Assembly: GCA_035533075.1 (NCBI GenBank) | Contig: DATLUO010000131.1 | Location: forward strand, 1-58,910 | Reading direction: 5' to 3' | Source of the DNA: Pirellulales bacterium | GTDB lineage: Bacteria > Planctomycetota > Planctomycetia > Pirellulales > JAICIG01 | DNA: 58,910 bases | Shown: positions 1 to 58,910 of the stretch, piece by piece | Position numbering within the stretch: position 1 is the first letter of the stretch | How the letters are laid out: each line of letters opens with the position of its first letter | Notes under the pieces: model-generated | Told to the model about the DNA's origin: nothing | Database searches by the model: none | What the model saw: only the letters and a program-made list of their open reading frames with translations | Made by a program: the position numbers and the translations under genes

Positions 1-216
1 GAAACTGGGCGACGGCCTAGGAAGGCCGCCCCACATCCGCGCTGCGCGAGTAAACTCGCAAGTTCTGGAATCCTCGTCGCGTACAGTGGGCCAGCGCTCG
101 CAAGCTCGCTTGCCCCACCTTACGACTGCGGCCAGCCCCGATCTTAGCATTCCCCCCACGGCGGCCAAGTACACGGTTGGCCCGGCCGCCCGCTGAGGTT
201 ATGCTCAATCCGTGCC
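1..216. repeat. Intergenic repeat debris (half A-type repeat)
   Basis: No gene is visible here. Positions 86-125 hold one half of the A-type dispersed repeat (AGCGCTCGCAAGCTCGCTTG core, ending CCACCTTACG), which occurs as full hairpins at 35209-35306 and 51584-51741. Positions 10-27 hold an 18-base word beginning CGACGGCCTAGG that recurs at 23287-23304. Confidence 0.6.
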
Positions 217-663
217 ATGAAACATCCCTCCGAAACGAGCCTGAGCGATGCCCGAAAGGCGGCCGAAAGTTTGGGCATCCCCGCGGTCGTCCGCCATATC
301 TTTTTGTGCTGCGCCCCCGAACGCCCCGAGTGCGCCAGCCGCAAGAGAATGGACGCCGCTTGGGACTACCTCAAATCGCGGCTGAAAGAGCTGAAGCTCG
401 TCGATCGCGGCGGCGTCTATCGCACCAAGGCGGCCTGCCTGCGCATCTGCACGGGCGGACCGATCGCCGTGGTGTATCCGGAAGGCGCCTGGTATGGCGA
501 GTGCGATCCGCCGGTGCTGGAACGGATCATTCAAGAGCACCTGATTGGCGGCCGAGTGGTGGCGGAATACTTGATTGCCGAGGGGCCGTTGGGGGCGGGC
601 GGCCCGGCGGTTGATTCGCCGGTCGTGTCGCAACCGCCCGACAGCGCATCGAACACGGCATAG
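217..663 (+). CDS. (2Fe-2S) ferredoxin domain protein, thioredoxin-like fold
   Basis: This 148-residue protein matches the thioredoxin-like [2Fe-2S] ferredoxin family. Candidate cluster ligands are C31/C32, C39, C74 and C78, the last pair in the motif CLRICTGGP, followed by the family hallmark VVYPEG-WYGE around residues 86-95. Such proteins are soluble electron carriers or cluster sensors; the partner is not evident here. The conserved domain ends near residue 128 and the last 20 residues look like unconserved tail. That tail overlaps convergently with the 3' end of the glycosyltransferase gene on the other strand (531-663), so the two transcripts would be antisense at their ends. Confidence 0.85.
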
Positions 664-1784
664 CCCCAGACGGATAATGCCAGCAGGGGGCACAACCAAA
701 AATTGTAACCCCGCGTGATCTCGTAGCTGCCGGCTATGCCCAGCGACGCGGCAACCATCAGCCAGCCGGCGGGGCGACGGCCGGGATTCAGAAACGCGCC
801 GGCGGCCAAACCGGCCAGTGCCGGCGCGATCACCACGAAGCCGTTGTTTTCCATGCGCGGATTGAAAAGCGCCAAATAGCAGGTGGTGAGCGCGAGCACC
901 GAGCGGGCGGCGCGGATGGTTTCCCGGCGGCGGACCACCAGCCAGGCGAGCACGACCGTCAACCCGCCCGCCAGCGCCCGCACCACCGTTTGCACCGGCA
1001 GCGGCGTCGTCCACCCGATTGCCGACAGGAGTCCGAACAGATCGCTGACTGGGTTTGCCTCGCCGGGATTTCCCGCCAACAACAGCTTTTGCAGGCAAAC
1101 GTGGTACTGATCGCAAACATAGCCCGCTTGCTGCGTGAAGAACGGAAAGACCAGCAGCGCGGCGGCACCGAGCATCACCGGCCGACGCACGGGCCGATAA
1201 ACCAAGAAGGCCACGGCGATGGGGACGATCGTCAGGGGCTTCATGGCCGCGCCCAGACAGAGCCAGCAGGCGGCCGCCCGCCATCGCTCGTGGGCCAGCT
1301 CGACGAAGGCCAGGGCGGTCAAAGCCGTGAGTACCAGATTCATCTGGCCGTTTCGAGCGCTGGCGACGGCGGGCGGAATGGTCAGCAGCGTCATTAAGAA
1401 GAAGACCCGATGCCCGACGACACCACTTAAACTGGCCCACCGCCAGATCGCCAACGCCAATCCGCCGATCGACACCATTCGCCACAGGACTTCGCCGGTC
1501 GGGCTGGGCAGGTAGGCGAAGGGCGAGAAAAGAATGGCCGCCTGCGGAAAGTAGAGGAAGCCGTGTTTGCCCTCGGTATAAATGGCACGTCCCGCGAACC
1601 AATGGAAGCTGGCGTCGCGATAGTTGGGAGTGACGGTGCGGTAGTCGGGCGCATCGACGACCACGGCGGCGATCGCGCAAACGAAGGCCAGCCAGACGTA
1701 CCACGCCCGCCGGTCGTTTAACAACCAGCGGGGCCAGCCAGTCGCTGAGCCCGCTGCGGAAGTCGAAATGGAACCGTAGGCCAT
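531..1784 (-). CDS. GT87-family (DUF2029) membrane mannosyltransferase-like protein
   Basis: This 417-residue polytopic membrane protein has about ten hydrophobic segments. The N-terminal region after the first helix contains [20 protein letters not shown], with the acidic and aromatic first periplasmic loop typical of GT-C enzymes of family GT87 (DUF2029, PimE-like). These use polyprenyl-phosphate sugars as donors. The frame stays open upstream to 2516, but that part runs antisense-like through the methyltransferase gene, so the start at 1784 (MAYGS) before the first helix is preferred. The C-terminal 40 residues are Pro/Ser/Thr-rich and overlap the ferredoxin gene. The acceptor is unknown. 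Confidence 0.75.
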
Positions 1785-1888
1785 AAGCGGTTGGAAAAGT
1801 GCCCGTGTTTGGGGTTTCCCCCACACTGCTCCTTCGCTGTCGAGCCGCACGCTAACCCAAACCGGGCGGTCCGGGCAAGGTCGGTTTC

Positions 1889-2989
1889 CTACGTTCGCAG
1901 CTTCCGGGGCTTCGGCTTGCGCCGCAAGGCCACGACGCAAATCTCCTGGCGGTTGTGCTGCAACTGCCGGGCACGCACATAAGGAAAGCCCCACGAGCGG
2001 ATGCGGGTCAGATAATCGGGCGTCTCGCCGGCCAGCTCCCAATCGAGCAGCTTGAGCGTCAGCAGCACGCCGCGGAGGCGGACGCGCCGCGAAGTGGCGA
2101 TGGCCTCGACGGCATCGAGCGTGTAACGCGGGGCCACGTTCATGTCGGCGAAAAGCCATTTCACCTCGCGGAACTCGCCGCGGCGAACGTCGCCTCCGCG
2201 CTTGCGAATGTGGCGAAAGTTCGGGTGCTCCAACACCGCCGGATCGACAGTTGCCGGGTCGACGCCGATCACGGTCAGCCCGCGGTCGAGCAGCGCCTGG
2301 CACGAGCCGCCGGGCGAGCAACCCAGCTCCGCGGCCACATCCGACGGCGCGATCGGCAGCCGCGACCAGCGCAAGGCTTCTTCCATCTTCAGCCAGGCCC
2401 GTGAGACGGCGTAGTCCGGCAGCTTCAAGCGGCTCAAGCCGCCGGGCCGCCGCGACGCCCAGCCCGCCGCGCGATGATAGCCCACCCACCACTCGCTGGC
2501 TTCGACCAGCAGGCAATCGAGCACTAAGTCTTTGGGACGCGCCAGCGGCGGTGCGGGCGGCAAGGGCGGCGCGTCGGCAGGCCAGAGCGCGCGGAGGGCC
2601 GCTTCGGCCGACTCGGCGGCCGGCGTGATCCCCGGCTCGAAACCGTGTTCGCCCGGCGCGGCCGTGTCGCGCTCGAAGACGTGCAGCTTGTGGTAACGCC
2701 GGCCGCCTGCCAGCCGGGCCACGTCGCGCACGCGTTCGTCGTCGCCGGCCGCTTGCGTCTTACCCAGCGAGAACCCGCAACTGCGAGCAAAGACGCTGCG
2801 CGGGTTGAAGTCGTCGGCCAGTCCGTGATCGGGCGGCAGCTTGAACGTCAAGAAGCCCGGCCGGGAGTAGGCGAAGCGGAACGCCGGCCAAAGTCGGCCC
2901 ATTTCGGCCTTCGCGGCCCGTTCCGCTCCGACCTGGCAGGTGATGAATAAGAACTGCGGCGAAGCGACAGGTGGTCGTTCTTGTTCCAT
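1889..2989 (-). CDS. SAM-dependent rRNA methyltransferase, RlmM-like (FtsJ fold)
   Basis: This 366-residue protein has an N-terminal THUMP-like region (residues about 10-170) and a C-terminal Rossmann methyltransferase domain. The SAM-binding loop is AAELGCSPGGSCQALLDRG, followed by VIGVDP, then a catalytic-loop aspartate in WLFADMN and a KLLDWE strand. This is the order found in RlmM, which 2'-O-methylates C2498 of 23S rRNA, so the same or a related rRNA site is likely. The length is close to E. coli RlmM (about 366). It is divergent from the DUF456 gene, with 61 bases between starts. RlmM is best known in Gammaproteobacteria, so 'RlmM-like' is safer than a firm symbol. Confidence 0.8.
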   Translation of the reverse strand: MEQERPPVASPQFLFITCQVGAERAAKAEMGRLWPAFRFAYSRPGFLTFKLPPDHGLADDFNPRSVFARSCGFSLGKTQAAGDDERVRDVARLAGGRRYHKLHVFERDTAAPGEHGFEPGITPAAESAEAALRALWPADAPPLPPAPPLARPKDLVLDCLLVEASEWWVGYHRAAGWASRRPGGLSRLKLPDYAVSRAWLKMEEALRWSRLPIAPSDVAAELGCSPGGSCQALLDRGLTVIGVDPATVDPAVLEHPNFRHIRKRGGDVRRGEFREVKWLFADMNVAPRYTLDAVEAIATSRRVRLRGVLLTLKLLDWELAGETPDYLTRIRSWGFPYVRARQLQHNRQEICVVALRRKPKPRKLRT

Positions 2990-3050
2990 CCATTACCCTT
3001 GCCGTGCCGGCGAACCCACAAACTGGGACAACTCGATTGTAGTCGCTACC

Positions 3051-3599
3051 ATGAGCTTCATGATCTATTTCGGCGTGGTGTTGCTCATTTTAGTGCTGAC
3101 GGCCGGCTGGTGCATGACCTTGCTGAGCCTGCCCGGCAACTGGGTGATGGTGGTTGCCATCGCGCTGTTCGCGTGGTTGGCGCCGTCCGGCGGCCCCGAT
3201 ATCAGTTGGCAGACGGTCGTGGCCGTGCTGGTCTTGGCGGTGTTGGCCGAACTGCTGGAACTGGCGGCCAGCGCTTTGGGAGCCAGCCGGGCCGGCGGCA
3301 GTCGTCGCGGCGCGGTACTGGCGATCGTCGGCTCGCTGGTCGGCGCACTCGTCGGCGCCGCGGTGGGAGTGCCCATTCCGTTCGTCGGCTCGCTGGTCGC
3401 GGCGATTCTGTTTGCCGGCATCGGCGCACTGGTGGGTGCCATGCTGGGCGAAACCTGGAAGGGACGCACGCTGGCCGAAAGCTGGAAGGTCGGTCAGTCG
3501 GCCTTCTGGGGACGCCTGCTCGGCGCCTTGGCGAAGACCGGCATCGCCACCGCCATCTTCATGATCGGCGTCCTGACCGCGCTGTTTTGGAACACGTAA
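3051..3599 (+). CDS. DUF456 family membrane protein
   Basis: This 182-residue integral membrane protein has hydrophobic helices near residues 5-30, 35-65, 80-130 (glycine-rich, with repeated GxxxG such as GSLVGALVGAAVG) and 155-180. The early LPGNW motif and the glycine-rich central hairpin are typical of DUF456, whose function is unknown. The frame is open from 2940, but ATG 3051 (MSFMIYF) begins just before the first helix and avoids overlap with the divergent methyltransferase gene. Confidence 0.8.
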   Translation: MSFMIYFGVVLLILVLTAGWCMTLLSLPGNWVMVVAIALFAWLAPSGGPDISWQTVVAVLVLAVLAELLELAASALGASRAGGSRRGAVLAIVGSLVGALVGAAVGVPIPFVGSLVAAILFAGIGALVGAMLGETWKGRTLAESWKVGQSAFWGRLLGALAKTGIATAIFMIGVLTALFWNT

Positions 3600-3614
3600 C
3601 ACTGGTTCCGCAAC

Positions 3615-4955
3615 CTATTCCTCCGGCCTCGGCGGCCCGTCGGCCGGCGAGCGCGGCACCTTGTCCAAGTCGATCACCGTAACGTCGCCGAGGTGCAATC
3701 GCGAAAGGTGGCCGCCGATCGAAAACGGCCGCCGCACCGAAAGCGGCGCGTCGTCCTGGCAACTGAACAGCACCTTGCCGTCCATGGCCACTTCGATCTC
3801 GCGGCCCATCTTCGTCACCGAGAGCGTAAACAGCGCGGCCTTCGGATTGCCCGTGGCCACGCCTTTGAGCAGCTTGGAACCGCGATACAGCGTGGTCGAG
3901 GCATGGCTGGAAAGCAGCAGGTATCCGCCTCCTTTTTCAATCGATACGTCGGTCGCCGCCGTGCCGAAACGCAGGTAGAGCCGCCGCAGGTTCTTCCGCT
4001 GCTCCGGGCCGATCTTTTGCCCGCCTTGCAGATGTTCCAGGGCGCAGGAGACAACGATCTGGAAGTTTTCGGGCAAGGCCGCGCGGCTCGTCAACCAGAA
4101 CGGTGCGCCGAGGTTGTCGATCACGAGCTGCTTGCCTTCGTCGCGAACATGTCCCTGCACGAGGTGCCAGTTCGCGGCACGCGGCGCGATGGTGATGGGC
4201 AACTCCAGCCGCCGGGGGTCGATGGGTCCGGGCGGCGGCCGCACGTCGCCCGCCCCGCGCTCGGCGCGGTCCGCCGCCGAGCGGATTTCCGACAGATAAA
4301 GTGCGAAGCCGACGTTTTCGGCGTTCAGCTCCTTCAAAGTGATAATGCCCACCGCTTCGCCCCGGCCGTTCAACAGCGGCCCGCCCGAATTGCCCTGGTT
4401 CACGGCGGCATCGGTCTGGTAGTACGACTTTCCGCTGAAGCGGACCCGTGTCGACGAGATGCTGCCTTTGTTGAACGACAGCACGGCCTCGTTTTCGCGG
4501 ATGTAGGGATAGCCGATGACGGCCACGCCGGCGCCCAATTCGAGCTTGTCGTAGGACAGCGGCAGGGCGGGAAAGGTGCCATACTCCGGCCGGGCCGCGA
4601 TCTTCAAAATCGCGAAATCAAGGTTCTCGTCTTCCGGCGCAGAATAAACCACGCTCGCCTGGAACCAATCGAGATCGTCGGGGTCGCCTCGCGAGGGGAC
4701 GCCCACGAGCATGATCGTGCCGCGGGCGGTCCGGTCTTTCGGCTCGATGACGTGGCGGCTGGTGTAGATCAGGCCGTCGGTCGAGGTCAGAAATCCGGAG
4801 CCGAGGGCCACCTCGTGCCCCGGCGTGATGCGCCGGATGAAGACGATGGCCTTCCGCGCCTCGGCCACGTTGAAGGTGTTGTCGCTCGACGCTGCGGCCG
4901 GCACCGCCAGCAGCAGGCAGAACCCTACGACCGCGTTCGTGCTACCGGTGCGCAC
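3615..4955 (-). CDS. Exported trypsin-like serine protease with C-terminal beta domain
   Basis: This 446-residue protein starts with a signal peptide (MRTGSTNAVVGFCLLLAVPAAA). Residues about 35-225 form an S1C/HtrA-like protease with all three catalytic residues: H68 in TSRHVIE, D113 in ENLDFAIL and S190 in QGNSGGPLL. No PDZ domain follows. Residues about 255-440 look like a beta-sandwich (LamG or DUF1080-like), ending in a repeated pattern of short strands. It probably acts in the periplasm on surface or misfolded protein. Its first 14 bases overlap the end of the upstream small gene on the same strand, suggesting co-transcription. Confidence 0.82.
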   Translation of the reverse strand: MRTGSTNAVVGFCLLLAVPAAASSDNTFNVAEARKAIVFIRRITPGHEVALGSGFLTSTDGLIYTSRHVIEPKDRTARGTIMLVGVPSRGDPDDLDWFQASVVYSAPEDENLDFAILKIAARPEYGTFPALPLSYDKLELGAGVAVIGYPYIRENEAVLSFNKGSISSTRVRFSGKSYYQTDAAVNQGNSGGPLLNGRGEAVGIITLKELNAENVGFALYLSEIRSAADRAERGAGDVRPPPGPIDPRRLELPITIAPRAANWHLVQGHVRDEGKQLVIDNLGAPFWLTSRAALPENFQIVVSCALEHLQGGQKIGPEQRKNLRRLYLRFGTAATDVSIEKGGGYLLLSSHASTTLYRGSKLLKGVATGNPKAALFTLSVTKMGREIEVAMDGKVLFSCQDDAPLSVRRPFSIGGHLSRLHLGDVTVIDLDKVPRSPADGPPRPEE

Positions 4956-5268
4956 TAAGGGTTGCCGCCAGCGTTTGGAGGGCCAGTTTTTGTACGGTGC
5001 GAAAATCTTCGTGGATGGCCTGGCGCAACAGCGCGGCGTCGGCTGGGGGCAACTGCGAGAACGACACGAGGTTGTTCAACGCCACCCTCAGTTGGTTTGA
5101 CGATAATTCCTGTTTGCCGGCGCCGAGCAGTTCCAGCCAGCGCACGCGCTTCTTCTCCCAACATCGGCCGGTGCGCTGTTGCACGCGGCGCCAGCCACGA
5201 GTGAGGAGTTGCCCGATCTTGTCCTGAACGGCGGGTTCGAGTTCTTTCGTGCTTTGCATAAGCGGCAT
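4942..5268 (-). CDS. Small hypothetical protein upstream of the protease
   Basis: This 108-residue, probably helical cytoplasmic protein is rich in Gln, Lys, Arg and Leu. No family was recognised and there is no signal peptide or membrane segment. The frame is open to 5367, but the start at 5268 (MPLMQSTKEL) is favoured because the upstream part is Pro/Gly-rich and unlike a protein N-terminus; 5259 is a second possibility. Its stop overlaps the protease start by 14 bases, so the two are likely translated from one message. Confidence 0.5.
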   Translation of the reverse strand: MPLMQSTKELEPAVQDKIGQLLTRGWRRVQQRTGRCWEKKRVRWLELLGAGKQELSSNQLRVALNNLVSFSQLPPADAALLRQAIHEDFRTVQKLALQTLAATLSAHR

Positions 5269-5400
5269 GATGCGGTCCTCGCAAATCCCATTTACTATAA
5301 CCGGCGTTTCGCCTTCGCCAATGGGCTGGGTCGGGGTTTCAGAAAAAAATGCGGGGCCGGCCGGCACCGTTGCCGGTTTGGCTCGATTTGTTAAGATTCC

Positions 5401-5421
5401 GTTACTGGTTACTGGTTACTG
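5401..5421. repeat. Heptamer tandem repeat GTTACTG x3
   Basis: Three perfect copies of GTTACTG lie head to tail just upstream of the response-regulator remnant. Confidence 0.8.
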
Positions 5422-5454
5422 GGAGGGCCGTTCTTTTGAACCTGGGGAAAAAGA

Positions 5455-5601
5455 ATGCTCGCTGCCGCGGACAAGAAAGGGGCCGCCACCGCGCTGCGGA
5501 TTTTGCTCGTCGAAGACCATCCGGAAGTGGCCCAGGCACAGGCCCTTCTGTTGCGGGCCATTCCGATTTGGAAGCGAAAGACTGGGCTATCCAGCCGATA
5601 A
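5455..5601 (+). pseudogene. Response-regulator receiver remnant (N-terminal 48 codons)
   Basis: A short frame starting ATG encodes 48 residues whose positions 14-34 read like the first strand and helix of a CheY-type receiver: LRILLVEDHPEVAQAQALLL, including the acidic Glu-Asp pair. After LLLRA the receiver similarity ends (IPIWKRKTGLSSR) and a stop follows, so the phospho-acceptor strand and everything after it are missing. The break coincides with a 22-base tandem duplication at 5591-5634. It may be expressed as a micropeptide, but a truncated gene is more likely. Confidence 0.55.
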
Positions 5602-5634
5602 GCTCATGCCCTCCAGCCGATAAGCTCATGCCCT
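5591..5634. repeat. 22-base tandem duplication
   Basis: Two adjacent copies of a 22-base unit beginning CCAGCCGATAAGCTCATG sit at the point where the receiver remnant breaks off. The unit contains the in-frame stop. Confidence 0.85.
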
Positions 5635-5643
5635 CGCGCCCCG

Positions 5644-6045
5644 CTATCGCCGCTCGGCGGTCTCGGCCTGTTTGACGGCGAGAGTCAGAAACTGGTGCAG
5701 CTCCACGGGCGAGAGGTGGCCCTGCTGCTTCGCGAGCAGGTGCCGTTGCGGCGTGACGACGAGCAGCGAAGGAAACGCGCTGACGCGCAGCCGCTGGATG
5801 AGCATAGGCTGCTCGTCGGCGTCGATTTTCAAGGCGACAAAAGTCTGGTTCATGCGGCGGACGACGCCCGCGTGGCGAAAGGTGCCCCGATCCATGCATT
5901 CGGCCACCGTCTTGACCAGCTCGGCCGGCACGGGCTCGCTGTTGCGCTCCAGGGCATAAGCGATATGCCGCTTGACGTCTCGGTTCCTTTCGTTTCCATC
6001 GAGCGCCTTGAGCTCCGCCTCCAGTTCCACCCCGTGGCCCAGCAT
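5644..6045 (-). CDS. Thioredoxin-fold-like protein lacking the CxxC motif
   Basis: This 133-residue protein has a C-terminal half that reads like a thioredoxin-like domain: FVALKIDADEQP, then VSAFPSLLVVTP with the cis-proline-type FPS, then a QGHLSPVELHQFL helix. The place where the redox CxxC should lie has only one cysteine (AECMDRGTF), so thiol-disulfide chemistry is not supported. The first 60 residues are charged and helical. No signal peptide is seen. The start is uncertain because a different overlapping frame is also open upstream. Confidence 0.5.
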   Translation of the reverse strand: MLGHGVELEAELKALDGNERNRDVKRHIAYALERNSEPVPAELVKTVAECMDRGTFRHAGVVRRMNQTFVALKIDADEQPMLIQRLRVSAFPSLLVVTPQRHLLAKQQGHLSPVELHQFLTLAVKQAETAERR

Positions 6046-6366
6046 CCCATGAGCCGCTTCATTTCCGCGGCGGGAATGAGCACGACGTTCGAGCTTTGAA
6101 GAAGGAACGGCTGCGCGACGAGCTCCCTACTGTGAGTGCGACCCACTCCTTGGCGGGAAAACCATCGGTGCTTGATTCTATCGGTTTGCCCTGCCAGCGG
6201 GAATGGTGCCGGCGCCGGCGAATTGTGAAGTGGCTTACAGTTTTCTCGACGGCGCAGTAGTATTCTCGTAGCAGCCTGGCACGCCGAGCGCAAAAGACGG
6301 CCCGGCTGAGCCCGCCGAGTTTGGCGGTCTTTCTGCAACATGTTTTTTACTATGAAAGGATGGCTC
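6046..6366. other. Intergenic gap before the bufferin-like operon
   Basis: No gene was recognised in this 321-base gap. The last part should hold the promoter of the operon starting at 6367. No clear -35/-10 pair or operator palindrome could be picked out by eye. Confidence 0.4.
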
Positions 6367-6810
6367 ATGTCCGAACTCAATCGGCGGGATTTCCAGCGGC
6401 TTTCGATGGCCGCGTTTGGCGGCGTTTTGGCAGGCGCCACGCTTGGCCAATCGGCCGAGGAAAAAGAAGAGAGCAAAAAAGACTCGAAGAAGAACCCGTT
6501 GCTCGTCGAGCCGCACGTCTGCCGCGGCTTGAACACCTGCAAAGAGAAAGGAGCGGGCAAAAAGAACGCCTGCGCCGGGCAGGGAACCTGTGCCACCCTC
6601 AAGGCCCACGATTGCTCCGGCCAAAACGACTGCCGAGGCGAAGGCGGCTGCGGCGCGACGCCGGGCGAGAACAAGTGCAAAGGAATGGGCGGATGCGAGG
6701 TGCCGTTTAAGCATGACGCGGCATGGAAGAAGGCCCGCAAGCGTTTCGAGGAGTTGATGAAGAAAGAAGGGAAGAAAGTCGGGCCGGCGCCCGAGAAGAA
6801 AAAGAGCTGA
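6367..6810 (+). CDS. Bufferin-like Cys-rich precursor peptide with twin-arginine signal
   Basis: This 147-residue protein has an N-terminal NRRDFQRLSMAAFGGVLAG segment (residues 5-23), which looks like a Tat signal. A charged linker (30-45) follows, then a core with nine cysteines at 52, 58, 69, 75, 83, 89, 95, 104 and 110. These form five CxGxxxC units: CRGLNTC, CAGQGTC, CSGQNDC, CRGEGGC and CKGMGGC. The tail is Lys-rich. Downstream lie the two genes that accompany bufferins (DUF692/MNIO and DUF2063). In characterised bufferins, MNIO enzymes convert cysteines to thiooxazoles and the exported peptide binds copper. The same role here is inferred. ATG 6367 is chosen over 6340 because it places the RR motif at the usual distance. 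Confidence 0.8.
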   Translation: MSELNRRDFQRLSMAAFGGVLAGATLGQSAEEKEESKKDSKKNPLLVEPHVCRGLNTCKEKGAGKKNACAGQGTCATLKAHDCSGQNDCRGEGGCGATPGENKCKGMGGCEVPFKHDAAWKKARKRFEELMKKEGKKVGPAPEKKKS

Positions 6811-6840
6811 CGCCGATCGGTCTACGCCCAACGTTGCCAG

Positions 6841-6880
6841 CGATGCCCTCGGTGTTTGCAACCGGGGCATCGGCTGGCCG
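6841..6880. repeat. D-type palindromic repeat between precursor and MNIO genes
   Basis: CGATGCCCTCGGT (6841-6853) pairs with ACCGGGGCATCGGCTGGCCG (6861-6880). The same palindrome occurs at 21033-21078 and 25795-25838. Confidence 0.7.
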
Positions 6881-6962
6881 CGGCGTCGTTCATTGCTTTG
6901 GAGCGGGACCGGCCTCCGCCCCAGCCGCCGCCTACTTCACTCCGCGCATCTACACCGCGACC

Positions 6963-7922
6963 ATGACACCAGCGAGACTCGGTTACCCGCAACTTGGGCT
7001 GGGCGTCGGCCTGCGCACCGCTCATTTCCCTTACCTGCTCGAGCATTGGCCCGCGGTCGACTGGTTCGAGATCATCTCCGAGAACTTCATCGACTCGCGG
7101 GGACGGCCGCGCTATGTGCTCGACAAGCTGGCCGAGCGCTATCCGATTGTGATGCACGGCGTGTCGCTCTCGATCGGCAGCACCGATTCTCTGAGCTTCG
7201 ATTACCTCGCCCGTTTGAAACGGCTGGCCGACGCCATCAAGCCCAAGTGGATTTCCGACCACCTCTGTTGGACCGGCGTGCTCGGCCTCAACGCCCACGA
7301 TCTGTTGCCTCTGCCGTTGAATGAAGAAACGCTTTGCCACGTCGTTGAACGCATCCGCGTCGTGCAGGATTTTTTGGAGCGGCCGCTGGTGCTGGAAAAC
7401 CCCAGCAGCTACGTCACCTTCGCCAGCTCGACGATGAGCGAGTGGGAGTTCCTCTCACGCATGGCCGACGAGGCCGATTGCGGACTGCTGCTCGACGTGA
7501 ACAACGTCTACGTGTCGAGCGTCAATCACGATTTCGACCCTTTGGAATACATCGACCACGTGCCGCACGGTCGCGTGGTGCAGTGCCATTTGGCCGGGCA
7601 CACCAACTGCGTGACCCATCTGATCGACACCCACGACAATCACGTGATCGACCCCGTGTGGGAGCTTTATCGCCGGGCGCATCGGCTCACGGGCGGCATG
7701 TCGACGTTGCTGGAGTGGGACGCCAGCATTCCGCCGTTTCCCGTCGTGCATGCCGAGGTGCTCAAGGCGCGCGAGTACATGGTGGCCGGCGAGGCGTCGG
7801 GTGTCAGGCGTCAGGCGTCAGGAAAGCCCGATTTACCGCCGACGGCGGCCAAGGCTGGCCTGCCGGCCCGTGAGCCCTCGGTGCCGCACCCGTTGCACCT
7901 CGTGGGGAGGGAAGTGCAATGA
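6963..7922 (+). CDS. DUF692 multinuclear iron oxidase (MNIO), BufB-like peptide-modifying enzyme
   Basis: This 319-residue TIM-barrel enzyme belongs to DUF692/MNIO. Candidate iron ligands are in the expected order: H65 (MHGVSLSIG), E145 (LVLENPSSY), D178 (LLLDVNNVYV), H209 and H213 (CHLAGH), D222, H224 and H227 (DTHDNHVID), then E251 (LLEWD). Family members oxidise peptide cysteines, as in bufferins and methanobactins. The frame is open from 6723, but ATG 6963 starts at the family N-terminus (RLGYPQLGLGVGLR). The catalytic domain ends near residue 275. The remaining 45 residues are partly encoded by a GTCAGGC repeat (7803-7822). The stop overlaps the next start as ATGA, so the two genes are coupled. 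Confidence 0.9.
   Translation: MTPARLGYPQLGLGVGLRTAHFPYLLEHWPAVDWFEIISENFIDSRGRPRYVLDKLAERYPIVMHGVSLSIGSTDSLSFDYLARLKRLADAIKPKWISDHLCWTGVLGLNAHDLLPLPLNEETLCHVVERIRVVQDFLERPLVLENPSSYVTFASSTMSEWEFLSRMADEADCGLLLDVNNVYVSSVNHDFDPLEYIDHVPHGRVVQCHLAGHTNCVTHLIDTHDNHVIDPVWELYRRAHRLTGGMSTLLEWDASIPPFPVVHAEVLKAREYMVAGEASGVRRQASGKPDLPPTAAKAGLPAREPSVPHPLHLVGREVQ
7803..7822. repeat. B-type GTCAGGC repeat inside the MNIO gene
   Basis: The word GTCAGGC is iterated at 7-base period in the 3' end of the MNIO gene and encodes residues about 281-287. Intergenic copies of the same family lie at 22539-22628 and 51629-51698. Confidence 0.7.
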
Positions 7923-8827
7923 GCTCTCATCCTTCGTCCCCTGATTCTTCACTGGCCTCGCTGCAGCGCTGGATGCAGGCGGTCATTATGCACCCGGACG
8001 GCGTCGTGGCAGGCGCTAAGTCGGATGACGCGCGGCAACACCTCGAAGCTGGGCCTGAGAGTTGCGAAACCGTCGTCAGCCGCTCGCGAAACCTGACGGG
8101 CGTCGAGCGGCTGACGATCTACCACCAGGCATATTTTGCACGTCTGCTCGAGTGTTTGCGCAATATCTTTCCCATCGTGGCCAAGACCGTCGGCGACGAA
8201 GCCTTCGACGCCCTGGCAATGGGCTATTTACAGGCACATCCCTCGCAGAGCTACACGCTCGACCGCCTGGGCGATGCGTTCGTTCGCTTTCTCGATGAAA
8301 CGCGTCCTGATCGCGACGAAACCGGCCAGCCAACGGAAACCTGGCCCGATTTCCTGATGGAGCTGGCCAAGCTGGAATGGACGATCGGCGAGGTGTTCGA
8401 CGGGCCGGGCAGCGAGGGCCGGCCCACGCTGAGCGCCGAGCAGCTTGCGGCGATCGGGCCGGAACATTGGCCCGAAGTGCGGCTGGTGCCCGCGCCTTGC
8501 TTGCGCATCATGAGCTTCGGATTTCCCGTCAACGATTACTTCACGGAGTTGCGTCAACGTGCGGCCGACGCCGTCCCGCCTCCTTTCCCGGCCGCCGAGA
8601 CGACGTGGCTGGCCCTGTTTCGCCGCGATTACGTCGTGCGCCGGCAGGCCCTGGACCGCGAGCAATATGATCTGCTCACGGCACTTGCCGCCGGGCAGAC
8701 GGTGGGGGCCGCCATCAAGCACTTGCTGGACACGACCGGCATCGACGTCGATCGGTTGGCGGCGTCGCTTCAAGAATGGTTCCGCACTTGGACGGCCGCC
8801 GGGTTCTTTGCGGCCGTTGACTCGTAG
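7919..8827 (+). CDS. DUF2063 domain protein (BufC/HvfC-like partner of the MNIO enzyme)
   Basis: This 302-residue protein has an N-terminal DUF2063 region (about 12-115) with the family pattern SLQRWMQAVI, then RLTIYHQAYFARLLECLRNIFPIV and the helix GDEAFDALAMGYLQAHPS. Proteins of this type accompany MNIO enzymes and are thought to deliver or position the precursor peptide. The C-terminal half is a mixed alpha/beta region ending in a short winged-helix-like segment (LLTALAAGQTVGAAIKHLL). The gene overlaps the MNIO gene by four bases. Confidence 0.85.
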   Translation: MSSHPSSPDSSLASLQRWMQAVIMHPDGVVAGAKSDDARQHLEAGPESCETVVSRSRNLTGVERLTIYHQAYFARLLECLRNIFPIVAKTVGDEAFDALAMGYLQAHPSQSYTLDRLGDAFVRFLDETRPDRDETGQPTETWPDFLMELAKLEWTIGEVFDGPGSEGRPTLSAEQLAAIGPEHWPEVRLVPAPCLRIMSFGFPVNDYFTELRQRAADAVPPPFPAAETTWLALFRRDYVVRRQALDREQYDLLTALAAGQTVGAAIKHLLDTTGIDVDRLAASLQEWFRTWTAAGFFAAVDS

Positions 8828-8876
8828 GGCGGAAAACGAACGTTTGGGTCCCACCCTACATGCACCGGCAGTGCCA

Positions 8877-9836
8877 TTACGCCGCCTTCGCCAACCTTAT
8901 CTCCTCCAACCGCTCCAGCACCGCCGCCGGGGCCTTTTCGGGCGAGACCATCGTGCTCCGCGGCACAATCACCGTTTGCTCCAAGGCATATTGCCCCGAC
9001 ACCACGGCGTGCGGCACCGAATCGGTGAACACCAGCCAAGCCGAGCCGGGCGGAAAATGGCTGTGAAACTTGTGGCACGTACGCTGGAACGATTCGTTTT
9101 CTTTCATCAATTGATGGATGTCGCGCATCGCCTGGTCGTAGGGCGAGAAGGGCCGCACCGGGAGCTTCATGCCGCTGGCCACGCGCCGCCAAAGGGTCGG
9201 CCGCCGCACGCGCACAAATTGGCGCACGAACTCGACGCCCATGTCGCGGGCCAGCACGTCGAACGGCTCGCCCGTGATCCAATACCGCTCGGCGTGCGGA
9301 TTGACGTTCATGAAAATCCGCAAAATGCGGTCGCCATAGGTCGGCCGCTTGGGGAACGAATCGACGTGAATCAGATCGTTGCGGGCGTGCAGCCGCAACT
9401 GCCGGCCCTTCTCTTCCAGCGGCCGGAAGCTGGCATAATCGAGCCGCCACTCGCGGGCGTAGGTCGGCACCAGCCCGGCCACACAGTCGATCGTCTGCCG
9501 GCTGAACGTGCGCATCACCTGGTGCAAACGCTCGGCATCGACGTGCTTGGGGTCGAAGCCGGTCAGCCGATCGTGCAACGGGCGATAGGCGATGTTCTTG
9601 TGCCAGCGTCGATGCGACTGACGCTGGCGCAACAGCACGTCCACGTCGGCGTCGGGCAGCGGAAAGGGCGAACTGGGAAAGTACAGGATTTTGCCCTGTT
9701 CCAGCAGGCTGCACAGTTCGCGGTCGAGCGGGGCCGCCGCGGCCGCGCAGCCGCGCAACAGCCGAGGCATGTCGACAAGATGCGCGGTTTCCAAAGACGC
9801 AGCAACGGGCTCCTCGACGCGGCTTGCTGGGAGCAT
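8877..9836 (-). CDS. Kdo 3-hydroxylase-like Fe(II)/2-oxoglutarate dioxygenase (KdoO)
   Basis: This 319-residue protein reads as the Kdo_hydroxy family. The facial triad is visible as H157 and D159 in LIHVDSFPKRP and distal H276 in TDSVPHAVVSG. The surrounding ILRIFMNVNP and RYWITGEPF segments are typical. Characterised KdoO converts the Kdo of lipopolysaccharide inner core to Ko. A Kdo-containing LPS is therefore implied, although the acceptor could differ in planctomycetes. The start at 9836 (MLPAS) is preferred over 9875 because GGAG lies eight bases upstream. Its 3' end faces the DUF2063 gene. Confidence 0.82.
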   Translation of the reverse strand: MLPASRVEEPVAASLETAHLVDMPRLLRGCAAAAAPLDRELCSLLEQGKILYFPSSPFPLPDADVDVLLRQRQSHRRWHKNIAYRPLHDRLTGFDPKHVDAERLHQVMRTFSRQTIDCVAGLVPTYAREWRLDYASFRPLEEKGRQLRLHARNDLIHVDSFPKRPTYGDRILRIFMNVNPHAERYWITGEPFDVLARDMGVEFVRQFVRVRRPTLWRRVASGMKLPVRPFSPYDQAMRDIHQLMKENESFQRTCHKFHSHFPPGSAWLVFTDSVPHAVVSGQYALEQTVIVPRSTMVSPEKAPAAVLERLEEIRLAKAA

Positions 9837-10008
9837 GGCAAGTCTCCAATGACCGGTTCGCGAAAAGACCGCCACGCTTTATCGACCAACCGCACTGGGA
9901 GCTTGAGCGAAACCGGAATCCCTCGATGGTTGACCGCTCCCCGGCTTCGTGCTAGAAAGCCGTTTGCCGAATCAAGCCAGTCGTCGCCAAATAGAAAGCG
10001 AGTTTGCC

Positions 10009-10203
10009 GTGGGTGGAATCAGCGAACGTGCCAAAGAGATCAAGCGACGCCGTCATCGCCGCAAGAAGCTGACGGTCTTCTCGCGAAAGCTGCAAAAGGC
10101 GACCGCCAGCGAAAAGCAGGTCATCGCCGAGAAGCTCCGCAGCATGACGCCCGGTGCGGAGACGATCATCAAGAACCTGAACCTGTCGGGTTCCGATCGT
10201 TGA
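10009..10203 (+). CDS. DUF6800-like small basic protein
   Basis: This 64-residue basic protein from a GTG start contains SERAKEIKRRRHRRKKL followed by a helix and the conserved-looking LRSMTPGAETIIKNL end. From memory this fits the small planctomycete family DUF6800; its function is unknown. Another in-frame GTG at 9949 would add 20 residues, but the added part looks unconserved. The basic N-terminal helix could contact RNA or ribosomes, which is speculation. Confidence 0.65.
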   Translation: MGGISERAKEIKRRRHRRKKLTVFSRKLQKATASEKQVIAEKLRSMTPGAETIIKNLNLSGSDR

Positions 10204-10227
10204 TCCCGCCCCCGTTAAACTGTCGGC

Positions 10228-10578
10228 ATGCCCTCCGAGCGCATGAAGACCTTCGGCGAATTCTGGCCGTTCTATGTAGGTGAACACCGCCGGCGCTCGA
10301 CGCGCGCCTGGCACTTTCTGGGCACGACGCTGGCGCTGCTGTTGCTGGCGGCGTCGGTCGCCGTGAGATGGTGGTGGGGCCTGCTGGCCGTGCCGGTGTG
10401 CGGCTACGCTTTCGCTTGGTTCAGCCACATCTTCGTCGAACACAATCGGCCGGCCACGTTTCGTTATCCACTCTGGTCGTTGGCGGCCGATTTCAAAATG
10501 TGGGGACTCATCGTCCGCGGCCGCATGGCCGAAGAAGTGCGGCGGGTGTTGGGCGAAAGCGACGGCCCGGCCAGTTGA
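10228..10578 (+). CDS. DUF962 / Mpo1-like membrane protein
   Basis: This 116-residue protein has the DUF962 pattern: EFWPFYVGEH at the start, HFLGTT leading into a helix (about 28-60), GYAFAWFSHIFVEHNRPATF with the HxxxExNRP signature, and YPLWSLAADFKMWG. Yeast Mpo1 of this family is an Fe(II) dioxygenase for 2-hydroxy fatty acids, with histidines in the same motifs, so a lipid oxidation role is possible. Three membrane helices are likely. It starts 24 bases after the DUF6800-like gene and may share its transcript. Confidence 0.8.
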   Translation: MPSERMKTFGEFWPFYVGEHRRRSTRAWHFLGTTLALLLLAASVAVRWWWGLLAVPVCGYAFAWFSHIFVEHNRPATFRYPLWSLAADFKMWGLIVRGRMAEEVRRVLGESDGPAS

Positions 10579-10727
10579 CGGTTACCGTCGGCCCAGGGAA
10601 GCACGCGGGCAAATTTTTTATTGTCTTGGATTTGCTGCTTTTCAAGCCCGCGGCGATCGCCTATCCTGATGACAGTTGCTGTCGGCGGCGGAAGTTTTGG
10701 CGGCCCGCTTAGGCCCGCAAAAAAGAA

Positions 10728-10743
10728 AAGGAGACAAGACGTG
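10728..10743 (+). promoter_or_regulatory. Ribosome binding site fixing a GTG start
   Basis: AAAAGGAGA lies seven bases before GTG 10741 and decides the start of the zinc-ribbon protease against the longer open frame beginning at 10621. Confidence 0.7.
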
Positions 10744-13437
10744 CCAGCGCGTGTGAATTGTCCGGCGTGCCAGACAACTTTGGCAGTCAATGCGGCCTGC
10801 GGCGAAGGCACGGTGCTGCGTTGCCCCAAGTGCCGGCACGAATTTGCGATTCGCCTGCGGCCGGCGGTCCCGCCCGTCACTGCTTGGCCGGCCAGCGACC
10901 CACTCTCCGCGCCGCTGCCGTCGCAGCCTTCGCGACAACTCCCGCGGCGCCAGACCAGCCTGCGTCCGCCGGCCCGAGCTGCCGCCCATGATTCGGGCTC
11001 GTCGATGCTGTGGATCGGCATCGGCGCCGGCGCCGCCGTTGCGGTGGCGTTGGTGGTGCTGATCTTGATTGTGACGCGCATCTCTTCACCGGCGGCAGAC
11101 CAGCAACAGATCGCCGCGGCGCCAGCCCCGGACGCAACGCAGCCGGCGACTCCGGCCCCCGTCACCGCTTCGCCGGCCACCAATCCCCCAGCGGTCGCCT
11201 CACCTCCGGCCGCCTCGCCTCCGGCCGTCGCCACCGCAGCGAATCCGTCGCCCGCGGCGGCGACGCCCCAGTCGCCCGTCGGTCAACCGGTCTCGTCGCT
11301 GACTCCCGGCATGTCGCCGCCTTTGGCTGCCAGCCCCGTTCCGCCCGCCAGTTCCGCGCCCACTGGCCCGACGCTCGCCTATCGCTTCAACAGCGGTGAA
11401 GAATACGCCTACTCGTTTACCGTGAAGGCGGAGGTGGCAGGCGCGGCCGACCAGACAAGTGGCATGTGCTCGCTCGCGCTCAGCCGCGAGGCGGCGCCGC
11501 CGGAGTTCGCGGCGCGTCAGAAATCGGGCCAAGGAAGCGGCAGCGGCTTCGTCGTCACCAGCGACGGTTATGTGGTGACCTGCGCCCACGTGGTCGAAGG
11601 CTCGACCAAGATCGACGTGGCCGTGGCCGGGCAAAGCTATCCCGGTCAAGTCTTCGCCTTCGACAAGGCCCACGACCTGGCCGTGGTGCGCATCATCGGC
11701 AGCAATCTGCCCACGGTTCCGTTGGGCAATTCCGACACGGTCGAGCTGGCGCAGGAAGTGCGCGCCGTCGGTTATCCCTTGTCGACCGTCTTGGGCGATA
11801 GCGTCAAAATCACGCGCGGCACGCTGGCCGGCATCGTCAACACCGACGGCCGCAAGCTGTTCCAGGTGGATGCCAGCATCAACCCCGGCAACAGCGGCGG
11901 CCCGCTGGTGAACGAGATGGGCCACGTGGTCGGCGTCGCCAGCGCCAAGCTGGCGGGCGAAGACGTCGACGGCGTCGGCTTCGCCGTTCCGGCCAACGAA
12001 GTTCTGACCCTGCTGCGCAGCAAAGGCATCACGCCGGCCAGCGCGTCGGGCGGGGAAAAGCTCGACGGCCCAAACCTGGCGCGCCGTGTCACGCCCGCCG
12101 TGGCCATGCTCAAGGTCACCATCGGCCCCGGAGGCTACGGGCTGGCCAACCGCCTGCTGCTCGATTTTTCGGGCCACGTTTCCACGAGCCAGATGCGCAC
12201 GGTTGGCCGGATGCGCGTGCCGGGCGCCCCTCGCCTCGAGAGCGAACGCGGCAAGCTCCTGCTGAGCGAGCGGGGCGAGCTGCTTGAAGCCACCGGCAAC
12301 GTGCAAGTGCCCTACTTGTTCGGCCCGCTGGGCGCCCTGATTTTCGAACCTCTCGGTTCGGCCGACGAACGCACCTGGCAAACCCAACGGGTCACCGCGC
12401 TGACACAGATCATCGGCGAAGAATCGAATAGTCCCCTGCCGATGCGGTTCCGGCATCGGGGGCGCAGCCCCTTCGCTCAAAGCCAGACCAAGGTCGTCGT
12501 CACGCCGGCGATGGAGACGAGCAGCTACGAGCTGGCGGGCACGAACGGCGACCTGGTATCGATCAGAAAGCGCTATACGTTTCAGACGCTGCAACCCGCC
12601 GGCACGCCACCGGTGGCCCAGGTGACCGGCGAAGGGACCATCACCTTCAACCGCGCCAAGGGGTTCGCCGAGAAGCTGGAGTATAAGGCGACGCTGGTGC
12701 GGAGCGTGAGCAAGGTGAGCGTGACGGTTCCCTTGACACTCCAATGGCACCGGCTCGACCAACAGACGCTCGACAAGAACCGCGCAGAGGCGAAAGCCAA
12801 CATGGAGGCTGCCAAGAAGGCCGCGGCCGAGCAAAAGGCGCGCGACGCCGCTCCGCCCACGCCGCAACGCGTGGACGAGGTGCTCGAAGACCTGAGCATC
12901 GCCAAAGAATGGCACGAGCGAATGAAGCCGCTCGACGCGCTCGCTCGCATGCAGCCCCTCGACCAGCGCCGCGCGCAGGTGACGAAGGCGGTCGAACCGC
13001 TGATGCGCGACGGCAACTTCGCCGTCCGCGACAAAGCGATTCAAATCATGGGCCGCTGGGGAACGAATGAAACCGTGCCGGTCTTGTTGAAAATGCTGGA
13101 GCAGCTCGATTCGGGCATTCGTCATAAGACGATCGAGGCCCTGGGCGCGATTGCCGACCCAACCGCCGCCAAGGAGGTCGCCGCCTTGGTGCCTGAACAG
13201 TCCGACCGTCAGGCCGCCGTGACCGCGCTGAAGAAGATGGGCAAGGTGGCTGAACCGGCGGTGATTGGGCTGTTGAAACACCACGACAGCCAGGTGCGGT
13301 ATCAGGGCTGCCAGATTCTGGAAGCGATCGGCGGGCCGAAATCGGTCCCGGCGATCAGGCGTTTGCTGCAGGACGAAAAGGACGGGCTGGTGCGCCTCGC
13401 CGCCCGCGGCGCCCTCGACCGGCTGGCAAAGAAGTAG
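10741..13437 (+). CDS. MJ0042 zinc-ribbon, single-pass HtrA-like protease with HEAT repeats
   Basis: This 898-residue protein starts at GTG behind a good ribosome binding site. Residues 7-31 form a CPAC/CPKC zinc ribbon of the MJ0042 type, and one membrane helix lies at about 89-112. A long Pro/Ala linker (120-210) leads to a trypsin-like domain with H283 (TCAHVVEG), D312 (AHDLAVVRI) and S385 (NPGNSGGPL). The segment just before it (TLAYRFNSGEEYAYSFTV) and the one after it (from about 450) look like two parts of one beta domain. The last 170 residues are HEAT repeats (VPVLLKMLEQ, VPAIRRLLQ). The topology suggests a cytoplasmic zinc ribbon and periplasmic protease. The substrate is unknown. 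Confidence 0.82.
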   Translation: MPARVNCPACQTTLAVNAACGEGTVLRCPKCRHEFAIRLRPAVPPVTAWPASDPLSAPLPSQPSRQLPRRQTSLRPPARAAAHDSGSSMLWIGIGAGAAVAVALVVLILIVTRISSPAADQQQIAAAPAPDATQPATPAPVTASPATNPPAVASPPAASPPAVATAANPSPAAATPQSPVGQPVSSLTPGMSPPLAASPVPPASSAPTGPTLAYRFNSGEEYAYSFTVKAEVAGAADQTSGMCSLALSREAAPPEFAARQKSGQGSGSGFVVTSDGYVVTCAHVVEGSTKIDVAVAGQSYPGQVFAFDKAHDLAVVRIIGSNLPTVPLGNSDTVELAQEVRAVGYPLSTVLGDSVKITRGTLAGIVNTDGRKLFQVDASINPGNSGGPLVNEMGHVVGVASAKLAGEDVDGVGFAVPANEVLTLLRSKGITPASASGGEKLDGPNLARRVTPAVAMLKVTIGPGGYGLANRLLLDFSGHVSTSQMRTVGRMRVPGAPRLESERGKLLLSERGELLEATGNVQVPYLFGPLGALIFEPLGSADERTWQTQRVTALTQIIGEESNSPLPMRFRHRGRSPFAQSQTKVVVTPAMETSSYELAGTNGDLVSIRKRYTFQTLQPAGTPPVAQVTGEGTITFNRAKGFAEKLEYKATLVRSVSKVSVTVPLTLQWHRLDQQTLDKNRAEAKANMEAAKKAAAEQKARDAAPPTPQRVDEVLEDLSIAKEWHERMKPLDALARMQPLDQRRAQVTKAVEPLMRDGNFAVRDKAIQIMGRWGTNETVPVLLKMLEQLDSGIRHKTIEALGAIADPTAAKEVAALVPEQSDRQAAVTALKKMGKVAEPAVIGLLKHHDSQVRYQGCQILEAIGGPKSVPAIRRLLQDEKDGLVRLAARGALDRLAKK

Positions 13438-13465
13438 GCACCGAGCAACAGCACGTCAACCCACC

Positions 13466-15760
13466 CTACAAGCCCAACAGCCGCTTGGCCTCGTCGAGAA
13501 GAAACTTGGCGTTGGTGAACGGCTCGTAGCTGATGTCTTGCCAACGCACCAGCCCCGCGTTGTCGATCAAAACCGTGGCGTGCAAGGGGAGGTTTTCAAA
13601 ATCGTCGAAGGCCCGATAACTTTTGAAAACGCCCAGACCCGCGTCGGACAACAGCTTGATCGGCAAGGGCGGCGCCCCGGTCGATGCGCGCGCCTCAAGG
13701 GAGCCTCGCAATTTGCCCACGTCGTCGGTGCTGATCGCCACCAGTTCTACGCCCAAGCGGGCAAACTCCGCTTGCATCGGACCGAAGGCGTTCAATTGCT
13801 CCACACAATGCAGGCAGCCGAAGCCGAGATAAAAAATCACCACCACCGGCCGGCCGCGATACTGGGACAACGAAACGGCGTCGCCGTGATCGTCGGGCAA
13901 AGTCCACTCCGAAGCCGGCGAGGGATGCCAGCGGAAGGGGCCGAGCGAAGCCAGGTCGGGCCGCTCGCCAATGTCGCCGGCGGGCTGATAAGGCAACCGC
14001 CACTCGCTCGGCAGCCCGAGCTTGGGCGCCAGCTCGTCGAGCCGCTTGAAGATCGGAACGTCACGGTCGATGAAGGCCGACATGCCTTGCAGCTTGCGGA
14101 ACTCCTCCGTCGCCTCGGCCGGCTTGCCGCATTCGAACAGCACCTCCACGCAGTTGGCCAGCGGAAGCACGCGGTTCTTCCCTTGGCTGACGGCCTCACG
14201 GGCGAGCTGCTCGGCCTTCGCCTTGTTGCCCGTCTGCAACTCGATGCGCGACAAAAACTCCTTGCCCAGGTCTTTGACCTTCTCGAAGTGCGAAAGCGCC
14301 GCGGAGGCGTCGTTGCCGGCCAGCGCCCAGCGTCCGTGCAGCTCGTCCAGCGCGGCGGCGATCGTTTCCAAGCGGCCCTTGAAACGGTCGGCCGCGTCGG
14401 CGCGGGCCTTGGCAACCTGGTCGTCGGGCTTCTTGTCGGCCTTGGCCTTCGCTTCGGCGTCGACGGCCGCTTTCTCTTGCTCGGCATTGATCTTCGTCTG
14501 CAGGCCCTGCAAGGCGACGATGTGCGTCTTGCCGTCGGTGAGATTGCTCTTGGCGATCAGCGCGGCGCCCAACGCGCGGTGGCGGCGGACCTGGTCGTCT
14601 TCGACATCCGAAGGCTCCAGGCAGGGCGTTTGCGCCAGCCGCAGCAGGTCGTCCCACAGCTCGAATTGCGGCAGGATGGCCAGCAGGCGCCGGCGGCCCA
14701 TCATGTTGCTGCCCGGTCCGCCCGGCCGGTTGTATTTCGGATGACGCGGCAACTCGGCCAGGTTGGCGGCCAGATCGACGGCGTCGCGCACGCGGCCGAT
14801 GAAGGTCAGGTTATCGACCAGCCAGTCGTTGTTATGAGCATAGTTGTGAATCTGGTCGGGCATCACGCCGTCGTGGATCATGTGGGCATGATCGACGCGG
14901 GCCGAAGCCTCTTGCTGCCAGACCGCGTCGACGTAGCGTTGCAGCTTGGAAAAAGTGTGCCCCGGCATGTGCCACATGTGGGCGATGGCCGGCCCCGACT
15001 GGCCGCAACGGGCAGCCGACGGAACCGCCCGTGCCGGCTTTTCGTTGTCCCAGAGATGAATCACATAGTGATGGGCCGGATGCATGGGATTGGCCGCGTG
15101 GACTTCGCGCAGCAGCGACGCCACCGCTTCGTGGCTGGCGATCGGGATGCCGTGGCTGCTGTTCTCCCAAATCAGCACGGCCAAGAAGGCCCGCGCCTCG
15201 ATCTCTTCGGGATGGTCGTGAACCATCATCTCCAGGTCGCGAACAAGTTGACGGCGGCGCTGCTGATCGTCTTGCGGCTTGTTGTCCGGTCCGGGAGCGA
15301 GATAGCGGTCCAAGGCGTCAATCCAGGCCAATTCATGCGGGCCGGCGCCGCCCTTGCGTTTGACGGCCTCGGCGATGAAACCGCGGCCGCGTTTGGCATT
15401 GTCTCGATTGGCCATCGCCATGCCCCAATAGGCCATGGCGCAATCAGGGTCGAGTGCGGCGGCCTGACGGAACGACCGCTCGGCCTCGAAATACCAGAAC
15501 CCGTGGAGCTGCCCCAGCCCCTGATTGAAGAACTGCTGCGTTTCGGGCGATTTGGTGGTGATCTTCATGGAGACGTTGCCCGTGCCGCCCATCAGGTAAG
15601 CCCGCTGCCGCGGCCCTTCGTTGAACACTTCGCCGTGCAACGAGTGTCCGGCCTGGGTGCCGGCGTCATCGGGCTTTTTGGCTTCTTCGGCGGCGAGCGG
15701 CGCCAGGCAAAAAAGGAATGCGGCCGCGAGCAGCGGCAGAACGCGGATAGAACGGTACAT
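13466..15760 (-). CDS. Exported TPR protein with C-terminal peroxiredoxin/thioredoxin domain
   Basis: This 764-residue protein begins with a signal peptide (MYRSIRVLPLLAAAFLFCLA). Residues about 70-470 resemble the TPR-bearing exported proteins of planctomycetes, with FNQGLGQLHGFWYFEAERSF at the start. The last 160 residues form an AhpC/TSA-type domain: WTLPDDHGD, PVVVIFYLGFGCLHC with cysteines at about 649 and 652, then LVAISTDD and ATVLIDNAGLVRW. The CxxC makes it closer to a TlpA/peroxiredoxin Q-type thiol enzyme than to 1-Cys types. It is probably periplasmic. It lies convergent with the protease-HEAT gene, 28 bases apart. Confidence 0.85.
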   Translation of the reverse strand: MYRSIRVLPLLAAAFLFCLAPLAAEEAKKPDDAGTQAGHSLHGEVFNEGPRQRAYLMGGTGNVSMKITTKSPETQQFFNQGLGQLHGFWYFEAERSFRQAAALDPDCAMAYWGMAMANRDNAKRGRGFIAEAVKRKGGAGPHELAWIDALDRYLAPGPDNKPQDDQQRRRQLVRDLEMMVHDHPEEIEARAFLAVLIWENSSHGIPIASHEAVASLLREVHAANPMHPAHHYVIHLWDNEKPARAVPSAARCGQSGPAIAHMWHMPGHTFSKLQRYVDAVWQQEASARVDHAHMIHDGVMPDQIHNYAHNNDWLVDNLTFIGRVRDAVDLAANLAELPRHPKYNRPGGPGSNMMGRRRLLAILPQFELWDDLLRLAQTPCLEPSDVEDDQVRRHRALGAALIAKSNLTDGKTHIVALQGLQTKINAEQEKAAVDAEAKAKADKKPDDQVAKARADAADRFKGRLETIAAALDELHGRWALAGNDASAALSHFEKVKDLGKEFLSRIELQTGNKAKAEQLAREAVSQGKNRVLPLANCVEVLFECGKPAEATEEFRKLQGMSAFIDRDVPIFKRLDELAPKLGLPSEWRLPYQPAGDIGERPDLASLGPFRWHPSPASEWTLPDDHGDAVSLSQYRGRPVVVIFYLGFGCLHCVEQLNAFGPMQAEFARLGVELVAISTDDVGKLRGSLEARASTGAPPLPIKLLSDAGLGVFKSYRAFDDFENLPLHATVLIDNAGLVRWQDISYEPFTNAKFLLDEAKRLLGL

Positions 15761-16207
15761 GATGCTGTCTCAAAAAGGGGCCGATGGCGGGGAACCGACG
15801 ACGCCTTCGTCGGGATTGGCAGGTACATTTTAGAGTAACGTCGCGGGCAGGCACGTACCAGAGGCGCTCGTAGCGGGGATGTCCGGGCTTACCGGTCACG
15901 TTTGGTCGTTCGATGAGATGTTCGCGGCGGTCTCGAGCTAGCCTGGCGGCGGGGATCGGCCGAATTCAAGGAGGGACCACACAACCCTAATCCCACAAAA
16001 GACTTAGGCCCTTGACGTGTCGCGAGTCGCCAGCTATTTTGTGGCGCAGCCGGTCAACAGCCGAAATACGGTTAGATCAGGCTTGGGATGGTTTCTCGGC
16101 GCCAACGAATAGCCTAGAATCAAGTTGTGGAGCACCCGATGGGGCCATTTTTTCTGCCTACTAGCACTGGCTAGCATCATCCAAGCGGACAGCGGACGGC
16201 CAATTAA
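15761..16207. other. Intergenic gap before the accessory cassette
   Basis: This 447-base gap has no recognisable gene. It becomes less G+C-rich toward the right, in step with the accessory genes that follow, so its right half probably belongs to the acquired segment. It should contain a promoter for the 16208 gene, but no convincing elements were seen. Confidence 0.4.
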
Positions 16208-16936
16208 ATGGTGCAAGCGCGGAATTTCTTGATCCGAGGGGTTCAGATCGTAGCCTTTACCGTTAGCGGAGGCTTCGAGGCGTCGCGGGTGCTCACCAAC
16301 GTTTTGAGCAGATACGGGGCGCTCCTCTCTGGCCGCGTAGACGTACTGCCGCTTCCAGAGGAAGTTCCGCCTGAGATCCCTCGGGTTGAGCTAGGAAGCA
16401 AGGATAACCGCTGGGCATTGTCCTCGGCGCCGGCCAGAACCAGCGTTGCATGGGTTGAGCGCGATTCGAATGGGATCAGTCCAGATCCGTTGGGGAAGAT
16501 AGTTCAGCAGTGCTCGGAGATTCTGAGTTGCTGCTTCGCGGACGACGTGCCGACCCGAGTGAATCGACTCGGGTTCCTTCTCACGAGCGTGCTTGAAACC
16601 GAAGACGCCCCCCGATTATTGATTGAGCAATTCTGCCTACCGCAGCGTCATGCGGCGGAAAGCGCTGCTTCGCCTCTTCGTCACTCGCAGACGTTTCAGT
16701 TGCACAACTTTAAGGCTTACATGAGCCAACTCGACACGGTGCCAATAAACAGTTGGGTGCGATGCAAGTCCGCCTCATTGGTGCCGGATGGAGCATCAGC
16801 GATTGTCGTCGAGCAAGACTTGAACACCAGTGCCAGCGATCCCGAGCGGCGGTTTGAAGCCGCCGAAATGCGAACGTATTTTGAAAGCGCTGCCCCAGAG
16901 GCTCAACAGATTCTGCGACTGTATTTCCCAGATTAG
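16208..16936 (+). CDS. Hypothetical protein, possibly TIGR04255-like
   Basis: This 242-residue soluble protein has no signal peptide or membrane helix. Segments such as VPPEIPRVELGSKDNRW and SVAWVERDSNG, followed by a RVNRLGFLL strand, recall the sporadically distributed TIGR04255 family. This is a memory-based match, not a search result. Codon use and base composition are less G+C-rich than the flanking genes. It heads a compact three-gene unit on the plus strand, with the next gene starting 12 bases downstream. Confidence 0.55.
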   Translation: MVQARNFLIRGVQIVAFTVSGGFEASRVLTNVLSRYGALLSGRVDVLPLPEEVPPEIPRVELGSKDNRWALSSAPARTSVAWVERDSNGISPDPLGKIVQQCSEILSCCFADDVPTRVNRLGFLLTSVLETEDAPRLLIEQFCLPQRHAAESAASPLRHSQTFQLHNFKAYMSQLDTVPINSWVRCKSASLVPDGASAIVVEQDLNTSASDPERRFEAAEMRTYFESAAPEAQQILRLYFPD

Positions 16937-16948
16937 GATGAAACTGCG

Positions 16949-17503
16949 ATGGCGACCGTGACTGAAAAGAGCGCTTCCGAAAAGCGGACCACATTGCCGG
17001 TTGATCGTGCGCGGCGAATGCTGTACGAGACGCTATTTACTCCGCGACCAAGCACGCCATTTGACGATGAACGAGCGACGGGCGTCCAACTCGGGATTGC
17101 CCCCATCTACCTGAAAATGAAGGAGTTGGGGGCTATCCTGCTCCAAATCGTTGAATTGGCCAACGGTGAGCAACATGACGAAGACGGAGTGTTGGCGCCA
17201 ACCAAGCATGCAATGGATCGTACGACGCGCCTATTGATTCATGCTTCGATGATTGTCTGGCATTTCGGCCCAGGCAGCGGCGAAATGTTCGTTTTCCCTC
17301 GCGGTTTTATCGCGACGGACTCCGAAGGCGGCCTTCGTATTGAATGGACAAAGCCGGGCGCTTCTCTGCGACTTGTGATTGCCGCTGCCGAGTCAGGGAA
17401 ATCCTATCTCTATCACGAGTTCGCAGAAAAATATGGATCTGAGCGGCAGGTCACCGCTGAATTGCTTGGACGTTGGTTGGCTCGATTCTTGTCTACGCGG
17501 TAG
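16949..17503 (+). CDS. Hypothetical protein of the accessory cassette (second gene)
   Basis: This 184-residue soluble protein is of unknown function. The only motif-like stretch is FVFPRGFIATDSEGGLRIEW followed by alternating strands. This resembles a short beta module (PTPDGGIQLEW in relatives, from memory) found next to genes like the third one here. The start ATG 16949 has AGGA a few bases upstream. It is 12 bases after the first gene and 15 bases before the third, so the three are likely one transcript. Confidence 0.55.
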   Translation: MATVTEKSASEKRTTLPVDRARRMLYETLFTPRPSTPFDDERATGVQLGIAPIYLKMKELGAILLQIVELANGEQHDEDGVLAPTKHAMDRTTRLLIHASMIVWHFGPGSGEMFVFPRGFIATDSEGGLRIEWTKPGASLRLVIAAAESGKSYLYHEFAEKYGSERQVTAELLGRWLARFLSTR

Positions 17504-17518
17504 GTGGCTTGCGTTCAA

Positions 17519-17914
17519 ATGTCGGATTTGCCCCCGATTGAGTGCGGTGAGATCGTTTACCGCGCTCTTTCACGCGCTGCGGGTCGGAACCCAGACACCG
17601 GTGAGCCGATCTCAGTCGCATTCATCCGACGAGCTGCGCCGCGCGACGCGAGCGGCCTGTCAATAAACTATAATTGCGATTCCGAGCATTGCAGGAATAG
17701 TCTCAAGAAGTGCTACGGTGTTGTCAGCCTACATGTCGGTAGAGTTCGGTCGCTAGACCTGGACGTGATACCTGACGAGCCACAACACGGCAACATCACG
17801 GGATTGCCTCGCAAAGAGGAAGATGAGGTCCAGGCGGAACGGCTTGCATCGGCGCTGGTACGGCAAGCTAGGCTGATTCCACCGCCCAAAGCTTCCGCAA
17901 CACGGCGTGCGTGA
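17519..17914 (+). CDS. Conserved hypothetical protein of the accessory cassette (third gene)
   Basis: This 131-residue protein begins GEIVYRALSR after a short leader and carries two distinctive stretches: NYNCDSEHCRNSLKKCYG and VVSLHVGRVRSLDLDVIPD, then HGNITGLPRKEEDE. This pattern recalls an uncharacterised bacterial family seen in many accessory loci (memory, not a search). The cysteines in CDSEHC and KKCYG could bind metal. ATG 17519 is preferred over GTG 17504. It ends six bases before the next ATG. Confidence 0.6.
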   Translation: MSDLPPIECGEIVYRALSRAAGRNPDTGEPISVAFIRRAAPRDASGLSINYNCDSEHCRNSLKKCYGVVSLHVGRVRSLDLDVIPDEPQHGNITGLPRKEEDEVQAERLASALVRQARLIPPPKASATRRA

Positions 17915-17919
17915 TATCT

Positions 17920-20900
17920 ATGAACCGACTGACGTCCCTATTTACGGCTGCGTTGATCGCGGCCTGCTTTTTTTCCGCTGCGGCCACCCTGGGCGATGAG
18001 CCATTGCCGCGCACGCCGCCCTTGGAGCCTGCGGCGGCGCTCAAGAGCTTCGAGACGCGGCCCGGCTTCGAGATGCAGCTTATCGCGGCCGAACCGTTGG
18101 TTACCGACCCGGTGGCCATGGTCTACGACGAAAACGGCCTGGCCTACGTGGCAGAAATGTCGGACTATCCGTATACCGACAAAACCACCGACAAGCCGTT
18201 CGTCGAACGCACGATGGACCGGCCCATCGGCCGCGTGCGCATTCTGGAAGACACCGACGCCGACGGCGACTTCGACCGCGGCACGATCTTCGCCGGAGCG
18301 TTTTCCTGGCCGACCGGCCTCGCCCTGTGGAAGGGCGGCGTGTTCGTGGCGGCGACGCCCGACATCTGGTATCTCAAAGACACCGACGGCGACCATCGGG
18401 CCGACGTGCGGCAAAAAGTCTTCACCGGCTTCCGCAAGTTCAACGTGCAGGCGGTGATGAACAACCTGGTCTGGGGACTCGATCACCGCATCTACGGCGC
18501 CGGCTCCAGTAACGGCGGGCAAATCAGGCCGGCCGATCGACCCGACGCCAAGCCCTGGCTGCTCGCGCGCAACGACTTCCGCTTCGATCCGCGCCACTGT
18601 GGCTCCGGGGCAAGTGGCTTCGAGTTGATTTCGGGCGGGGCGCGGTTCGGCAACACCTTCGACGACTGGGGCAACCGCTTCATCTGCAACATTCGCAACC
18701 CGGTCGAGCACGTGGTGCTGCCGGGCCGCTACCTGGCACGCAATCCCTATCTGCCGGTCGTCTCCGCCCTGCACGACGCCGCCGAGTCGGGCGACGCGCT
18801 GCCGGTGTATCGCATCAGTCCGCCCGAAGCGTGGCGGGTCGTCCGGGCGGCACGCATGGTGGCCGAAGCCAACCCGGCCACGCCGCGCAGCGAAACCAAC
18901 GCCGAAGGCTACTTCACCTCGTCGAGTGGATTGACCATCTACCGCGGCGCCGCCTACCCTCGCGAGTTCTATGGCAACGCCCTTCTGGGCGAGGTGGCCG
19001 GCAACCTCGTACACCGGCAAGTGCTTTCGCCCGACGGGGTGACGTTCCGCGCGGTCCGCGGCGACGACCATACGGAGTTCGTGCGATCGCGCGACAATTG
19101 GTTCCGGCCGGTGAACTACGTCAACGCACCCGACGGCACGCTGCACATCCTCGACATGTACCGCGAGACGATCGAGCATCCCTGGTCGATCCCCGACGAC
19201 ATCAAAGCCGAGCTCGATCTGGAAAGTGGCCGCGACCGCGGTCGAATCTATCGGCTGGCCCCCGTCGGCTTCCAGCCGCCGGCCCCGCCAAAGCTGGGCG
19301 AGGCGAGCGATGCCGATCTGGTCGCGCAATTGGAGAATCCGAATTCGTGGTGGCGCGAGACGGCGCAGCGGTTGCTGTTCGAGCGGCAGCCGCACGAGGC
19401 CGTGGCGCCGCTACGTAAGCTGCTCAAGGAATCGAAGAACCCATTGGCGCGGCTGCACGCGCTCTGGTCGCTCGAAGGTTTGTCGGCGTTGAGCGACGAC
19501 GACTTGGCGCTGGCCCTTGCGGATGCAGCTTCCGGAGTCCGCGAGCATGCGGTGCGGATCGCCGAGCCGCGCTTGCCGCAGGCGCCGCCCCTGGCCGAGC
19601 GAGTGATCGAACTGGCCGACGACGACGAAATCCGCGTTCGCTTCCAGGTGGCGTTCACACTTGGCGAGTTGATTCGCTCGGCCGCCGACGAAGATGTTCG
19701 CGCGCGTGCTTCAGTGGCGCTGGCAACGATTGCCCGCCGCGACGGCGCAGACCTGTGGGTCCGCACCGCCGTGTTGAGCTCGGCCAACGAGTCGGCGGCC
19801 CGCTTATTGCTAGAACTGCTGGCCGACAAGGACTTCGTCATCGGTAGCGAAGCCCCGCCGCTGGTGCGCGATTTGGCGACGGTGCTCGGCGCTCGGAACA
19901 AGCCCGCTGAGATCGCACCGGTGATGGAGGCCTTTGCCAAGCTCGGTCCGAAGGCCGCCGGCGTAGCGTCGCCGTTGATCGTCGGGCTCGGCAACGGCCT
20001 GAAGCGATCCGGTAAGAAGCTCGCCGACGTTGTGCCCGCCGGCTCCGCTTCGGCCCATCGCATCCATCACTTGTATGAGAGCGCACAGACCTTGGCCGCG
20101 GACAGCACGGCCGCCAGCGATCCACGGCTGGCCGCAATCGAGCTGCTGGCCACGGCGGATTTCTCACGGTCCAGAGAAACGTTGGCGGCGTTGCTGGCGC
20201 CCCGCGAGCCACAGTCGCTGCAAATGGCGGCCATCCGTGCGTTATCGGGCTACGCCGATGCTGAGGTGGCGCCGCTGTTGTTGAAAAACTACTCGGCCCT
20301 GACGCCGGGCGTGCGCGGCGAGGTCATCCAGGCGTTATTGGCACGCGCCGATCGCATTGGCCCGCTGCTCGATGCGGTCGAGGCCCGCCGCGTCGGCTCG
20401 GCCGACATTCCGCCTGCCCGGCGGACGCTGCTCGTGCAACATGGCGACGCCGCCATCCGCAATCGGGCGGGACGCTTGCTCGCCGCCGACACGAAGCGCC
20501 GCAACGTGGCCCTGGCGGAGTATCAATCGGCGCTCAAGTTATCGGCCGACCTCGGCCGCGGGCAGGCCGTGTTTCAGCGCGAGTGTCAGGCCTGCCATCG
20601 GCTTGGCGAGCGAGGCCACAACGTGGGGCCGAATCTGCTCTCGGTCCGCAACCGCACGCCCGCCGAAGTTTTGGCCAACGTGCTCGATCCGAACCGTGAA
20701 GTGGCACCAAATTTTCAGGAATACATCGTGCTGTTGGACGAGGGGCGGACGATCACGGGCATCATCTCGGAAGAGACGGCCACCAGCGTCACGTTGCGGC
20801 GGGCCGAAGGGATCGAAGAGACGGTGCTGCGGCAGAACATCGAGGAGATTTCCGGCACAGGCCGCTCGCTGATGCCGGAGGGTTTTGAGAAGAAAATCGC

Positions 20901-20946
20901 CCCCCAAGAAATGGCCGATCTGGTCGCATATTTGCTGCGCGGTTAG
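17920..20946 (+). CDS. PVC-type membrane-bound dehydrogenase: beta-propeller, HEAT repeats, cytochrome c
   Basis: This 1008-residue exported protein has a signal peptide (MNRLTSLFTAALIAACFFSA). Residues about 40-440 form a sugar-dehydrogenase-like propeller: GFEMQLIAAEPLVTDPVAM, YVAEMSDYPY, then GTLHILDMYRETIEHPW. HEAT repeats follow (about 460-850). The C-terminal domain is a monohaem cytochrome c with CQACH at about 889-893 and methionine candidates near SLMPEGF. This architecture is a hallmark of planctomycetes and Verrucomicrobia and is thought to oxidise periplasmic sugars or alcohols and pass electrons through the haem. It lies immediately downstream of the accessory cassette. Confidence 0.9.
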   Translation: MNRLTSLFTAALIAACFFSAAATLGDEPLPRTPPLEPAAALKSFETRPGFEMQLIAAEPLVTDPVAMVYDENGLAYVAEMSDYPYTDKTTDKPFVERTMDRPIGRVRILEDTDADGDFDRGTIFAGAFSWPTGLALWKGGVFVAATPDIWYLKDTDGDHRADVRQKVFTGFRKFNVQAVMNNLVWGLDHRIYGAGSSNGGQIRPADRPDAKPWLLARNDFRFDPRHCGSGASGFELISGGARFGNTFDDWGNRFICNIRNPVEHVVLPGRYLARNPYLPVVSALHDAAESGDALPVYRISPPEAWRVVRAARMVAEANPATPRSETNAEGYFTSSSGLTIYRGAAYPREFYGNALLGEVAGNLVHRQVLSPDGVTFRAVRGDDHTEFVRSRDNWFRPVNYVNAPDGTLHILDMYRETIEHPWSIPDDIKAELDLESGRDRGRIYRLAPVGFQPPAPPKLGEASDADLVAQLENPNSWWRETAQRLLFERQPHEAVAPLRKLLKESKNPLARLHALWSLEGLSALSDDDLALALADAASGVREHAVRIAEPRLPQAPPLAERVIELADDDEIRVRFQVAFTLGELIRSAADEDVRARASVALATIARRDGADLWVRTAVLSSANESAARLLLELLADKDFVIGSEAPPLVRDLATVLGARNKPAEIAPVMEAFAKLGPKAAGVASPLIVGLGNGLKRSGKKLADVVPAGSASAHRIHHLYESAQTLAADSTAASDPRLAAIELLATADFSRSRETLAALLAPREPQSLQMAAIRALSGYADAEVAPLLLKNYSALTPGVRGEVIQALLARADRIGPLLDAVEARRVGSADIPPARRTLLVQHGDAAIRNRAGRLLAADTKRRNVALAEYQSALKLSADLGRGQAVFQRECQACHRLGERGHNVGPNLLSVRNRTPAEVLANVLDPNREVAPNFQEYIVLLDEGRTITGIISEETATSVTLRRAEGIEETVLRQNIEEISGTGRSLMPEGFEKKIAPQEMADLVAYLLRG

Positions 20947-20975
20947 CACTATAGCCGAGAATGAGGCCAGAATAA

Positions 20976-21135
20976 GCGGTGGGCTGGGGCAGAGCTTGGC
21001 CGGGCGCGGCTGGATTTGCCAACACGCCCTGCGGCCAAGCGATGCCCCGGTAGCAGCGCCACCGGGGCATCGCTGGCCGACGGCGTCATGGGGATTGCAA
21101 GACCGCGCCCGGCCAGCTTATGCCCCAGCCACCGC
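20976..21135. repeat. Nested palindromic repeat (C arms around a D hairpin)
   Basis: C-type arms at 20976-21010 and 21104-21135 (GGCTGGGGCAGAGC and its complement) enclose a D-type hairpin, GCGATGCCCCGGT against ACCGGGGCATCGC (21033-21078). The same nesting occurs at 25738-25895. Confidence 0.85.
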
Positions 21136-21185
21136 CGTGAACCCAAACCCAAAATCGAAAATCCAAAATCGCTTCAGGTTCAAAA

Positions 21186-22538
21186 ATGCACACGAAACTC
21201 TCCTTGTTTACCGTCGCCCCGGTACTACTGCTGGCCGGTCTGGCGTCGCGACCGGTCGCGGCCGACGACGAGCCGGTGCCGGCCGCCGTATCGCCACGAA
21301 TCACGATCGACCAGGACCCCGATACGCTACTGACGCGCGTGGTCATCGAAGCGAAAGACGGGGAAGTGGCCTGGGCCGATTTGATGGCCGGTCTGGCAAA
21401 AGCCAAGGGCTTCGACAGCGACGCCTTGGACGACGTGCCGCGACACCGGTCATTCGACCTCAATCGCCGGCACACGCGGCTGGTGCTGGGACTGATGAAC
21501 GTACTGATGGAGTCGAGCGGCATTCGTTTTGCTGTGCTCCCTCCGCAACCCGCCGACGCGGAACCAAAGTTGCAAGTCACGCTCGACCGTCGCGCCATGC
21601 TGGCCTCGAAGCGGCGATTCGAAAAAGTGCTTAGGCTGGCCGCGACGGAGCGACTGGCCGACACTCCCTTGCGGCGAGACTATGGTCTCTCGTGGCCCGA
21701 CGGCGCGCAGCCGGCGGTGGGCGACGCGGTGGTGGTGTTGCACGGCCTCGGCTCGACGCCCGAAGAACATGCCTCGCTTTCCGCCGATCTGCGGCGTGCG
21801 GGTCTGCGCGTGGGCGAGTTTGCCTATCCGGGCGATGAGCCGCTGGACGATTCGGCGAAGCTGCTGGCGCGCGAGCTGAGGCAGTTCCGGCGCGATCGGC
21901 CGGCCGTGCGCCTGCGGTTGGTGACGCTGTCGATGGGCGGACTGGTGGCGCGGCGCGTGCTGGAAGACCCGGCCCTCGACCCCGGTAACGTCGCGCAGCT
22001 TGTGATGGCGGCGTCGCCCAACCACGGCTCGGCGCTTGCCTATTGCGGCTTTGCCTTGCAAATCTGGCAGTTTCTCGACGACCCCAAAGCGCGCAACGTG
22101 GCCGAACGGTTCTACGCAACGGTCGAAGACGGGCTGAGCGAAGCCGCCGACGATTTGCGGCCCGATTCGTTGTTCTTGAAGGAGTTGAACGCTCGATCGC
22201 GAAACCCGCACGTGTACTATGCTCTGTTGTTGGGAACCGGGGCACGGCTCAGCGCGCACGCGGTTGCCGAGTTGCGTCAGCGCGTTGCCGAGGCCAAAGA
22301 GCGCCATCGGGTGGTGCAGTTCTTGGCGCCGAAGATCGAGCGCGTGCTGGCCGACGGCGACGAGTTGACCTACGGTAAGGGCGACGGCGTCGTGGCGGTC
22401 AAGAGCGGCCGCCTGGACGGCGTCGACGACACCATGACGCTCGACTTCGATCATCTCTCCCTCGGCCGGCCGCCGCAGACCGAAGGAGAAAAGCACTTAC
22501 GCGCCGAAATCTTGAAGCGGCTCGCGCAGCCGATTTGA
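21186..22538 (+). CDS. Exported lipase-like alpha/beta hydrolase
   Basis: This 450-residue protein has a signal peptide (MHTKLSLFTVAPVLLLAGLA). The N-terminal 160 residues are a separate region with no recognised family. The hydrolase domain starts at about 175: VVVLHGLGSTPEEH (oxyanion hole), RLVTLSMGGLVARRVL with the nucleophile elbow as LSMGG instead of the usual GxSxG, then MAASPNHGS. A late GDGVVAVKSGRLDG and TLDFDHLSLGR would supply the Asp and His. It is probably a periplasmic lipase or esterase. The gene is followed by a B-type repeat. Confidence 0.82.
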   Translation: MHTKLSLFTVAPVLLLAGLASRPVAADDEPVPAAVSPRITIDQDPDTLLTRVVIEAKDGEVAWADLMAGLAKAKGFDSDALDDVPRHRSFDLNRRHTRLVLGLMNVLMESSGIRFAVLPPQPADAEPKLQVTLDRRAMLASKRRFEKVLRLAATERLADTPLRRDYGLSWPDGAQPAVGDAVVVLHGLGSTPEEHASLSADLRRAGLRVGEFAYPGDEPLDDSAKLLARELRQFRRDRPAVRLRLVTLSMGGLVARRVLEDPALDPGNVAQLVMAASPNHGSALAYCGFALQIWQFLDDPKARNVAERFYATVEDGLSEAADDLRPDSLFLKELNARSRNPHVYYALLLGTGARLSAHAVAELRQRVAEAKERHRVVQFLAPKIERVLADGDELTYGKGDGVVAVKSGRLDGVDDTMTLDFDHLSLGRPPQTEGEKHLRAEILKRLAQPI

Positions 22539-22628
22539 GGCGACAGGTTTCAGGCGTCAGGACAAAAGCGGCGTCAGGTTTCAGGCGTCAGGCATCAGGA
22601 CAAAAACGCCTGACGCCTGACGCCTGAG
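22539..22628. repeat. B-type GTCAGGC palindromic repeat
   Basis: Direct iterations of GGTTTCAGGCGTCAGG are followed by the complementary CGCCTGACGCCTGACGCCTG, giving a hairpin immediately after the lipase stop codon. It may act as a transcription terminator, though no T-run follows. Confidence 0.8.
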
Positions 22629-22703
22629 GATGGTGGCCGGGTGATTTTGGCACGTTGAATGCTCCCTTTCTCGGAATACTTTCTTCCTGAGGAGGACAAC
22701 ATC

Positions 22704-22928
22704 ATGGCCGACGAAGAATGGGGACTCTGTAAAGATTGTATGTGGTTCCAGATCGAGCCGACCGCGGAACCCGAAGACGAAACGATGGGCCTGTGTATCG
22801 ACGAAGACTTGCAGCGGTTCCGCCTGCGGGTGTCGGGCAACAGCGGGTGCAATCGTTTTATGCACGGCGAAGTGGCTCACGCGGCCGGATCGAGCGCCGC
22901 GCCGCCCGTCGCCGAGCCGGTGCGCTGA
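22704..22928 (+). CDS. Small four-cysteine protein, possible metal or Fe-S binder
   Basis: This 74-residue protein has a strong ribosome binding site (GAGGAGG) ten bases before ATG 22704. It contains LCKDCMWF, MGLCIDED and SGNSGCNRF, that is CxxC plus two further cysteines. This spacing would suit zinc or a small iron-sulfur cluster, somewhat like the small HiPIP-like subunits of benzylsuccinate-type enzymes, but no such enzyme is nearby. It appears to stand alone, followed by a perfect 26-base palindrome. Confidence 0.65.
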   Translation: MADEEWGLCKDCMWFQIEPTAEPEDETMGLCIDEDLQRFRLRVSGNSGCNRFMHGEVAHAAGSSAAPPVAEPVR

Positions 22929-22937
22929 CGGAGCCGA

Positions 22938-22963
22938 CAGATGCGCCGCGCGCGGCGCATCTG
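22938..22963. repeat. Perfect 26-base palindrome 1
   Basis: The half-site CAGATGCGCCGCG is followed directly by its exact reverse complement, ten bases after the stop codon of the small cysteine protein. Confidence 0.9.
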
Positions 22964-23063
22964 CCACGTAGCCCTTTCGCTCCGCGAGAGGAAAGCCGTT
23001 TACCTCGCGACCATGCGACGCGCGTGTCCCATCGGCCCCCTGCCGCAGACTACAGACCGCCGT

Positions 23064-23089
23064 CACTTGCGCCGCGCGCGGCGCAAGTG
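23064..23089. repeat. Perfect 26-base palindrome 2
   Basis: The half-site CACTTGCGCCGCG is followed by its exact complement. The central 18 bases are identical to palindrome 1, while the outer arms differ but remain self-matched. Confidence 0.9.
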
Positions 23090-23321
23090 AGCAGCATGAC
23101 GGACGACACCCCTCCAACTGTAAAGTCGCAAACCTTATGTCTGATGGCTTTACGCTTCCGCGACGGAAGGTATCGACATCCGCTTGTTACAAGCGCGCCC
23201 CTTCAGGCATTTCGAAGATGGCCAATTCGCGCCAAAACGATGCCGGGCGATCAATACTGACTAGCTAGGCCGTCCCGTAATGCACTCGACGGCCTAGGAA
23301 GGCCATCCTCCGCGCCTCCGA

Positions 23322-25079
23322 TCACTCCTTCTTGTGCGGCGGCGGGGGTGGCGGCACGGGCCGGATGACGCGAGTCTCGCCCGGCGGCGCCGCTGGTGCG
23401 GCGCTGGCGGGCGGCGGCGTCTTTCGCGGCGGCGGAGGCGGTGCGCTAAGTGTGCGTGCAGGCGCTTTGGCGTCGGGGGCAATCGCATCCGGCGGCGGTG
23501 CGGCGGAAGGCCGAGCTACCTTGGGCGCCGGCGGCGGTGCCACGCGCATCGCTTGTGCCGGCCCGCTCCCGCCGATCGCGCCAAGCTGGTGCGACCCGCG
23601 CACCACCACGCGCACGCCGCCGATGTCTTGATCGTGGCCCGGCTCGACGTGCGTCGATTTCTCCGTCGCGAAATCGACGCACACGATCTGGCCGTCGGCA
23701 AAAGTATACTGGCAGGCCAGCGGACGCGCGCCTCGCGCATAGACCTGGCAAGCACGGTTGTCGCTGCCGATCTTTACGGGCGTCGTTCCCAAGCTGACCG
23801 TGACGACTTCCTTGCCGCCGTAATGCACCTCGAGCCAGGCCTGCCGGAAGGCGGCTTCGACCAGCGCCAGCATGATGCCGATCGCCGCGCCAAGAACCGC
23901 CGCGCCGAGCAGCCCGCCGGCGCCACCCGGCAATACCGAGGCCAGGATGAAGGCCAGTCCGCCGACCACACCGCCGACCGCTCCGCCCAGCGCGCCGCGG
24001 GCGGCCCCCAGATTGGGCACGAACCACGACAGGCCCCAACCGGCCAGCAGGCCCATCAACGTCCAGCCGACGATCCGCCCCAGCGGCATCAGCACCGCAG
24101 CCAACGCGCCGATCACCGGCAGTTCGGCGGTCGCCGCGGCGAACGAATAAAGGATTTGACCGGCCAACGCGCCGCACACGCCCGCGACGGCCCCGCCGAT
24201 CGCCGCGATGGTCGCTTCGCCTCCGCTGAATGCCGGGCGATGCAAGTAACGGTTCTGCCCGGCGACGAGTGCCAACGACATGCCGCAGCCGGCCAGCAGG
24301 CCCCAACCCGCGGTCCGCAGCAGATTGCGCCAAAAGCCCTGCGTGGCGCCCGACTCGACCAGCGAGCCGCCGTAAATCGCCTTTTCGGCCTGACGGAAGC
24401 CTTCGTCGAAGTCGCCTGAGTTGACTGAAAACACGAGCTTGCGGTCGCCCGTGACCTGGTCGAGAAAATCGGTGTCGGCATCGCCCGTGCCGATGGCTAC
24501 GATCCGCAGGCCCGATGAACGGCACTTGCCGGCGGCGTTCAGCGTGGCTTCGGCATCGTCGGGCTGACCGTCGGTAAACAGCAGGATGCTGCGCGGGACC
24601 GAGCCGTCGCTCCAATCCGCCGGACGGTTGTCGAGCTCGCGGGCGGCGGCCTCCAGTCCAAGATCCATGGCGGTGGTTCCGCCATCGGCGAGCCTGGCGA
24701 TGGCGCTATCGAGTTGGGCCGCGTCACTCGTCAGTGAACTGGCGCGATGCACTGAGCGGCCGAAACCGACCACCGCGATCCGGTCGGCCGCGCCGTGGTG
24801 CCTCGCGACGAAACTGGTGGCGGCCGATTTCACTTCGCGCAGCTTCTCGCCTAGGCGGCCTTCATCGCCGCGTCCGCCTTCCGTCATGCTGCCCGAACAG
24901 TCGATCAACAGGCAGACGGCCTGCCCGCCGCTCACAGCGCGGGAGCGTGTTGCCGCCAGCAAGATTTGCCCGGCCAGAGCGCCGGCCAGACAGCCGGCCG
25001 CGCCCCACGCTGCCAATCGCCGCAGCTTCGCGTCGTGGAGCCAGTTCTGCGGCAGCGTGCCAAGTGCGTCGTGCGTCAT
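23322..25079 (-). CDS. VWA-domain membrane protein with Gly-zipper segment, FHA-like end and Pro-rich tail
   Basis: This 585-residue protein starts at ATG 25079 (MTHDALGTL); the frame is open to 25115. One helix lies at about 22-44, then a von Willebrand A domain with the MIDAS motif DCSGSMT (D60, S62, S64) up to about 250. After it comes a long glycine-rich hydrophobic part (about 270-410, with repeats such as GGAVGGVVGG) with several membrane helices. Next is a small beta region, TTPVKIGSDNRACQVYARG, which looks FHA-like, and finally a Pro/Ala-rich tail ending PPPPPPHKKE. VWA proteins of this type bind metal-dependent partners at the membrane. No ATPase partner is adjacent. Confidence 0.8.
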   Translation of the reverse strand: MTHDALGTLPQNWLHDAKLRRLAAWGAAGCLAGALAGQILLAATRSRAVSGGQAVCLLIDCSGSMTEGGRGDEGRLGEKLREVKSAATSFVARHHGAADRIAVVGFGRSVHRASSLTSDAAQLDSAIARLADGGTTAMDLGLEAAARELDNRPADWSDGSVPRSILLFTDGQPDDAEATLNAAGKCRSSGLRIVAIGTGDADTDFLDQVTGDRKLVFSVNSGDFDEGFRQAEKAIYGGSLVESGATQGFWRNLLRTAGWGLLAGCGMSLALVAGQNRYLHRPAFSGGEATIAAIGGAVAGVCGALAGQILYSFAAATAELPVIGALAAVLMPLGRIVGWTLMGLLAGWGLSWFVPNLGAARGALGGAVGGVVGGLAFILASVLPGGAGGLLGAAVLGAAIGIMLALVEAAFRQAWLEVHYGGKEVVTVSLGTTPVKIGSDNRACQVYARGARPLACQYTFADGQIVCVDFATEKSTHVEPGHDQDIGGVRVVVRGSHQLGAIGGSGPAQAMRVAPPPAPKVARPSAAPPPDAIAPDAKAPARTLSAPPPPPRKTPPPASAAPAAPPGETRVIRPVPPPPPPHKKE

Positions 25080-25125
25080 GCGGTCTATTGTAAATCGCCG
25101 CCCGGCACGGTGCAAAAGACAACGC

Positions 25126-25677
25126 TTATTCGTTCGCGCCGTCCAGTTCCTTTGAAGGGACCGGTTCCTCGCTTTCTGGGGCCGGTCCGTTCTCGCCGCC
25201 TGGCAGCGTCTGTTGCTTCAAGTATTTGGGCAACACGGTCCCGCGCCTCAAATTCGGCGCCGCGGCATGATCGCCCGGAATCGCAGTCAGTCCTGCGGTT
25301 TCACCACGCACGACCACACCTTGTCGGCCCAGCAGACCGGCGATCGGACCCAGCACCGGGCCGCCACGCGGCGCGAACTTGCTGTTCGGCATATAAGGCA
25401 CCCAGGTATCGCCGGTGTAATAGGACCAGGCGTCGTCTTTGGTCCAATACCACCAACGACCGTTGTGCAGACGGTAGCGCCACTGGTTTTCAGGCCGGCC
25501 CGGCGGGGTTGCGGCCGAAGGTGGTCCCCAATAAAAGACGTGCGGACCGGCCGGGGCTTCGTTGCCGGGCATCGCTCGCGAATTGGTAACGTCCTGGGCC
25601 GACGCGGTGGTCGCCGCAACCAGCATCACGCCGGCAGCCACCGCGGCCGGCGCCGTCAAAAAACTTAAAATCCTCAT
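25126..25677 (-). CDS. Exported hypothetical protein
   Basis: This 183-residue protein has a clear signal peptide (MRILSFLTAPAAVAAGVMLV, cleavage likely after ASA). The start at 25677 is backed by AAGGAG upstream, in preference to 25821. The mature part has a Trp/Tyr-rich stretch (NQWRYRLHNGRWWYWTKDD) that is also seen in other planctomycete secreted proteins. Its function is unknown. It lies 46 bases upstream of the VWA gene on the same strand and may be co-transcribed with it. Confidence 0.7.
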   Translation of the reverse strand: MRILSFLTAPAAVAAGVMLVAATTASAQDVTNSRAMPGNEAPAGPHVFYWGPPSAATPPGRPENQWRYRLHNGRWWYWTKDDAWSYYTGDTWVPYMPNSKFAPRGGPVLGPIAGLLGRQGVVVRGETAGLTAIPGDHAAAPNLRRGTVLPKYLKQQTLPGGENGPAPESEEPVPSKELDGANE

Positions 25678-26064
25678 CACCCGCTCCTTGCTTGCTTGAA
25701 TGGTTTTATACTTCACACGCACGAGAATGAAACATTGGCGGTGGCTGGGGCAGAGCCTGGCCATGTGAAGGCCAGCACCTCGTTCATCTCGGCGGCCAGG
25801 CGATGCCCCGGTTGGTCGCACCGGGGCATCGCTTGGCCGCCACGCTGTTGAGGGTCGCTAGCCGCTATTTGGCCAAGCTCTGCCCCAGCCACCGCTTTTC
25901 CTCGCGGCGAACCGTCTCCTTATCGGCCGAGTGAAGTATAGCTGCTAGAATCATAGGTCGGACGCGGTGCGGCGTCATATCGAGGTCGTCATTGACGCCG
26001 TCCCTTCGGGGTCGGGATAATGGCGGCTGTGTCGGGCCCGCTCCTTTTCCATGCCAACCTCTCC
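25678..26064. other. Intergenic gap filled by the 234-base nested repeat element
   Basis: The divergent promoters of the 25677 (minus) and 26065 (plus) genes must lie here, but the gap is mostly occupied by the repeat element at 25707-25940. Confidence 0.6.
25707..25940. repeat. 234-base triple-nested palindromic element with TATACTTCAC inverted ends
   Basis: The ends are TATACTTCAC (25707-25716) and its complement GTGAAGTATA (25931-25940). Inside are C arms (25738-25762 and 25871-25895), and within them a D hairpin (25791-25812 and 25820-25838). The right end through the C arm repeats almost exactly, inverted, at 43296-43363. Confidence 0.85.
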
Positions 26065-26748
26065 ATGACTAGCCAGCCGCATTCCTTGCAGGCAATCGCC
26101 CATCGGGCACTGGAAATGGTCCCCGCCAATGCGGTGATCGGACTGGGCACCGGACATGCCGCCGCCACGTTCATTCAGGCGCTGGCCGACAAAGTCAAAC
26201 AGGGTTTTGTGGTGCGCGGCGTGCCCACTTCCAAAGCTTCGGAGGAGTTGGCCAGGAAGCTCGGCATTCCGATCATCGGGCTCGACCGCGTCGAAACGCT
26301 CGATCTCGACGTGGACGGCGCCGACGAAGTCGATCCGGCCGGAAACCTCATCAAGGGTTATGGTGGGGCGCTGGTGCGCGAGAAAATCGTCGCGGCGGCG
26401 GCCCGCCGGCTGGTAATCCTGGTCGGCCCGGAAAAGCTCGTGCCGCAACTTGGGTCGCATGGCATTTTGCCTGTTGAAGTCATCCCGTTCGCGGTCCCCT
26501 TGTGTACGCGCCGGCTAGCAACGCTGGGATGCCGTGCTCAGCCGCGGTTTCAGGCCGGCAAGCCGTTCGTCACCGACAACGGCAACCAGATACTCGATTG
26601 CCGCGTGCAGCCAATCTCCCGGCCCGACGATCTGGACCGCGCCATCCGCGACATACCGGGCGTGGTCGGCACGGGGCTGTTCATCGGCATGCCCGTCACG
26701 GTGCTCGTGCAGCGTGGCGACGAAGTGGAAGAGATGCCGCGCGCGTAA
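26065..26748 (+). CDS. rpiA: Ribose-5-phosphate isomerase A
   Basis: This 227-residue enzyme interconverts ribose 5-phosphate and ribulose 5-phosphate in the pentose phosphate pathway. Family motifs are all present: GLGTGHAAATF (phosphate loop, with GHAAA in place of GSTA), DLDVDGADEVD with the catalytic aspartates, and LIKGYGGALVREK with the catalytic lysine region. A late FVTDNGNQILDC strand follows. The length equals typical RpiA. The start ATG 26065 (MTSQPHSLQ) was chosen over 26020 because it begins right before the family N-terminal helix. Confidence 0.93.
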   Translation: MTSQPHSLQAIAHRALEMVPANAVIGLGTGHAAATFIQALADKVKQGFVVRGVPTSKASEELARKLGIPIIGLDRVETLDLDVDGADEVDPAGNLIKGYGGALVREKIVAAAARRLVILVGPEKLVPQLGSHGILPVEVIPFAVPLCTRRLATLGCRAQPRFQAGKPFVTDNGNQILDCRVQPISRPDDLDRAIRDIPGVVGTGLFIGMPVTVLVQRGDEVEEMPRA

Positions 26749-26761
26749 CCCGCTTGCGCAC

Positions 26762-26872
26762 GGTAGCCCGCTTGCTCCGCAAGCGGAACGGCTTTGCCAC
26801 TGCTTCGGGTCCTTCGTAGTGAAGATCGTCCAAATGTGAACGCCGTTCCGCTCTCGGAGTGAGCGGGCTACC
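26762..26872. repeat. G-type palindromic repeat
   Basis: Arms at 26762-26792 (GGTAGCCCGCTTGCTCCGC...) and 26842-26872 are complementary except for about four positions. A single copy of this arm lies inside the coding sequence at 33457-33482. Confidence 0.75.
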
Positions 26873-26903
26873 AAATCGCCATCGCTACGCTACCATTCAC
26901 AAC

Positions 26904-27797
26904 ATGGCTCAGTCACATTACGGCTCCTCCCCCTCCAAGGTCAGCATCGCGCTGGTGCAGATGACTTGCGTGCGCGAAAAGGAACCCAACGTCCGCAAGG
27001 CACTGGCCCGCATCGGCGAAGCGGCGGCGGCCGGAGCACAAATCGTTTGCTTGCAAGAATTATTCGCGGGCGAATACTTTTGCCAATCGGAAGATCACGC
27101 CCGATTTGGCGAGGCCGAGCCGATTCCCGGCCCGACCGGCGAGGCGCTGGCGGCGGCGGCCCGCGAGCACGGCGTGGCGGTGATTGGCTCGCTTTTCGAG
27201 CGGCGGGCAGCGGGCCTCTACCACAATACGGCGGTGGTGTTCGACGCCGATGGCCGGCAGGTCGGTCTCTACCGCAAGATGCACATTCCCGACGACCCGC
27301 TCTATTACGAAAAGTTTTATTTCACGCCGGGCGACCTGGGCTTCAAAAGTTGCGACACACGTTACGGTCGGGCAGGCGTCTGCGTCTGCTGGGACCAATG
27401 GTATCCCGAAGCCGCCCGACTGACCGCCCTGACCGGCGCCCAGATTCTGTTCTATCCCACGGCGATTGGCTGGCACGAAAGCGAGAAAGAAGAGTTCGGC
27501 GCAAGCCAGCACTCGGCCTGGGAGACGATGATGCGCAGCCACGCCATCGCCAACGGTGTGTTTGTGGCCGCGGTGAACCGCACGGGCAGAGAAGGCCAGA
27601 TCGAGTTCTGGGGCGCTTCGTTCGTGGCCGATCCCAACGGCAACGTGCTCGCTCGCGCCGCCCACGACGTCGAGGCCACGCTGGTGGTGGATTGCAATCT
27701 CGATCAAATCGACGTGGTCCGCACGCATTGGCCGTTCCTTCGCGACCGGCGCATCGACGCTTACGGCGATCTTGTGAAGCGGTATCTGGATGGATGA
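26904..27797 (+). CDS. aguB: N-carbamoylputrescine amidase
   Basis: This 297-residue nitrilase-fold enzyme hydrolyses N-carbamoylputrescine to putrescine. The catalytic triad is visible: E52 (CLQELFAGEYF), K124 (YRKMHIPDDP) and C161 (GVCVCWDQWYPE). The segments YYEKFYFTPGD and HPTAIGW-like YPTAIGWHESEK match AguB rather than general nitrilases. ATG 26904 precedes the first strand (VSIALVQMTC). The agmatine deiminase gene follows at 140 bases, so the two steps from agmatine to putrescine lie together. Confidence 0.92.
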   Translation: MAQSHYGSSPSKVSIALVQMTCVREKEPNVRKALARIGEAAAAGAQIVCLQELFAGEYFCQSEDHARFGEAEPIPGPTGEALAAAAREHGVAVIGSLFERRAAGLYHNTAVVFDADGRQVGLYRKMHIPDDPLYYEKFYFTPGDLGFKSCDTRYGRAGVCVCWDQWYPEAARLTALTGAQILFYPTAIGWHESEKEEFGASQHSAWETMMRSHAIANGVFVAAVNRTGREGQIEFWGASFVADPNGNVLARAAHDVEATLVVDCNLDQIDVVRTHWPFLRDRRIDAYGDLVKRYLDG

Positions 27798-27824
27798 GAG
27801 GGATGAGAGATGAGGGATGAGAGA

Positions 27825-27865
27825 CGTAGGGTGGGACCAGCGAGCTTGGGAGCGCCGGCCCACCG
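27825..27865. repeat. Solo A-type repeat arm
   Basis: One arm of the A-type repeat (GGTGGGACCAGCGAGCTTGG ...) lies between aguB and aguA. It is preceded by GGATGAGA iterations (27793-27825) and followed by ATTTGCAATTTGCAATTCGC iterations (27872-27909). Confidence 0.7.
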
Positions 27866-27936
27866 AGTTCCCGATTTGCAATTTGCAATTCGCAATTTGC
27901 AATTTGCAATATCTCCGTCCACTCTTGGGTGTCTTC

Positions 27937-28971
27937 GTGGTTAACCGCAGCCCTGTTCCCGCCGCCCTCGGCTATCGCATGCCGGCCGAATGGGAGCCGC
28001 ACGCCGCCACGTGGCTCTCGTGGCCGCACAACCGCGACTCCTGGCCCGGCCAATTCGAGCCGGTGCCCGGTATCTGGGCCGAACTGGTCCGTGTGCTCTC
28101 CGGTTCCGAGCCGGTCCACATTCTGGCCGGTGGCGAAGCGGTGATGGGCGAGGCCCGGCGGCTGGTCGGGCATCTGCCAAACATCACGCTGCACGACATC
28201 CCGACCAACGACGCCTGGATGCGCGATCATGGCCCCATGTTTCTCGTCGGCCCCGCCGACACGCCGCCGGCGCTGGTGGACTGGGGCTATAACGCCTGGG
28301 GCGGAAAATATCCGCCTTTCGACCTCGATCAGCAGGTGCCGCGACGCATCGCCGAGCTGCTTGGCTTTCGCCGCATCGAGCCGGGCATCGTCCTGGAAGG
28401 CGGCGCGATCGACGTCAACGGCAGCGGCAGCGTGCTCACCACGGAGCAGTGCCTGCTCAATCCGAATCGCAATGCCGGCCTGACTCGCGCCGAAATCGAA
28501 CGCTATCTGGACGATTACTGCGGCACACGGCACGCTATCTGGCTGGGCGGCGGCATTGTGGGCGACGATACCGACGGCCACATCGACGAGTTGGCCCGGT
28601 TCGTCTCGCCGCGCACCGTCGTGGCGGCGGTGGAAGACGACCCGCACGATGCGAACTACGAGCCATTGCACGACAATCTTCGCCGCTTGCGCCTGGCCCG
28701 CGACGAGCAAGGGCGCCCGCTGGAAGTCGTCCTGCTGCCGATGCCGGCCCCGGTCTTCTTTGGCGAGCATCGCCTGCCGGCCAGTTACATGAACTTTTAC
28801 ATTGCCAATCGGCTGGTCGTCGTGCCGCAGTTCGGCGACGCCGCCGACTCGCTGGCACTCGACATGCTCGCCAGGCTGTTTCCTGACCGGCGGGTTTGCG
28901 GCCTACGGGCGGTGGAGTTGGCGTGGGGCTTGGGCGCGTTTCACTGCATTACGCAGCAGCAGCCGGCATGA
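27937..28971 (+). CDS. aguA: Agmatine deiminase
   Basis: This 344-residue enzyme converts agmatine to N-carbamoylputrescine and ammonia. Motifs of the guanidino-group-modifying fold are in order: GYRMPAEWEPHAATWLSWPH, NDAWMRDHGP, GGAIDVNG, then GDDTDGHIDE, and the catalytic cysteine C337 in FHCITQQ seven residues from the end. The start is a GTG at 27937, because the GYRMPAEWEPH block that begins AguA proteins lies just downstream and an ATG start at 27979 would cut into it. It follows aguB on the same strand. Confidence 0.9.
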   Translation: MVNRSPVPAALGYRMPAEWEPHAATWLSWPHNRDSWPGQFEPVPGIWAELVRVLSGSEPVHILAGGEAVMGEARRLVGHLPNITLHDIPTNDAWMRDHGPMFLVGPADTPPALVDWGYNAWGGKYPPFDLDQQVPRRIAELLGFRRIEPGIVLEGGAIDVNGSGSVLTTEQCLLNPNRNAGLTRAEIERYLDDYCGTRHAIWLGGGIVGDDTDGHIDELARFVSPRTVVAAVEDDPHDANYEPLHDNLRRLRLARDEQGRPLEVVLLPMPAPVFFGEHRLPASYMNFYIANRLVVVPQFGDAADSLALDMLARLFPDRRVCGLRAVELAWGLGAFHCITQQQPA

Positions 28972-29571
28972 TAAGGACGCACAAGCGAAGCTCGCTCGCG
29001 CGACGGTCTATTGACCGCCGGATTGTAGGATGCGGAGAACGCCGGCGGCCGGGGCGTTCGTGGGGCATCTGCGCGATCGCCAGCCCAAACACCGCACACT
29101 TGAGCCGCCACATCCGCGTCTACCTCTTGAAACCGCTTCGTGGCATTCGGTTTCCTGTGCTGCCCAGCGTCAATTGCAGCTTCGCCGCTGCGAGGCCAGG
29201 CGGCAGGATGCAGGGTACACCTCCGCCACGACCCGAGCTTGCCTCGGTCGGGCGATGATTGGAAGCCAGAGGCCGGCGCGACAAAATGCCCCTTCCCTCA
29301 CGGGAGTCCGTCAGCCGCCGCGACGCGGCGGCTGGCGGACTCCCGTGGCGCGCGCTGCCGTCGGAAGGAAGGAAGGTCGTCGCTTCGTCTCTGGCTGTCA
29401 ATCAACGCCCCACCGGCACGAGGCCGGCCGTGGCGCGTCATTCCCGCTACGCGGCTTTGCGGGCAATCGCCAAATCTAGCCGTGGGTTTGCGCCGGTTTC
29501 CAGCCACGGCTGAATTCCCGCGCCGCCTCGCTTACGCTTCGCGTTTGCTGCGGACGAATGAAGATTCCGCG
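28972..29571. other. 600-base gap, no gene recognised
   Basis: No convincing gene was seen in either strand. The one clear structure is the hairpin at 29301-29345. The composition resembles the repeat-derived gaps elsewhere in the window. Confidence 0.5.
29301..29345. repeat. 22-base-arm hairpin
   Basis: CGGGAGTCCGTCAGCCGCC... (29301-29322) pairs with 29324-29345 with a single mismatch and almost no loop. Confidence 0.85.
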
Positions 29572-30507
29572 TCAGGCGGCGCAGGCGTGCAGCAACCGCG
29601 AGCGCGGGTCGAGACGGTCGCGGAAACCGTTTTCGGCCTGCTCGGCGAAGCGGGCCAGCCCTTCGCGAAGCAAGGGGAGCGGGGTTTCCAGCTCGCGCCG
29701 CGCGCGATAGGTGTTCAGCGAGGTTTCGTCGACGCGCGGACGCCGCGGCGCCACGTCTTTCGCCACACGCACGTGCCGGCCGGCAAAACCGCAGGCCAAC
29801 GCCAGCTCCGCCGCGAAACGAAAGGGACTCGTTCGCTCCGCGCCGGTGAGGTGCATCAGGCCCGTCAGTTTCTTTTGCAACGCCAGATGGACGAGCATGG
29901 CCAGATCGCTGGCCAGAATCGGCGTGGCGTGCCGCTCGGCATCCACTTCGCAAGGCTCGCCCTGAGACAAACGTTGCCATAGATGCTGAGCGTAATTGGC
30001 CGACGCACCGGACGGACTCCAGCCATAGGCGTGCGTGCGGACGAGTAGGGTATTGCAATCGATCAGGGCGTTCTCGACGGCACGTGCCGCTTCGGCCCAG
30101 GGAGTCGTTGCCTGGGGCGGCGAAGCCTCGTTGTGGAATAATCGCGGACCGGCGAAAACCGCGTCGGTGAGGAGAATCGCCGAGCGGGCGCCGACCCGCT
30201 GAGCGGCCGACACGACGGCCGTGGCCAACCGCACCTCGCCTTCCGCGTCAGGAGCGGCAATCTCGGCCGTGTCCCAGTTGGGACGCGAGAGCGGCCCGCA
30301 GTGAATGATCTGCCGCGGCGATTCCAAAGCGATGGCCCGCGCCAGATCGTCCGCGGAATAGGGGTCGCAGGAAACCATCCGGCACCCTTCCGGCCCCTCG
30401 GCCTGCCCGGCGATGCCCAGCACTTCGCACCGCTCGACAAGGACCGCGGCGACATTCGCCCCGACCAGCCCATCTACGCCCGTCACCAGTACCTTATCCA
30501 CGTCCAC
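29572..30507 (-). CDS. RmlD-like sugar reductase/epimerase homologue lacking the YxxxK pair
   Basis: This 311-residue protein has an N-terminal Rossmann motif VTGVDGLVG (G10, G13, G16), LLTDAVFAG (the STDxVF of RmlD) and a late VRTHAYGWSPSG block, as in dTDP-4-dehydrorhamnose reductase relatives. The catalytic YxxxK expected near residues 130-145 is absent: the stretch ATTPWAEAARAVENA has neither Tyr nor Lys. Reductase activity is therefore doubtful. The GTG start at 30507 has GGAGG six bases upstream. It is divergent from the glycan gene cluster that begins at 30862. Confidence 0.75.
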   Translation of the reverse strand: MDVDKVLVTGVDGLVGANVAAVLVERCEVLGIAGQAEGPEGCRMVSCDPYSADDLARAIALESPRQIIHCGPLSRPNWDTAEIAAPDAEGEVRLATAVVSAAQRVGARSAILLTDAVFAGPRLFHNEASPPQATTPWAEAARAVENALIDCNTLLVRTHAYGWSPSGASANYAQHLWQRLSQGEPCEVDAERHATPILASDLAMLVHLALQKKLTGLMHLTGAERTSPFRFAAELALACGFAGRHVRVAKDVAPRRPRVDETSLNTYRARRELETPLPLLREGLARFAEQAENGFRDRLDPRSRLLHACAA

Positions 30508-30861
30508 GTTTGGCCTCCATGCCTTGCTCGAATTTGCCCGGCGGGCGGGCGGGGATGACCCGGCTGCCGCCGCCAGCGCGGCAGCAGCGAGGGCGGGATT
30601 CTAGCGAGAGACGGCGGCCCGTCCAAGGTGAATTGTCGGAGGATTCACCGATCTCTGTAGGGAACGGACTCCGTGCCGTTCCGCCGGATGTCGATCGACG
30701 TTCCGTCGGTCCGCACGGAACGGCACGGAGTCCGTTCCCTACAGAGTACGGGGCGAAAACGCGTTACCGCACCCGCTCGGCTTGACCCTTGTGCGAAGTG
30801 GGTGTTAGACTTCCTGCCGCGCCAAGGAAGGACATCAAACACTGCGAGCGAAGGAGCGACC
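30508..30861. other. Divergent intergenic gap with an F-type palindrome
   Basis: This 354-base gap must hold promoters for the RmlD-like gene and for the plus-strand glycan genes. Its main visible structure is the perfect inverted repeat at 30653-30746. Confidence 0.55.
30653..30746. repeat. F-type perfect inverted repeat
   Basis: Arms 30653-30683 and 30716-30746 (31 bases each, CTGTAGGGAACGGACTCCG...) match perfectly. The homologous arms at 37816-37846 and 37874-37904 differ in sequence but are also perfectly matched to each other. Confidence 0.9.
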
Positions 30862-31575
30862 GTGGCAGTCACCTCGACAATGGGAGTCGTTTGCGTTCAG
30901 ACGCCGAACGAGCAACCAAGCAGGAAGCACCGCCGTAAGTTCGGCAGCCGGCCCTTGCTGGAATTGATCGTCCGCCGGCTCACCGATTGCCAGCAGCTCG
31001 ACGGCGTGGTGGTTGTGGCCGGCCGAGCAAGCGGCGACAAGGCCGGGGGCAGCGAGGCGGTGGCCGATCTTGTTCCGGCCGATATACCGATCTTGTGGGC
31101 CGAGCAGCCCGATCTCGTGGGCCAGCTCAACTCGGCCCTCGACGCCACGGGGGCCACGGGACTGGTCAAGATCGATGCCGACCACCCGTTTGTCGATCCG
31201 GTGCTCGTCGACCGGCTGGTGACCACCGCTCAATCGCAGCCGGAATGCGATTACGTCGGTTTTTGCTTTCGCGATGGGCGGCCGGTCATCCGCTCGCGGC
31301 TGGGCAACTTCGCCGAATGGTACTCGGCCGATGCCTTGCGGCGGGCCGAACAGACGGCGACGGTCGAAGACCGTCACCACGTGACGCGGTTCCTCTGTTC
31401 TCATCCCGACCGCTTTCGGTTGCGATTCATTCCCGTCCCCGCGGCACTCGAATCGGGCAAGGTGTGGCTGTCGGTCGACAATCACGAGGCCTGGGAACAC
31501 GCACAGACGATGTATGACTGGCTGGGACACGAGGGGCTCGACTGGGACCGCATCGCCGAAATGATGTCGGCCTAA
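30862..31575 (+). CDS. Divergent SpsF/NeuA-like cytidylyltransferase
   Basis: This 237-residue protein has the layout of cytidylyltransferases that activate acidic sugars. The N-terminal strand GVVCVQTP is followed by GSRPLLELIVRRL, then VVVVAGR, and VKIDADHPFVDPVLVDRLV, which corresponds to the GDCPLIDP motif. The nucleotide loop ARxGSxRLPGK is not intact (QTPNEQPSRKHRRKFGSRP), so activity or donor may differ. The GTG start at 30862 is fixed by AAGGAG six bases upstream. It precedes neuB by 20 bases. Confidence 0.7.
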   Translation: MAVTSTMGVVCVQTPNEQPSRKHRRKFGSRPLLELIVRRLTDCQQLDGVVVVAGRASGDKAGGSEAVADLVPADIPILWAEQPDLVGQLNSALDATGATGLVKIDADHPFVDPVLVDRLVTTAQSQPECDYVGFCFRDGRPVIRSRLGNFAEWYSADALRRAEQTATVEDRHHVTRFLCSHPDRFRLRFIPVPAALESGKVWLSVDNHEAWEHAQTMYDWLGHEGLDWDRIAEMMSA

Positions 31576-31595
31576 GCGGGCGAAAGGATACGCGA

Positions 31596-32645
31596 ATGGA
31601 TGCGGGTGGTTTTGCAATCGCGGGACGGTGGATCGCTGCCGAGCAACCGGCGCTGGTTGTGGCCGAGCTCGGCCAAAACCATAACGGCAGTCTGTCGCTG
31701 GCCGAGCAGCTCATCGACGCCGCCGCCTGGGCGGGCGCCGACGCCATCAAGCTCGTCAAGCGCGATCTGGACAGCGAGCTTTCGCGCGAAGCACGCAGCC
31801 GCCGCTATGACAGCCGGCACGCCTTCGGCGCCACTTACGGCGAGCACCGCCGCGCGCTGGAGCTCTCGGCCTACGAGCACGCTTTGCTGGCGGCACGAGC
31901 GCGGCGGCATGGCCTGATCTACATCGAGACCGCCTGCGACGTCGCCAGCGCCGCCGTGCTCGGCGAGCTGGGCGTCGACGCGTTCAAGATCGCCTCGCGC
32001 GACCTGACCAACCTGCCGCTGGTGGACGACGTGGCCGCGCGCGGCAAGCCCGTGATTTTCTCGACCGGCATGGCCGGCCTGGCCGAGATCGACGAGGCGG
32101 TGGAGGTCGTGCGAGAGGCGGGTCCGCCCTTCGCCGTGCTGCAATGCACGTCGCTCTATCCGACGCCGATGGGCGACGTACACCTGCGGAGCATGGTCAC
32201 GCTCGGCCAGCGTTACGCCGTGCCTGTCGGTTTTTCGGACCACACCACCGGCCTCCTGTTGGCGCCGGTGGCCGTGGCGATGGGAGCGACGATCGTCGAA
32301 AAGCACCTTACGCTCGACCGGAGTCTGAAAGGCACCGACCACGCCTGCTCGCTGGAGCCGGACGAGTTTCGACAGCTTGTCAGACAGGTGCGGCAGGTGG
32401 AGACGGCGTTGGGGCGAGCGGACAAGCCCGTTGCGGAAGGGGTGGCGACGGTGCGTGCCAAGCTGGGCCGCAGCCTGGTGACGCGCGTGCCGCTGGCGGA
32501 GGGCACGCGCATCGAAGAGCCGATGCTGGTTCTCAAATGTCCCGGCGACGGGCTTTCGTGGCTCGATCGTCAGCGCGTGGTGGGGCGGCGGCTGAAACGA
32601 GATTTGGCGGCAGATGAAAAACTGAAACTGGAAGACGTTTTTTGA
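31596..32645 (+). CDS. neuB: N-acetylneuraminate / nonulosonate synthase
   Basis: This 349-residue enzyme condenses phosphoenolpyruvate with an N-acetyl hexosamine to form a nine-carbon acid sugar. NeuB motifs are clear: VVAELGQNHNGSLSLAEQLI, ADAIKLVKRD, VDAFKIASRDLTNLPL, VIFSTGMAG, LQCTSLYPTP, GFSDHTTG and IVEKHLTLDR. A SAF (antifreeze-like) domain occupies about 285-349. Whether the product is sialic, legionaminic or another nonulosonic acid cannot be told from sequence. No neuC- or pseB-like gene lies in the window, so the precursor must be made elsewhere. Confidence 0.9.
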   Translation: MDAGGFAIAGRWIAAEQPALVVAELGQNHNGSLSLAEQLIDAAAWAGADAIKLVKRDLDSELSREARSRRYDSRHAFGATYGEHRRALELSAYEHALLAARARRHGLIYIETACDVASAAVLGELGVDAFKIASRDLTNLPLVDDVAARGKPVIFSTGMAGLAEIDEAVEVVREAGPPFAVLQCTSLYPTPMGDVHLRSMVTLGQRYAVPVGFSDHTTGLLLAPVAVAMGATIVEKHLTLDRSLKGTDHACSLEPDEFRQLVRQVRQVETALGRADKPVAEGVATVRAKLGRSLVTRVPLAEGTRIEEPMLVLKCPGDGLSWLDRQRVVGRRLKRDLAADEKLKLEDVF

Positions 32646-32671
32646 GATTTTGGATTTTGGATTTTGGATTA
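32643..32671. repeat. GATTTTG iterated spacer
   Basis: The stretch after neuB iterates GATTTTGGATTTTGGATT. Related words (AAAATCGAAAATCCAAAATC) lie at about 21146-21170, before the lipase gene. Confidence 0.6.
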
Positions 32672-32695
32672 CGTCGGTCAAGGAGGACCCCCCGC

Positions 32696-33421
32696 ATGTT
32701 CGACACGATGATGGAACGCCGACCCGTGCAAGGTTTGCTGTTTGACATGGGCGACGTGCTCTACGATGCCACCGGCTGGCGCCGCTGGTTGCTGCAGCTT
32801 TTGTCACGGATGGGCCTGCACACGCATTATCGCACGTTGTACCATATCTGGGACGACGATTTCCTGGCGGACGTCTACCGCGGCCGCCGCGACTATCACG
32901 AGGCGTTTCAGTCATTCCTGCTGTCGATCGGCTTGTCGCACGGTCAGATCGACGAAGTGCAGGCGGCCAGCCAGGCCCGCAAGCGCGACCTGGAAGCGAA
33001 CGCCCGACCGCTGCCCGGCGTGAGGGCGACCGTGTCGCGGCTGGCCGGGCAAGGGGTGGCTCTGGCCGTGCTGAGCGACTCCGAACAAGACGGCGACGGG
33101 CTACGGGCGCAATTGGGGCGACTTGGCCTGGGCGGCTATTTTTCGGCGGTCCTGTCGTCGATCGACTTGGAGTACACGAAGCCCAGCCCGGTGTGCTACC
33201 GCGCGGCCCTGGCGGCCATGCAGCTTGCCAGCGACGATGTCGCGTTCGTGGGCCACGACGGCGATGAGTTGGTGGGAGCGCGGGCCGTGGGACTGCAAAC
33301 CATCGCCTTCAATTATGGGCCCGGCGCGGTGGCCGACCATTATCTGACGCGGTTCGACGAGTTGCTGCAGGTTGTCGATGCCCGCTACCATCACGCCGAC
33401 CCGCTGACGAGTGCCGCCTGA
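32696..33421 (+). CDS. HAD-superfamily hydrolase
   Basis: This 241-residue protein has HAD motif I as LLFDMGDVLYD, a helical cap (about 25-105), motif II in AVLSDSEQDG, motif III lysine in EYTKPSP, and motif IV as VAFVGHDGDELVGAR. It is likely a small-molecule phosphatase, and its place after neuB suggests removal of phosphate from a sugar precursor such as a 9-phosphate nonulosonate. This is inference from position. The start is ATG 32696 behind GGAGG, and it ends one base before the next gene. Confidence 0.8.
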   Translation: MFDTMMERRPVQGLLFDMGDVLYDATGWRRWLLQLLSRMGLHTHYRTLYHIWDDDFLADVYRGRRDYHEAFQSFLLSIGLSHGQIDEVQAASQARKRDLEANARPLPGVRATVSRLAGQGVALAVLSDSEQDGDGLRAQLGRLGLGGYFSAVLSSIDLEYTKPSPVCYRAALAAMQLASDDVAFVGHDGDELVGARAVGLQTIAFNYGPGAVADHYLTRFDELLQVVDARYHHADPLTSAA

Positions 33422-33422
33422 G

Positions 33423-35213
33423 ATGAGAATCTTTGCACGACACGGTTTGTGGGACGGTCCGCTTGCGGAGCAAGCGGGCTACGAGGACGAGCTTCTGCTG
33501 GAGGGAAGCTGGCCGGCCGACCGGCAATGCGCGGGACGGTGGTCGCTCGACGAGTCGATCGATGCGCGCTTCGCGTGGATCGACCAGCGGGCGATTGAGT
33601 TGGCGGAAATCGCCGCGGGCGGCGGGCCGTCCGACCCTCCGGCGACGAGCTTTCCCTACATCAATGCGCTGAGCTTGCGTTATTTCCTTGTCAAGCTGCT
33701 GCGCGTGTCGGGGTTCTTCAAAGACGTTCGGACGCTGACGCCCGGCGAGCGCATCGATCTGTACCTGACGGCCCATCGCGACGAAGCGTATGCCGTCCTC
33801 ATTCAGCAACTCGCGCAGCAATGCGAAGCGACGCTCGAAGTGCATTGGCGTCAACCGCCCGCGCGGAAAGCGGCCAAATTGCGGCGAGCGCTTGCTTGGC
33901 GACAATGGGCGGAACGTGCCCGCCGCTGGCCCGCAGCGCCCCCAGCCGAAGAAGGCGACGGCGCGCCGCGCGTGGTGTTGTGCGGCAGTCCACGGATTTT
34001 GAACCCGGTTTGTGCCGAGCTGCTGGCGCGGGGCTGCCGCGTGTGGTGGTTGTACGAGCGGTTTGCTTTGCGTTGCTGGTGGCGCTGGCGGGCCGCGGGC
34101 GTCGAACAACTCGTGTGCGAGGCCGACGACGCGGTGGCGCGGCGATTCAACGATGCCTGGACCGGGGCGGAGCTTTGCTCGGACGGCATCGACCTGGCGC
34201 GGCCCCTCGAGCGATGGCTGGCGGAACGCGCGGCGGACGTGGGCGAGCAACAATCGGCTTTGATCGACCGCATCGAAGGGCATTTTCGCGCGGTCCGCCC
34301 CACCACCTTGGTGCTCGACGAAGACGCCACTCCGCTGAAGCGCATCGCCGTGGCACTGGCCCGCCGTCATGGCGCGCGGTCGTCTGTGGTGCAACACGGC
34401 GCGCCGTGCGGACCGTTTGGCTTCGTGCCGCCGGCCGCCGACGAGATTTGCGTCTGGGGCGAGTCTGCGCAGCGGCAGCTCGAGACCTGGGGCGTGGCGC
34501 CGGCGAAGATTCGAGTTGCGGGTTGGCCGAATCTCAAACCGCGTCTCTTGGAGCGTCCTCCGGCCCGGCCGACATCGCAGAGACCTGCCAGGCGGTTCTT
34601 GCTGCTGGCGACCGTCGAGCCGCGCGACGAGCGACCCGACGGCGTCGAGTTCCATCTCACGAGTGGCAACTACGCGCTGATGCTGCAGATGGTGCATGAA
34701 GTCCTATCGCAAATCGAACACGCCACGCTGACCATCAAGCTGCACCCTCGAGCTCGCAAGAAGGAGTTCATCCGCTTTCAGCCGCGATTGCAACCGTGGC
34801 TGGAGGACGGCAAACGGAACGAATCGCGTCCCGTATTGCCGGTGCGCGTGGTCCATTCCAAGAATCTCGCCCGATTGGTGGCGGCCAGCGATTGCGTGCT
34901 GAGCTGTGCTTCGACCGCCGGCATCGAAGCCGCCCTGGCCGGAGCACCGGTTGTGCAGATCTTGCCGATCGGTTCGGGCAACGTGCTGCCGGCCGACGAT
35001 TGGGGGTTCGTCGGCACCGCCCGGACCGCAGGCGAGCTGGCGGCGTTGGTCGACGCGGCTCTTGAGCGCGGCTGGGCCAAGCCGGCCGAAACCGCCGATC
35101 GGATGCTTGCCAACGTCGGCGAGGCCGCTGCTCGCTCAATCGTGGATGGCCTGATCGCCGACAGCGATCAACAGTTGTTGGTGCTCGGCGCATCCGGTCG
35201 AGAGCTTCCGTAA
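33423..35213 (+). CDS. GT-B-like surface polysaccharide glycosyltransferase
   Basis: This 596-residue protein has two Rossmann-like halves. Segments VVLCGSPRILNPVC and SSVVQHGAPCGPFGF, then CVWGESAQRQLETWG, TIKLHPRARK, and SCASTAGIEAALAGAPVV, are of the kind seen in capsule and polysialic-acid type transferases (PF05159-like). This suggests a transferase using CMP- or CDP-activated sugars. The precise family is uncertain. Residues 12-21 are encoded by a G-type repeat arm (33457-33482), so the N-terminus has acquired foreign sequence. The stop codon lies inside an A-type repeat. It starts two bases after the HAD stop. Confidence 0.7.
   Translation: MRIFARHGLWDGPLAEQAGYEDELLLEGSWPADRQCAGRWSLDESIDARFAWIDQRAIELAEIAAGGGPSDPPATSFPYINALSLRYFLVKLLRVSGFFKDVRTLTPGERIDLYLTAHRDEAYAVLIQQLAQQCEATLEVHWRQPPARKAAKLRRALAWRQWAERARRWPAAPPAEEGDGAPRVVLCGSPRILNPVCAELLARGCRVWWLYERFALRCWWRWRAAGVEQLVCEADDAVARRFNDAWTGAELCSDGIDLARPLERWLAERAADVGEQQSALIDRIEGHFRAVRPTTLVLDEDATPLKRIAVALARRHGARSSVVQHGAPCGPFGFVPPAADEICVWGESAQRQLETWGVAPAKIRVAGWPNLKPRLLERPPARPTSQRPARRFLLLATVEPRDERPDGVEFHLTSGNYALMLQMVHEVLSQIEHATLTIKLHPRARKKEFIRFQPRLQPWLEDGKRNESRPVLPVRVVHSKNLARLVAASDCVLSCASTAGIEAALAGAPVVQILPIGSGNVLPADDWGFVGTARTAGELAALVDAALERGWAKPAETADRMLANVGEAAARSIVDGLIADSDQQLLVLGASGRELP
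33457..33482. repeat. G-type repeat arm inside the glycosyltransferase gene
   Basis: GTCCGCTTGCGGAGCAAGCG and the following GGCTAC match the arm of the intergenic repeat at 26762-26792 and are translated in frame. Confidence 0.7.
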
Positions 35214-35306
35214 GGTGGGACAAGCGAGCTTGCGAGCGCTGGCCCACCGTAAGCGACGTCGTTCGCGGTGGGCCGGCGCTCGCAAGCTCGCTGGTCCCAC
35301 CTTACG
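35209..35306. repeat. A-type hairpin overlapping the glycosyltransferase stop
   Basis: Arms 35209-35249 and 35266-35306 (41 bases) match at 39 positions. The TAA at 35211-35213 inside the left arm ends the glycosyltransferase gene. The hairpin separates it from the flippase gene. Confidence 0.9.
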
Positions 35307-35343
35307 ACGAACCGAAACACCGATTTTAAGAGTCGTTCATCCC

Positions 35344-36939
35344 ATGTCGCACTCCTCCGCGGCCGACTACAGCACGCTGACCTCGCTGGCGGAGGCTCCG
35401 TCGCCCGTCAGCGGATGGCGGCGGTTGGCGGCCGATATGGCGGCGGTGGGCTGCTCGTCGGTCGTCTGCCAGGGTCTCGGTGTGGTGACCAGTCTCGTGC
35501 TCCGCGCCGCGCTCACTCCGGCCCAGATGGGCGTGTGGCAGGGCCTCAAGCTTCTGCTGGGCTATGCCAACTACACGAACCTGGGCGTCAGCAAAGGGGC
35601 CGCGCGCGAGCTGGCGATCGCCGTCGGCAGTGGCGAGACGGCCCGCGCCCAGCAAGGGCTGAACCTGGCCTTCACGGTCAACACCGTGACGAGCCTTGTG
35701 TACGGCATCGCCCTGGCCGCGGCCGGTCTCTGGCTGGCGCGCGATCGTGGCGGCCTGCCCGCCGATAGTTGGCTGGTCGGCCTGCTGGCCTTGGGCGCGC
35801 TGGTGGTCGTGCAGCGGCACCTCACCTTCCACGTGACGATCCTGCGGTGCAAGCAGTCGTTCGCGCTTACGTCGTGGGCATCGCTCGTTGAAGGGTCGCT
35901 GACGTTGGGCCTGGCCGGCTTGGGCGCCTGGCGATGGGGTCTGCCCGGCCTGTATGGCGGCACTCTTTTGACGCTGCTGGCCACGCTCGGCTATCTGCAC
36001 TGGCGAGGCGTCGGCCCGCTGGCACTGGCCTGGCAGTGGAGCGAGATCCGGCGGTTGGTCGCCATCGGCGGCCCGATTCTGCTGGGCGGCGTCGCCACGG
36101 CGCTTTTGCAATCGCTCGATAAGCTGATGATCCTCGCCATTTCGAGCAATCGCGAATTCGACCTGGGGTGTTACTCGACGCCGCTCTTGATTACCGGACA
36201 AATCTATGGCCTGGCGAACATGTTTGCCCTGGTGGTCGCCCCGCGCTATGGCGAGTTGTTCGGCCGGACGGGCCGCCGCGACGAAGTCGCCCGACTGGCG
36301 GCGCGCGCCAGCGAGCTGCTGGCGGCGGTGACCTCGCTCAGCGCGGCAGCCGGGCTGGTGATCGCCGTTCCCATGCTCGCGTGCCTGTTTCCCGCTTATC
36401 GGCCGGGCCTTGTACCGGCGACGTGGCTCGTGCCGGGCATCATCATGCTGGCGCTGGCTCTGCCGCTGAACCAGTACTTGGTGGCCGTTTGCCGGGAGCG
36501 CTTGGCGATGGCCGCGGCCGTTGTTGCGCTGGCCGCGGGCGCGGTCGCCGATGGCGCCGTCCTGGCGACGGGGCACGGCATCATGGGCGTGGCCGCGTGT
36601 ACGGCGATCGTCTATGCCGGCTACTATCTGCTGTTGCTGTCCGTATCGATTTGGCCCCGGCTCGACGCCGCCGCAAGACGACGCTACCTGATAACGCACA
36701 TCGTTGTCTTGCTCTTCCCGTTGGCACCCGCCTTGTGGCTGACTGACGTGCAAGCGGAGAGCATCGACATCGCGCGCCTCGGAGGCAACGCCGTGGTGGT
36801 GCTGGCGGTGTGGAGCGTTGTGGCCGCGGCCGGCTGGCGGCTGGCTGGATGGAAAACCGCTTGCCAAGACGGAAATTGTTCAAATGGCCCAATGCCTAAC
36901 GCCCAATACCTAACGCCTCCCGACCCATGCCCCGACTGA
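35344..36939 (+). CDS. Wzx-like polysaccharide flippase (MOP superfamily)
   Basis: This 531-residue integral membrane protein has about 12-14 helices and the MOP-family opening (helix 1 about 30-55 with GLGVVTSLVLRAALTPAQMG). A second half begins near SEIRRLVAIGGPILLGGV. Such proteins move undecaprenyl-linked glycans across the inner membrane. The position between a glycosyltransferase and a CDP-alcohol transferase in a neuB locus supports this. The frame is open from 35215, but that part is repeat; ATG 35344 is the sensible start. The last 13 bases overlap the next gene. Confidence 0.82.
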   Translation: MSHSSAADYSTLTSLAEAPSPVSGWRRLAADMAAVGCSSVVCQGLGVVTSLVLRAALTPAQMGVWQGLKLLLGYANYTNLGVSKGAARELAIAVGSGETARAQQGLNLAFTVNTVTSLVYGIALAAAGLWLARDRGGLPADSWLVGLLALGALVVVQRHLTFHVTILRCKQSFALTSWASLVEGSLTLGLAGLGAWRWGLPGLYGGTLLTLLATLGYLHWRGVGPLALAWQWSEIRRLVAIGGPILLGGVATALLQSLDKLMILAISSNREFDLGCYSTPLLITGQIYGLANMFALVVAPRYGELFGRTGRRDEVARLAARASELLAAVTSLSAAAGLVIAVPMLACLFPAYRPGLVPATWLVPGIIMLALALPLNQYLVAVCRERLAMAAAVVALAAGAVADGAVLATGHGIMGVAACTAIVYAGYYLLLLSVSIWPRLDAAARRRYLITHIVVLLFPLAPALWLTDVQAESIDIARLGGNAVVVLAVWSVVAAAGWRLAGWKTACQDGNCSNGPMPNAQYLTPPDPCPD

Positions 36940-37847
36940 CGCTGGCCGAACTCGAACGCCGCTGCCAGAAGCCCGATTATCGCCAATCGGGCAATTGGAT
37001 GGCGCGCCGCATCAGCCGGCCGGCGGCTTTGCACGTCACGCGCGTGATTGCTCCCAGCGGAGTTTCGGCGCACGCCGTCACCGGCCTGGCCACGGCGGTT
37101 GCGCTGGCCGCGGCCTGCTGTTTCGGCATCGGCACGATCGGAACGTGTTTCGTGGGCGCTCTGCTGCTGCAAGTATGGTATCTGCTCGACCATGTCGACG
37201 GGCAGGTTGCCCGGCTCAACGGCACGGCTTCGCTCGACGGCATCCAGCTCGACTATCTCATGCACCACGTAGTCAATCTCGCTGTGCCGTTCAGCCTGGG
37301 TTATGGCGCTGGTCGAAGCGGCGGTGAGGCGTGGCTTCTTCTCGGATGCGCGTTCGCGCTCGGCCTGTTGCTCATTGGGCTGGCGAACGACACGCGGTAC
37401 AAGGCGTACATTGCTCGTCTCAAGCAGATCGAAGGCCCTTTGCTCGTCCAGCGGCGTGGGGCGGACGAAGTCGCCGCCGAACATCTCCGCACAAGCTGGT
37501 TTCAGGCCGGGCTTCGGCAGGCCGTATACTTGGCGCGGAAGCTCTGCGAGATACACGTTGTGATGAACGCGGTCACGGCCATCGCGGTTGCGCAGTGTTG
37601 GATCGGCCAAACGCTGCCGAGCAAGGTCTATCTGGCCATCATGTCGCCGCTGGCCCTCGTGACCGCGGTCGCCATCCTGGTGCGCGACGTAAGACGCCAG
37701 GCCGCCGAGCAGGACTATGCTGCCTGGTTCGCTCCTTGTCGAAGGGGGTCCTGCACGCCGACGTCCGCTATACTTCACGCGGTCGAGAATGACGCATTCG
37801 CGCCCGAACGACTCTCTGTAGGGAACGCCCTCCGTGGCGTTCCGTGA
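36927..37847 (+). CDS. CDP-alcohol phosphatidyltransferase with altered final Asp
   Basis: This 306-residue protein has about six helices and the CDP-OH-P signature as D88xxD91G92xxA95R96x8G105xxxD109xxx H113. The last aspartate, regarded as the catalytic base in this family, is histidine. It would transfer a phospho-alcohol from CDP to an acceptor, perhaps decorating the glycan or a lipid carrier. The C-terminal 26 residues (from AILHAVENDAF) are translated from the repeat element at 37769-37933, which also supplies the TGA. The native C-terminus was therefore probably lost. The start overlaps the flippase gene by 13 bases. Confidence 0.8.
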   Translation: MPRLTLAELERRCQKPDYRQSGNWMARRISRPAALHVTRVIAPSGVSAHAVTGLATAVALAAACCFGIGTIGTCFVGALLLQVWYLLDHVDGQVARLNGTASLDGIQLDYLMHHVVNLAVPFSLGYGAGRSGGEAWLLLGCAFALGLLLIGLANDTRYKAYIARLKQIEGPLLVQRRGADEVAAEHLRTSWFQAGLRQAVYLARKLCEIHVVMNAVTAIAVAQCWIGQTLPSKVYLAIMSPLALVTAVAILVRDVRRQAAEQDYAAWFAPCRRGSCTPTSAILHAVENDAFAPERLSVGNALRGVP

Positions 37848-37933
37848 TCCGCGAAATCACGTCGCCGCGGCTCCACGGAACGCCACGGAGGGCGTTCCCT
37901 ACAGACGTCTCATTTCCGGCCGCGTGAAGTATA
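37769..37933. repeat. 165-base nested element (TATACTTCAC ends, F core) inserted in the gene end
   Basis: The ends TATACTTCACGCGG (37769) and its complement (CCGCGTGAAGTATA, ending 37933) enclose a perfect 31-base F inverted repeat (37816-37846 and 37874-37904). The inverted ends stay similar for about 24 bases. The left part is translated as the tail of the upstream gene. Confidence 0.88.
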
Positions 37934-38094
37934 ACGTCGTGCGGCGAACCTCTCTGGCTACTGCATCTGGAACGACCGTGTCTGGGAGACAGGCGGCGAC
38001 AAATGAAGCATTCGGCTGCGGTTGCCAAAGTGAGTAACCAATGAAGTGGCGAGCCGGGCCATGTGCGTTGACGATGGCGTTCAATCCCGCGCCG

Positions 38095-40116
38095 TCACCG
38101 CACGCCATGCTTGGCCAAGAACTCGCGTTGATAGGTGACCCAGCCGCCGAGCCGTGCCCGATAGGCCCGCGCACGTTCCGGCTCGGCCGTCGCCAGGTTT
38201 GCCATCTCGCGGGGGTCGCGGGACAGGTCGAACAGCTCGTCGTGCGAGGTGTCGACGTAGTAGTGGTATTTGTACTGGCCGTCGCGCAGGCCAAGCACCA
38301 CTTCGTGTCCGACGGACAGGAAATACGCCCGCTGGTCGTCGCGCTGGCGAAACAGGCTCTCGCCCTGCCATTCTTTCGGCGCGGGAACGTTCAAAACGTC
38401 GAGCAGCGTCGGCGCCACGTCGATGTGTCGGCCCACGATGTCGTTCCGCCGAGGCATCTCGCTTAAGCCGGGGTTGAGCAGCACCAGCGGCACGTGGACG
38501 GCCTGTTCGTAAATGCCGAAGCTGTGCGTCCGCAGGTTGTGCTGACCGAAGCTCTCGCCGTGGTCGCCCGTGATGGCCACCAGCGTCGAGTCGGCCAGGC
38601 CGCGTTTTTCGATCTCGGCCATGAACCAGGCCAGCGTGGCGTCGGCGGCGCGCAGGGCATTGAGGAAGCGGTCAAGCTCCTCGTCTTTCACGCCGAAATC
38701 GAGGCGCTGGGCGGGCGGAAAATAAGGATGGTGCGTCTCGATGGTGTAGGCGTAGGCCAAGAAGGGCCGTTGCGGATACTGGTCGATCCAGTCGAGCACG
38801 TCCTGGTACATCGTCTGGTCGTCGATGCCCCAGGAGTTGATCTCCTTTCCGGGATGGCTGCCGGCGTCGAGCACCGCATCGACGCCGCGGGCCTTGAGAA
38901 ATACGTCCCGCTTCTGCCAGCCCCACGAGCCGGAATGGGCGTAGCAGGTGCGATAACCGTGGACCTTCAGCACCTGCGGCAGGCTGACGACGTCGAACTG
39001 CGGATGGTCGCGGACGATCAGCAGCCAGTCGGGCCGCGGATAAACGCTGTGCGACAGCGCCACCAGGCTTTTGCAGCTCGACGCAGCTTGCGCGTAGACG
39101 TTGTCGAACAATACACCGCGCTCGGCGGCCAGACGGTCGAGATTGGGCGTGGCGGCAAAGCGCGAGCCGTAGGCGCCGACGTATTCCACGCCGATCGACT
39201 CCAGCACGATCAAGACGACGTTCTTCGGCCGGCGCTCGGCGGCCACCAAAGGCGCCCGGCCCGTGGCATCGGCCTTCACCCGGCGGAAATCGCGGTCGTC
39301 GATTTCGCTGAACGAGTAGTTGTGCGAGAACGGCTGGTCTTTCGAGAATTCCTGCACGCACGAGGCCAACAGCACCCAGTGCGGGCTTTGTGCGATGCGC
39401 CGCTCCCAGCGGTTGGGGTCGGTCCACTCGGCGCGGACATAACGTTCGCAGACGACGCCGCCGGCCAAGACCATGGCGCACAGCAGGGCCGTGGTTTTCG
39501 GCCCGATCGGCGAAAGCACCCGCCGCGCGATGGGCCGCCGCGCGATGGTCGGCGCCGCCACGATCGCCAGCGGGGCGGCGAACAGCAGGGCCAAAGTGCC
39601 CGGCGGAAAGTATTCGCGGGCCGACGACAGCATCACCTCGGGGCCGCCCACGAACGACAGCAGGCGGACGGTGAACGGCACCTTCGTCACTTTGAACATC
39701 GGCACGCTGGCCACGGCATACGCGCCGCACAAGGCAAACAAACCGATCGACAACCATCGCCCGACTCGACTCACGGGCGAGGGCCACCAAGCAAGCATAC
39801 GCGACAGCGACCCGCAAACGATCGCCAGACCCGCGGCAAAGCAAACATCCGGGGCCGAGACCACCGCCAACCGCAATAACCAGCGGATGAATTCACCCAA
39901 ACTGGAAACCGGAAACGGCAGCAGGAGCCATTTGCCGACGACGCCGACCAAGGCCAACAGCGTGGCCAGCGCCAGCCAGGTGTGGTCGATCGCCGGAGCC
40001 GCTTGCCGAGCGGCGGGGTTGACGGGCCGGGCGGCGCGCGAGAGTTGTCCGTCTGCGGCGGGTCTCGATTCGGACGACGACTCGACGGGCGGTCCGCGGC
40101 GCAGTGTGGATTTCAT
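38095..40116 (-). CDS. Membrane-anchored sulfatase-fold enzyme, LtaS/phosphoglycerol-transferase-like
   Basis: This 673-residue protein starts at 40116 (MKSTLRRG) behind AAGGA. About five N-terminal membrane helices (to about residue 235) are followed by an alkaline-phosphatase-superfamily domain: NVVLIVLESIGVEYVGAYG (metal ligand Glu), ATPNLDRLA, ASSCKSLVALSHSVYPRP (nucleophile region), THHPYFPP, ITGDHGESFGQHN and GRHIDVAPTLLDVLN. There is no CxPxR formylglycine motif, so it is more like LtaS and OpgB phosphoglycerol transferases than a sulfatase. Together with the CDP-alcohol transferase it may add phospho-alcohol groups to the surface glycan. Confidence 0.82.
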   Translation of the reverse strand: MKSTLRRGPPVESSSESRPAADGQLSRAARPVNPAARQAAPAIDHTWLALATLLALVGVVGKWLLLPFPVSSLGEFIRWLLRLAVVSAPDVCFAAGLAIVCGSLSRMLAWWPSPVSRVGRWLSIGLFALCGAYAVASVPMFKVTKVPFTVRLLSFVGGPEVMLSSAREYFPPGTLALLFAAPLAIVAAPTIARRPIARRVLSPIGPKTTALLCAMVLAGGVVCERYVRAEWTDPNRWERRIAQSPHWVLLASCVQEFSKDQPFSHNYSFSEIDDRDFRRVKADATGRAPLVAAERRPKNVVLIVLESIGVEYVGAYGSRFAATPNLDRLAAERGVLFDNVYAQAASSCKSLVALSHSVYPRPDWLLIVRDHPQFDVVSLPQVLKVHGYRTCYAHSGSWGWQKRDVFLKARGVDAVLDAGSHPGKEINSWGIDDQTMYQDVLDWIDQYPQRPFLAYAYTIETHHPYFPPAQRLDFGVKDEELDRFLNALRAADATLAWFMAEIEKRGLADSTLVAITGDHGESFGQHNLRTHSFGIYEQAVHVPLVLLNPGLSEMPRRNDIVGRHIDVAPTLLDVLNVPAPKEWQGESLFRQRDDQRAYFLSVGHEVVLGLRDGQYKYHYYVDTSHDELFDLSRDPREMANLATAEPERARAYRARLGGWVTYQREFLAKHGVR

Positions 40117-40254
40117 GGCGATTCCTTTCGCTCTCGTGCCAGCGGCGCCCCTTCCGCTCAGAAGGGTGGCGAAAATGCCCGTGGCATTTCCGGCGCCGGC
40201 CCCCAGTATCCGCACGTGGGGGCTTTGGTCAAGACCAGAGCACAGGAAGCGGGA

Positions 40255-42921
40255 CTAGTAGATCCACTCCAGGCTGGTGTAGGGGCTGATGCCCGGCGAG
40301 AGCACCTGCACCGGCCCCGTCTGCAGGCTCAGATACTGGATGTAGTTGCGATCGAAGATGTTCGTGATGCCGCCCGACAGCATCAGGTTCCGCGATACGT
40401 TCCAGTAGCCGCGGACGTTGCCGATGGTCCAGCCGCCGACGCGCTTTTCGATCTGCGTGTATTGGCCGGGCACGTCGGTCACACGGAGCACGCCCGGCCG
40501 GTTTTGCTCGCGGGTCATCGTGGCGAACAGTTCCAGGCCCCAAGTGCGGCCGGCGTTGGGATCGTGGAAGCGGACGCCCGCGAAGCCTTGCAGCGGCGGA
40601 ATTTGCGTCAAGGGCTGGTTGATCGTCACGTCGGTGCCGTACACATAATGGGCTGAGGCGAAGGGAGTGACCCGCGGCGTGAGGTCGAAGCTGTTGAAGG
40701 CCTCGAAGCCCCGCAACTCGGCCAGCGGCGTGTTGAGCGTGTTCAGCAAGACCGCCCCCGTCGGATCTCGGACCGCGTTAGCGCTGTAGGTAATGTAGTT
40801 GTTGACCCACGAATTGTATCCCCGCAAATAACCGCGCCAGCGGTCGTAGTTGCCGTTGATCTGGGCGTCGATCTGCCAATTGCGTTCGGGCTGCAAGTTC
40901 GGGTCGCCGATCACGCGGCGATAACCGCTCTGGATGATGCCCAGGAACATGCCGTCGGCATAGCGGTCGATGAGCGAAGGCGGCCGCTGCGATTGGCCGA
41001 ACGACAAGCCGGCGCTCCAATGCTGCGTGATGTCGACCTGGTTGACCATGTAAAAGGCATAGAGTCCGTTGGCCTTGTTCAAGGGGCCCGCCGGCAGGGC
41101 GCTGGTGGTGGGATAGAACGCGGAGTTCGGCGGCCCGTTGATGGGCACCGTGTTGGAATAGGCGTTGGTATCGACATAGTCGCCGCGGCCGCCGATCTTG
41201 CTGCGGAAGTAGCTGGTCCAGGGCAACGTCATTTCGGCGAAGGCACCGGGGTTGACCATTGTCGCCCGCGGCATGCCGGTGGAGAACTGGAACGGATACA
41301 TTCCGTTGCCCGGCGGCGAAGGCGGCGAGGCGGGCGTGGGCGCGAAGGGCGGATTGGGCAGGTAGGGATTGATCGTGAAAAATTCCGTCACGCGTTGATT
41401 GAGCACGCGCACGTCGGTGCCCGTCAACAGGCTCACTTCGTCCAGCTCGCCGAACTGCGCCGTCACACGTCCGCCGGTCGACATGAGCGAGCCGACCGTC
41501 GAGCCGCTGAAACCGACCAGCGGCGGCAGGCCGGCATTCTGATCGGCCGGCGTGGGAGGCGTTCCGAAGGATGTGGCGACTGCGGGATAGACGGATTCCG
41601 TCAACGACTTCTCGATGCCCGTCACGATCGGCTGCTTCGTCGAATTGAAGGTGTTGCCGGTCATGTTGTTGCTGTTGTACCAACCCTGCGCGAGCATTCG
41701 GGTCCAGGGCATGGTGACGTCTTCGTCGATGTAGCGCAGGTTGAAGGCATTGGTCTCCAGCGAGCTGACGTCGAAGAACTCGCCGGGGTAGGCCGTGTGG
41801 TTCATGTCTTGCCGGCGATAGGTGCCTTCAATTCGCTGGCCGGGCGTCAGGTTGTAGCCCAGCTCGGCCAGGATGTCGCCGGTGTTGTAGTGCGAGGGAA
41901 TGTAGGTGCTGTTGCCGGCCTGGTAGTCGTTGCCGTTGCGATGGCCGTAGCTGAGACGATAGCCGAAATCTTGCGTGCCGCCGCTGACGGTCTCGCGGCC
42001 GTAGATTTGCTGGCCGTTGGGGAGCCAACTCATGCTGCTGCGGTATTGCTGCCGCTGATTGCGGGGCGTCGGCCGAGTGACGATGTCCATGAACGTGAAG
42101 CCGGGGCCGTACTGCACCGAGTAGGGGCCGGCCACGATGATCGTGTCTTGGACGATGCCCGGATCGATCTTGTTGACCACGGTGTCCAGGTCCCAGCGGA
42201 CCGGCTCGAAATACTGGCCGTCGAGCTGGGCGTAAATCTCACGGTTCTTGAAACCGCGGATGAAGGGCGCTTCGGAAATGCTCGACCGCCACATGGTCTG
42301 CACCGCCAGCACTTCGTCGGCGATGGCCTGGGCCAGGTCGGGGCGGGCATTGACCGCCAGTGCCGGCGCGCTGGTGGCGCTGGCCACGGGGGCAATCGAT
42401 TGTGCGATCGGCGCGCGATCGGCGGGCAATGCCTCCAGTGCGCTCATGATGCCGCCTTGACCAAACACGCCCAGGCTGCCGAGCGGCTGCGTGGGTTGCA
42501 GAGGTTGCAACGGGCTGACGGGCGGCGCGGCCGGGGCCAACGGCTGCTGCGGCTGCAACGGCGCCAGCGGTTGACGCACCACGCGAAAGTAGCCGCCTGA
42601 CGGGCGAATGTATCCTTCCGGCCGGAAGGTGGGCATTTCTTCGGTGCGCCCGGCGGGCCTGGAGTTCGGGCGCCTGTACGCGGTCGGGCTGACGTGAGGC
42701 CCGATGTCGATCGAGGTATCGAGCGGATCGGCCACCAGGGCGTGCCAGAGTTGCGTGCGGAACAGCGCGGGGGACGACGCCGACGAACGCGCTCGCGCCG
42801 AACCAGCGGCCGGCGCAGGCGCGTCGTCGGCCTTGGCCGGCGCGGCCCCCTTGGCAAGCAGGGCACTCATCAACACACACCACGTTGACAGAGTGACTCG
42901 CCTTTTCTGAACAACGCACAT
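40255..42921 (-). CDS. TonB-dependent outer-membrane receptor
   Basis: This 888-residue protein starts at 42921 behind GGAG and has a signal-like N-terminus. A Pro/Gln-rich stretch (about 110-150, repeated LQPLQPTQPL) is followed by a plug domain (SISEAPFIRGFKNREIYAQL, then DTIIVAGPYSVQYGPGFTFM) and a long beta-barrel with aromatic-flanked strands. The end ISPYTSLEWIY fits the terminal barrel strand. The substrate is unknown. It implies an outer membrane. No TonB, ExbB or ExbD gene was seen in the window. Confidence 0.88.
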   Translation of the reverse strand: MCVVQKRRVTLSTWCVLMSALLAKGAAPAKADDAPAPAAGSARARSSASSPALFRTQLWHALVADPLDTSIDIGPHVSPTAYRRPNSRPAGRTEEMPTFRPEGYIRPSGGYFRVVRQPLAPLQPQQPLAPAAPPVSPLQPLQPTQPLGSLGVFGQGGIMSALEALPADRAPIAQSIAPVASATSAPALAVNARPDLAQAIADEVLAVQTMWRSSISEAPFIRGFKNREIYAQLDGQYFEPVRWDLDTVVNKIDPGIVQDTIIVAGPYSVQYGPGFTFMDIVTRPTPRNQRQQYRSSMSWLPNGQQIYGRETVSGGTQDFGYRLSYGHRNGNDYQAGNSTYIPSHYNTGDILAELGYNLTPGQRIEGTYRRQDMNHTAYPGEFFDVSSLETNAFNLRYIDEDVTMPWTRMLAQGWYNSNNMTGNTFNSTKQPIVTGIEKSLTESVYPAVATSFGTPPTPADQNAGLPPLVGFSGSTVGSLMSTGGRVTAQFGELDEVSLLTGTDVRVLNQRVTEFFTINPYLPNPPFAPTPASPPSPPGNGMYPFQFSTGMPRATMVNPGAFAEMTLPWTSYFRSKIGGRGDYVDTNAYSNTVPINGPPNSAFYPTTSALPAGPLNKANGLYAFYMVNQVDITQHWSAGLSFGQSQRPPSLIDRYADGMFLGIIQSGYRRVIGDPNLQPERNWQIDAQINGNYDRWRGYLRGYNSWVNNYITYSANAVRDPTGAVLLNTLNTPLAELRGFEAFNSFDLTPRVTPFASAHYVYGTDVTINQPLTQIPPLQGFAGVRFHDPNAGRTWGLELFATMTREQNRPGVLRVTDVPGQYTQIEKRVGGWTIGNVRGYWNVSRNLMLSGGITNIFDRNYIQYLSLQTGPVQVLSPGISPYTSLEWIY

Positions 42922-42957
42922 ACGCAACTCCTGGCAGCCGCCAAGCGCCGGGCCCGT

Positions 42958-43015
42958 CAGACGATGGTGCCGACTTTTGTCGGTTCCGGCGGTTGCTGGG
43001 TCGTCTACCAAGACG
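42958..43015 (-). promoter_or_regulatory. Structured 5' leader of the TonB receptor gene (candidate)
   Basis: On the minus strand CGTCT-TGGT-AGACG (43015-43002) is followed by CCAGCAACC and CCGAC-AAAA-GTCGG (42983-42970), then TCGTCTG. The outer AGACGA/TCGTCT pair could close a multi-stem fold. It does not match any known riboswitch that I could recall. Confidence 0.3.
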
Positions 43016-43295
43016 CTTCAGGCTGTTTGTTGAATCTTTGCGGGGTGCGAGCAAGTGGCGGCTTTCGGGACGCCTTGCTCGCAGATTCGGTCGGTACGGC
43101 ACACTCCATAGGGCCGTACCCTTGGGAAGAATCGGCAAGTGCCCACCGCGGCTTTACATTCGTTCCATCCGGACGTAGGGGTTACGCCGCAATGACGAGT
43201 TGACCCGCCACAACGCGGCCGATTGGATAAACCTTGACGGCGGCTGGGGCAGAAGCGGGTCCGGTGAAACCGTATTAGCGCGAAGTTCTGAAAGT

Positions 43296-43418
43296 GATAC
43301 TTCACGCGGCCGAGAAAGACCTTTTGCCGCGAGGAAAAGCGGTGGCTGGGGCAGAGCTTGGCCGCACCGCGTGTTCTTATGCTCAGGCCAAGCGCGGCCA
43401 AGCTCTGCCCCAGCCACC
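43296..43418. repeat. C-type hairpin with one TACTTCAC end
   Basis: GATACTTCACGCGGCCGAG (43296) leads to the C arms 43339-43365 and 43394-43418. The 38 bases starting GCCGCGAGGAAAAGCGG equal, inverted, part of the element at 25707-25940. No matching right end was found. Confidence 0.82.
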
Positions 43419-43490
43419 TCCCATCCCCACCGCCAAAAGCCGCAATCGGCGGGCCGGCGCTCGTTCCGGCGCGCCGGGGCCAGTCCCAAC

Positions 43491-46400
43491 CTACTTCCTT
43501 AGCTGAAGCTGTTGCTGGATTCTGAGAAGCTCGAGCCGCCTTTTCTGAAACACCGCCGTAAGGCCCGCCGGCAAGTCCTTGGCGTTTTGAAGCGCCGCAA
43601 GGCCCTCCGCCAAATACCGTTTGGCGTCGGCGGCGGGGGTGCGCGGGCTGTCGGCGAGCCTGCCATCCGCAAAGGCCAGCGCGGCCCGCCAGCCGCCGGC
43701 GAAATTCGTGCGCACCTTCTGTCGCTCGAACGCCGTCAGTCCGGAAGTGGGCAGCTTGTCGTCGAACTCGACGGCCGCCTTCAGATGGTTGGCCGCCAGC
43801 CGCAGGCTTTCCAGTTCGACGGTCGTCGTCTGGTTCGCCGCCAAGACGGCATGGTTGGCCAGCGCTTCGTGGGCGCGGGCCGCCAGGTCGGCGAACCGCG
43901 ACTCGGTGGCCAGCGCCAGCGCCCGCTCGGCGCTCGCCTTGCACAGATCCCGTTTTTCTCGCCAGAAGTCGCGGTCGGCAGCGAGGAACTCGCTGAGGGC
44001 CAGCAGAGCGGGGGCGTCCTGCGCCTGCGCCTTGCTCACGTCGGGCAGCCACGGCAAATAGTGCTCATACTCGCGAAGTCCCTGTTCGAGTTGCCCGCGG
44101 CGCTGCGTGGCCGTCGCCCCGGCGGCCGCGTAGCTGGTGGCGACGAGGGTCATCGCCTCGGCGCGCTGAGCGCCATCGGCCTTCGAGCTGGGCGCGTCGA
44201 GCGCCGCTCGCGCCCGGCTCCGCCTTTCGTCGAGCGTCGTTCCCAGCCCGGCCCAATAAATCTGGTACATGCACCAGGTAGGTCCGCCCTGTTCGACGCG
44301 CTGTACGCATTGAGCCAGCGCGGCGTTGGCGGCGGCCCGCGCGGCGTTGTACTTATTGGTTTCGCCGGCCACGAGCGCGGCGTTGTTCCGCGCGGCGGGC
44401 GCCCCGATCCGATCGGCAGCTCTCTGCATCCGCGCGGCATGGATCTGCGCCTGCCACCAATACGCCTCCGCAATCCGGCCCGGCGGCGCCTGGCCCAGAT
44501 CGATCGCCGCCTGCAAGTCAGCAAGTCCTTGCGTGAGCAACCCGTCGACTGTGGCCGCCGGTACCGCCCCGCAGGTGGCCAGACGGTAGCGGACGCGACC
44601 CAGCGAGATTTGCGCTTCCTCCGGCGGCGACAACGTGTCGAGCGCCTTGAGACGCGCCTCGTCGAAGTCTCGCTCCGCTTGGCGGTAAACGTCGAAGTCG
44701 CGCACCAACAGGCCGTAGTCTTCGTGGGCGTTTCCCAGCGCCAGATAGGTGAACTCCGGGTGCGCTCCCCGCCCGTCGGCGATTGCCTTTTGGGCTGACT
44801 CCACCGCATCGTCCAGGTAGCGACGAATGATTTCGTCGGGCTCGGTGGTAAAGTTCGCCAGCTCCAGGCACGCCATGCTGTGCAACAGCAGAAACTGCGG
44901 ATAGTCGTCGCTCTGCGGATCGCACCGATCGACGGCCCGTCGCTCGTCGTCCACGGCCTTCTTATAAAAATCGACCCGCCCTTTGCGGTCCAGCGGCCCG
45001 GTAGACCTGGCCTCCAACAGATTGGCGACGCCCGTCAAGCTGTGGAACCCCGCCGTTTCCTGGCCGCCCAGCAGCGCACGCGCTCGTTCGATATCGTCGC
45101 GTTTCAAGGCGGCCAGATCGTTGTGGACCGAAGTCGAGTATCGCGCCGTGCCGCGCCGGATGTAATAGTCGGCGACCGATGCGTCGAGGCCGATCGCCTT
45201 GTCGTAGGCCGCGAACACCGCGTCGGCGCCCGTGGTGTTCGACTCTTCGAAGACCTTCAAGTCGACTGCCGTATCGAGCCGGATCAAGCGCCCCTTGTTG
45301 GCGTACAGCAACGCGGCCTCCGTCGCCACGGGCTGGCGTTGTTTCTCCGTCATCGCTTCCACGAGGCGAATGCCCGGCGCCACGATCTGCTCGTAGATCG
45401 ACTCGTTTTTGGCGGTGCCCAGCTTGAGGACGGCCTGCAAGGCCTGGGCATAACGCGGCACGGCGTCGTCGGCATGGCTTTGTTCGAGCCAGCGCGCCGA
45501 CATCAGCAGCACTTTCGGCGGCGGCGATGGCCTTTTGGCCAAGGTATCGAGCAAGGAACTCGCCTGGGCCAGGTCAGCACCGGGCTTTTCCGCCGCCGCC
45601 ACCGCCAGATCCAGAACGAATTCGTCACTCGGCTTGTTCGCCGTGCCCTCCGCGACTTGCTGTGCTCGGGACAGCCAACGGTAAGCCTGCTCGGCGTGTT
45701 CCGCGCCGCCGAAAGAGGGCGCCGCCAACGGACCGTCGCTCCCGTCCACGGCGAGCAGGCGCCGGGCCGATCCGATCAAGAGTTCGGCGGCGCGCGACCG
45801 CCGCATTGGCGTGGCCAGAATTGGCGGCGGCTCGTTCAACTCGTCGCAAAGCTTGTCGGTCAATTCGTCGGCCGAGAGCTTCTCATCGCCAACCCGCGGG
45901 TCCGACTGTCGGGCACGAAGCACCACGTAGTTCACATACCCGCGGTCGGCCTGCGGCACCTCGCCTTTCAACACGTCGCTGATTCTGCTCGCCAGCGACT
46001 CGGACGAAGCGGTTTCGAGCTGGCACTCGGCTTCGCACGCCTTGACGAAATAGTCTCGGGGGTGGCCGCCGGCTTGGACAATCGCCTCGTCGGCACGCCG
46101 ACACATTTTGGCAAGTTGTTTCCAATCGGGTTCGGGCTGCGACGCGGCGCCCACAAGCTGCTCGATCAAGAGGCCCGCAAACTCACGACGGAGATCCTGC
46201 GTCTTCAGAGCGAAGCGGTCGATCTCTTCAATCGCTTTGTCCAGGCTCCCGGCTTCCTTGCTTCGCCGGGCCCAAATGGCCAGCGACGTCACGAGCCGCG
46301 CCACCATCGCGTGCGGCAGAAGATCGCGACTGGTTTTCCACGGCTCCAGGCTCTTTTGGACCGCGGCCCAAGGCGAGCCGGACTGCAAAAGGTCGATCGT

Positions 46401-49334
46401 CTTGTTGACGGCGAACAATCGCAGCAGCTCATCCGCGTTTGGCAGAGACTTCAGATCAAGGCGTTGGCTGATTCGCTCGCCCAGCGAGCGTTGGCCGGCG
46501 TCGCTGCTGGCGACCAAGACCGCGAGTCGGCCTGCCGACTCCGCAATCAGGTCTCTCGTACACGTCGTCAGCAGGCGATCGGCACCGTCTTCCCAATGCG
46601 CGTCGGCGCGCTGCAGGTCTTCGAGAGCGAGCGAAATCGCATCCAGGTCCGCACCCATCGCCAGCTCGCCCCCGTCGTAGCGAGCGGGAACCAAGGTACG
46701 CAGCAGATAAAACTGCGTCTGCGCGCGGGCCTCAGCGGCGCCAAATTCCCCTTTGGCAGCCTGGTGCAGCCATGTGTCGGAGTCGTCCCATGCCTTTTGT
46801 TGCCATGCGAGATAAGCGTGCAACACGGCGGACCGGCGGCGCAGATCGGACCGAGTGGAAAATTCTGCGTTGATTTTCGCATCGGCCTGCGCAAGATTCT
46901 GTTTGGCATCATCGAACGCCTGCTCACGGAGGTCGCGGTCCGCCTGCTCCAAGCATTTCCCGACGAGGGCCTCGGGCGCCGTTGCCGGCGGCTGCGGGAC
47001 GGCTTCTTCTGGGACGATCTCCTTCGGCTCCTGCGTTTGCTTGTTCGACGGCGTTTGGTCGACCGTTGGAGCACTGTGGCTCTGCTTGTAAGCCACAACG
47101 GCCCACGCGACGAGCGGTATCAGCACGAGCGGGGCGATGAACTTGGACTTGCTTCGCCGAGACCCGAGCGAAGGACGCTGCACATCGGGATCGGTCGTCG
47201 AGCCTAGTTTGGCACGCGTCTCGCGGTGTTTCGTGGCGCTCGTTTCCGCTACGTTTGGCGCCAGAGGCATTTCGGGCATCATCGTGCCTCGACGCGCTTC
47301 GTCCGAGGCGGTGTGGGGCGGAACCGTTTCCGGCACGCGCGGCATGACGACGACCTGCGATAGCGCTTCGACCATCGCCTGGCAACTCGGGTATCGCTGG
47401 CGCGGGTCGCGGCTGAGTGCCCGGTCGAGTACGGATCGCTCCGCGGAACTCAATGCCGAGAGGTCGAGTTCCGGCGCGGAGAAGAATTGCGTGGTGGCCG
47501 AGGGCAAGCCCGACTCCAGCAGCAGCTTGCCGCAGCGCAGTTGCGCGTAGCTGACGGCCAGCGAAAACTGGTCGCTGCGGCGGTGCAGGCGTCCTTCGGC
47601 AAGTTCGGGCGCCAGAGTGATGCGCGGGGGCCGGTTGTCGAGGCCGGAAACCATGGCCTCCTCGCCTTCCAGCGCGCGGCACCAGGCGAGATTTGCCAGC
47701 TTCACCGTGTTGCCCACCAGCAGCATGTTGGCGGGCCGCACGTCGGTGTGGATCAACGACGCGTAGCGTGGACCGTAGGCCGCGGCATTCAAAGCGTCGA
47801 TGCCGCTCGAAGCCTGACGCATGAAGTCCAACAGCTCCTCGGCCGGCAGGCCCGCGCCGGTCAATTCGCGCCGCTCTTGAGCCTTGTGCGCCAGATTGAC
47901 GCGCGCCGATTCGCTGGCAATCACCAGTTGACGCGTCTCGGAACTCGTTTCCGCTCGGTCGGCGAACGAGGCGGTAATGTCTTCGCCCGCGGCGTTCAAA
48001 CACCACCAGCCGAACAAGCGCGCCAGGTGCGGATGGTTGACCTCTTGCTGAATCGACCGCAGCGCCGAAAGATCGACCGTCTCGGACAAGCTCGTCAAGT
48101 CGTAAATCCAAAGCGAGCAGTGCTTGCCGCTGGGGCCGGTTGCCGACCAAACGTCGGTGCGCGTGTCGGCGTGAAAGACGTGCTCGCCCAACCGGTAGCC
48201 CGGCACCATCTCACGGCCCGGCACCAGCGTGGTGCGCGTTTCGGTCTCGATCCGGGCCGACCGCGAGTCGGTCGCATAACGCAAGAGGTCGGTGCCGCCT
48301 TGCACGGCGAACTTCAGCGAGGCGACCATTTCTTTGCAGCTTGGATAACGCTCCGGCGGCCTGGGATTGGTGGCGCGCTTCAACACTGCCTGCTCCGCTT
48401 CGCCCACGCGGCCAAAGTCGAGCTTGCCGTCGCGGTGCGTCTGCATCACCTCCAACTGCGACATATCCGGCCCGAAGGGAAGCTCGCCGCAACGCAGCTC
48501 GTAATACGTGATCGCCAGCGAGTACTGGTCGGTGCCGTTGGTCGGTTTGTTTTCCCAGTACAGTTCGGGGGCGCCGTAGGCGCAGGAAAGCGCGACCGAC
48601 GTGGCGCGCACGTCCTCCCTGCGGGCCAGGCCGAAGTCGCAGACCTGCGCGGCGCTGCCCACGAGCATGATGTTGCCGGGCTTGATGTCGCAATGATAGA
48701 TCGACTTGAGCTGCGCCGGGCCGGCTTGCTGGCCGGGCTCGCCCAGATCGTGCCGCGGCTCGTTGAGAAAGTCGATCGCTTTGGCGGCCTCTTCCATGTA
48801 GTCCAGCAGCTTGTCGACCGGAATCGCGGGTTCGCCATTGCCTTGATATTCCCGCAACAGATCGAAGAGATCCTTCTCGCCCAGTCCCATGGCCACGATC
48901 AACCGCTCGGCCCGCGCCGCGTTGAATTGAACCGTGGACGTGCCGGGCGCCGCTCGACCGCCGCTGTCCATCACGTTCGTTCCGAGCAGGTCGATGCTGT
49001 CGTCGTCCAAGGGAACGCCGTCGGCATCGATCAGCCATATCGCGACGATGGGAACCAGGTTGGGGTGCCGCACGCGCTTCATCAGGCGGAGCGACTTGAA
49101 CTCCCGCATGCCGCGTTTGCTGTCGAGCATGTCGGTGATTTTCAGGGCGACTTCGGTGCGACCGGGACCCACCGCCCGCCACACCGTGCCAAAGCCTCCC
49201 TTGCCCAGCATGGCGACCAGGCGGTAGCCGGGGACCGGCTCATCGCCGATTTTGAACTCGCGTCCCATCTGAATAGGGCGGGCATCCCCGCCGTTGCCGT
49301 TGTCTCGGTGGGCGGCGCCCACCTTCCCGTTCAT
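43491..49334 (-). CDS. Ser/Thr kinase - pseudokinase - TM - TPR giant receptor
   Basis: This is a 1947-residue protein. Kinase domain 1 (about 36-345) is complete: GKGGFGTVW (44-52), K65, HCDIKPGN (214-221) and DFG at 233-235. Kinase domain 2 (about 378-665) has HTDVRPAN (529-536), but lacks the VAIK lysine (SLWIYDL) and has LANLA instead of DFG, so it is a likely pseudokinase. A membrane helix follows at about 732-749, then about 1200 residues of TPR-like helices, presumably periplasmic. This makes a transmembrane signalling protein with catalysis inside the cell. The divergent FHA-DUF4123 gene could encode a phosphothreonine reader. Confidence 0.85.
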   Translation of the reverse strand: MNGKVGAAHRDNGNGGDARPIQMGREFKIGDEPVPGYRLVAMLGKGGFGTVWRAVGPGRTEVALKITDMLDSKRGMREFKSLRLMKRVRHPNLVPIVAIWLIDADGVPLDDDSIDLLGTNVMDSGGRAAPGTSTVQFNAARAERLIVAMGLGEKDLFDLLREYQGNGEPAIPVDKLLDYMEEAAKAIDFLNEPRHDLGEPGQQAGPAQLKSIYHCDIKPGNIMLVGSAAQVCDFGLARREDVRATSVALSCAYGAPELYWENKPTNGTDQYSLAITYYELRCGELPFGPDMSQLEVMQTHRDGKLDFGRVGEAEQAVLKRATNPRPPERYPSCKEMVASLKFAVQGGTDLLRYATDSRSARIETETRTTLVPGREMVPGYRLGEHVFHADTRTDVWSATGPSGKHCSLWIYDLTSLSETVDLSALRSIQQEVNHPHLARLFGWWCLNAAGEDITASFADRAETSSETRQLVIASESARVNLAHKAQERRELTGAGLPAEELLDFMRQASSGIDALNAAAYGPRYASLIHTDVRPANMLLVGNTVKLANLAWCRALEGEEAMVSGLDNRPPRITLAPELAEGRLHRRSDQFSLAVSYAQLRCGKLLLESGLPSATTQFFSAPELDLSALSSAERSVLDRALSRDPRQRYPSCQAMVEALSQVVVMPRVPETVPPHTASDEARRGTMMPEMPLAPNVAETSATKHRETRAKLGSTTDPDVQRPSLGSRRSKSKFIAPLVLIPLVAWAVVAYKQSHSAPTVDQTPSNKQTQEPKEIVPEEAVPQPPATAPEALVGKCLEQADRDLREQAFDDAKQNLAQADAKINAEFSTRSDLRRRSAVLHAYLAWQQKAWDDSDTWLHQAAKGEFGAAEARAQTQFYLLRTLVPARYDGGELAMGADLDAISLALEDLQRADAHWEDGADRLLTTCTRDLIAESAGRLAVLVASSDAGQRSLGERISQRLDLKSLPNADELLRLFAVNKTIDLLQSGSPWAAVQKSLEPWKTSRDLLPHAMVARLVTSLAIWARRSKEAGSLDKAIEEIDRFALKTQDLRREFAGLLIEQLVGAASQPEPDWKQLAKMCRRADEAIVQAGGHPRDYFVKACEAECQLETASSESLASRISDVLKGEVPQADRGYVNYVVLRARQSDPRVGDEKLSADELTDKLCDELNEPPPILATPMRRSRAAELLIGSARRLLAVDGSDGPLAAPSFGGAEHAEQAYRWLSRAQQVAEGTANKPSDEFVLDLAVAAAEKPGADLAQASSLLDTLAKRPSPPPKVLLMSARWLEQSHADDAVPRYAQALQAVLKLGTAKNESIYEQIVAPGIRLVEAMTEKQRQPVATEAALLYANKGRLIRLDTAVDLKVFEESNTTGADAVFAAYDKAIGLDASVADYYIRRGTARYSTSVHNDLAALKRDDIERARALLGGQETAGFHSLTGVANLLEARSTGPLDRKGRVDFYKKAVDDERRAVDRCDPQSDDYPQFLLLHSMACLELANFTTEPDEIIRRYLDDAVESAQKAIADGRGAHPEFTYLALGNAHEDYGLLVRDFDVYRQAERDFDEARLKALDTLSPPEEAQISLGRVRYRLATCGAVPAATVDGLLTQGLADLQAAIDLGQAPPGRIAEAYWWQAQIHAARMQRAADRIGAPAARNNAALVAGETNKYNAARAAANAALAQCVQRVEQGGPTWCMYQIYWAGLGTTLDERRSRARAALDAPSSKADGAQRAEAMTLVATSYAAAGATATQRRGQLEQGLREYEHYLPWLPDVSKAQAQDAPALLALSEFLAADRDFWREKRDLCKASAERALALATESRFADLAARAHEALANHAVLAANQTTTVELESLRLAANHLKAAVEFDDKLPTSGLTAFERQKVRTNFAGGWRAALAFADGRLADSPRTPAADAKRYLAEGLAALQNAKDLPAGLTAVFQKRRLELLRIQQQLQLRK

Positions 49335-49522
49335 ATCCGCACCGACAGTAATTCACTAGTTTAGGCAATTGGCAAAGCCGATGGAAGCGGCTAGGCTGGA
49401 AAATGAAGGGGGCGGGGATGCGCGAAGCATGGAGTTTCTGGCATAAAAATCAGGCAACTTCGCCCCCGCTTTGACGATAATAACCCCTGCGGAGACAGGG
49501 CTGATAACGAGAGGATCTGCGC

Positions 49523-50629
49523 TTGAGATCCAGTCGAGGTGGAGACCAGACGGCCTGGAGCGGCAGAGGCGGCCGGTCCGGCAGGTGGGTCGAGAAGAGA
49601 TTGCCAGTGCGGCTTACCCTTACTATTCTCAGTGGCCTGCGCGCGGGAGAACGCATCCTGCTCGGTCCCGGTGAGATGCTGCGCGTGGGGCGCACATCGG
49701 GCGCGAACATCGTGATCTCCGACGACCCCACCATGTCCGGCGTCCACTATTTGGTCCGCTGCGCCGACGACGGCGGCACCGTCCGCGATCTGGAAAGCCG
49801 GAACGGGCTGTTTTTGAACGGCAGGCCCGTCAGCGAAGCCGCACTGGGCGACGGCGACCAGATTCGCGCCGGGAGAACGTACTTTTCGGTGATGATGGAT
49901 TCCGTCACCGCGGGTTCGCCCGACGGGGCGGGTGGCTTTGGCGCGGACGACGAGACCCGATCGCCCAGCGCCGCGGAATCCACGCGGGCAGAGTTGCCGC
50001 CTTCGCCCCGCCGCGCCGGCAGGGGCGCTCCGGCCACGCTCTACCTGCCGGAGGCTTCGCCGTCGCCCTTCCCCTTGTTCCCGGTCGAGGATGAGACGCT
50101 CGATAGTTCGATGGTCCGCCAGCCGAGTGCCGCGCAGCCACCTGCCGCCAACCACGACCGACTCTATGCCGTCGTCGATGCCGCCGTCGCCAGGGGCCTG
50201 GTGCGCGAAGCGAAACGCGTGAACCTGCGCACGGAAAGCCTGCTTTCGAGCGGATCGTCGCCTTATCTGGCGGCCATCGTTCCCTATCTCGTGGAGGTGC
50301 TTTCCGACAGCGAGTTTCTTGCGCTCTGGCGGGCGACGCTGACCAAGAATCCGGGAATCTTGATCGAGTCGCGCGCGGAGTTCGACGTCGTGCTCGGGCA
50401 TGCCCGTGGCTTGTTCTCCGCGAAAGACGATCAGGGCAAGCAGACGTACTTCCGCTTTTACGACCCGAACATTCTCTATGAGTGGCTGACGACCGGTCCG
50501 GCCGAGCGGCTGGCCGGCTTTTTTGGCTTCGCCAGCGCCGTCATTGTCGGGCTCGACAAGGGCGAGCGACTCTTGCGGCTGACCTACGAAAGCAACGAGT
50601 TGAATTCGGAAGAAGTCTTCGCCCGCTAA
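49523..50629 (+). CDS. FHA domain fused to DUF4123 (T6SS-adaptor-like)
   Basis: This 368-residue protein has an N-terminal FHA domain (about 29-125): GRTSGANIVI, MSGVH (S72, H75) and SRNGLFLNG (92-100), residues that bind phosphothreonine. After a Pro/Ser linker the C-terminal part (about 213-350) reads as DUF4123: RLYAVVDAA, SPYLAAIVPYL, and FRFYDPNILYEWL. DUF4123 proteins are chaperones that load effectors onto type VI VgrG spikes. No T6SS gene is near, so the function is open. The start is an uncertain TTG at 49523 (GAGAGGA upstream); TTG 49601 is an alternative. Confidence 0.75.
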   Translation: MRSSRGGDQTAWSGRGGRSGRWVEKRLPVRLTLTILSGLRAGERILLGPGEMLRVGRTSGANIVISDDPTMSGVHYLVRCADDGGTVRDLESRNGLFLNGRPVSEAALGDGDQIRAGRTYFSVMMDSVTAGSPDGAGGFGADDETRSPSAAESTRAELPPSPRRAGRGAPATLYLPEASPSPFPLFPVEDETLDSSMVRQPSAAQPPAANHDRLYAVVDAAVARGLVREAKRVNLRTESLLSSGSSPYLAAIVPYLVEVLSDSEFLALWRATLTKNPGILIESRAEFDVVLGHARGLFSAKDDQGKQTYFRFYDPNILYEWLTTGPAERLAGFFGFASAVIVGLDKGERLLRLTYESNELNSEEVFAR

Positions 50630-50651
50630 CCGGCCGCAGCCGAGGGTCAAT

Positions 50652-51503
50652 CTAAGAGCTTTTCCTTCGCCGCCGCGCGGCAGCCGCGGGCCGCGGCGCG
50701 GCGGCCGACTGGCGGCCGGTGCCACCCCGTTTGAGGCTCTTGCGCAGGGCGTCCATCAGATTGACCACGGGCACCTCTTCCTCCGCCTGACCGACGACGA
50801 CTTCCTGGCCGGCGATTTTGGCCTCGATCGCCTCCTTGAACTTCTGTGTGTAGGTGTCTTCGTATTCGTCGAGCTTCGGCTCATCGGCGCTGGTTTGCTG
50901 AATCAACGTTCGGGCCAGGCGCAGCTCGTCGGCCGAGACTTTGCCTTCACCCACCTCCTCCACGAACTCGGCCACGGGTTTCACTTGGGCCAGGTAGCTC
51001 AACAGCGACATCGTGAGCATCCCCTCGAGGGGTCTGAGCAATGCCAGGTCCTCGCGGCCTGAGATGACGATCTGGCCCAGGCCGCAGCGTTTTTCATTTT
51101 GCATCGCCTGGCAAAGCACGCGATACGGTTTGTCGGCGGCCGCGCCTTCGGGCAGCAGATAATAATTCCGGCCGCTGTAATAGAGCGGGTCGATCGTGTC
51201 CGGCGGAACGAACCGGTCGATGTTCATGGTCCGGTCGCCCTGACTGCGAAAGCCCTCGCGCTCGCCGGGTTCGAGCACCACGTACTGGTCTTTGGCATAC
51301 TCGTAACCGTAGACGATTTCGTCGTTCGGCACTTCGCCGTGAAGCGGGCAAAACTTGCGGTAGCGGATGCGGCTGTGACACGGCTCGTGAAGCTGATTGA
51401 GGTGGACTTCTCCCTTGCCCGGCGCGGCGGCCGTATAGGCCGCCACCGGCACCGAGACCAGACTCAGCCGCAGGTGGCCTTTCCAGGTGGGACGGGCAGT
51501 CAT
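50652..51503 (-). CDS. ku: Ku homologue, non-homologous end joining
   Basis: This 283-residue protein has the bacterial Ku fold: RPTWKGHLRLSLVSVPVAAY at the start, then HEPCHSRIRYRKFCPLHGEV, IVYGYEYAKDQYVVL, DPLYYSGRNYYLLPEG and ALLRPLEGMLTMSLLSY. The Lys/Arg/Ala-rich tail is like DNA-contacting extensions of other bacterial Ku proteins. It forms a ring on DNA ends and recruits ligase LigD, which is not in the window. Convergent with the FHA gene, 22 bases apart. Confidence 0.93.
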   Translation of the reverse strand: MTARPTWKGHLRLSLVSVPVAAYTAAAPGKGEVHLNQLHEPCHSRIRYRKFCPLHGEVPNDEIVYGYEYAKDQYVVLEPGEREGFRSQGDRTMNIDRFVPPDTIDPLYYSGRNYYLLPEGAAADKPYRVLCQAMQNEKRCGLGQIVISGREDLALLRPLEGMLTMSLLSYLAQVKPVAEFVEEVGEGKVSADELRLARTLIQQTSADEPKLDEYEDTYTQKFKEAIEAKIAGQEVVVGQAEEEVPVVNLMDALRKSLKRGGTGRQSAAAPRPAAAARRRRKSS

Positions 51504-51839
51504 AGTAGACGCTCTTCGTGCGATGTTGGCCCCTGGCGGTGTGCTCTCCCGCCCGTCGCGCGTCCTGGCCGCACGCGGGGCGTGTAAGGTGGGACCAGCG
51601 AGCTTGCGAGCGCCGGCCCACCATTGTTAGGCGTCAGGTTTCAGGCGTCAGGCATCAGGTTGTTTGTCCTGAAGCCTGACGCCTGAAACCTGACGCCTCG
51701 ATTCCGTGGGCGGGCGCTCGCAAGCTCGCTGGTCCCGCCCTATATGCTGTGGCTTGCGCTGGCACAGCAAAGCGGGAGTGCTAGCACCCGAGTGCTAGCA
51801 GTGGGCTGCTAGCAGCAAACCTCGCGCCACTCGCCGGCC
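51504..51839. other. Intergenic gap holding the A(B) nested palindrome
   Basis: No gene was seen. The gap holds the repeat at 51584-51741 and, at about 51779-51811, an iterated GTGCTAGCA / TGCTAGCAG stretch. Confidence 0.6.
51584..51741. repeat. Nested palindrome: A arms enclosing a B hairpin
   Basis: A arms 51584-51622 and 51706-51741 enclose B arms (51629-51659 with GGCGTCAGG words, and 51673-51698 with CCTGACGCC words). Confidence 0.88.
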
Positions 51840-52328
51840 TCACGGCACGATTTCGCAGACGGCCGATTGGCCTTCGCACTCGTCGACTTCGATTCGCACG
51901 CGCGGGGGAACGGCGATGCCACGCGCCGCAAGCTCGGCAATCAGCCGCCGGCCGATGTGCCGGGCCAGCATCTCGGCGGTGGTGTTTGGCACCGGCAGCA
52001 GCACGCAGTCGCCGCGGGGAAACACCCAGCGGCGCTCTTCGAACACCGCTTCCACCGATCGCTCATCGGCCGTCACCTGGATGGCGGGATGATCGGTGGG
52101 CAAAAGCACGTGATGGTCGAGTTCCAGCACGATGGCATGCAGAATATCGCGCAGGACTATGAAGTCGATGACGTAGTGGTTTTCGTCGAGCGGCCCCAAG
52201 ACGTCGGCCGTCACGCGGTAGTTGTGCCCGTGCAGGCGCTCGCAGATGTTGCCGTTGAAGGTGATGAAATGGGCGGCGCAAAAGACGAGATAGTCTTTGG
52301 TAAGCCGGACTCGGTAGGTTTCGGGCAT
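51840..52328 (-). CDS. queD: 6-carboxytetrahydropterin synthase / PTPS family
   Basis: This 162-residue enzyme is of the 6-pyruvoyl-tetrahydropterin synthase family, here most likely QueD of the queuosine/7-deazaguanine route. Zinc ligands are H20, H33 and H35 (FCAAHFITF and CERLHGHNY), and the catalytic cysteine is C29. YVIDFIVLRDIL and TTAEMLARHI follow as in QueD, and ECEGQSAVCEI carries the late catalytic Glu. The start is ATG 52328. It lies 16 bases downstream of the DUF1501 gene. No queC or queE is present here. Confidence 0.85.
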   Translation of the reverse strand: MPETYRVRLTKDYLVFCAAHFITFNGNICERLHGHNYRVTADVLGPLDENHYVIDFIVLRDILHAIVLELDHHVLLPTDHPAIQVTADERSVEAVFEERRWVFPRGDCVLLPVPNTTAEMLARHIGRRLIAELAARGIAVPPRVRIEVDECEGQSAVCEIVP

Positions 52329-52344
52329 GGTCGAAATCGCAGGA

Positions 52345-53799
52345 CTACGCAATCAACTCCCGAATCACGCGCGCCGGCTCGACGCCGGTCAGCTTCTGGT
52401 CGAGACCCTGATAGCGATAGGTGAACCGCTCGTGGTCGAAGCCCAACAAGTGCAGCACCGTGGCGTGGAAGTCGTGGATGTGAACGGGATCCTTCACGAT
52501 ATTGTAGGAGAAATCGTCGGTTTCTCCGTAGATCGTGCCGGGCCGCGAGCCGCCACCGGCCATCCACATCGTGTAACACCGAGGATGATGGTCGCGGCCA
52601 TAGTTCTTGTCCGACAGGCCGCCCTGCGAATAGATGGTGCGGCCGAACTCGCCGCCCCAGATGATGAGCGTCTCATCGAACAAGCCGCGCTGCTTCAGGT
52701 CTTGCACCAGACCCCAGCAGGGCTGATCGACGTCGCGGCACTGGTCGGGCAAGCGGCCCGCCACATTGCCGTGCGTGTCCCAGTTGTTATGGTAAATCTG
52801 GATGAAACGCACGCCGCGTTCGATCATTCGCCGGGCCAACAACACCGAATGGGCGAAGCTGCCGGGCTTCTTGGCCTCGTCGCCATACAGGGCGTAGGTC
52901 GAGGCCGGCTCGTTCTCGACGCTGGTCAACTCGGGCACGCTGGCCTGCATGCGGAAGGCCAGCTCGTATTGCTGAATGCGGGTGTGCGTCTCAGGATCGC
53001 CCACGAGGCGGTAGTTCGCCTCGTTCAGCGCGTTCAGCCCGTCCAGCGTGCGGCGGCGGACCTCCGTCGGTACGCCGGGCGGATTGTTGATGTACAGGAT
53101 CGGATCGCCGCCGGAGCGGAACGACACGCCCGCGTGCTCGCCCGAAAGATAACCGCTCGACCAGAGCCGGGCGGCAATCGCCTGCACCTGCTCGGTGTTG
53201 GTCGGCTTGGCCACCAGAACCACAAACGACGGCAGGTTCTCGTTCATCGAGCCCAGGCCGTAAGAGACCCAACTCCCCAGGCACGGCCGCCCGGTCACCT
53301 GGTTGCCGGTCTGCATGTAGGTGATGGCCGGCTCGTGGTTGATGGCTTCGGTGTGCATGCTGCGGATGAAGCACATGTCGTCGACCATCTTCGCCGTGTG
53401 CGGCAACAGCTCGCTGACCCACATGCCGTTTTGCCCGTTCTGGGCGAACTTGAACATGCTGGGCGCGATCGGAAACCGCTTTTGCCCGGAGGTCATCGTG
53501 GTCAGCCGCTGACCCATCCGCACGGTGTCGGGCAAGTCTTTGTCGAACCACTCCTTCATCTGCGGCTTATAATCGTAAAGGTCCATCTGCGGCGGGCCGC
53601 CGACCATGTGCAGGTAGATGACCTGCTTGGCCTTGGGGGCGAAGTGCGGACCCGGCGCGGCCAGGCTGGCGGCCGAAGCCGGCTTACCCCAGAGATCAAG
53701 CCCCAACGACGACAGAGCGGCCATGCCGAGCGCATTGGCTCCGCGGCTGAAGAACTGGCGGCGAGTTTCGTAGCGTACGTAGTCTTCGATGGGCAACAT
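52345..53799 (-). CDS. DUF1501 Tat-exported protein
   Basis: This 484-residue protein is of the planctomycete DUF1501 family. A twin-arginine-like signal, ETRRQFFSRGANALGMAALS, opens the protein, followed by KAKQVIYLHMVGGPPQMDLYDYKP and the domain blocks FIRSMHTEAINHEPA, RPCLGSWVSYGLGS and TLIIWGGEFGRTIYSQG. Family members pair with DUF1553 cytochromes and resemble sulfatase/phosphatase folds. The substrate is unknown. In most planctomycetes the DUF1553 gene is directly adjacent; here a two-gene HEPN module lies between them. Confidence 0.9.
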   Translation of the reverse strand: MLPIEDYVRYETRRQFFSRGANALGMAALSSLGLDLWGKPASAASLAAPGPHFAPKAKQVIYLHMVGGPPQMDLYDYKPQMKEWFDKDLPDTVRMGQRLTTMTSGQKRFPIAPSMFKFAQNGQNGMWVSELLPHTAKMVDDMCFIRSMHTEAINHEPAITYMQTGNQVTGRPCLGSWVSYGLGSMNENLPSFVVLVAKPTNTEQVQAIAARLWSSGYLSGEHAGVSFRSGGDPILYINNPPGVPTEVRRRTLDGLNALNEANYRLVGDPETHTRIQQYELAFRMQASVPELTSVENEPASTYALYGDEAKKPGSFAHSVLLARRMIERGVRFIQIYHNNWDTHGNVAGRLPDQCRDVDQPCWGLVQDLKQRGLFDETLIIWGGEFGRTIYSQGGLSDKNYGRDHHPRCYTMWMAGGGSRPGTIYGETDDFSYNIVKDPVHIHDFHATVLHLLGFDHERFTYRYQGLDQKLTGVEPARVIRELIA

Positions 53800-53831
53800 C
53801 GGGAACGTCTCCTGAGTGTTAAAGTCGTGGT

Positions 53832-54224
53832 TCACGCGGCCGCCACGGGCAAGGGATAAATGTAAATCTCGCCGACGGTGATTCCACCGATCGTGCGGCT
53901 GTGGTAGTGGGCGGGAATCTTGCCGCCGTATCTCTGCATGAGCTCAAGTGCCGCCTTGGCTAAGCGATCGTCAGCGCTGACGACTTTGACTTGGAAGGCG
54001 TCAAAATTAGGATCATGCATCGCGGCGGCAATTCGAATCACCTCGCCATACGCGGGGCGGAAGTTCTCATCATTAAACTGCTGCGAGGCCACCCAGAGGC
54101 TTGGCGAATTGTCGTCGTCCCCGCGATGCCAAAAGGCGACGTCAACCGGCGCGTACTTCTCGAATTCGCGGAGGAACGCGGCCCCTGCGTCAATCTGTTC
54201 TCTTACCAATGGTCTCGTATCCAT
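53832..54224 (-). CDS. Hypothetical partner of the HEPN protein
   Basis: This 130-residue protein contains VDVAFWHRGDDDNSPSLWVASQQF, VRI-like FQVKVVSADDRLAKAALEL and an end GEIYIYP. No family name was recalled, but proteins of this shape occur next to HEPN genes. It overlaps the HEPN gene by 22 bases, the arrangement of a two-component module. It could be an antitoxin or accessory factor, which is inferred from position. Confidence 0.55.
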   Translation of the reverse strand: MDTRPLVREQIDAGAAFLREFEKYAPVDVAFWHRGDDDNSPSLWVASQQFNDENFRPAYGEVIRIAAAMHDPNFDAFQVKVVSADDRLAKAALELMQRYGGKIPAHYHSRTIGGITVGEIYIYPLPVAAA

Positions 54225-54625
54225 TTCATCACTCCATCTTGCGGATGACTGGTCGCGTCGTAGAGTTCTCGAGCCTTCGGCTCGGGAACGAGCACGTACC
54301 GAGACGCTTCATTCCATCGAATCGTCACGGCCCAGTTTTGGGCAAAGGCCGGGTTTGCAACGCTGTCAGCGACACAGGCGGCGTCGAGCCGTGCCACACC
54401 AATCAATTCGCTGAGTTTGTGTGTCCAACACGCGTCGGAGAAACGTCTCTCCTCGTAGATTATACCAGGATTGTTTTCCACAAAACCAACCACGCACGCC
54501 TTCAGTCCACATTCGACTGCATATCCCGCGAGATAATAGACGGCGGACCATCGTTGGTTTTGCAACAAGATGCCCGCGTCGATCAGCCTCGTCTCTGCCA
54601 AGTCTTGCCAGTCTTGTTTCGTCAT
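54203..54625 (-). CDS. HEPN domain protein
   Basis: This 140-residue four-helix protein reads as a HEPN domain: DWQDLAETRLIDAGILLQNQ, SAVYYLAGYAVECGLKACV, and CWTHKLSELI. HEPN proteins are often RNases in toxin-antitoxin or defence systems. The canonical RxxxxxH motif is not clearly present; RFSDACWTH is the nearest stretch. It starts two bases after the stop of the DUF1553 gene, so it is expressed with the cytochrome operon. Confidence 0.72.
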   Translation of the reverse strand: MTKQDWQDLAETRLIDAGILLQNQRWSAVYYLAGYAVECGLKACVVGFVENNPGIIYEERRFSDACWTHKLSELIGVARLDAACVADSVANPAFAQNWAVTIRWNEASRYVLVPEPKARELYDATSHPQDGVMKWIRDHW

Positions 54626-54627
54626 GC

Positions 54628-57600
54628 CTACTTGTTCAATACCTCATCCAAATTCATCAACTCATTCGTGAGCATCGTCCAAGCGGCCAAGCTGGCCGCG
54701 TCCAGCGAGGCGTCGGGCTTCGACTCGCCCACGGCGATCAACTGCTTGGCCTCCTCGACGTGCCCCTGATACCAGGCCGAAAGATCGTCGAGCGACGCCC
54801 GCACGGTCTGCGTCTCTTCAGCCCGCCACGGCCGGGCAAGCAGCCGCTTGGCCAACCGATCGAGCCGGCTTTCGTTCGTCTCGCCGCCTTGCTTCATCAC
54901 CTCTTCGGCCAGATGACGGGCGGCTTCCACGAATTGCGGATCGTTCAGCGTCACCAGCGCCTGCAGCGGCGTGTCGGTCCGCTCGCGACGCACGGTGCAT
55001 GTCTCGCGGCTGGGAGCGTTGAAGATGTCCATCGAGGCCGGCGGCGCCGCCCGTTTCCAAAACGTGTAGAGGCTGCGGCGATAAAGGCCGTCGCCGCTGT
55101 CGCGCTTGTAGTCGCGCGTGTTGCTGCCGATCATGGCCACCGCTTCCCAAACGCCATCCGGCTGATAGGGTCTTACGCTCGGCCCGCCGACCTTCTCGAC
55201 CAGCAGTCCGCTGGCCGCCAGGGCATAGTCGCGAATCACTTCGGCGTCCATGCGGAAGCGCGGACCGCGCGACAGCAGCCGGTTCTGCGGGTCCTTCTCC
55301 AGCTTTTCGGGCGTGGCGATCGCCGCTTGCCGATACGTGGCCGAAGTCACAAGCTGCTTGAAGAACCGCTTCACGTCCCAACCGCCTTCGCGGAAGTCGA
55401 CCGCCAGCCAATCGAGCAGCTCCGGGTGCGTGGGCAACTCGCCCGCCACGCCGAAATCGCCCGACGTGCGGACGATGCCCGTGCCGAACACTTCTTGCCA
55501 GAACCGGTTCACGGTCACGCGGGCCGTGAGCGGCTGTTCCGGCAACAACAGCCACTGCGCGAAACCCAGCCGGGTCTTGGGCAGCTCGGCCGGCATCGGT
55601 GGCAGCATGTCGGGCGTTTCCGGCTGGACCGGATCGCGCCGCTTGTCATAGTCGCCGCGATAAAGCACGTAGGCCATCGCCGGATCGCTCCGCTCCTGCA
55701 TCACATGCGTCAAAGTGCCGCGGGACTTGATGGCTGCCTCTTCCCCTTCCAGCCCGGCGACCTTGCCCGCGAGCTGCTGCGAGACGCCGTCGAGCGTGGC
55801 CAGCCACCAACTATAGAGCTCGTTCTTCTCGGCATCGCTTCGCTGGTCGGCCGGCTTGAGCACCAGCGACACGGCCCGCGTCGTCTGCACGAGTTTTTGC
55901 ACGTCGCCCGGCGGAAGGACACGACCGTAGATGCGAACGTCTTCGATTGACATCTCGTCGAGCCGGCCGGTGGAATGCCGCTGAGCCAGCTTGAAGGGCA
56001 CCGTAGTGCGAATCGTGTTCTTCAGGGCGTTGGCCTGCACGCCGACCGGCTGCGGCTCGCCGTTAACGTAAACCTTCACGCCGCCGGGCTGGGCCGAGCC
56101 GTCGTAGGTGACGAAGACGTGCGTCCATTCGTTGGCCTTGATCGGTTTGTTCGAGACCACCTTCAGCGCATCTTCGGGCCATTGGTTGACGATGTGGCAG
56201 CCGACCTTGCCGTTCTCCATCCACAGGTCCCAACCGCGATACGCGTGCTCGTCGTCCATGCGGGCGAAGATGGCGCCCGAGCCGTCGAGCTTCGCCAGCT
56301 TGACCCAGGCGCCATAAGAAAACGCCTGGTCTTTCTCCAAGTCGCCTACGTCGGCGATTTCAGCGACCACGCCCGGCTTGCTCTGCAGGGCCTGGGCGGC
56401 GACGTGTCCCGGCTGCCAGGTGAGCTGAGCGGAAGCAGCCACCGTGCGAGGCTGGCCATCGAAGGTGACGGCAAAGGAGTTCTCGCCGCCGCCGTTCAAT
56501 TCGGCATAGAACCGCAGGCCGTCACTGGGAATGAGGCCGGCCAGCGTCTCGGAAGTGGCCGATGCCAGCCAGCCGTCGAAATCGGCACGCGCGGCGTTAC
56601 GCCGTTCCTCGACCTGTTTGCGGGCTGTGGCCAGCTCGCCGACGAGGGCGTTCCAACGCGGACGGTCATCCGCCCGCGGCACGACGACGACGGGCGGCGT
56701 GTCTTTGATATTGCCGTCCATCGCGTTTTGCGTGGTGTTGTTGAAGAACGCCGCCAACTCGTAAAACTCCCGCTGCGAGAGCGGATCGAACTTGTGATCG
56801 TGGCAAACGGCGCAGCCGGCCGTGGTGCCCAGCCAGACCAGCGAGGTGGTTTCCACGCGGTCGCGGGTGTAAAGCACCGAGTATTCCTCGGCGATGGCGC
56901 CGCCTTCGCTGGTGGTGATGTTGCAGCGGTTGAAGCCGGAGGCGACTTGCTGCTCGAGCGTGCGGTCGGGTAACAGGTCGCCCGCCAACTGCTCGATCGT
57001 GAACTGATCGAACGGCAAATTGCGGTTTAGCGCCCGGATGACCCAATCGCGATAGGCCCAAATCTCGCGATAGTTGTCGATATGAATGCCGTGCGTGTCG
57101 CCATAGCGGGCCACGTCGAGCCAGTAGCGTCCGCGGTGTTCGCCCCAGGCCGCCGTGCTCATCAGCTCGTCGGCCAGTTTTTCATAAGCGTCGGGCGAGG
57201 GACCGTTGACAAAAGCCTCCACCAGCTCAGGCTTGGGGGGCAGGCCGGTGAGATCGAGCGACAGCCGCCGGGCGAGCGTGCGGCGGTCGGCCTCGGGCGC
57301 GGGCTGCAGGCCGGCCGCTTCGAGTTTGGCCAGCACAAAGTAGTCGATCGGGTTGCGGCACCAGGCGGCGTCTTTCACGGCCGGCAACGGTGGCCGCACC
57401 GGCGCGATCAGCGACCAGTGCGGCTGATAGGCGGCGCCGTCGGCGATCCAACGCCGCAAGGTTTCTTTCTGCGCGGCGGTGAGCTGCTTTTTGGTGGCCG
57501 GCGGCGGCATCATCGCTTCGGGATCGCTCGACAGGATGCGACGCATGAGTTCGCTTTCGTCGGCCTTGCCGGGCGAGAGAGCGCCGGCTTCGATGGCGGC

Positions 57601-57792
57601 CTCGCGCTGATCGAGCCGCAGGTCGGCCTTGCGCGCCGCGCTATCGGGGCCGTGGCAAGCAAAGCAGTTTTCGGCCAGGATCGGCCGCACGTCGCGGTTG
57701 TATTGCAATGGCTCATCGGCCCGGCTCTCCGCCGAAAGATAGGTCAGCATGAGTAGCAGCGAAACCATACGCCGCACAAAGCGATCGTTCAT
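54628..57792 (-). CDS. PSCyt1-DUF1549-LamG-DUF1553 cytochrome c protein
   Basis: This 1054-residue exported protein begins with a signal peptide and a cytochrome c domain with CFACHG (C43, C46, H47) and RPILAENC. DUF1549 follows (about 145-355: IDYFVLAKLEAAGLQPAPEA, HGIHIDNYREIWAYRDWV), then a LamG-like insert (about 465-640) and DUF1553 (about 735-1000: RVTVNRFWQEVFGTGIVRTS, ALVTLNDPQFVEAARHLAE). These planctomycete proteins probably oxidise a large substrate at the cell surface. The start overlaps the GntR stop as ATGA, so both are in one operon. Confidence 0.92.
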   Translation of the reverse strand: MNDRFVRRMVSLLLMLTYLSAESRADEPLQYNRDVRPILAENCFACHGPDSAARKADLRLDQREAAIEAGALSPGKADESELMRRILSSDPEAMMPPPATKKQLTAAQKETLRRWIADGAAYQPHWSLIAPVRPPLPAVKDAAWCRNPIDYFVLAKLEAAGLQPAPEADRRTLARRLSLDLTGLPPKPELVEAFVNGPSPDAYEKLADELMSTAAWGEHRGRYWLDVARYGDTHGIHIDNYREIWAYRDWVIRALNRNLPFDQFTIEQLAGDLLPDRTLEQQVASGFNRCNITTSEGGAIAEEYSVLYTRDRVETTSLVWLGTTAGCAVCHDHKFDPLSQREFYELAAFFNNTTQNAMDGNIKDTPPVVVVPRADDRPRWNALVGELATARKQVEERRNAARADFDGWLASATSETLAGLIPSDGLRFYAELNGGGENSFAVTFDGQPRTVAASAQLTWQPGHVAAQALQSKPGVVAEIADVGDLEKDQAFSYGAWVKLAKLDGSGAIFARMDDEHAYRGWDLWMENGKVGCHIVNQWPEDALKVVSNKPIKANEWTHVFVTYDGSAQPGGVKVYVNGEPQPVGVQANALKNTIRTTVPFKLAQRHSTGRLDEMSIEDVRIYGRVLPPGDVQKLVQTTRAVSLVLKPADQRSDAEKNELYSWWLATLDGVSQQLAGKVAGLEGEEAAIKSRGTLTHVMQERSDPAMAYVLYRGDYDKRRDPVQPETPDMLPPMPAELPKTRLGFAQWLLLPEQPLTARVTVNRFWQEVFGTGIVRTSGDFGVAGELPTHPELLDWLAVDFREGGWDVKRFFKQLVTSATYRQAAIATPEKLEKDPQNRLLSRGPRFRMDAEVIRDYALAASGLLVEKVGGPSVRPYQPDGVWEAVAMIGSNTRDYKRDSGDGLYRRSLYTFWKRAAPPASMDIFNAPSRETCTVRRERTDTPLQALVTLNDPQFVEAARHLAEEVMKQGGETNESRLDRLAKRLLARPWRAEETQTVRASLDDLSAWYQGHVEEAKQLIAVGESKPDASLDAASLAAWTMLTNELMNLDEVLNK

Positions 57793-58592
57793 TTACCATT
57801 CTCCTCCACACGAACTCGAATCTTGCTCTTCTTCGCCGCCCCATTGAGTCCTGAACCCTGAACCGGGGCGCCCCCTGGGCCCCCTGAACCCTCACTCGGC
57901 AGCACGCGGCTCCAATATCTTCCGCCGGAGCGAATGTGATACGACATGGCCCGTGCGGCCTGCCGCCTGTCACCGGCCAAGAGCGCCTCGACGATCGCCA
58001 GGTGCTCGCCGGTCTCTTCGGCTACGCGGCGAAAATCGTTACGGCTGGTAGTGTGCTCCCAGGCCAGGTCGCGGAAGGCGCGGAAGAGCGTCTTCAGCCG
58101 GCCGATCTCCTTGCCCAAAAAAACATTGCCGCACGAGGCGGCGATCAGGTCGTGCAGACGGCTATCGACCTGCCGGGCCTTCTCGACCGCCCGCATATTG
58201 AACGTGTTTTTGCGGCCATTCAAGCGGGTCAGCTCCTCGGCCAGCGACTCCAGGCCCTCGATTTCGACGCGGCCGCAGGCGCTGCGCACGGCCTCGCACT
58301 CCAGCGCGCGGCGGACCTGGAAAATCTCTCGCACGTCTTTAGCGACCACGCGCCGCACGATGGCCCCGCGGTTCGGCACCAGGTCAATCACGCCGATGCC
58401 GGCCAGCGAGATCAGGGCCTCGCGGATGGGTGTATGGCTCACGCCGAACAGGTCGGCCAGTTGTTGTGTGGCCAGATGCTGGCCCGCCCGCAGACGTCCT
58501 TGAAACACCTCGCGCAGCAGCGACTCGACGATGGCCTGACGTCGCAAGCCATGATCGCAATTCAAGCGGCTGGTAAGGGGCGCACTCGCCAC
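57789..58592 (-). CDS. GntR/FadR-family regulator (FCD type)
   Basis: This 267-residue regulator has a winged HTH (LATQQLADLFGVSHTPIREALISLAG) and a C-terminal FCD ligand-binding domain with VDSRLHDLIAASCGN and HLAIVEALLAGDRRQAARAMSYHI, including metal-binding His positions. The frame is open to 58772, but GTG 58592 (with GGAG 13 bases upstream) starts at the usual PLTSRLN... N-terminus. The longer reading would place the operator-like palindromes at 58696-58730 inside the gene. It likely senses an organic acid and controls the DUF1553 operon it overlaps. Confidence 0.85.
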   Translation of the reverse strand: MASAPLTSRLNCDHGLRRQAIVESLLREVFQGRLRAGQHLATQQLADLFGVSHTPIREALISLAGIGVIDLVPNRGAIVRRVVAKDVREIFQVRRALECEAVRSACGRVEIEGLESLAEELTRLNGRKNTFNMRAVEKARQVDSRLHDLIAASCGNVFLGKEIGRLKTLFRAFRDLAWEHTTSRNDFRRVAEETGEHLAIVEALLAGDRRQAARAMSYHIRSGGRYWSRVLPSEGSGGPGGAPVQGSGLNGAAKKSKIRVRVEENGK

Positions 58593-58695
58593 GGCGGGCA
58601 GCAATCTCCAAAAACGGGTGACCGGGCGGGCAGGTCGGCGGGACGAACCACGAAGCAACCATGATGCTAACGCATGCCGCCAGGCTTGGCAAGCA

Positions 58696-58730
58696 GATTC
58701 TATAGAATCGACGGCCGATTCGACAGAATC
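58696..58730. promoter_or_regulatory. Tandem operator palindromes of the GntR operon
   Basis: GATTCTATAGAATC (58696-58709) is a perfect palindrome. GATTCGACAGAATC (58717-58730) has the same arms. Their starts are 21 bases apart, two helical turns. They lie about 105 bases upstream of the GntR start. Confidence 0.65.
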
Positions 58731-58770
58731 GACTTTCAGGCTCTGGGAGTCCATCGCCTGGAATGGCTGC

Positions 58771-58910
58771 AACCAGCGATTGGTATCGATGGACGACCGC
58801 CACGTCAGCTTTCGATGGAAAGATTACGCGCACGGCGGGGGCTGGCGCACGATGACGCTGCTGGCGGTGGAGTTCCTGCGTCGTTTCCTGCTGCACGTCT
58901 TGCCCTCCGG
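58771..58910 (+). pseudogene. IS91-family transposase fragment, 5' truncated, runs off the window
   Basis: From 58771 a plus-strand frame encodes NQRLVSMDDRHVSFRWKDY followed by AHGGGWRTMTLLAVEFLRRF and LLHVLPS, open to the edge. This block (FRWKDY ... GWRTMTL ... EFLRRFLLHVLP) is typical of the C-terminal half of IS91-type Y2 transposases. There is no start and no preceding catalytic part, so it is a remnant. Only the first 46 codons are inside the window. Confidence 0.8.

Follow-up and report, generated by a model that had tools for sequence, protein, structure and literature searches.

A 234-base element between two divergent genes, in which palindromes are placed one inside the other, raises the question of what kind of element it is and how its layers came together. 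The window in which it lies comprises 58,910 nucleotides and is part of contig C131 of a Pirellulales genome assembly (8.54 Mb, 296 contigs). The three concentric inverted repeats claimed in the preliminary description are indeed present at 25707-25940, and the element occupies most of the gap between the divergent gene starts at 25677 (minus strand) and 26020, the latter belonging to an rpiA-like gene; judged from its position, it could possibly affect the promoters of both genes. With T denoting the outer inverted repeat, T-hub the element bounded by it, and C and D the inner repeats, the features of this copy are:

25707-25733 / 25914-25940: outer inverted repeat pair
25738-25776 / 25857-25895: C inverted repeat pair
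25791-25812 / 25820-25841: D inverted repeat pair
25707..25708, no strand: putative left copy of the TA target duplication (from a filled/empty comparison at another locus and TA conservation in 112 ends)
25709..25938, plus strand: complete copy of the T-hub MITE with C/D cargo (234 bp counting both TA; ~89% identical to the 26-copy consensus)
25709..25736, plus strand: left terminal inverted repeat, decayed (consensus TACTTCACGCGGCCGAGAATGAGACATT)
25738..25895, plus strand: C/D cargo of four related palindromic units alternating as C+, D-, D+, C-
25791..25841, plus strand: D core hairpin within the cargo (inverted-repeat search)
25911..25938, minus strand: right terminal inverted repeat
25939..25940, no strand: putative right copy of the TA target duplication (from the filled/empty comparison at another locus)

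The outer ends recur throughout the 8.5-Mb genome. TATACTTCAC is present in 73 exact copies compared with 3 for the reversed control, and BLAST of the element against its own genome gave at least 85 matches with 69-100% identity (40 of 348 candidates scored). Alignment of 26 full composites of ~229-238 bases (mean pairwise identity 89%) resulted in a consensus that starts with TATACTTCACGCGGCCGAGAATGAGACATTGGC and ends with GTCTCATTCTCGGCCGCGTGAAGTATA, indicating that the true outer repeat is ~30 bp long (TATACTTCACGCGGCCGAGAATGAGAC...; TACTTCACGCGGCCGAGAATGAGAC...) rather than 10 bp as initially described; in the copy at 25707-25940 the outer arms are internally decayed. The boundary is sharp in 112 aligned ends: conservation sets in with the first T of TATA (74%), both TA positions are kept in 74-75% of the ends, and the base just outside shows a pyrimidine bias only (34 of 45 at one end, 30 of 46 at the other). 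The preliminary description had named a lack of further copies, or ends that vary randomly, as findings that would speak against it, and the copy number as well as the sharp boundary are the opposite of both. Being short, bounded by terminal inverted repeats and dispersed in many copies, the T-hub has the general features of a MITE.

Lone T ends with ~12-17 conserved bases were observed beside gene starts or ends (L010 (C39:90320), L019 (C72:3812), L152:8910, L206:10186, L213:10715 and L153:9647), and a serS-like start follows one lone T end at a distance of ~45 nt. No partner end was found at these loci, and simple decay does not account for the lone ends. On C118 (L150:8036-8240) a C-type hub abuts an F-type hub, and the 18 bases at the start of one of them are repeated at the junction, as if the two had recombined between their terminal repeats. 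A fold-back with identical inverted flanks at the end of contig C81 was treated as an assembly artefact.

Within the window TATACTTCAC occurs six times at up to one mismatch, with 0.32 occurrences expected and none of 100 shuffles reaching six. The earlier observation that the outer pair matches the ends of a 165-base element (37769-37933) as well as the start of an element at 43296, which reads GATACTTCAC, was confirmed. These elements and their relatives without T ends are:

37769..37933, plus strand: T-hub with F (GTAG-type REPIN) cargo, 165 bases
37815..37905, plus strand: F REPIN in the 37769 hub, CTGTAGGGAACG...CGTTCCCTACAG, arms 100% complementary
43296..43450, plus strand: degenerate T-hub that has C arms but no longer its right T end
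30648..30751, plus strand: standalone F REPIN without T ends
20982..21130, plus strand: standalone C-type palindrome without T ends

Standalone inverted pairs of a further type, R, are located at 35209-35306 and 51580-51747, the latter enclosing a palindrome of the GGCGTCAGG repeat at 51629-51698. The self-complementary 18-mer TGCGCCGCGCGCGGCGCA is found twice in the window (22942-22959 and 23068-23085) with a spacing of 126 bases.

How the T-hub inserts can be read from a site that exists with and without it. The flanks of complete copies were joined and the joined sequences searched for, yielding one clear case. The filled site on C114 reads CCGT[TATACTTCAC...GTGAAGTATA]AAAAG (right flank AAAAGTTGGCC), and empty paralogs on C39 (88% identity to the C114 site over 113 bases) and C215 (91% over 115 bases) read CCGTTAAAAAG / CCGTTAAAAAGTTGGCC with a single TA. 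This comparison identifies TACTTCAC...GTGAAGTA as the mobile unit and demonstrates that the TA target is duplicated, the insertion turning TA into TA-TACTTCAC...GTGAAGTA-TA in one event, seen at one filled locus as compared with two related empty paralogs. A target duplication extending beyond TATA was rejected as the flanks do not match, and reading frames across insertion points yielded no second test of the TA duplication. With terminal inverted repeats, a duplicated target and empty sites at hand, the non-autonomous mobile element suggested at the outset is borne out. Both empty sites sit in another repeat family with ends near GGCCGGTGAAAACTTGGCC (L221:9350-9830 and L212:8950-9240); this repeat itself carries REP-like repeats, and on C215 it interrupts a C arm, having the 12-base repeat GGCAGAGCCTGG on both sides.

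Targeting and duplication of TA typifies TA-specific DDE elements of the IS630/Tc1-mariner type, and the T-hub combines it with a symmetric YTAR preference. TA targets are used by certain other IS groups as well. From these ends, the transposase acting on them is probably of the IS630/Tc1-mariner kind. A transposase with matching outer ends, as sought in the preliminary description, was not found in the same genome, neither as an autonomous element with T ends (scans with PF13358, PF01797, PF01609 and PF13586, and inspection of lone T ends) nor as a Y1 gene with flanking T ends (TACTTCACGCGGC). IS630-type genes on C255 and C144 have terminal repeats that differ from the T ends; the IS630-like gene on C255 (L189, 866-2093), with terminal repeats CTAGTGCCCCGTCCAGACTAAATTTTCGGGT that are 97% complementary, is probably part of an intact insertion sequence unrelated to them. 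As the assembly is fragmented, with several copies located at contig ends, it may lack a multi-copy IS. The IS630 assignment is thus an inference, and we classify the T-hub as working like an IS630 MITE, not as being one.

Inside the same T ends unrelated cargoes are found at fixed junctions, the commonest composite being C/D with T ends (28 of 50 candidate pairs). C and D are related to each other (GGGGCA..GCTTGGCC), which makes C/D a four-unit array whose units alternate in orientation; allowing up to one mismatch, GGTGGCTGGGGCAGAG matches 372 times. The distance from a T end to the start of the C arm is 33 nt on one side (42 cases) and 47 nt on the other (34 cases), a single fixed arrangement that supports multiplication of the C/D composites as a unit via the T ends. 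C/D carries no GTAG/CGTC tag, and no transposase could be tied to it. F cargo (CTGTAGGGAACG...CGTTCCCTACAG) occurs in hubs with two different junction sets and R cargo (GTAGGGTGGGACCAGCGAGC...) in hubs on C195 and C278, both F and R being inverted pairs of GTAG-tagged palindromes, and other hubs contain D alone or, at C280, a further GTAG repeat. The fixed junctions indicate one or two capture events per cargo, followed by amplification via the T ends. Since C/D, F, R and additional GTAG REPs all occupy the centre between these ends, the T-hub is also a host for smaller repeats, and the two alternatives originally offered, a non-autonomous mobile element or such a host, hold together. This does not establish the hub as a preferred REPIN landing site, as by a rough estimate tolerance of insertions only between genes would give several hub hits by chance.

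The explanation we consider likely is that the outer ends constitute a TA-duplicating MITE, the T-hub, moved in trans by a DDE enzyme, that the hub centre receives smaller repeats, and that the resulting composites are amplified. The T-hub with its ~30-bp terminal inverted repeats would be mobilized by a DDE-type transposase cutting at TA within YTAR and duplicating the TA, and the middle of the hub hairpin would repeatedly have received smaller palindromic repeats, including the C/D array and the GTAG-type REPINs F and R, before the composites multiplied as units through the outer T ends. Cargo-free hubs are rare, one being 68 nt long and one of 56 nt looking like an internal deletion, and given this rarity the order of assembly stays a proposal.

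Alternatively, T, C and D might represent one original element, copies without T ends being its decayed or deleted derivatives. The prevalence of C/D among the composites is in line with this, as are several short hubs (56-82 nt) that are clear internal deletions. Standalone C/D, however, stops sharply at GGTGG...CCACC borders in unrelated flanks, and a single origin does not account for the unrelated F, R and other cargo inside the same T ends. Moreover, C/D copies are present in a sister genus with no T ends around the copies read, suggesting that the C/D cargo may be older than the T-ended composite. We thus regard a single origin as unlikely and retain the assembly of a TA-duplicating hub with separate cargo.

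The genome also contains 14 Y1 matches, of which two fall in genes with flanking F or R repeats. The REP-associated tyrosine transposase gene on C190 (L203, C190:2895 region) is flanked by F repeats and scores 75.3 bits to NF047646, just under the cut-off of 80, and the one on C135 (L205, C135:27138 region) is flanked by R and scores 169.5 bits. REP/REPIN systems characteristically have their repeats on both sides of the transposase gene, which makes both loci candidate REPtrons for the F and R cargo, and we infer that cargo arrived by its own transposition, in the case of F and R via the REP-associated tyrosine transposases of this genome. The REP-associated Y1 enzyme proposed in the preliminary description hence fits the F and R cargo, but is unlikely for the outer ends, where TA duplication and the symmetric YTAR preference point to a TA-specific enzyme of the DDE type.

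These Y1 genes, the REP-like inner modules and the description of Y1 genes flanked by terminal inverted repeats (PMC3733652) would agree with the whole element, outer ends included, being a large REP/BIME structure moved by Y1 REP-associated transposases via single-stranded DNA. Yet REP/REPIN insertion occurs without target duplication, and neither the duplicated TA at the empty sites nor the equal pyrimidine preference at both ends is expected for a Y1 enzyme; moreover, no Y1 gene is flanked by T ends. An origin of the entire structure from Y1 transposition is thus quite improbable. That the element is a selected structured RNA, terminator or regulatory hairpin is highly improbable: a single strand folds into one very stable hairpin (z = -12 as RNA and -11.6 with DNA parameters as compared with shuffles) and lies between divergent gene starts, but no Rfam match was obtained, and the two arms within a copy resemble each other no more closely than arms taken from different copies do (mismatches per 24: T 2.65 vs 2.82, C 2.16 vs 2.10), indicating that pairing is not maintained.

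None of 391 other genomes of the phylum contains the exact 15-base T end, indicating that close copies are rare; with one mismatch it is found only sporadically among 57 relatives. Scanning genome contigs with a 27-mer gave nothing, and a 17-base scan of public genomes gave 13 loci that are mostly chance or coding matches. In Limnoglobus (Gemmatales) there are eight T-end sites at up to one mismatch as opposed to none in the controls. One of its elements, 242 bases long and starting with TATACTTCACGCGGCCGGAAATGAGACGT, has 29 bases identical to the end of the F-type hub and a different palindromic cargo, and other T-end sites of this genome carry a GTAG repeat (GTAGCCGCAGG...). Planctomicrobium and another Planctomycetaceae MAG have one T end each beside a GTAG-type inverted pair, the other end being decayed or absent, and a Methylococcales contig contains a 137-base element with similar ends. 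Tentatively, and with considerable doubt, TA-inserting MITEs might be spread planctomycete-wide with their hairpin loop as preferred REPIN landing site, a DDE system outside and Y1 RAYTs inside forming nested layers and REPINs being carried across orders. Should planctomycete orders share these ends with varying cargo, as Limnoglobus and Planctomicrobium suggest, the origin and spread of composite intergenic repeats would become testable through a comparison of cargo junctions among genomes.

No description of the T-hub family was found in the literature searched, but the initial statement that no family like it had been described was too strong, as its outer part works like Correia/NEMIS, RUP and ERIC, and F and R are REPINs with RAYTs. 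Like Correia/NEMIS, RUP and ERIC, reviewed as small TA-duplicating MITEs (PMC2229807), the T-hub is small, non-coding and intergenic, has terminal inverted repeats with terminal TA, duplicates TA, forms a strong hairpin and is present in many copies. It differs from them in its unrelated sequence, its host and phylum, and its interchangeable central REPIN cargo, and whereas RUP has been linked to IS630-Spn1, a partner IS of the T-hub was not found. REPs, RAYTs and Y1 genes flanked by terminal inverted repeats have been described, including in Planctomycetes (PMC3733652), as have REPINs (PMC3116915), with GTAG REPs among those of Planctomycetes (PMC3733652, PMC3116915). F and R resemble these systems in their GTAG-tagged inverted pairs and the RAYT genes flanked by them, whereas the T ends duplicate TA and lack the GTAG/CGTC tag, and C/D lacks the GTAG tag as well. 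The mechanism is an ordinary one, but the T-hub is a new, modular MITE family. It provides a worked case of the nesting of small repeats, in which a TA-type MITE carries REP-type repeats and filled and empty sites reveal the outer step. The pneumococcal BOX, RUP and SPRITE repeats, which have inserted into each other on a number of occasions (PMC3049150), are likewise nested families of small repeats; in contrast to them, a single hub has been multiplied together with its fixed-junction cargo, and this hub is met again in other orders, where its cargo differs.
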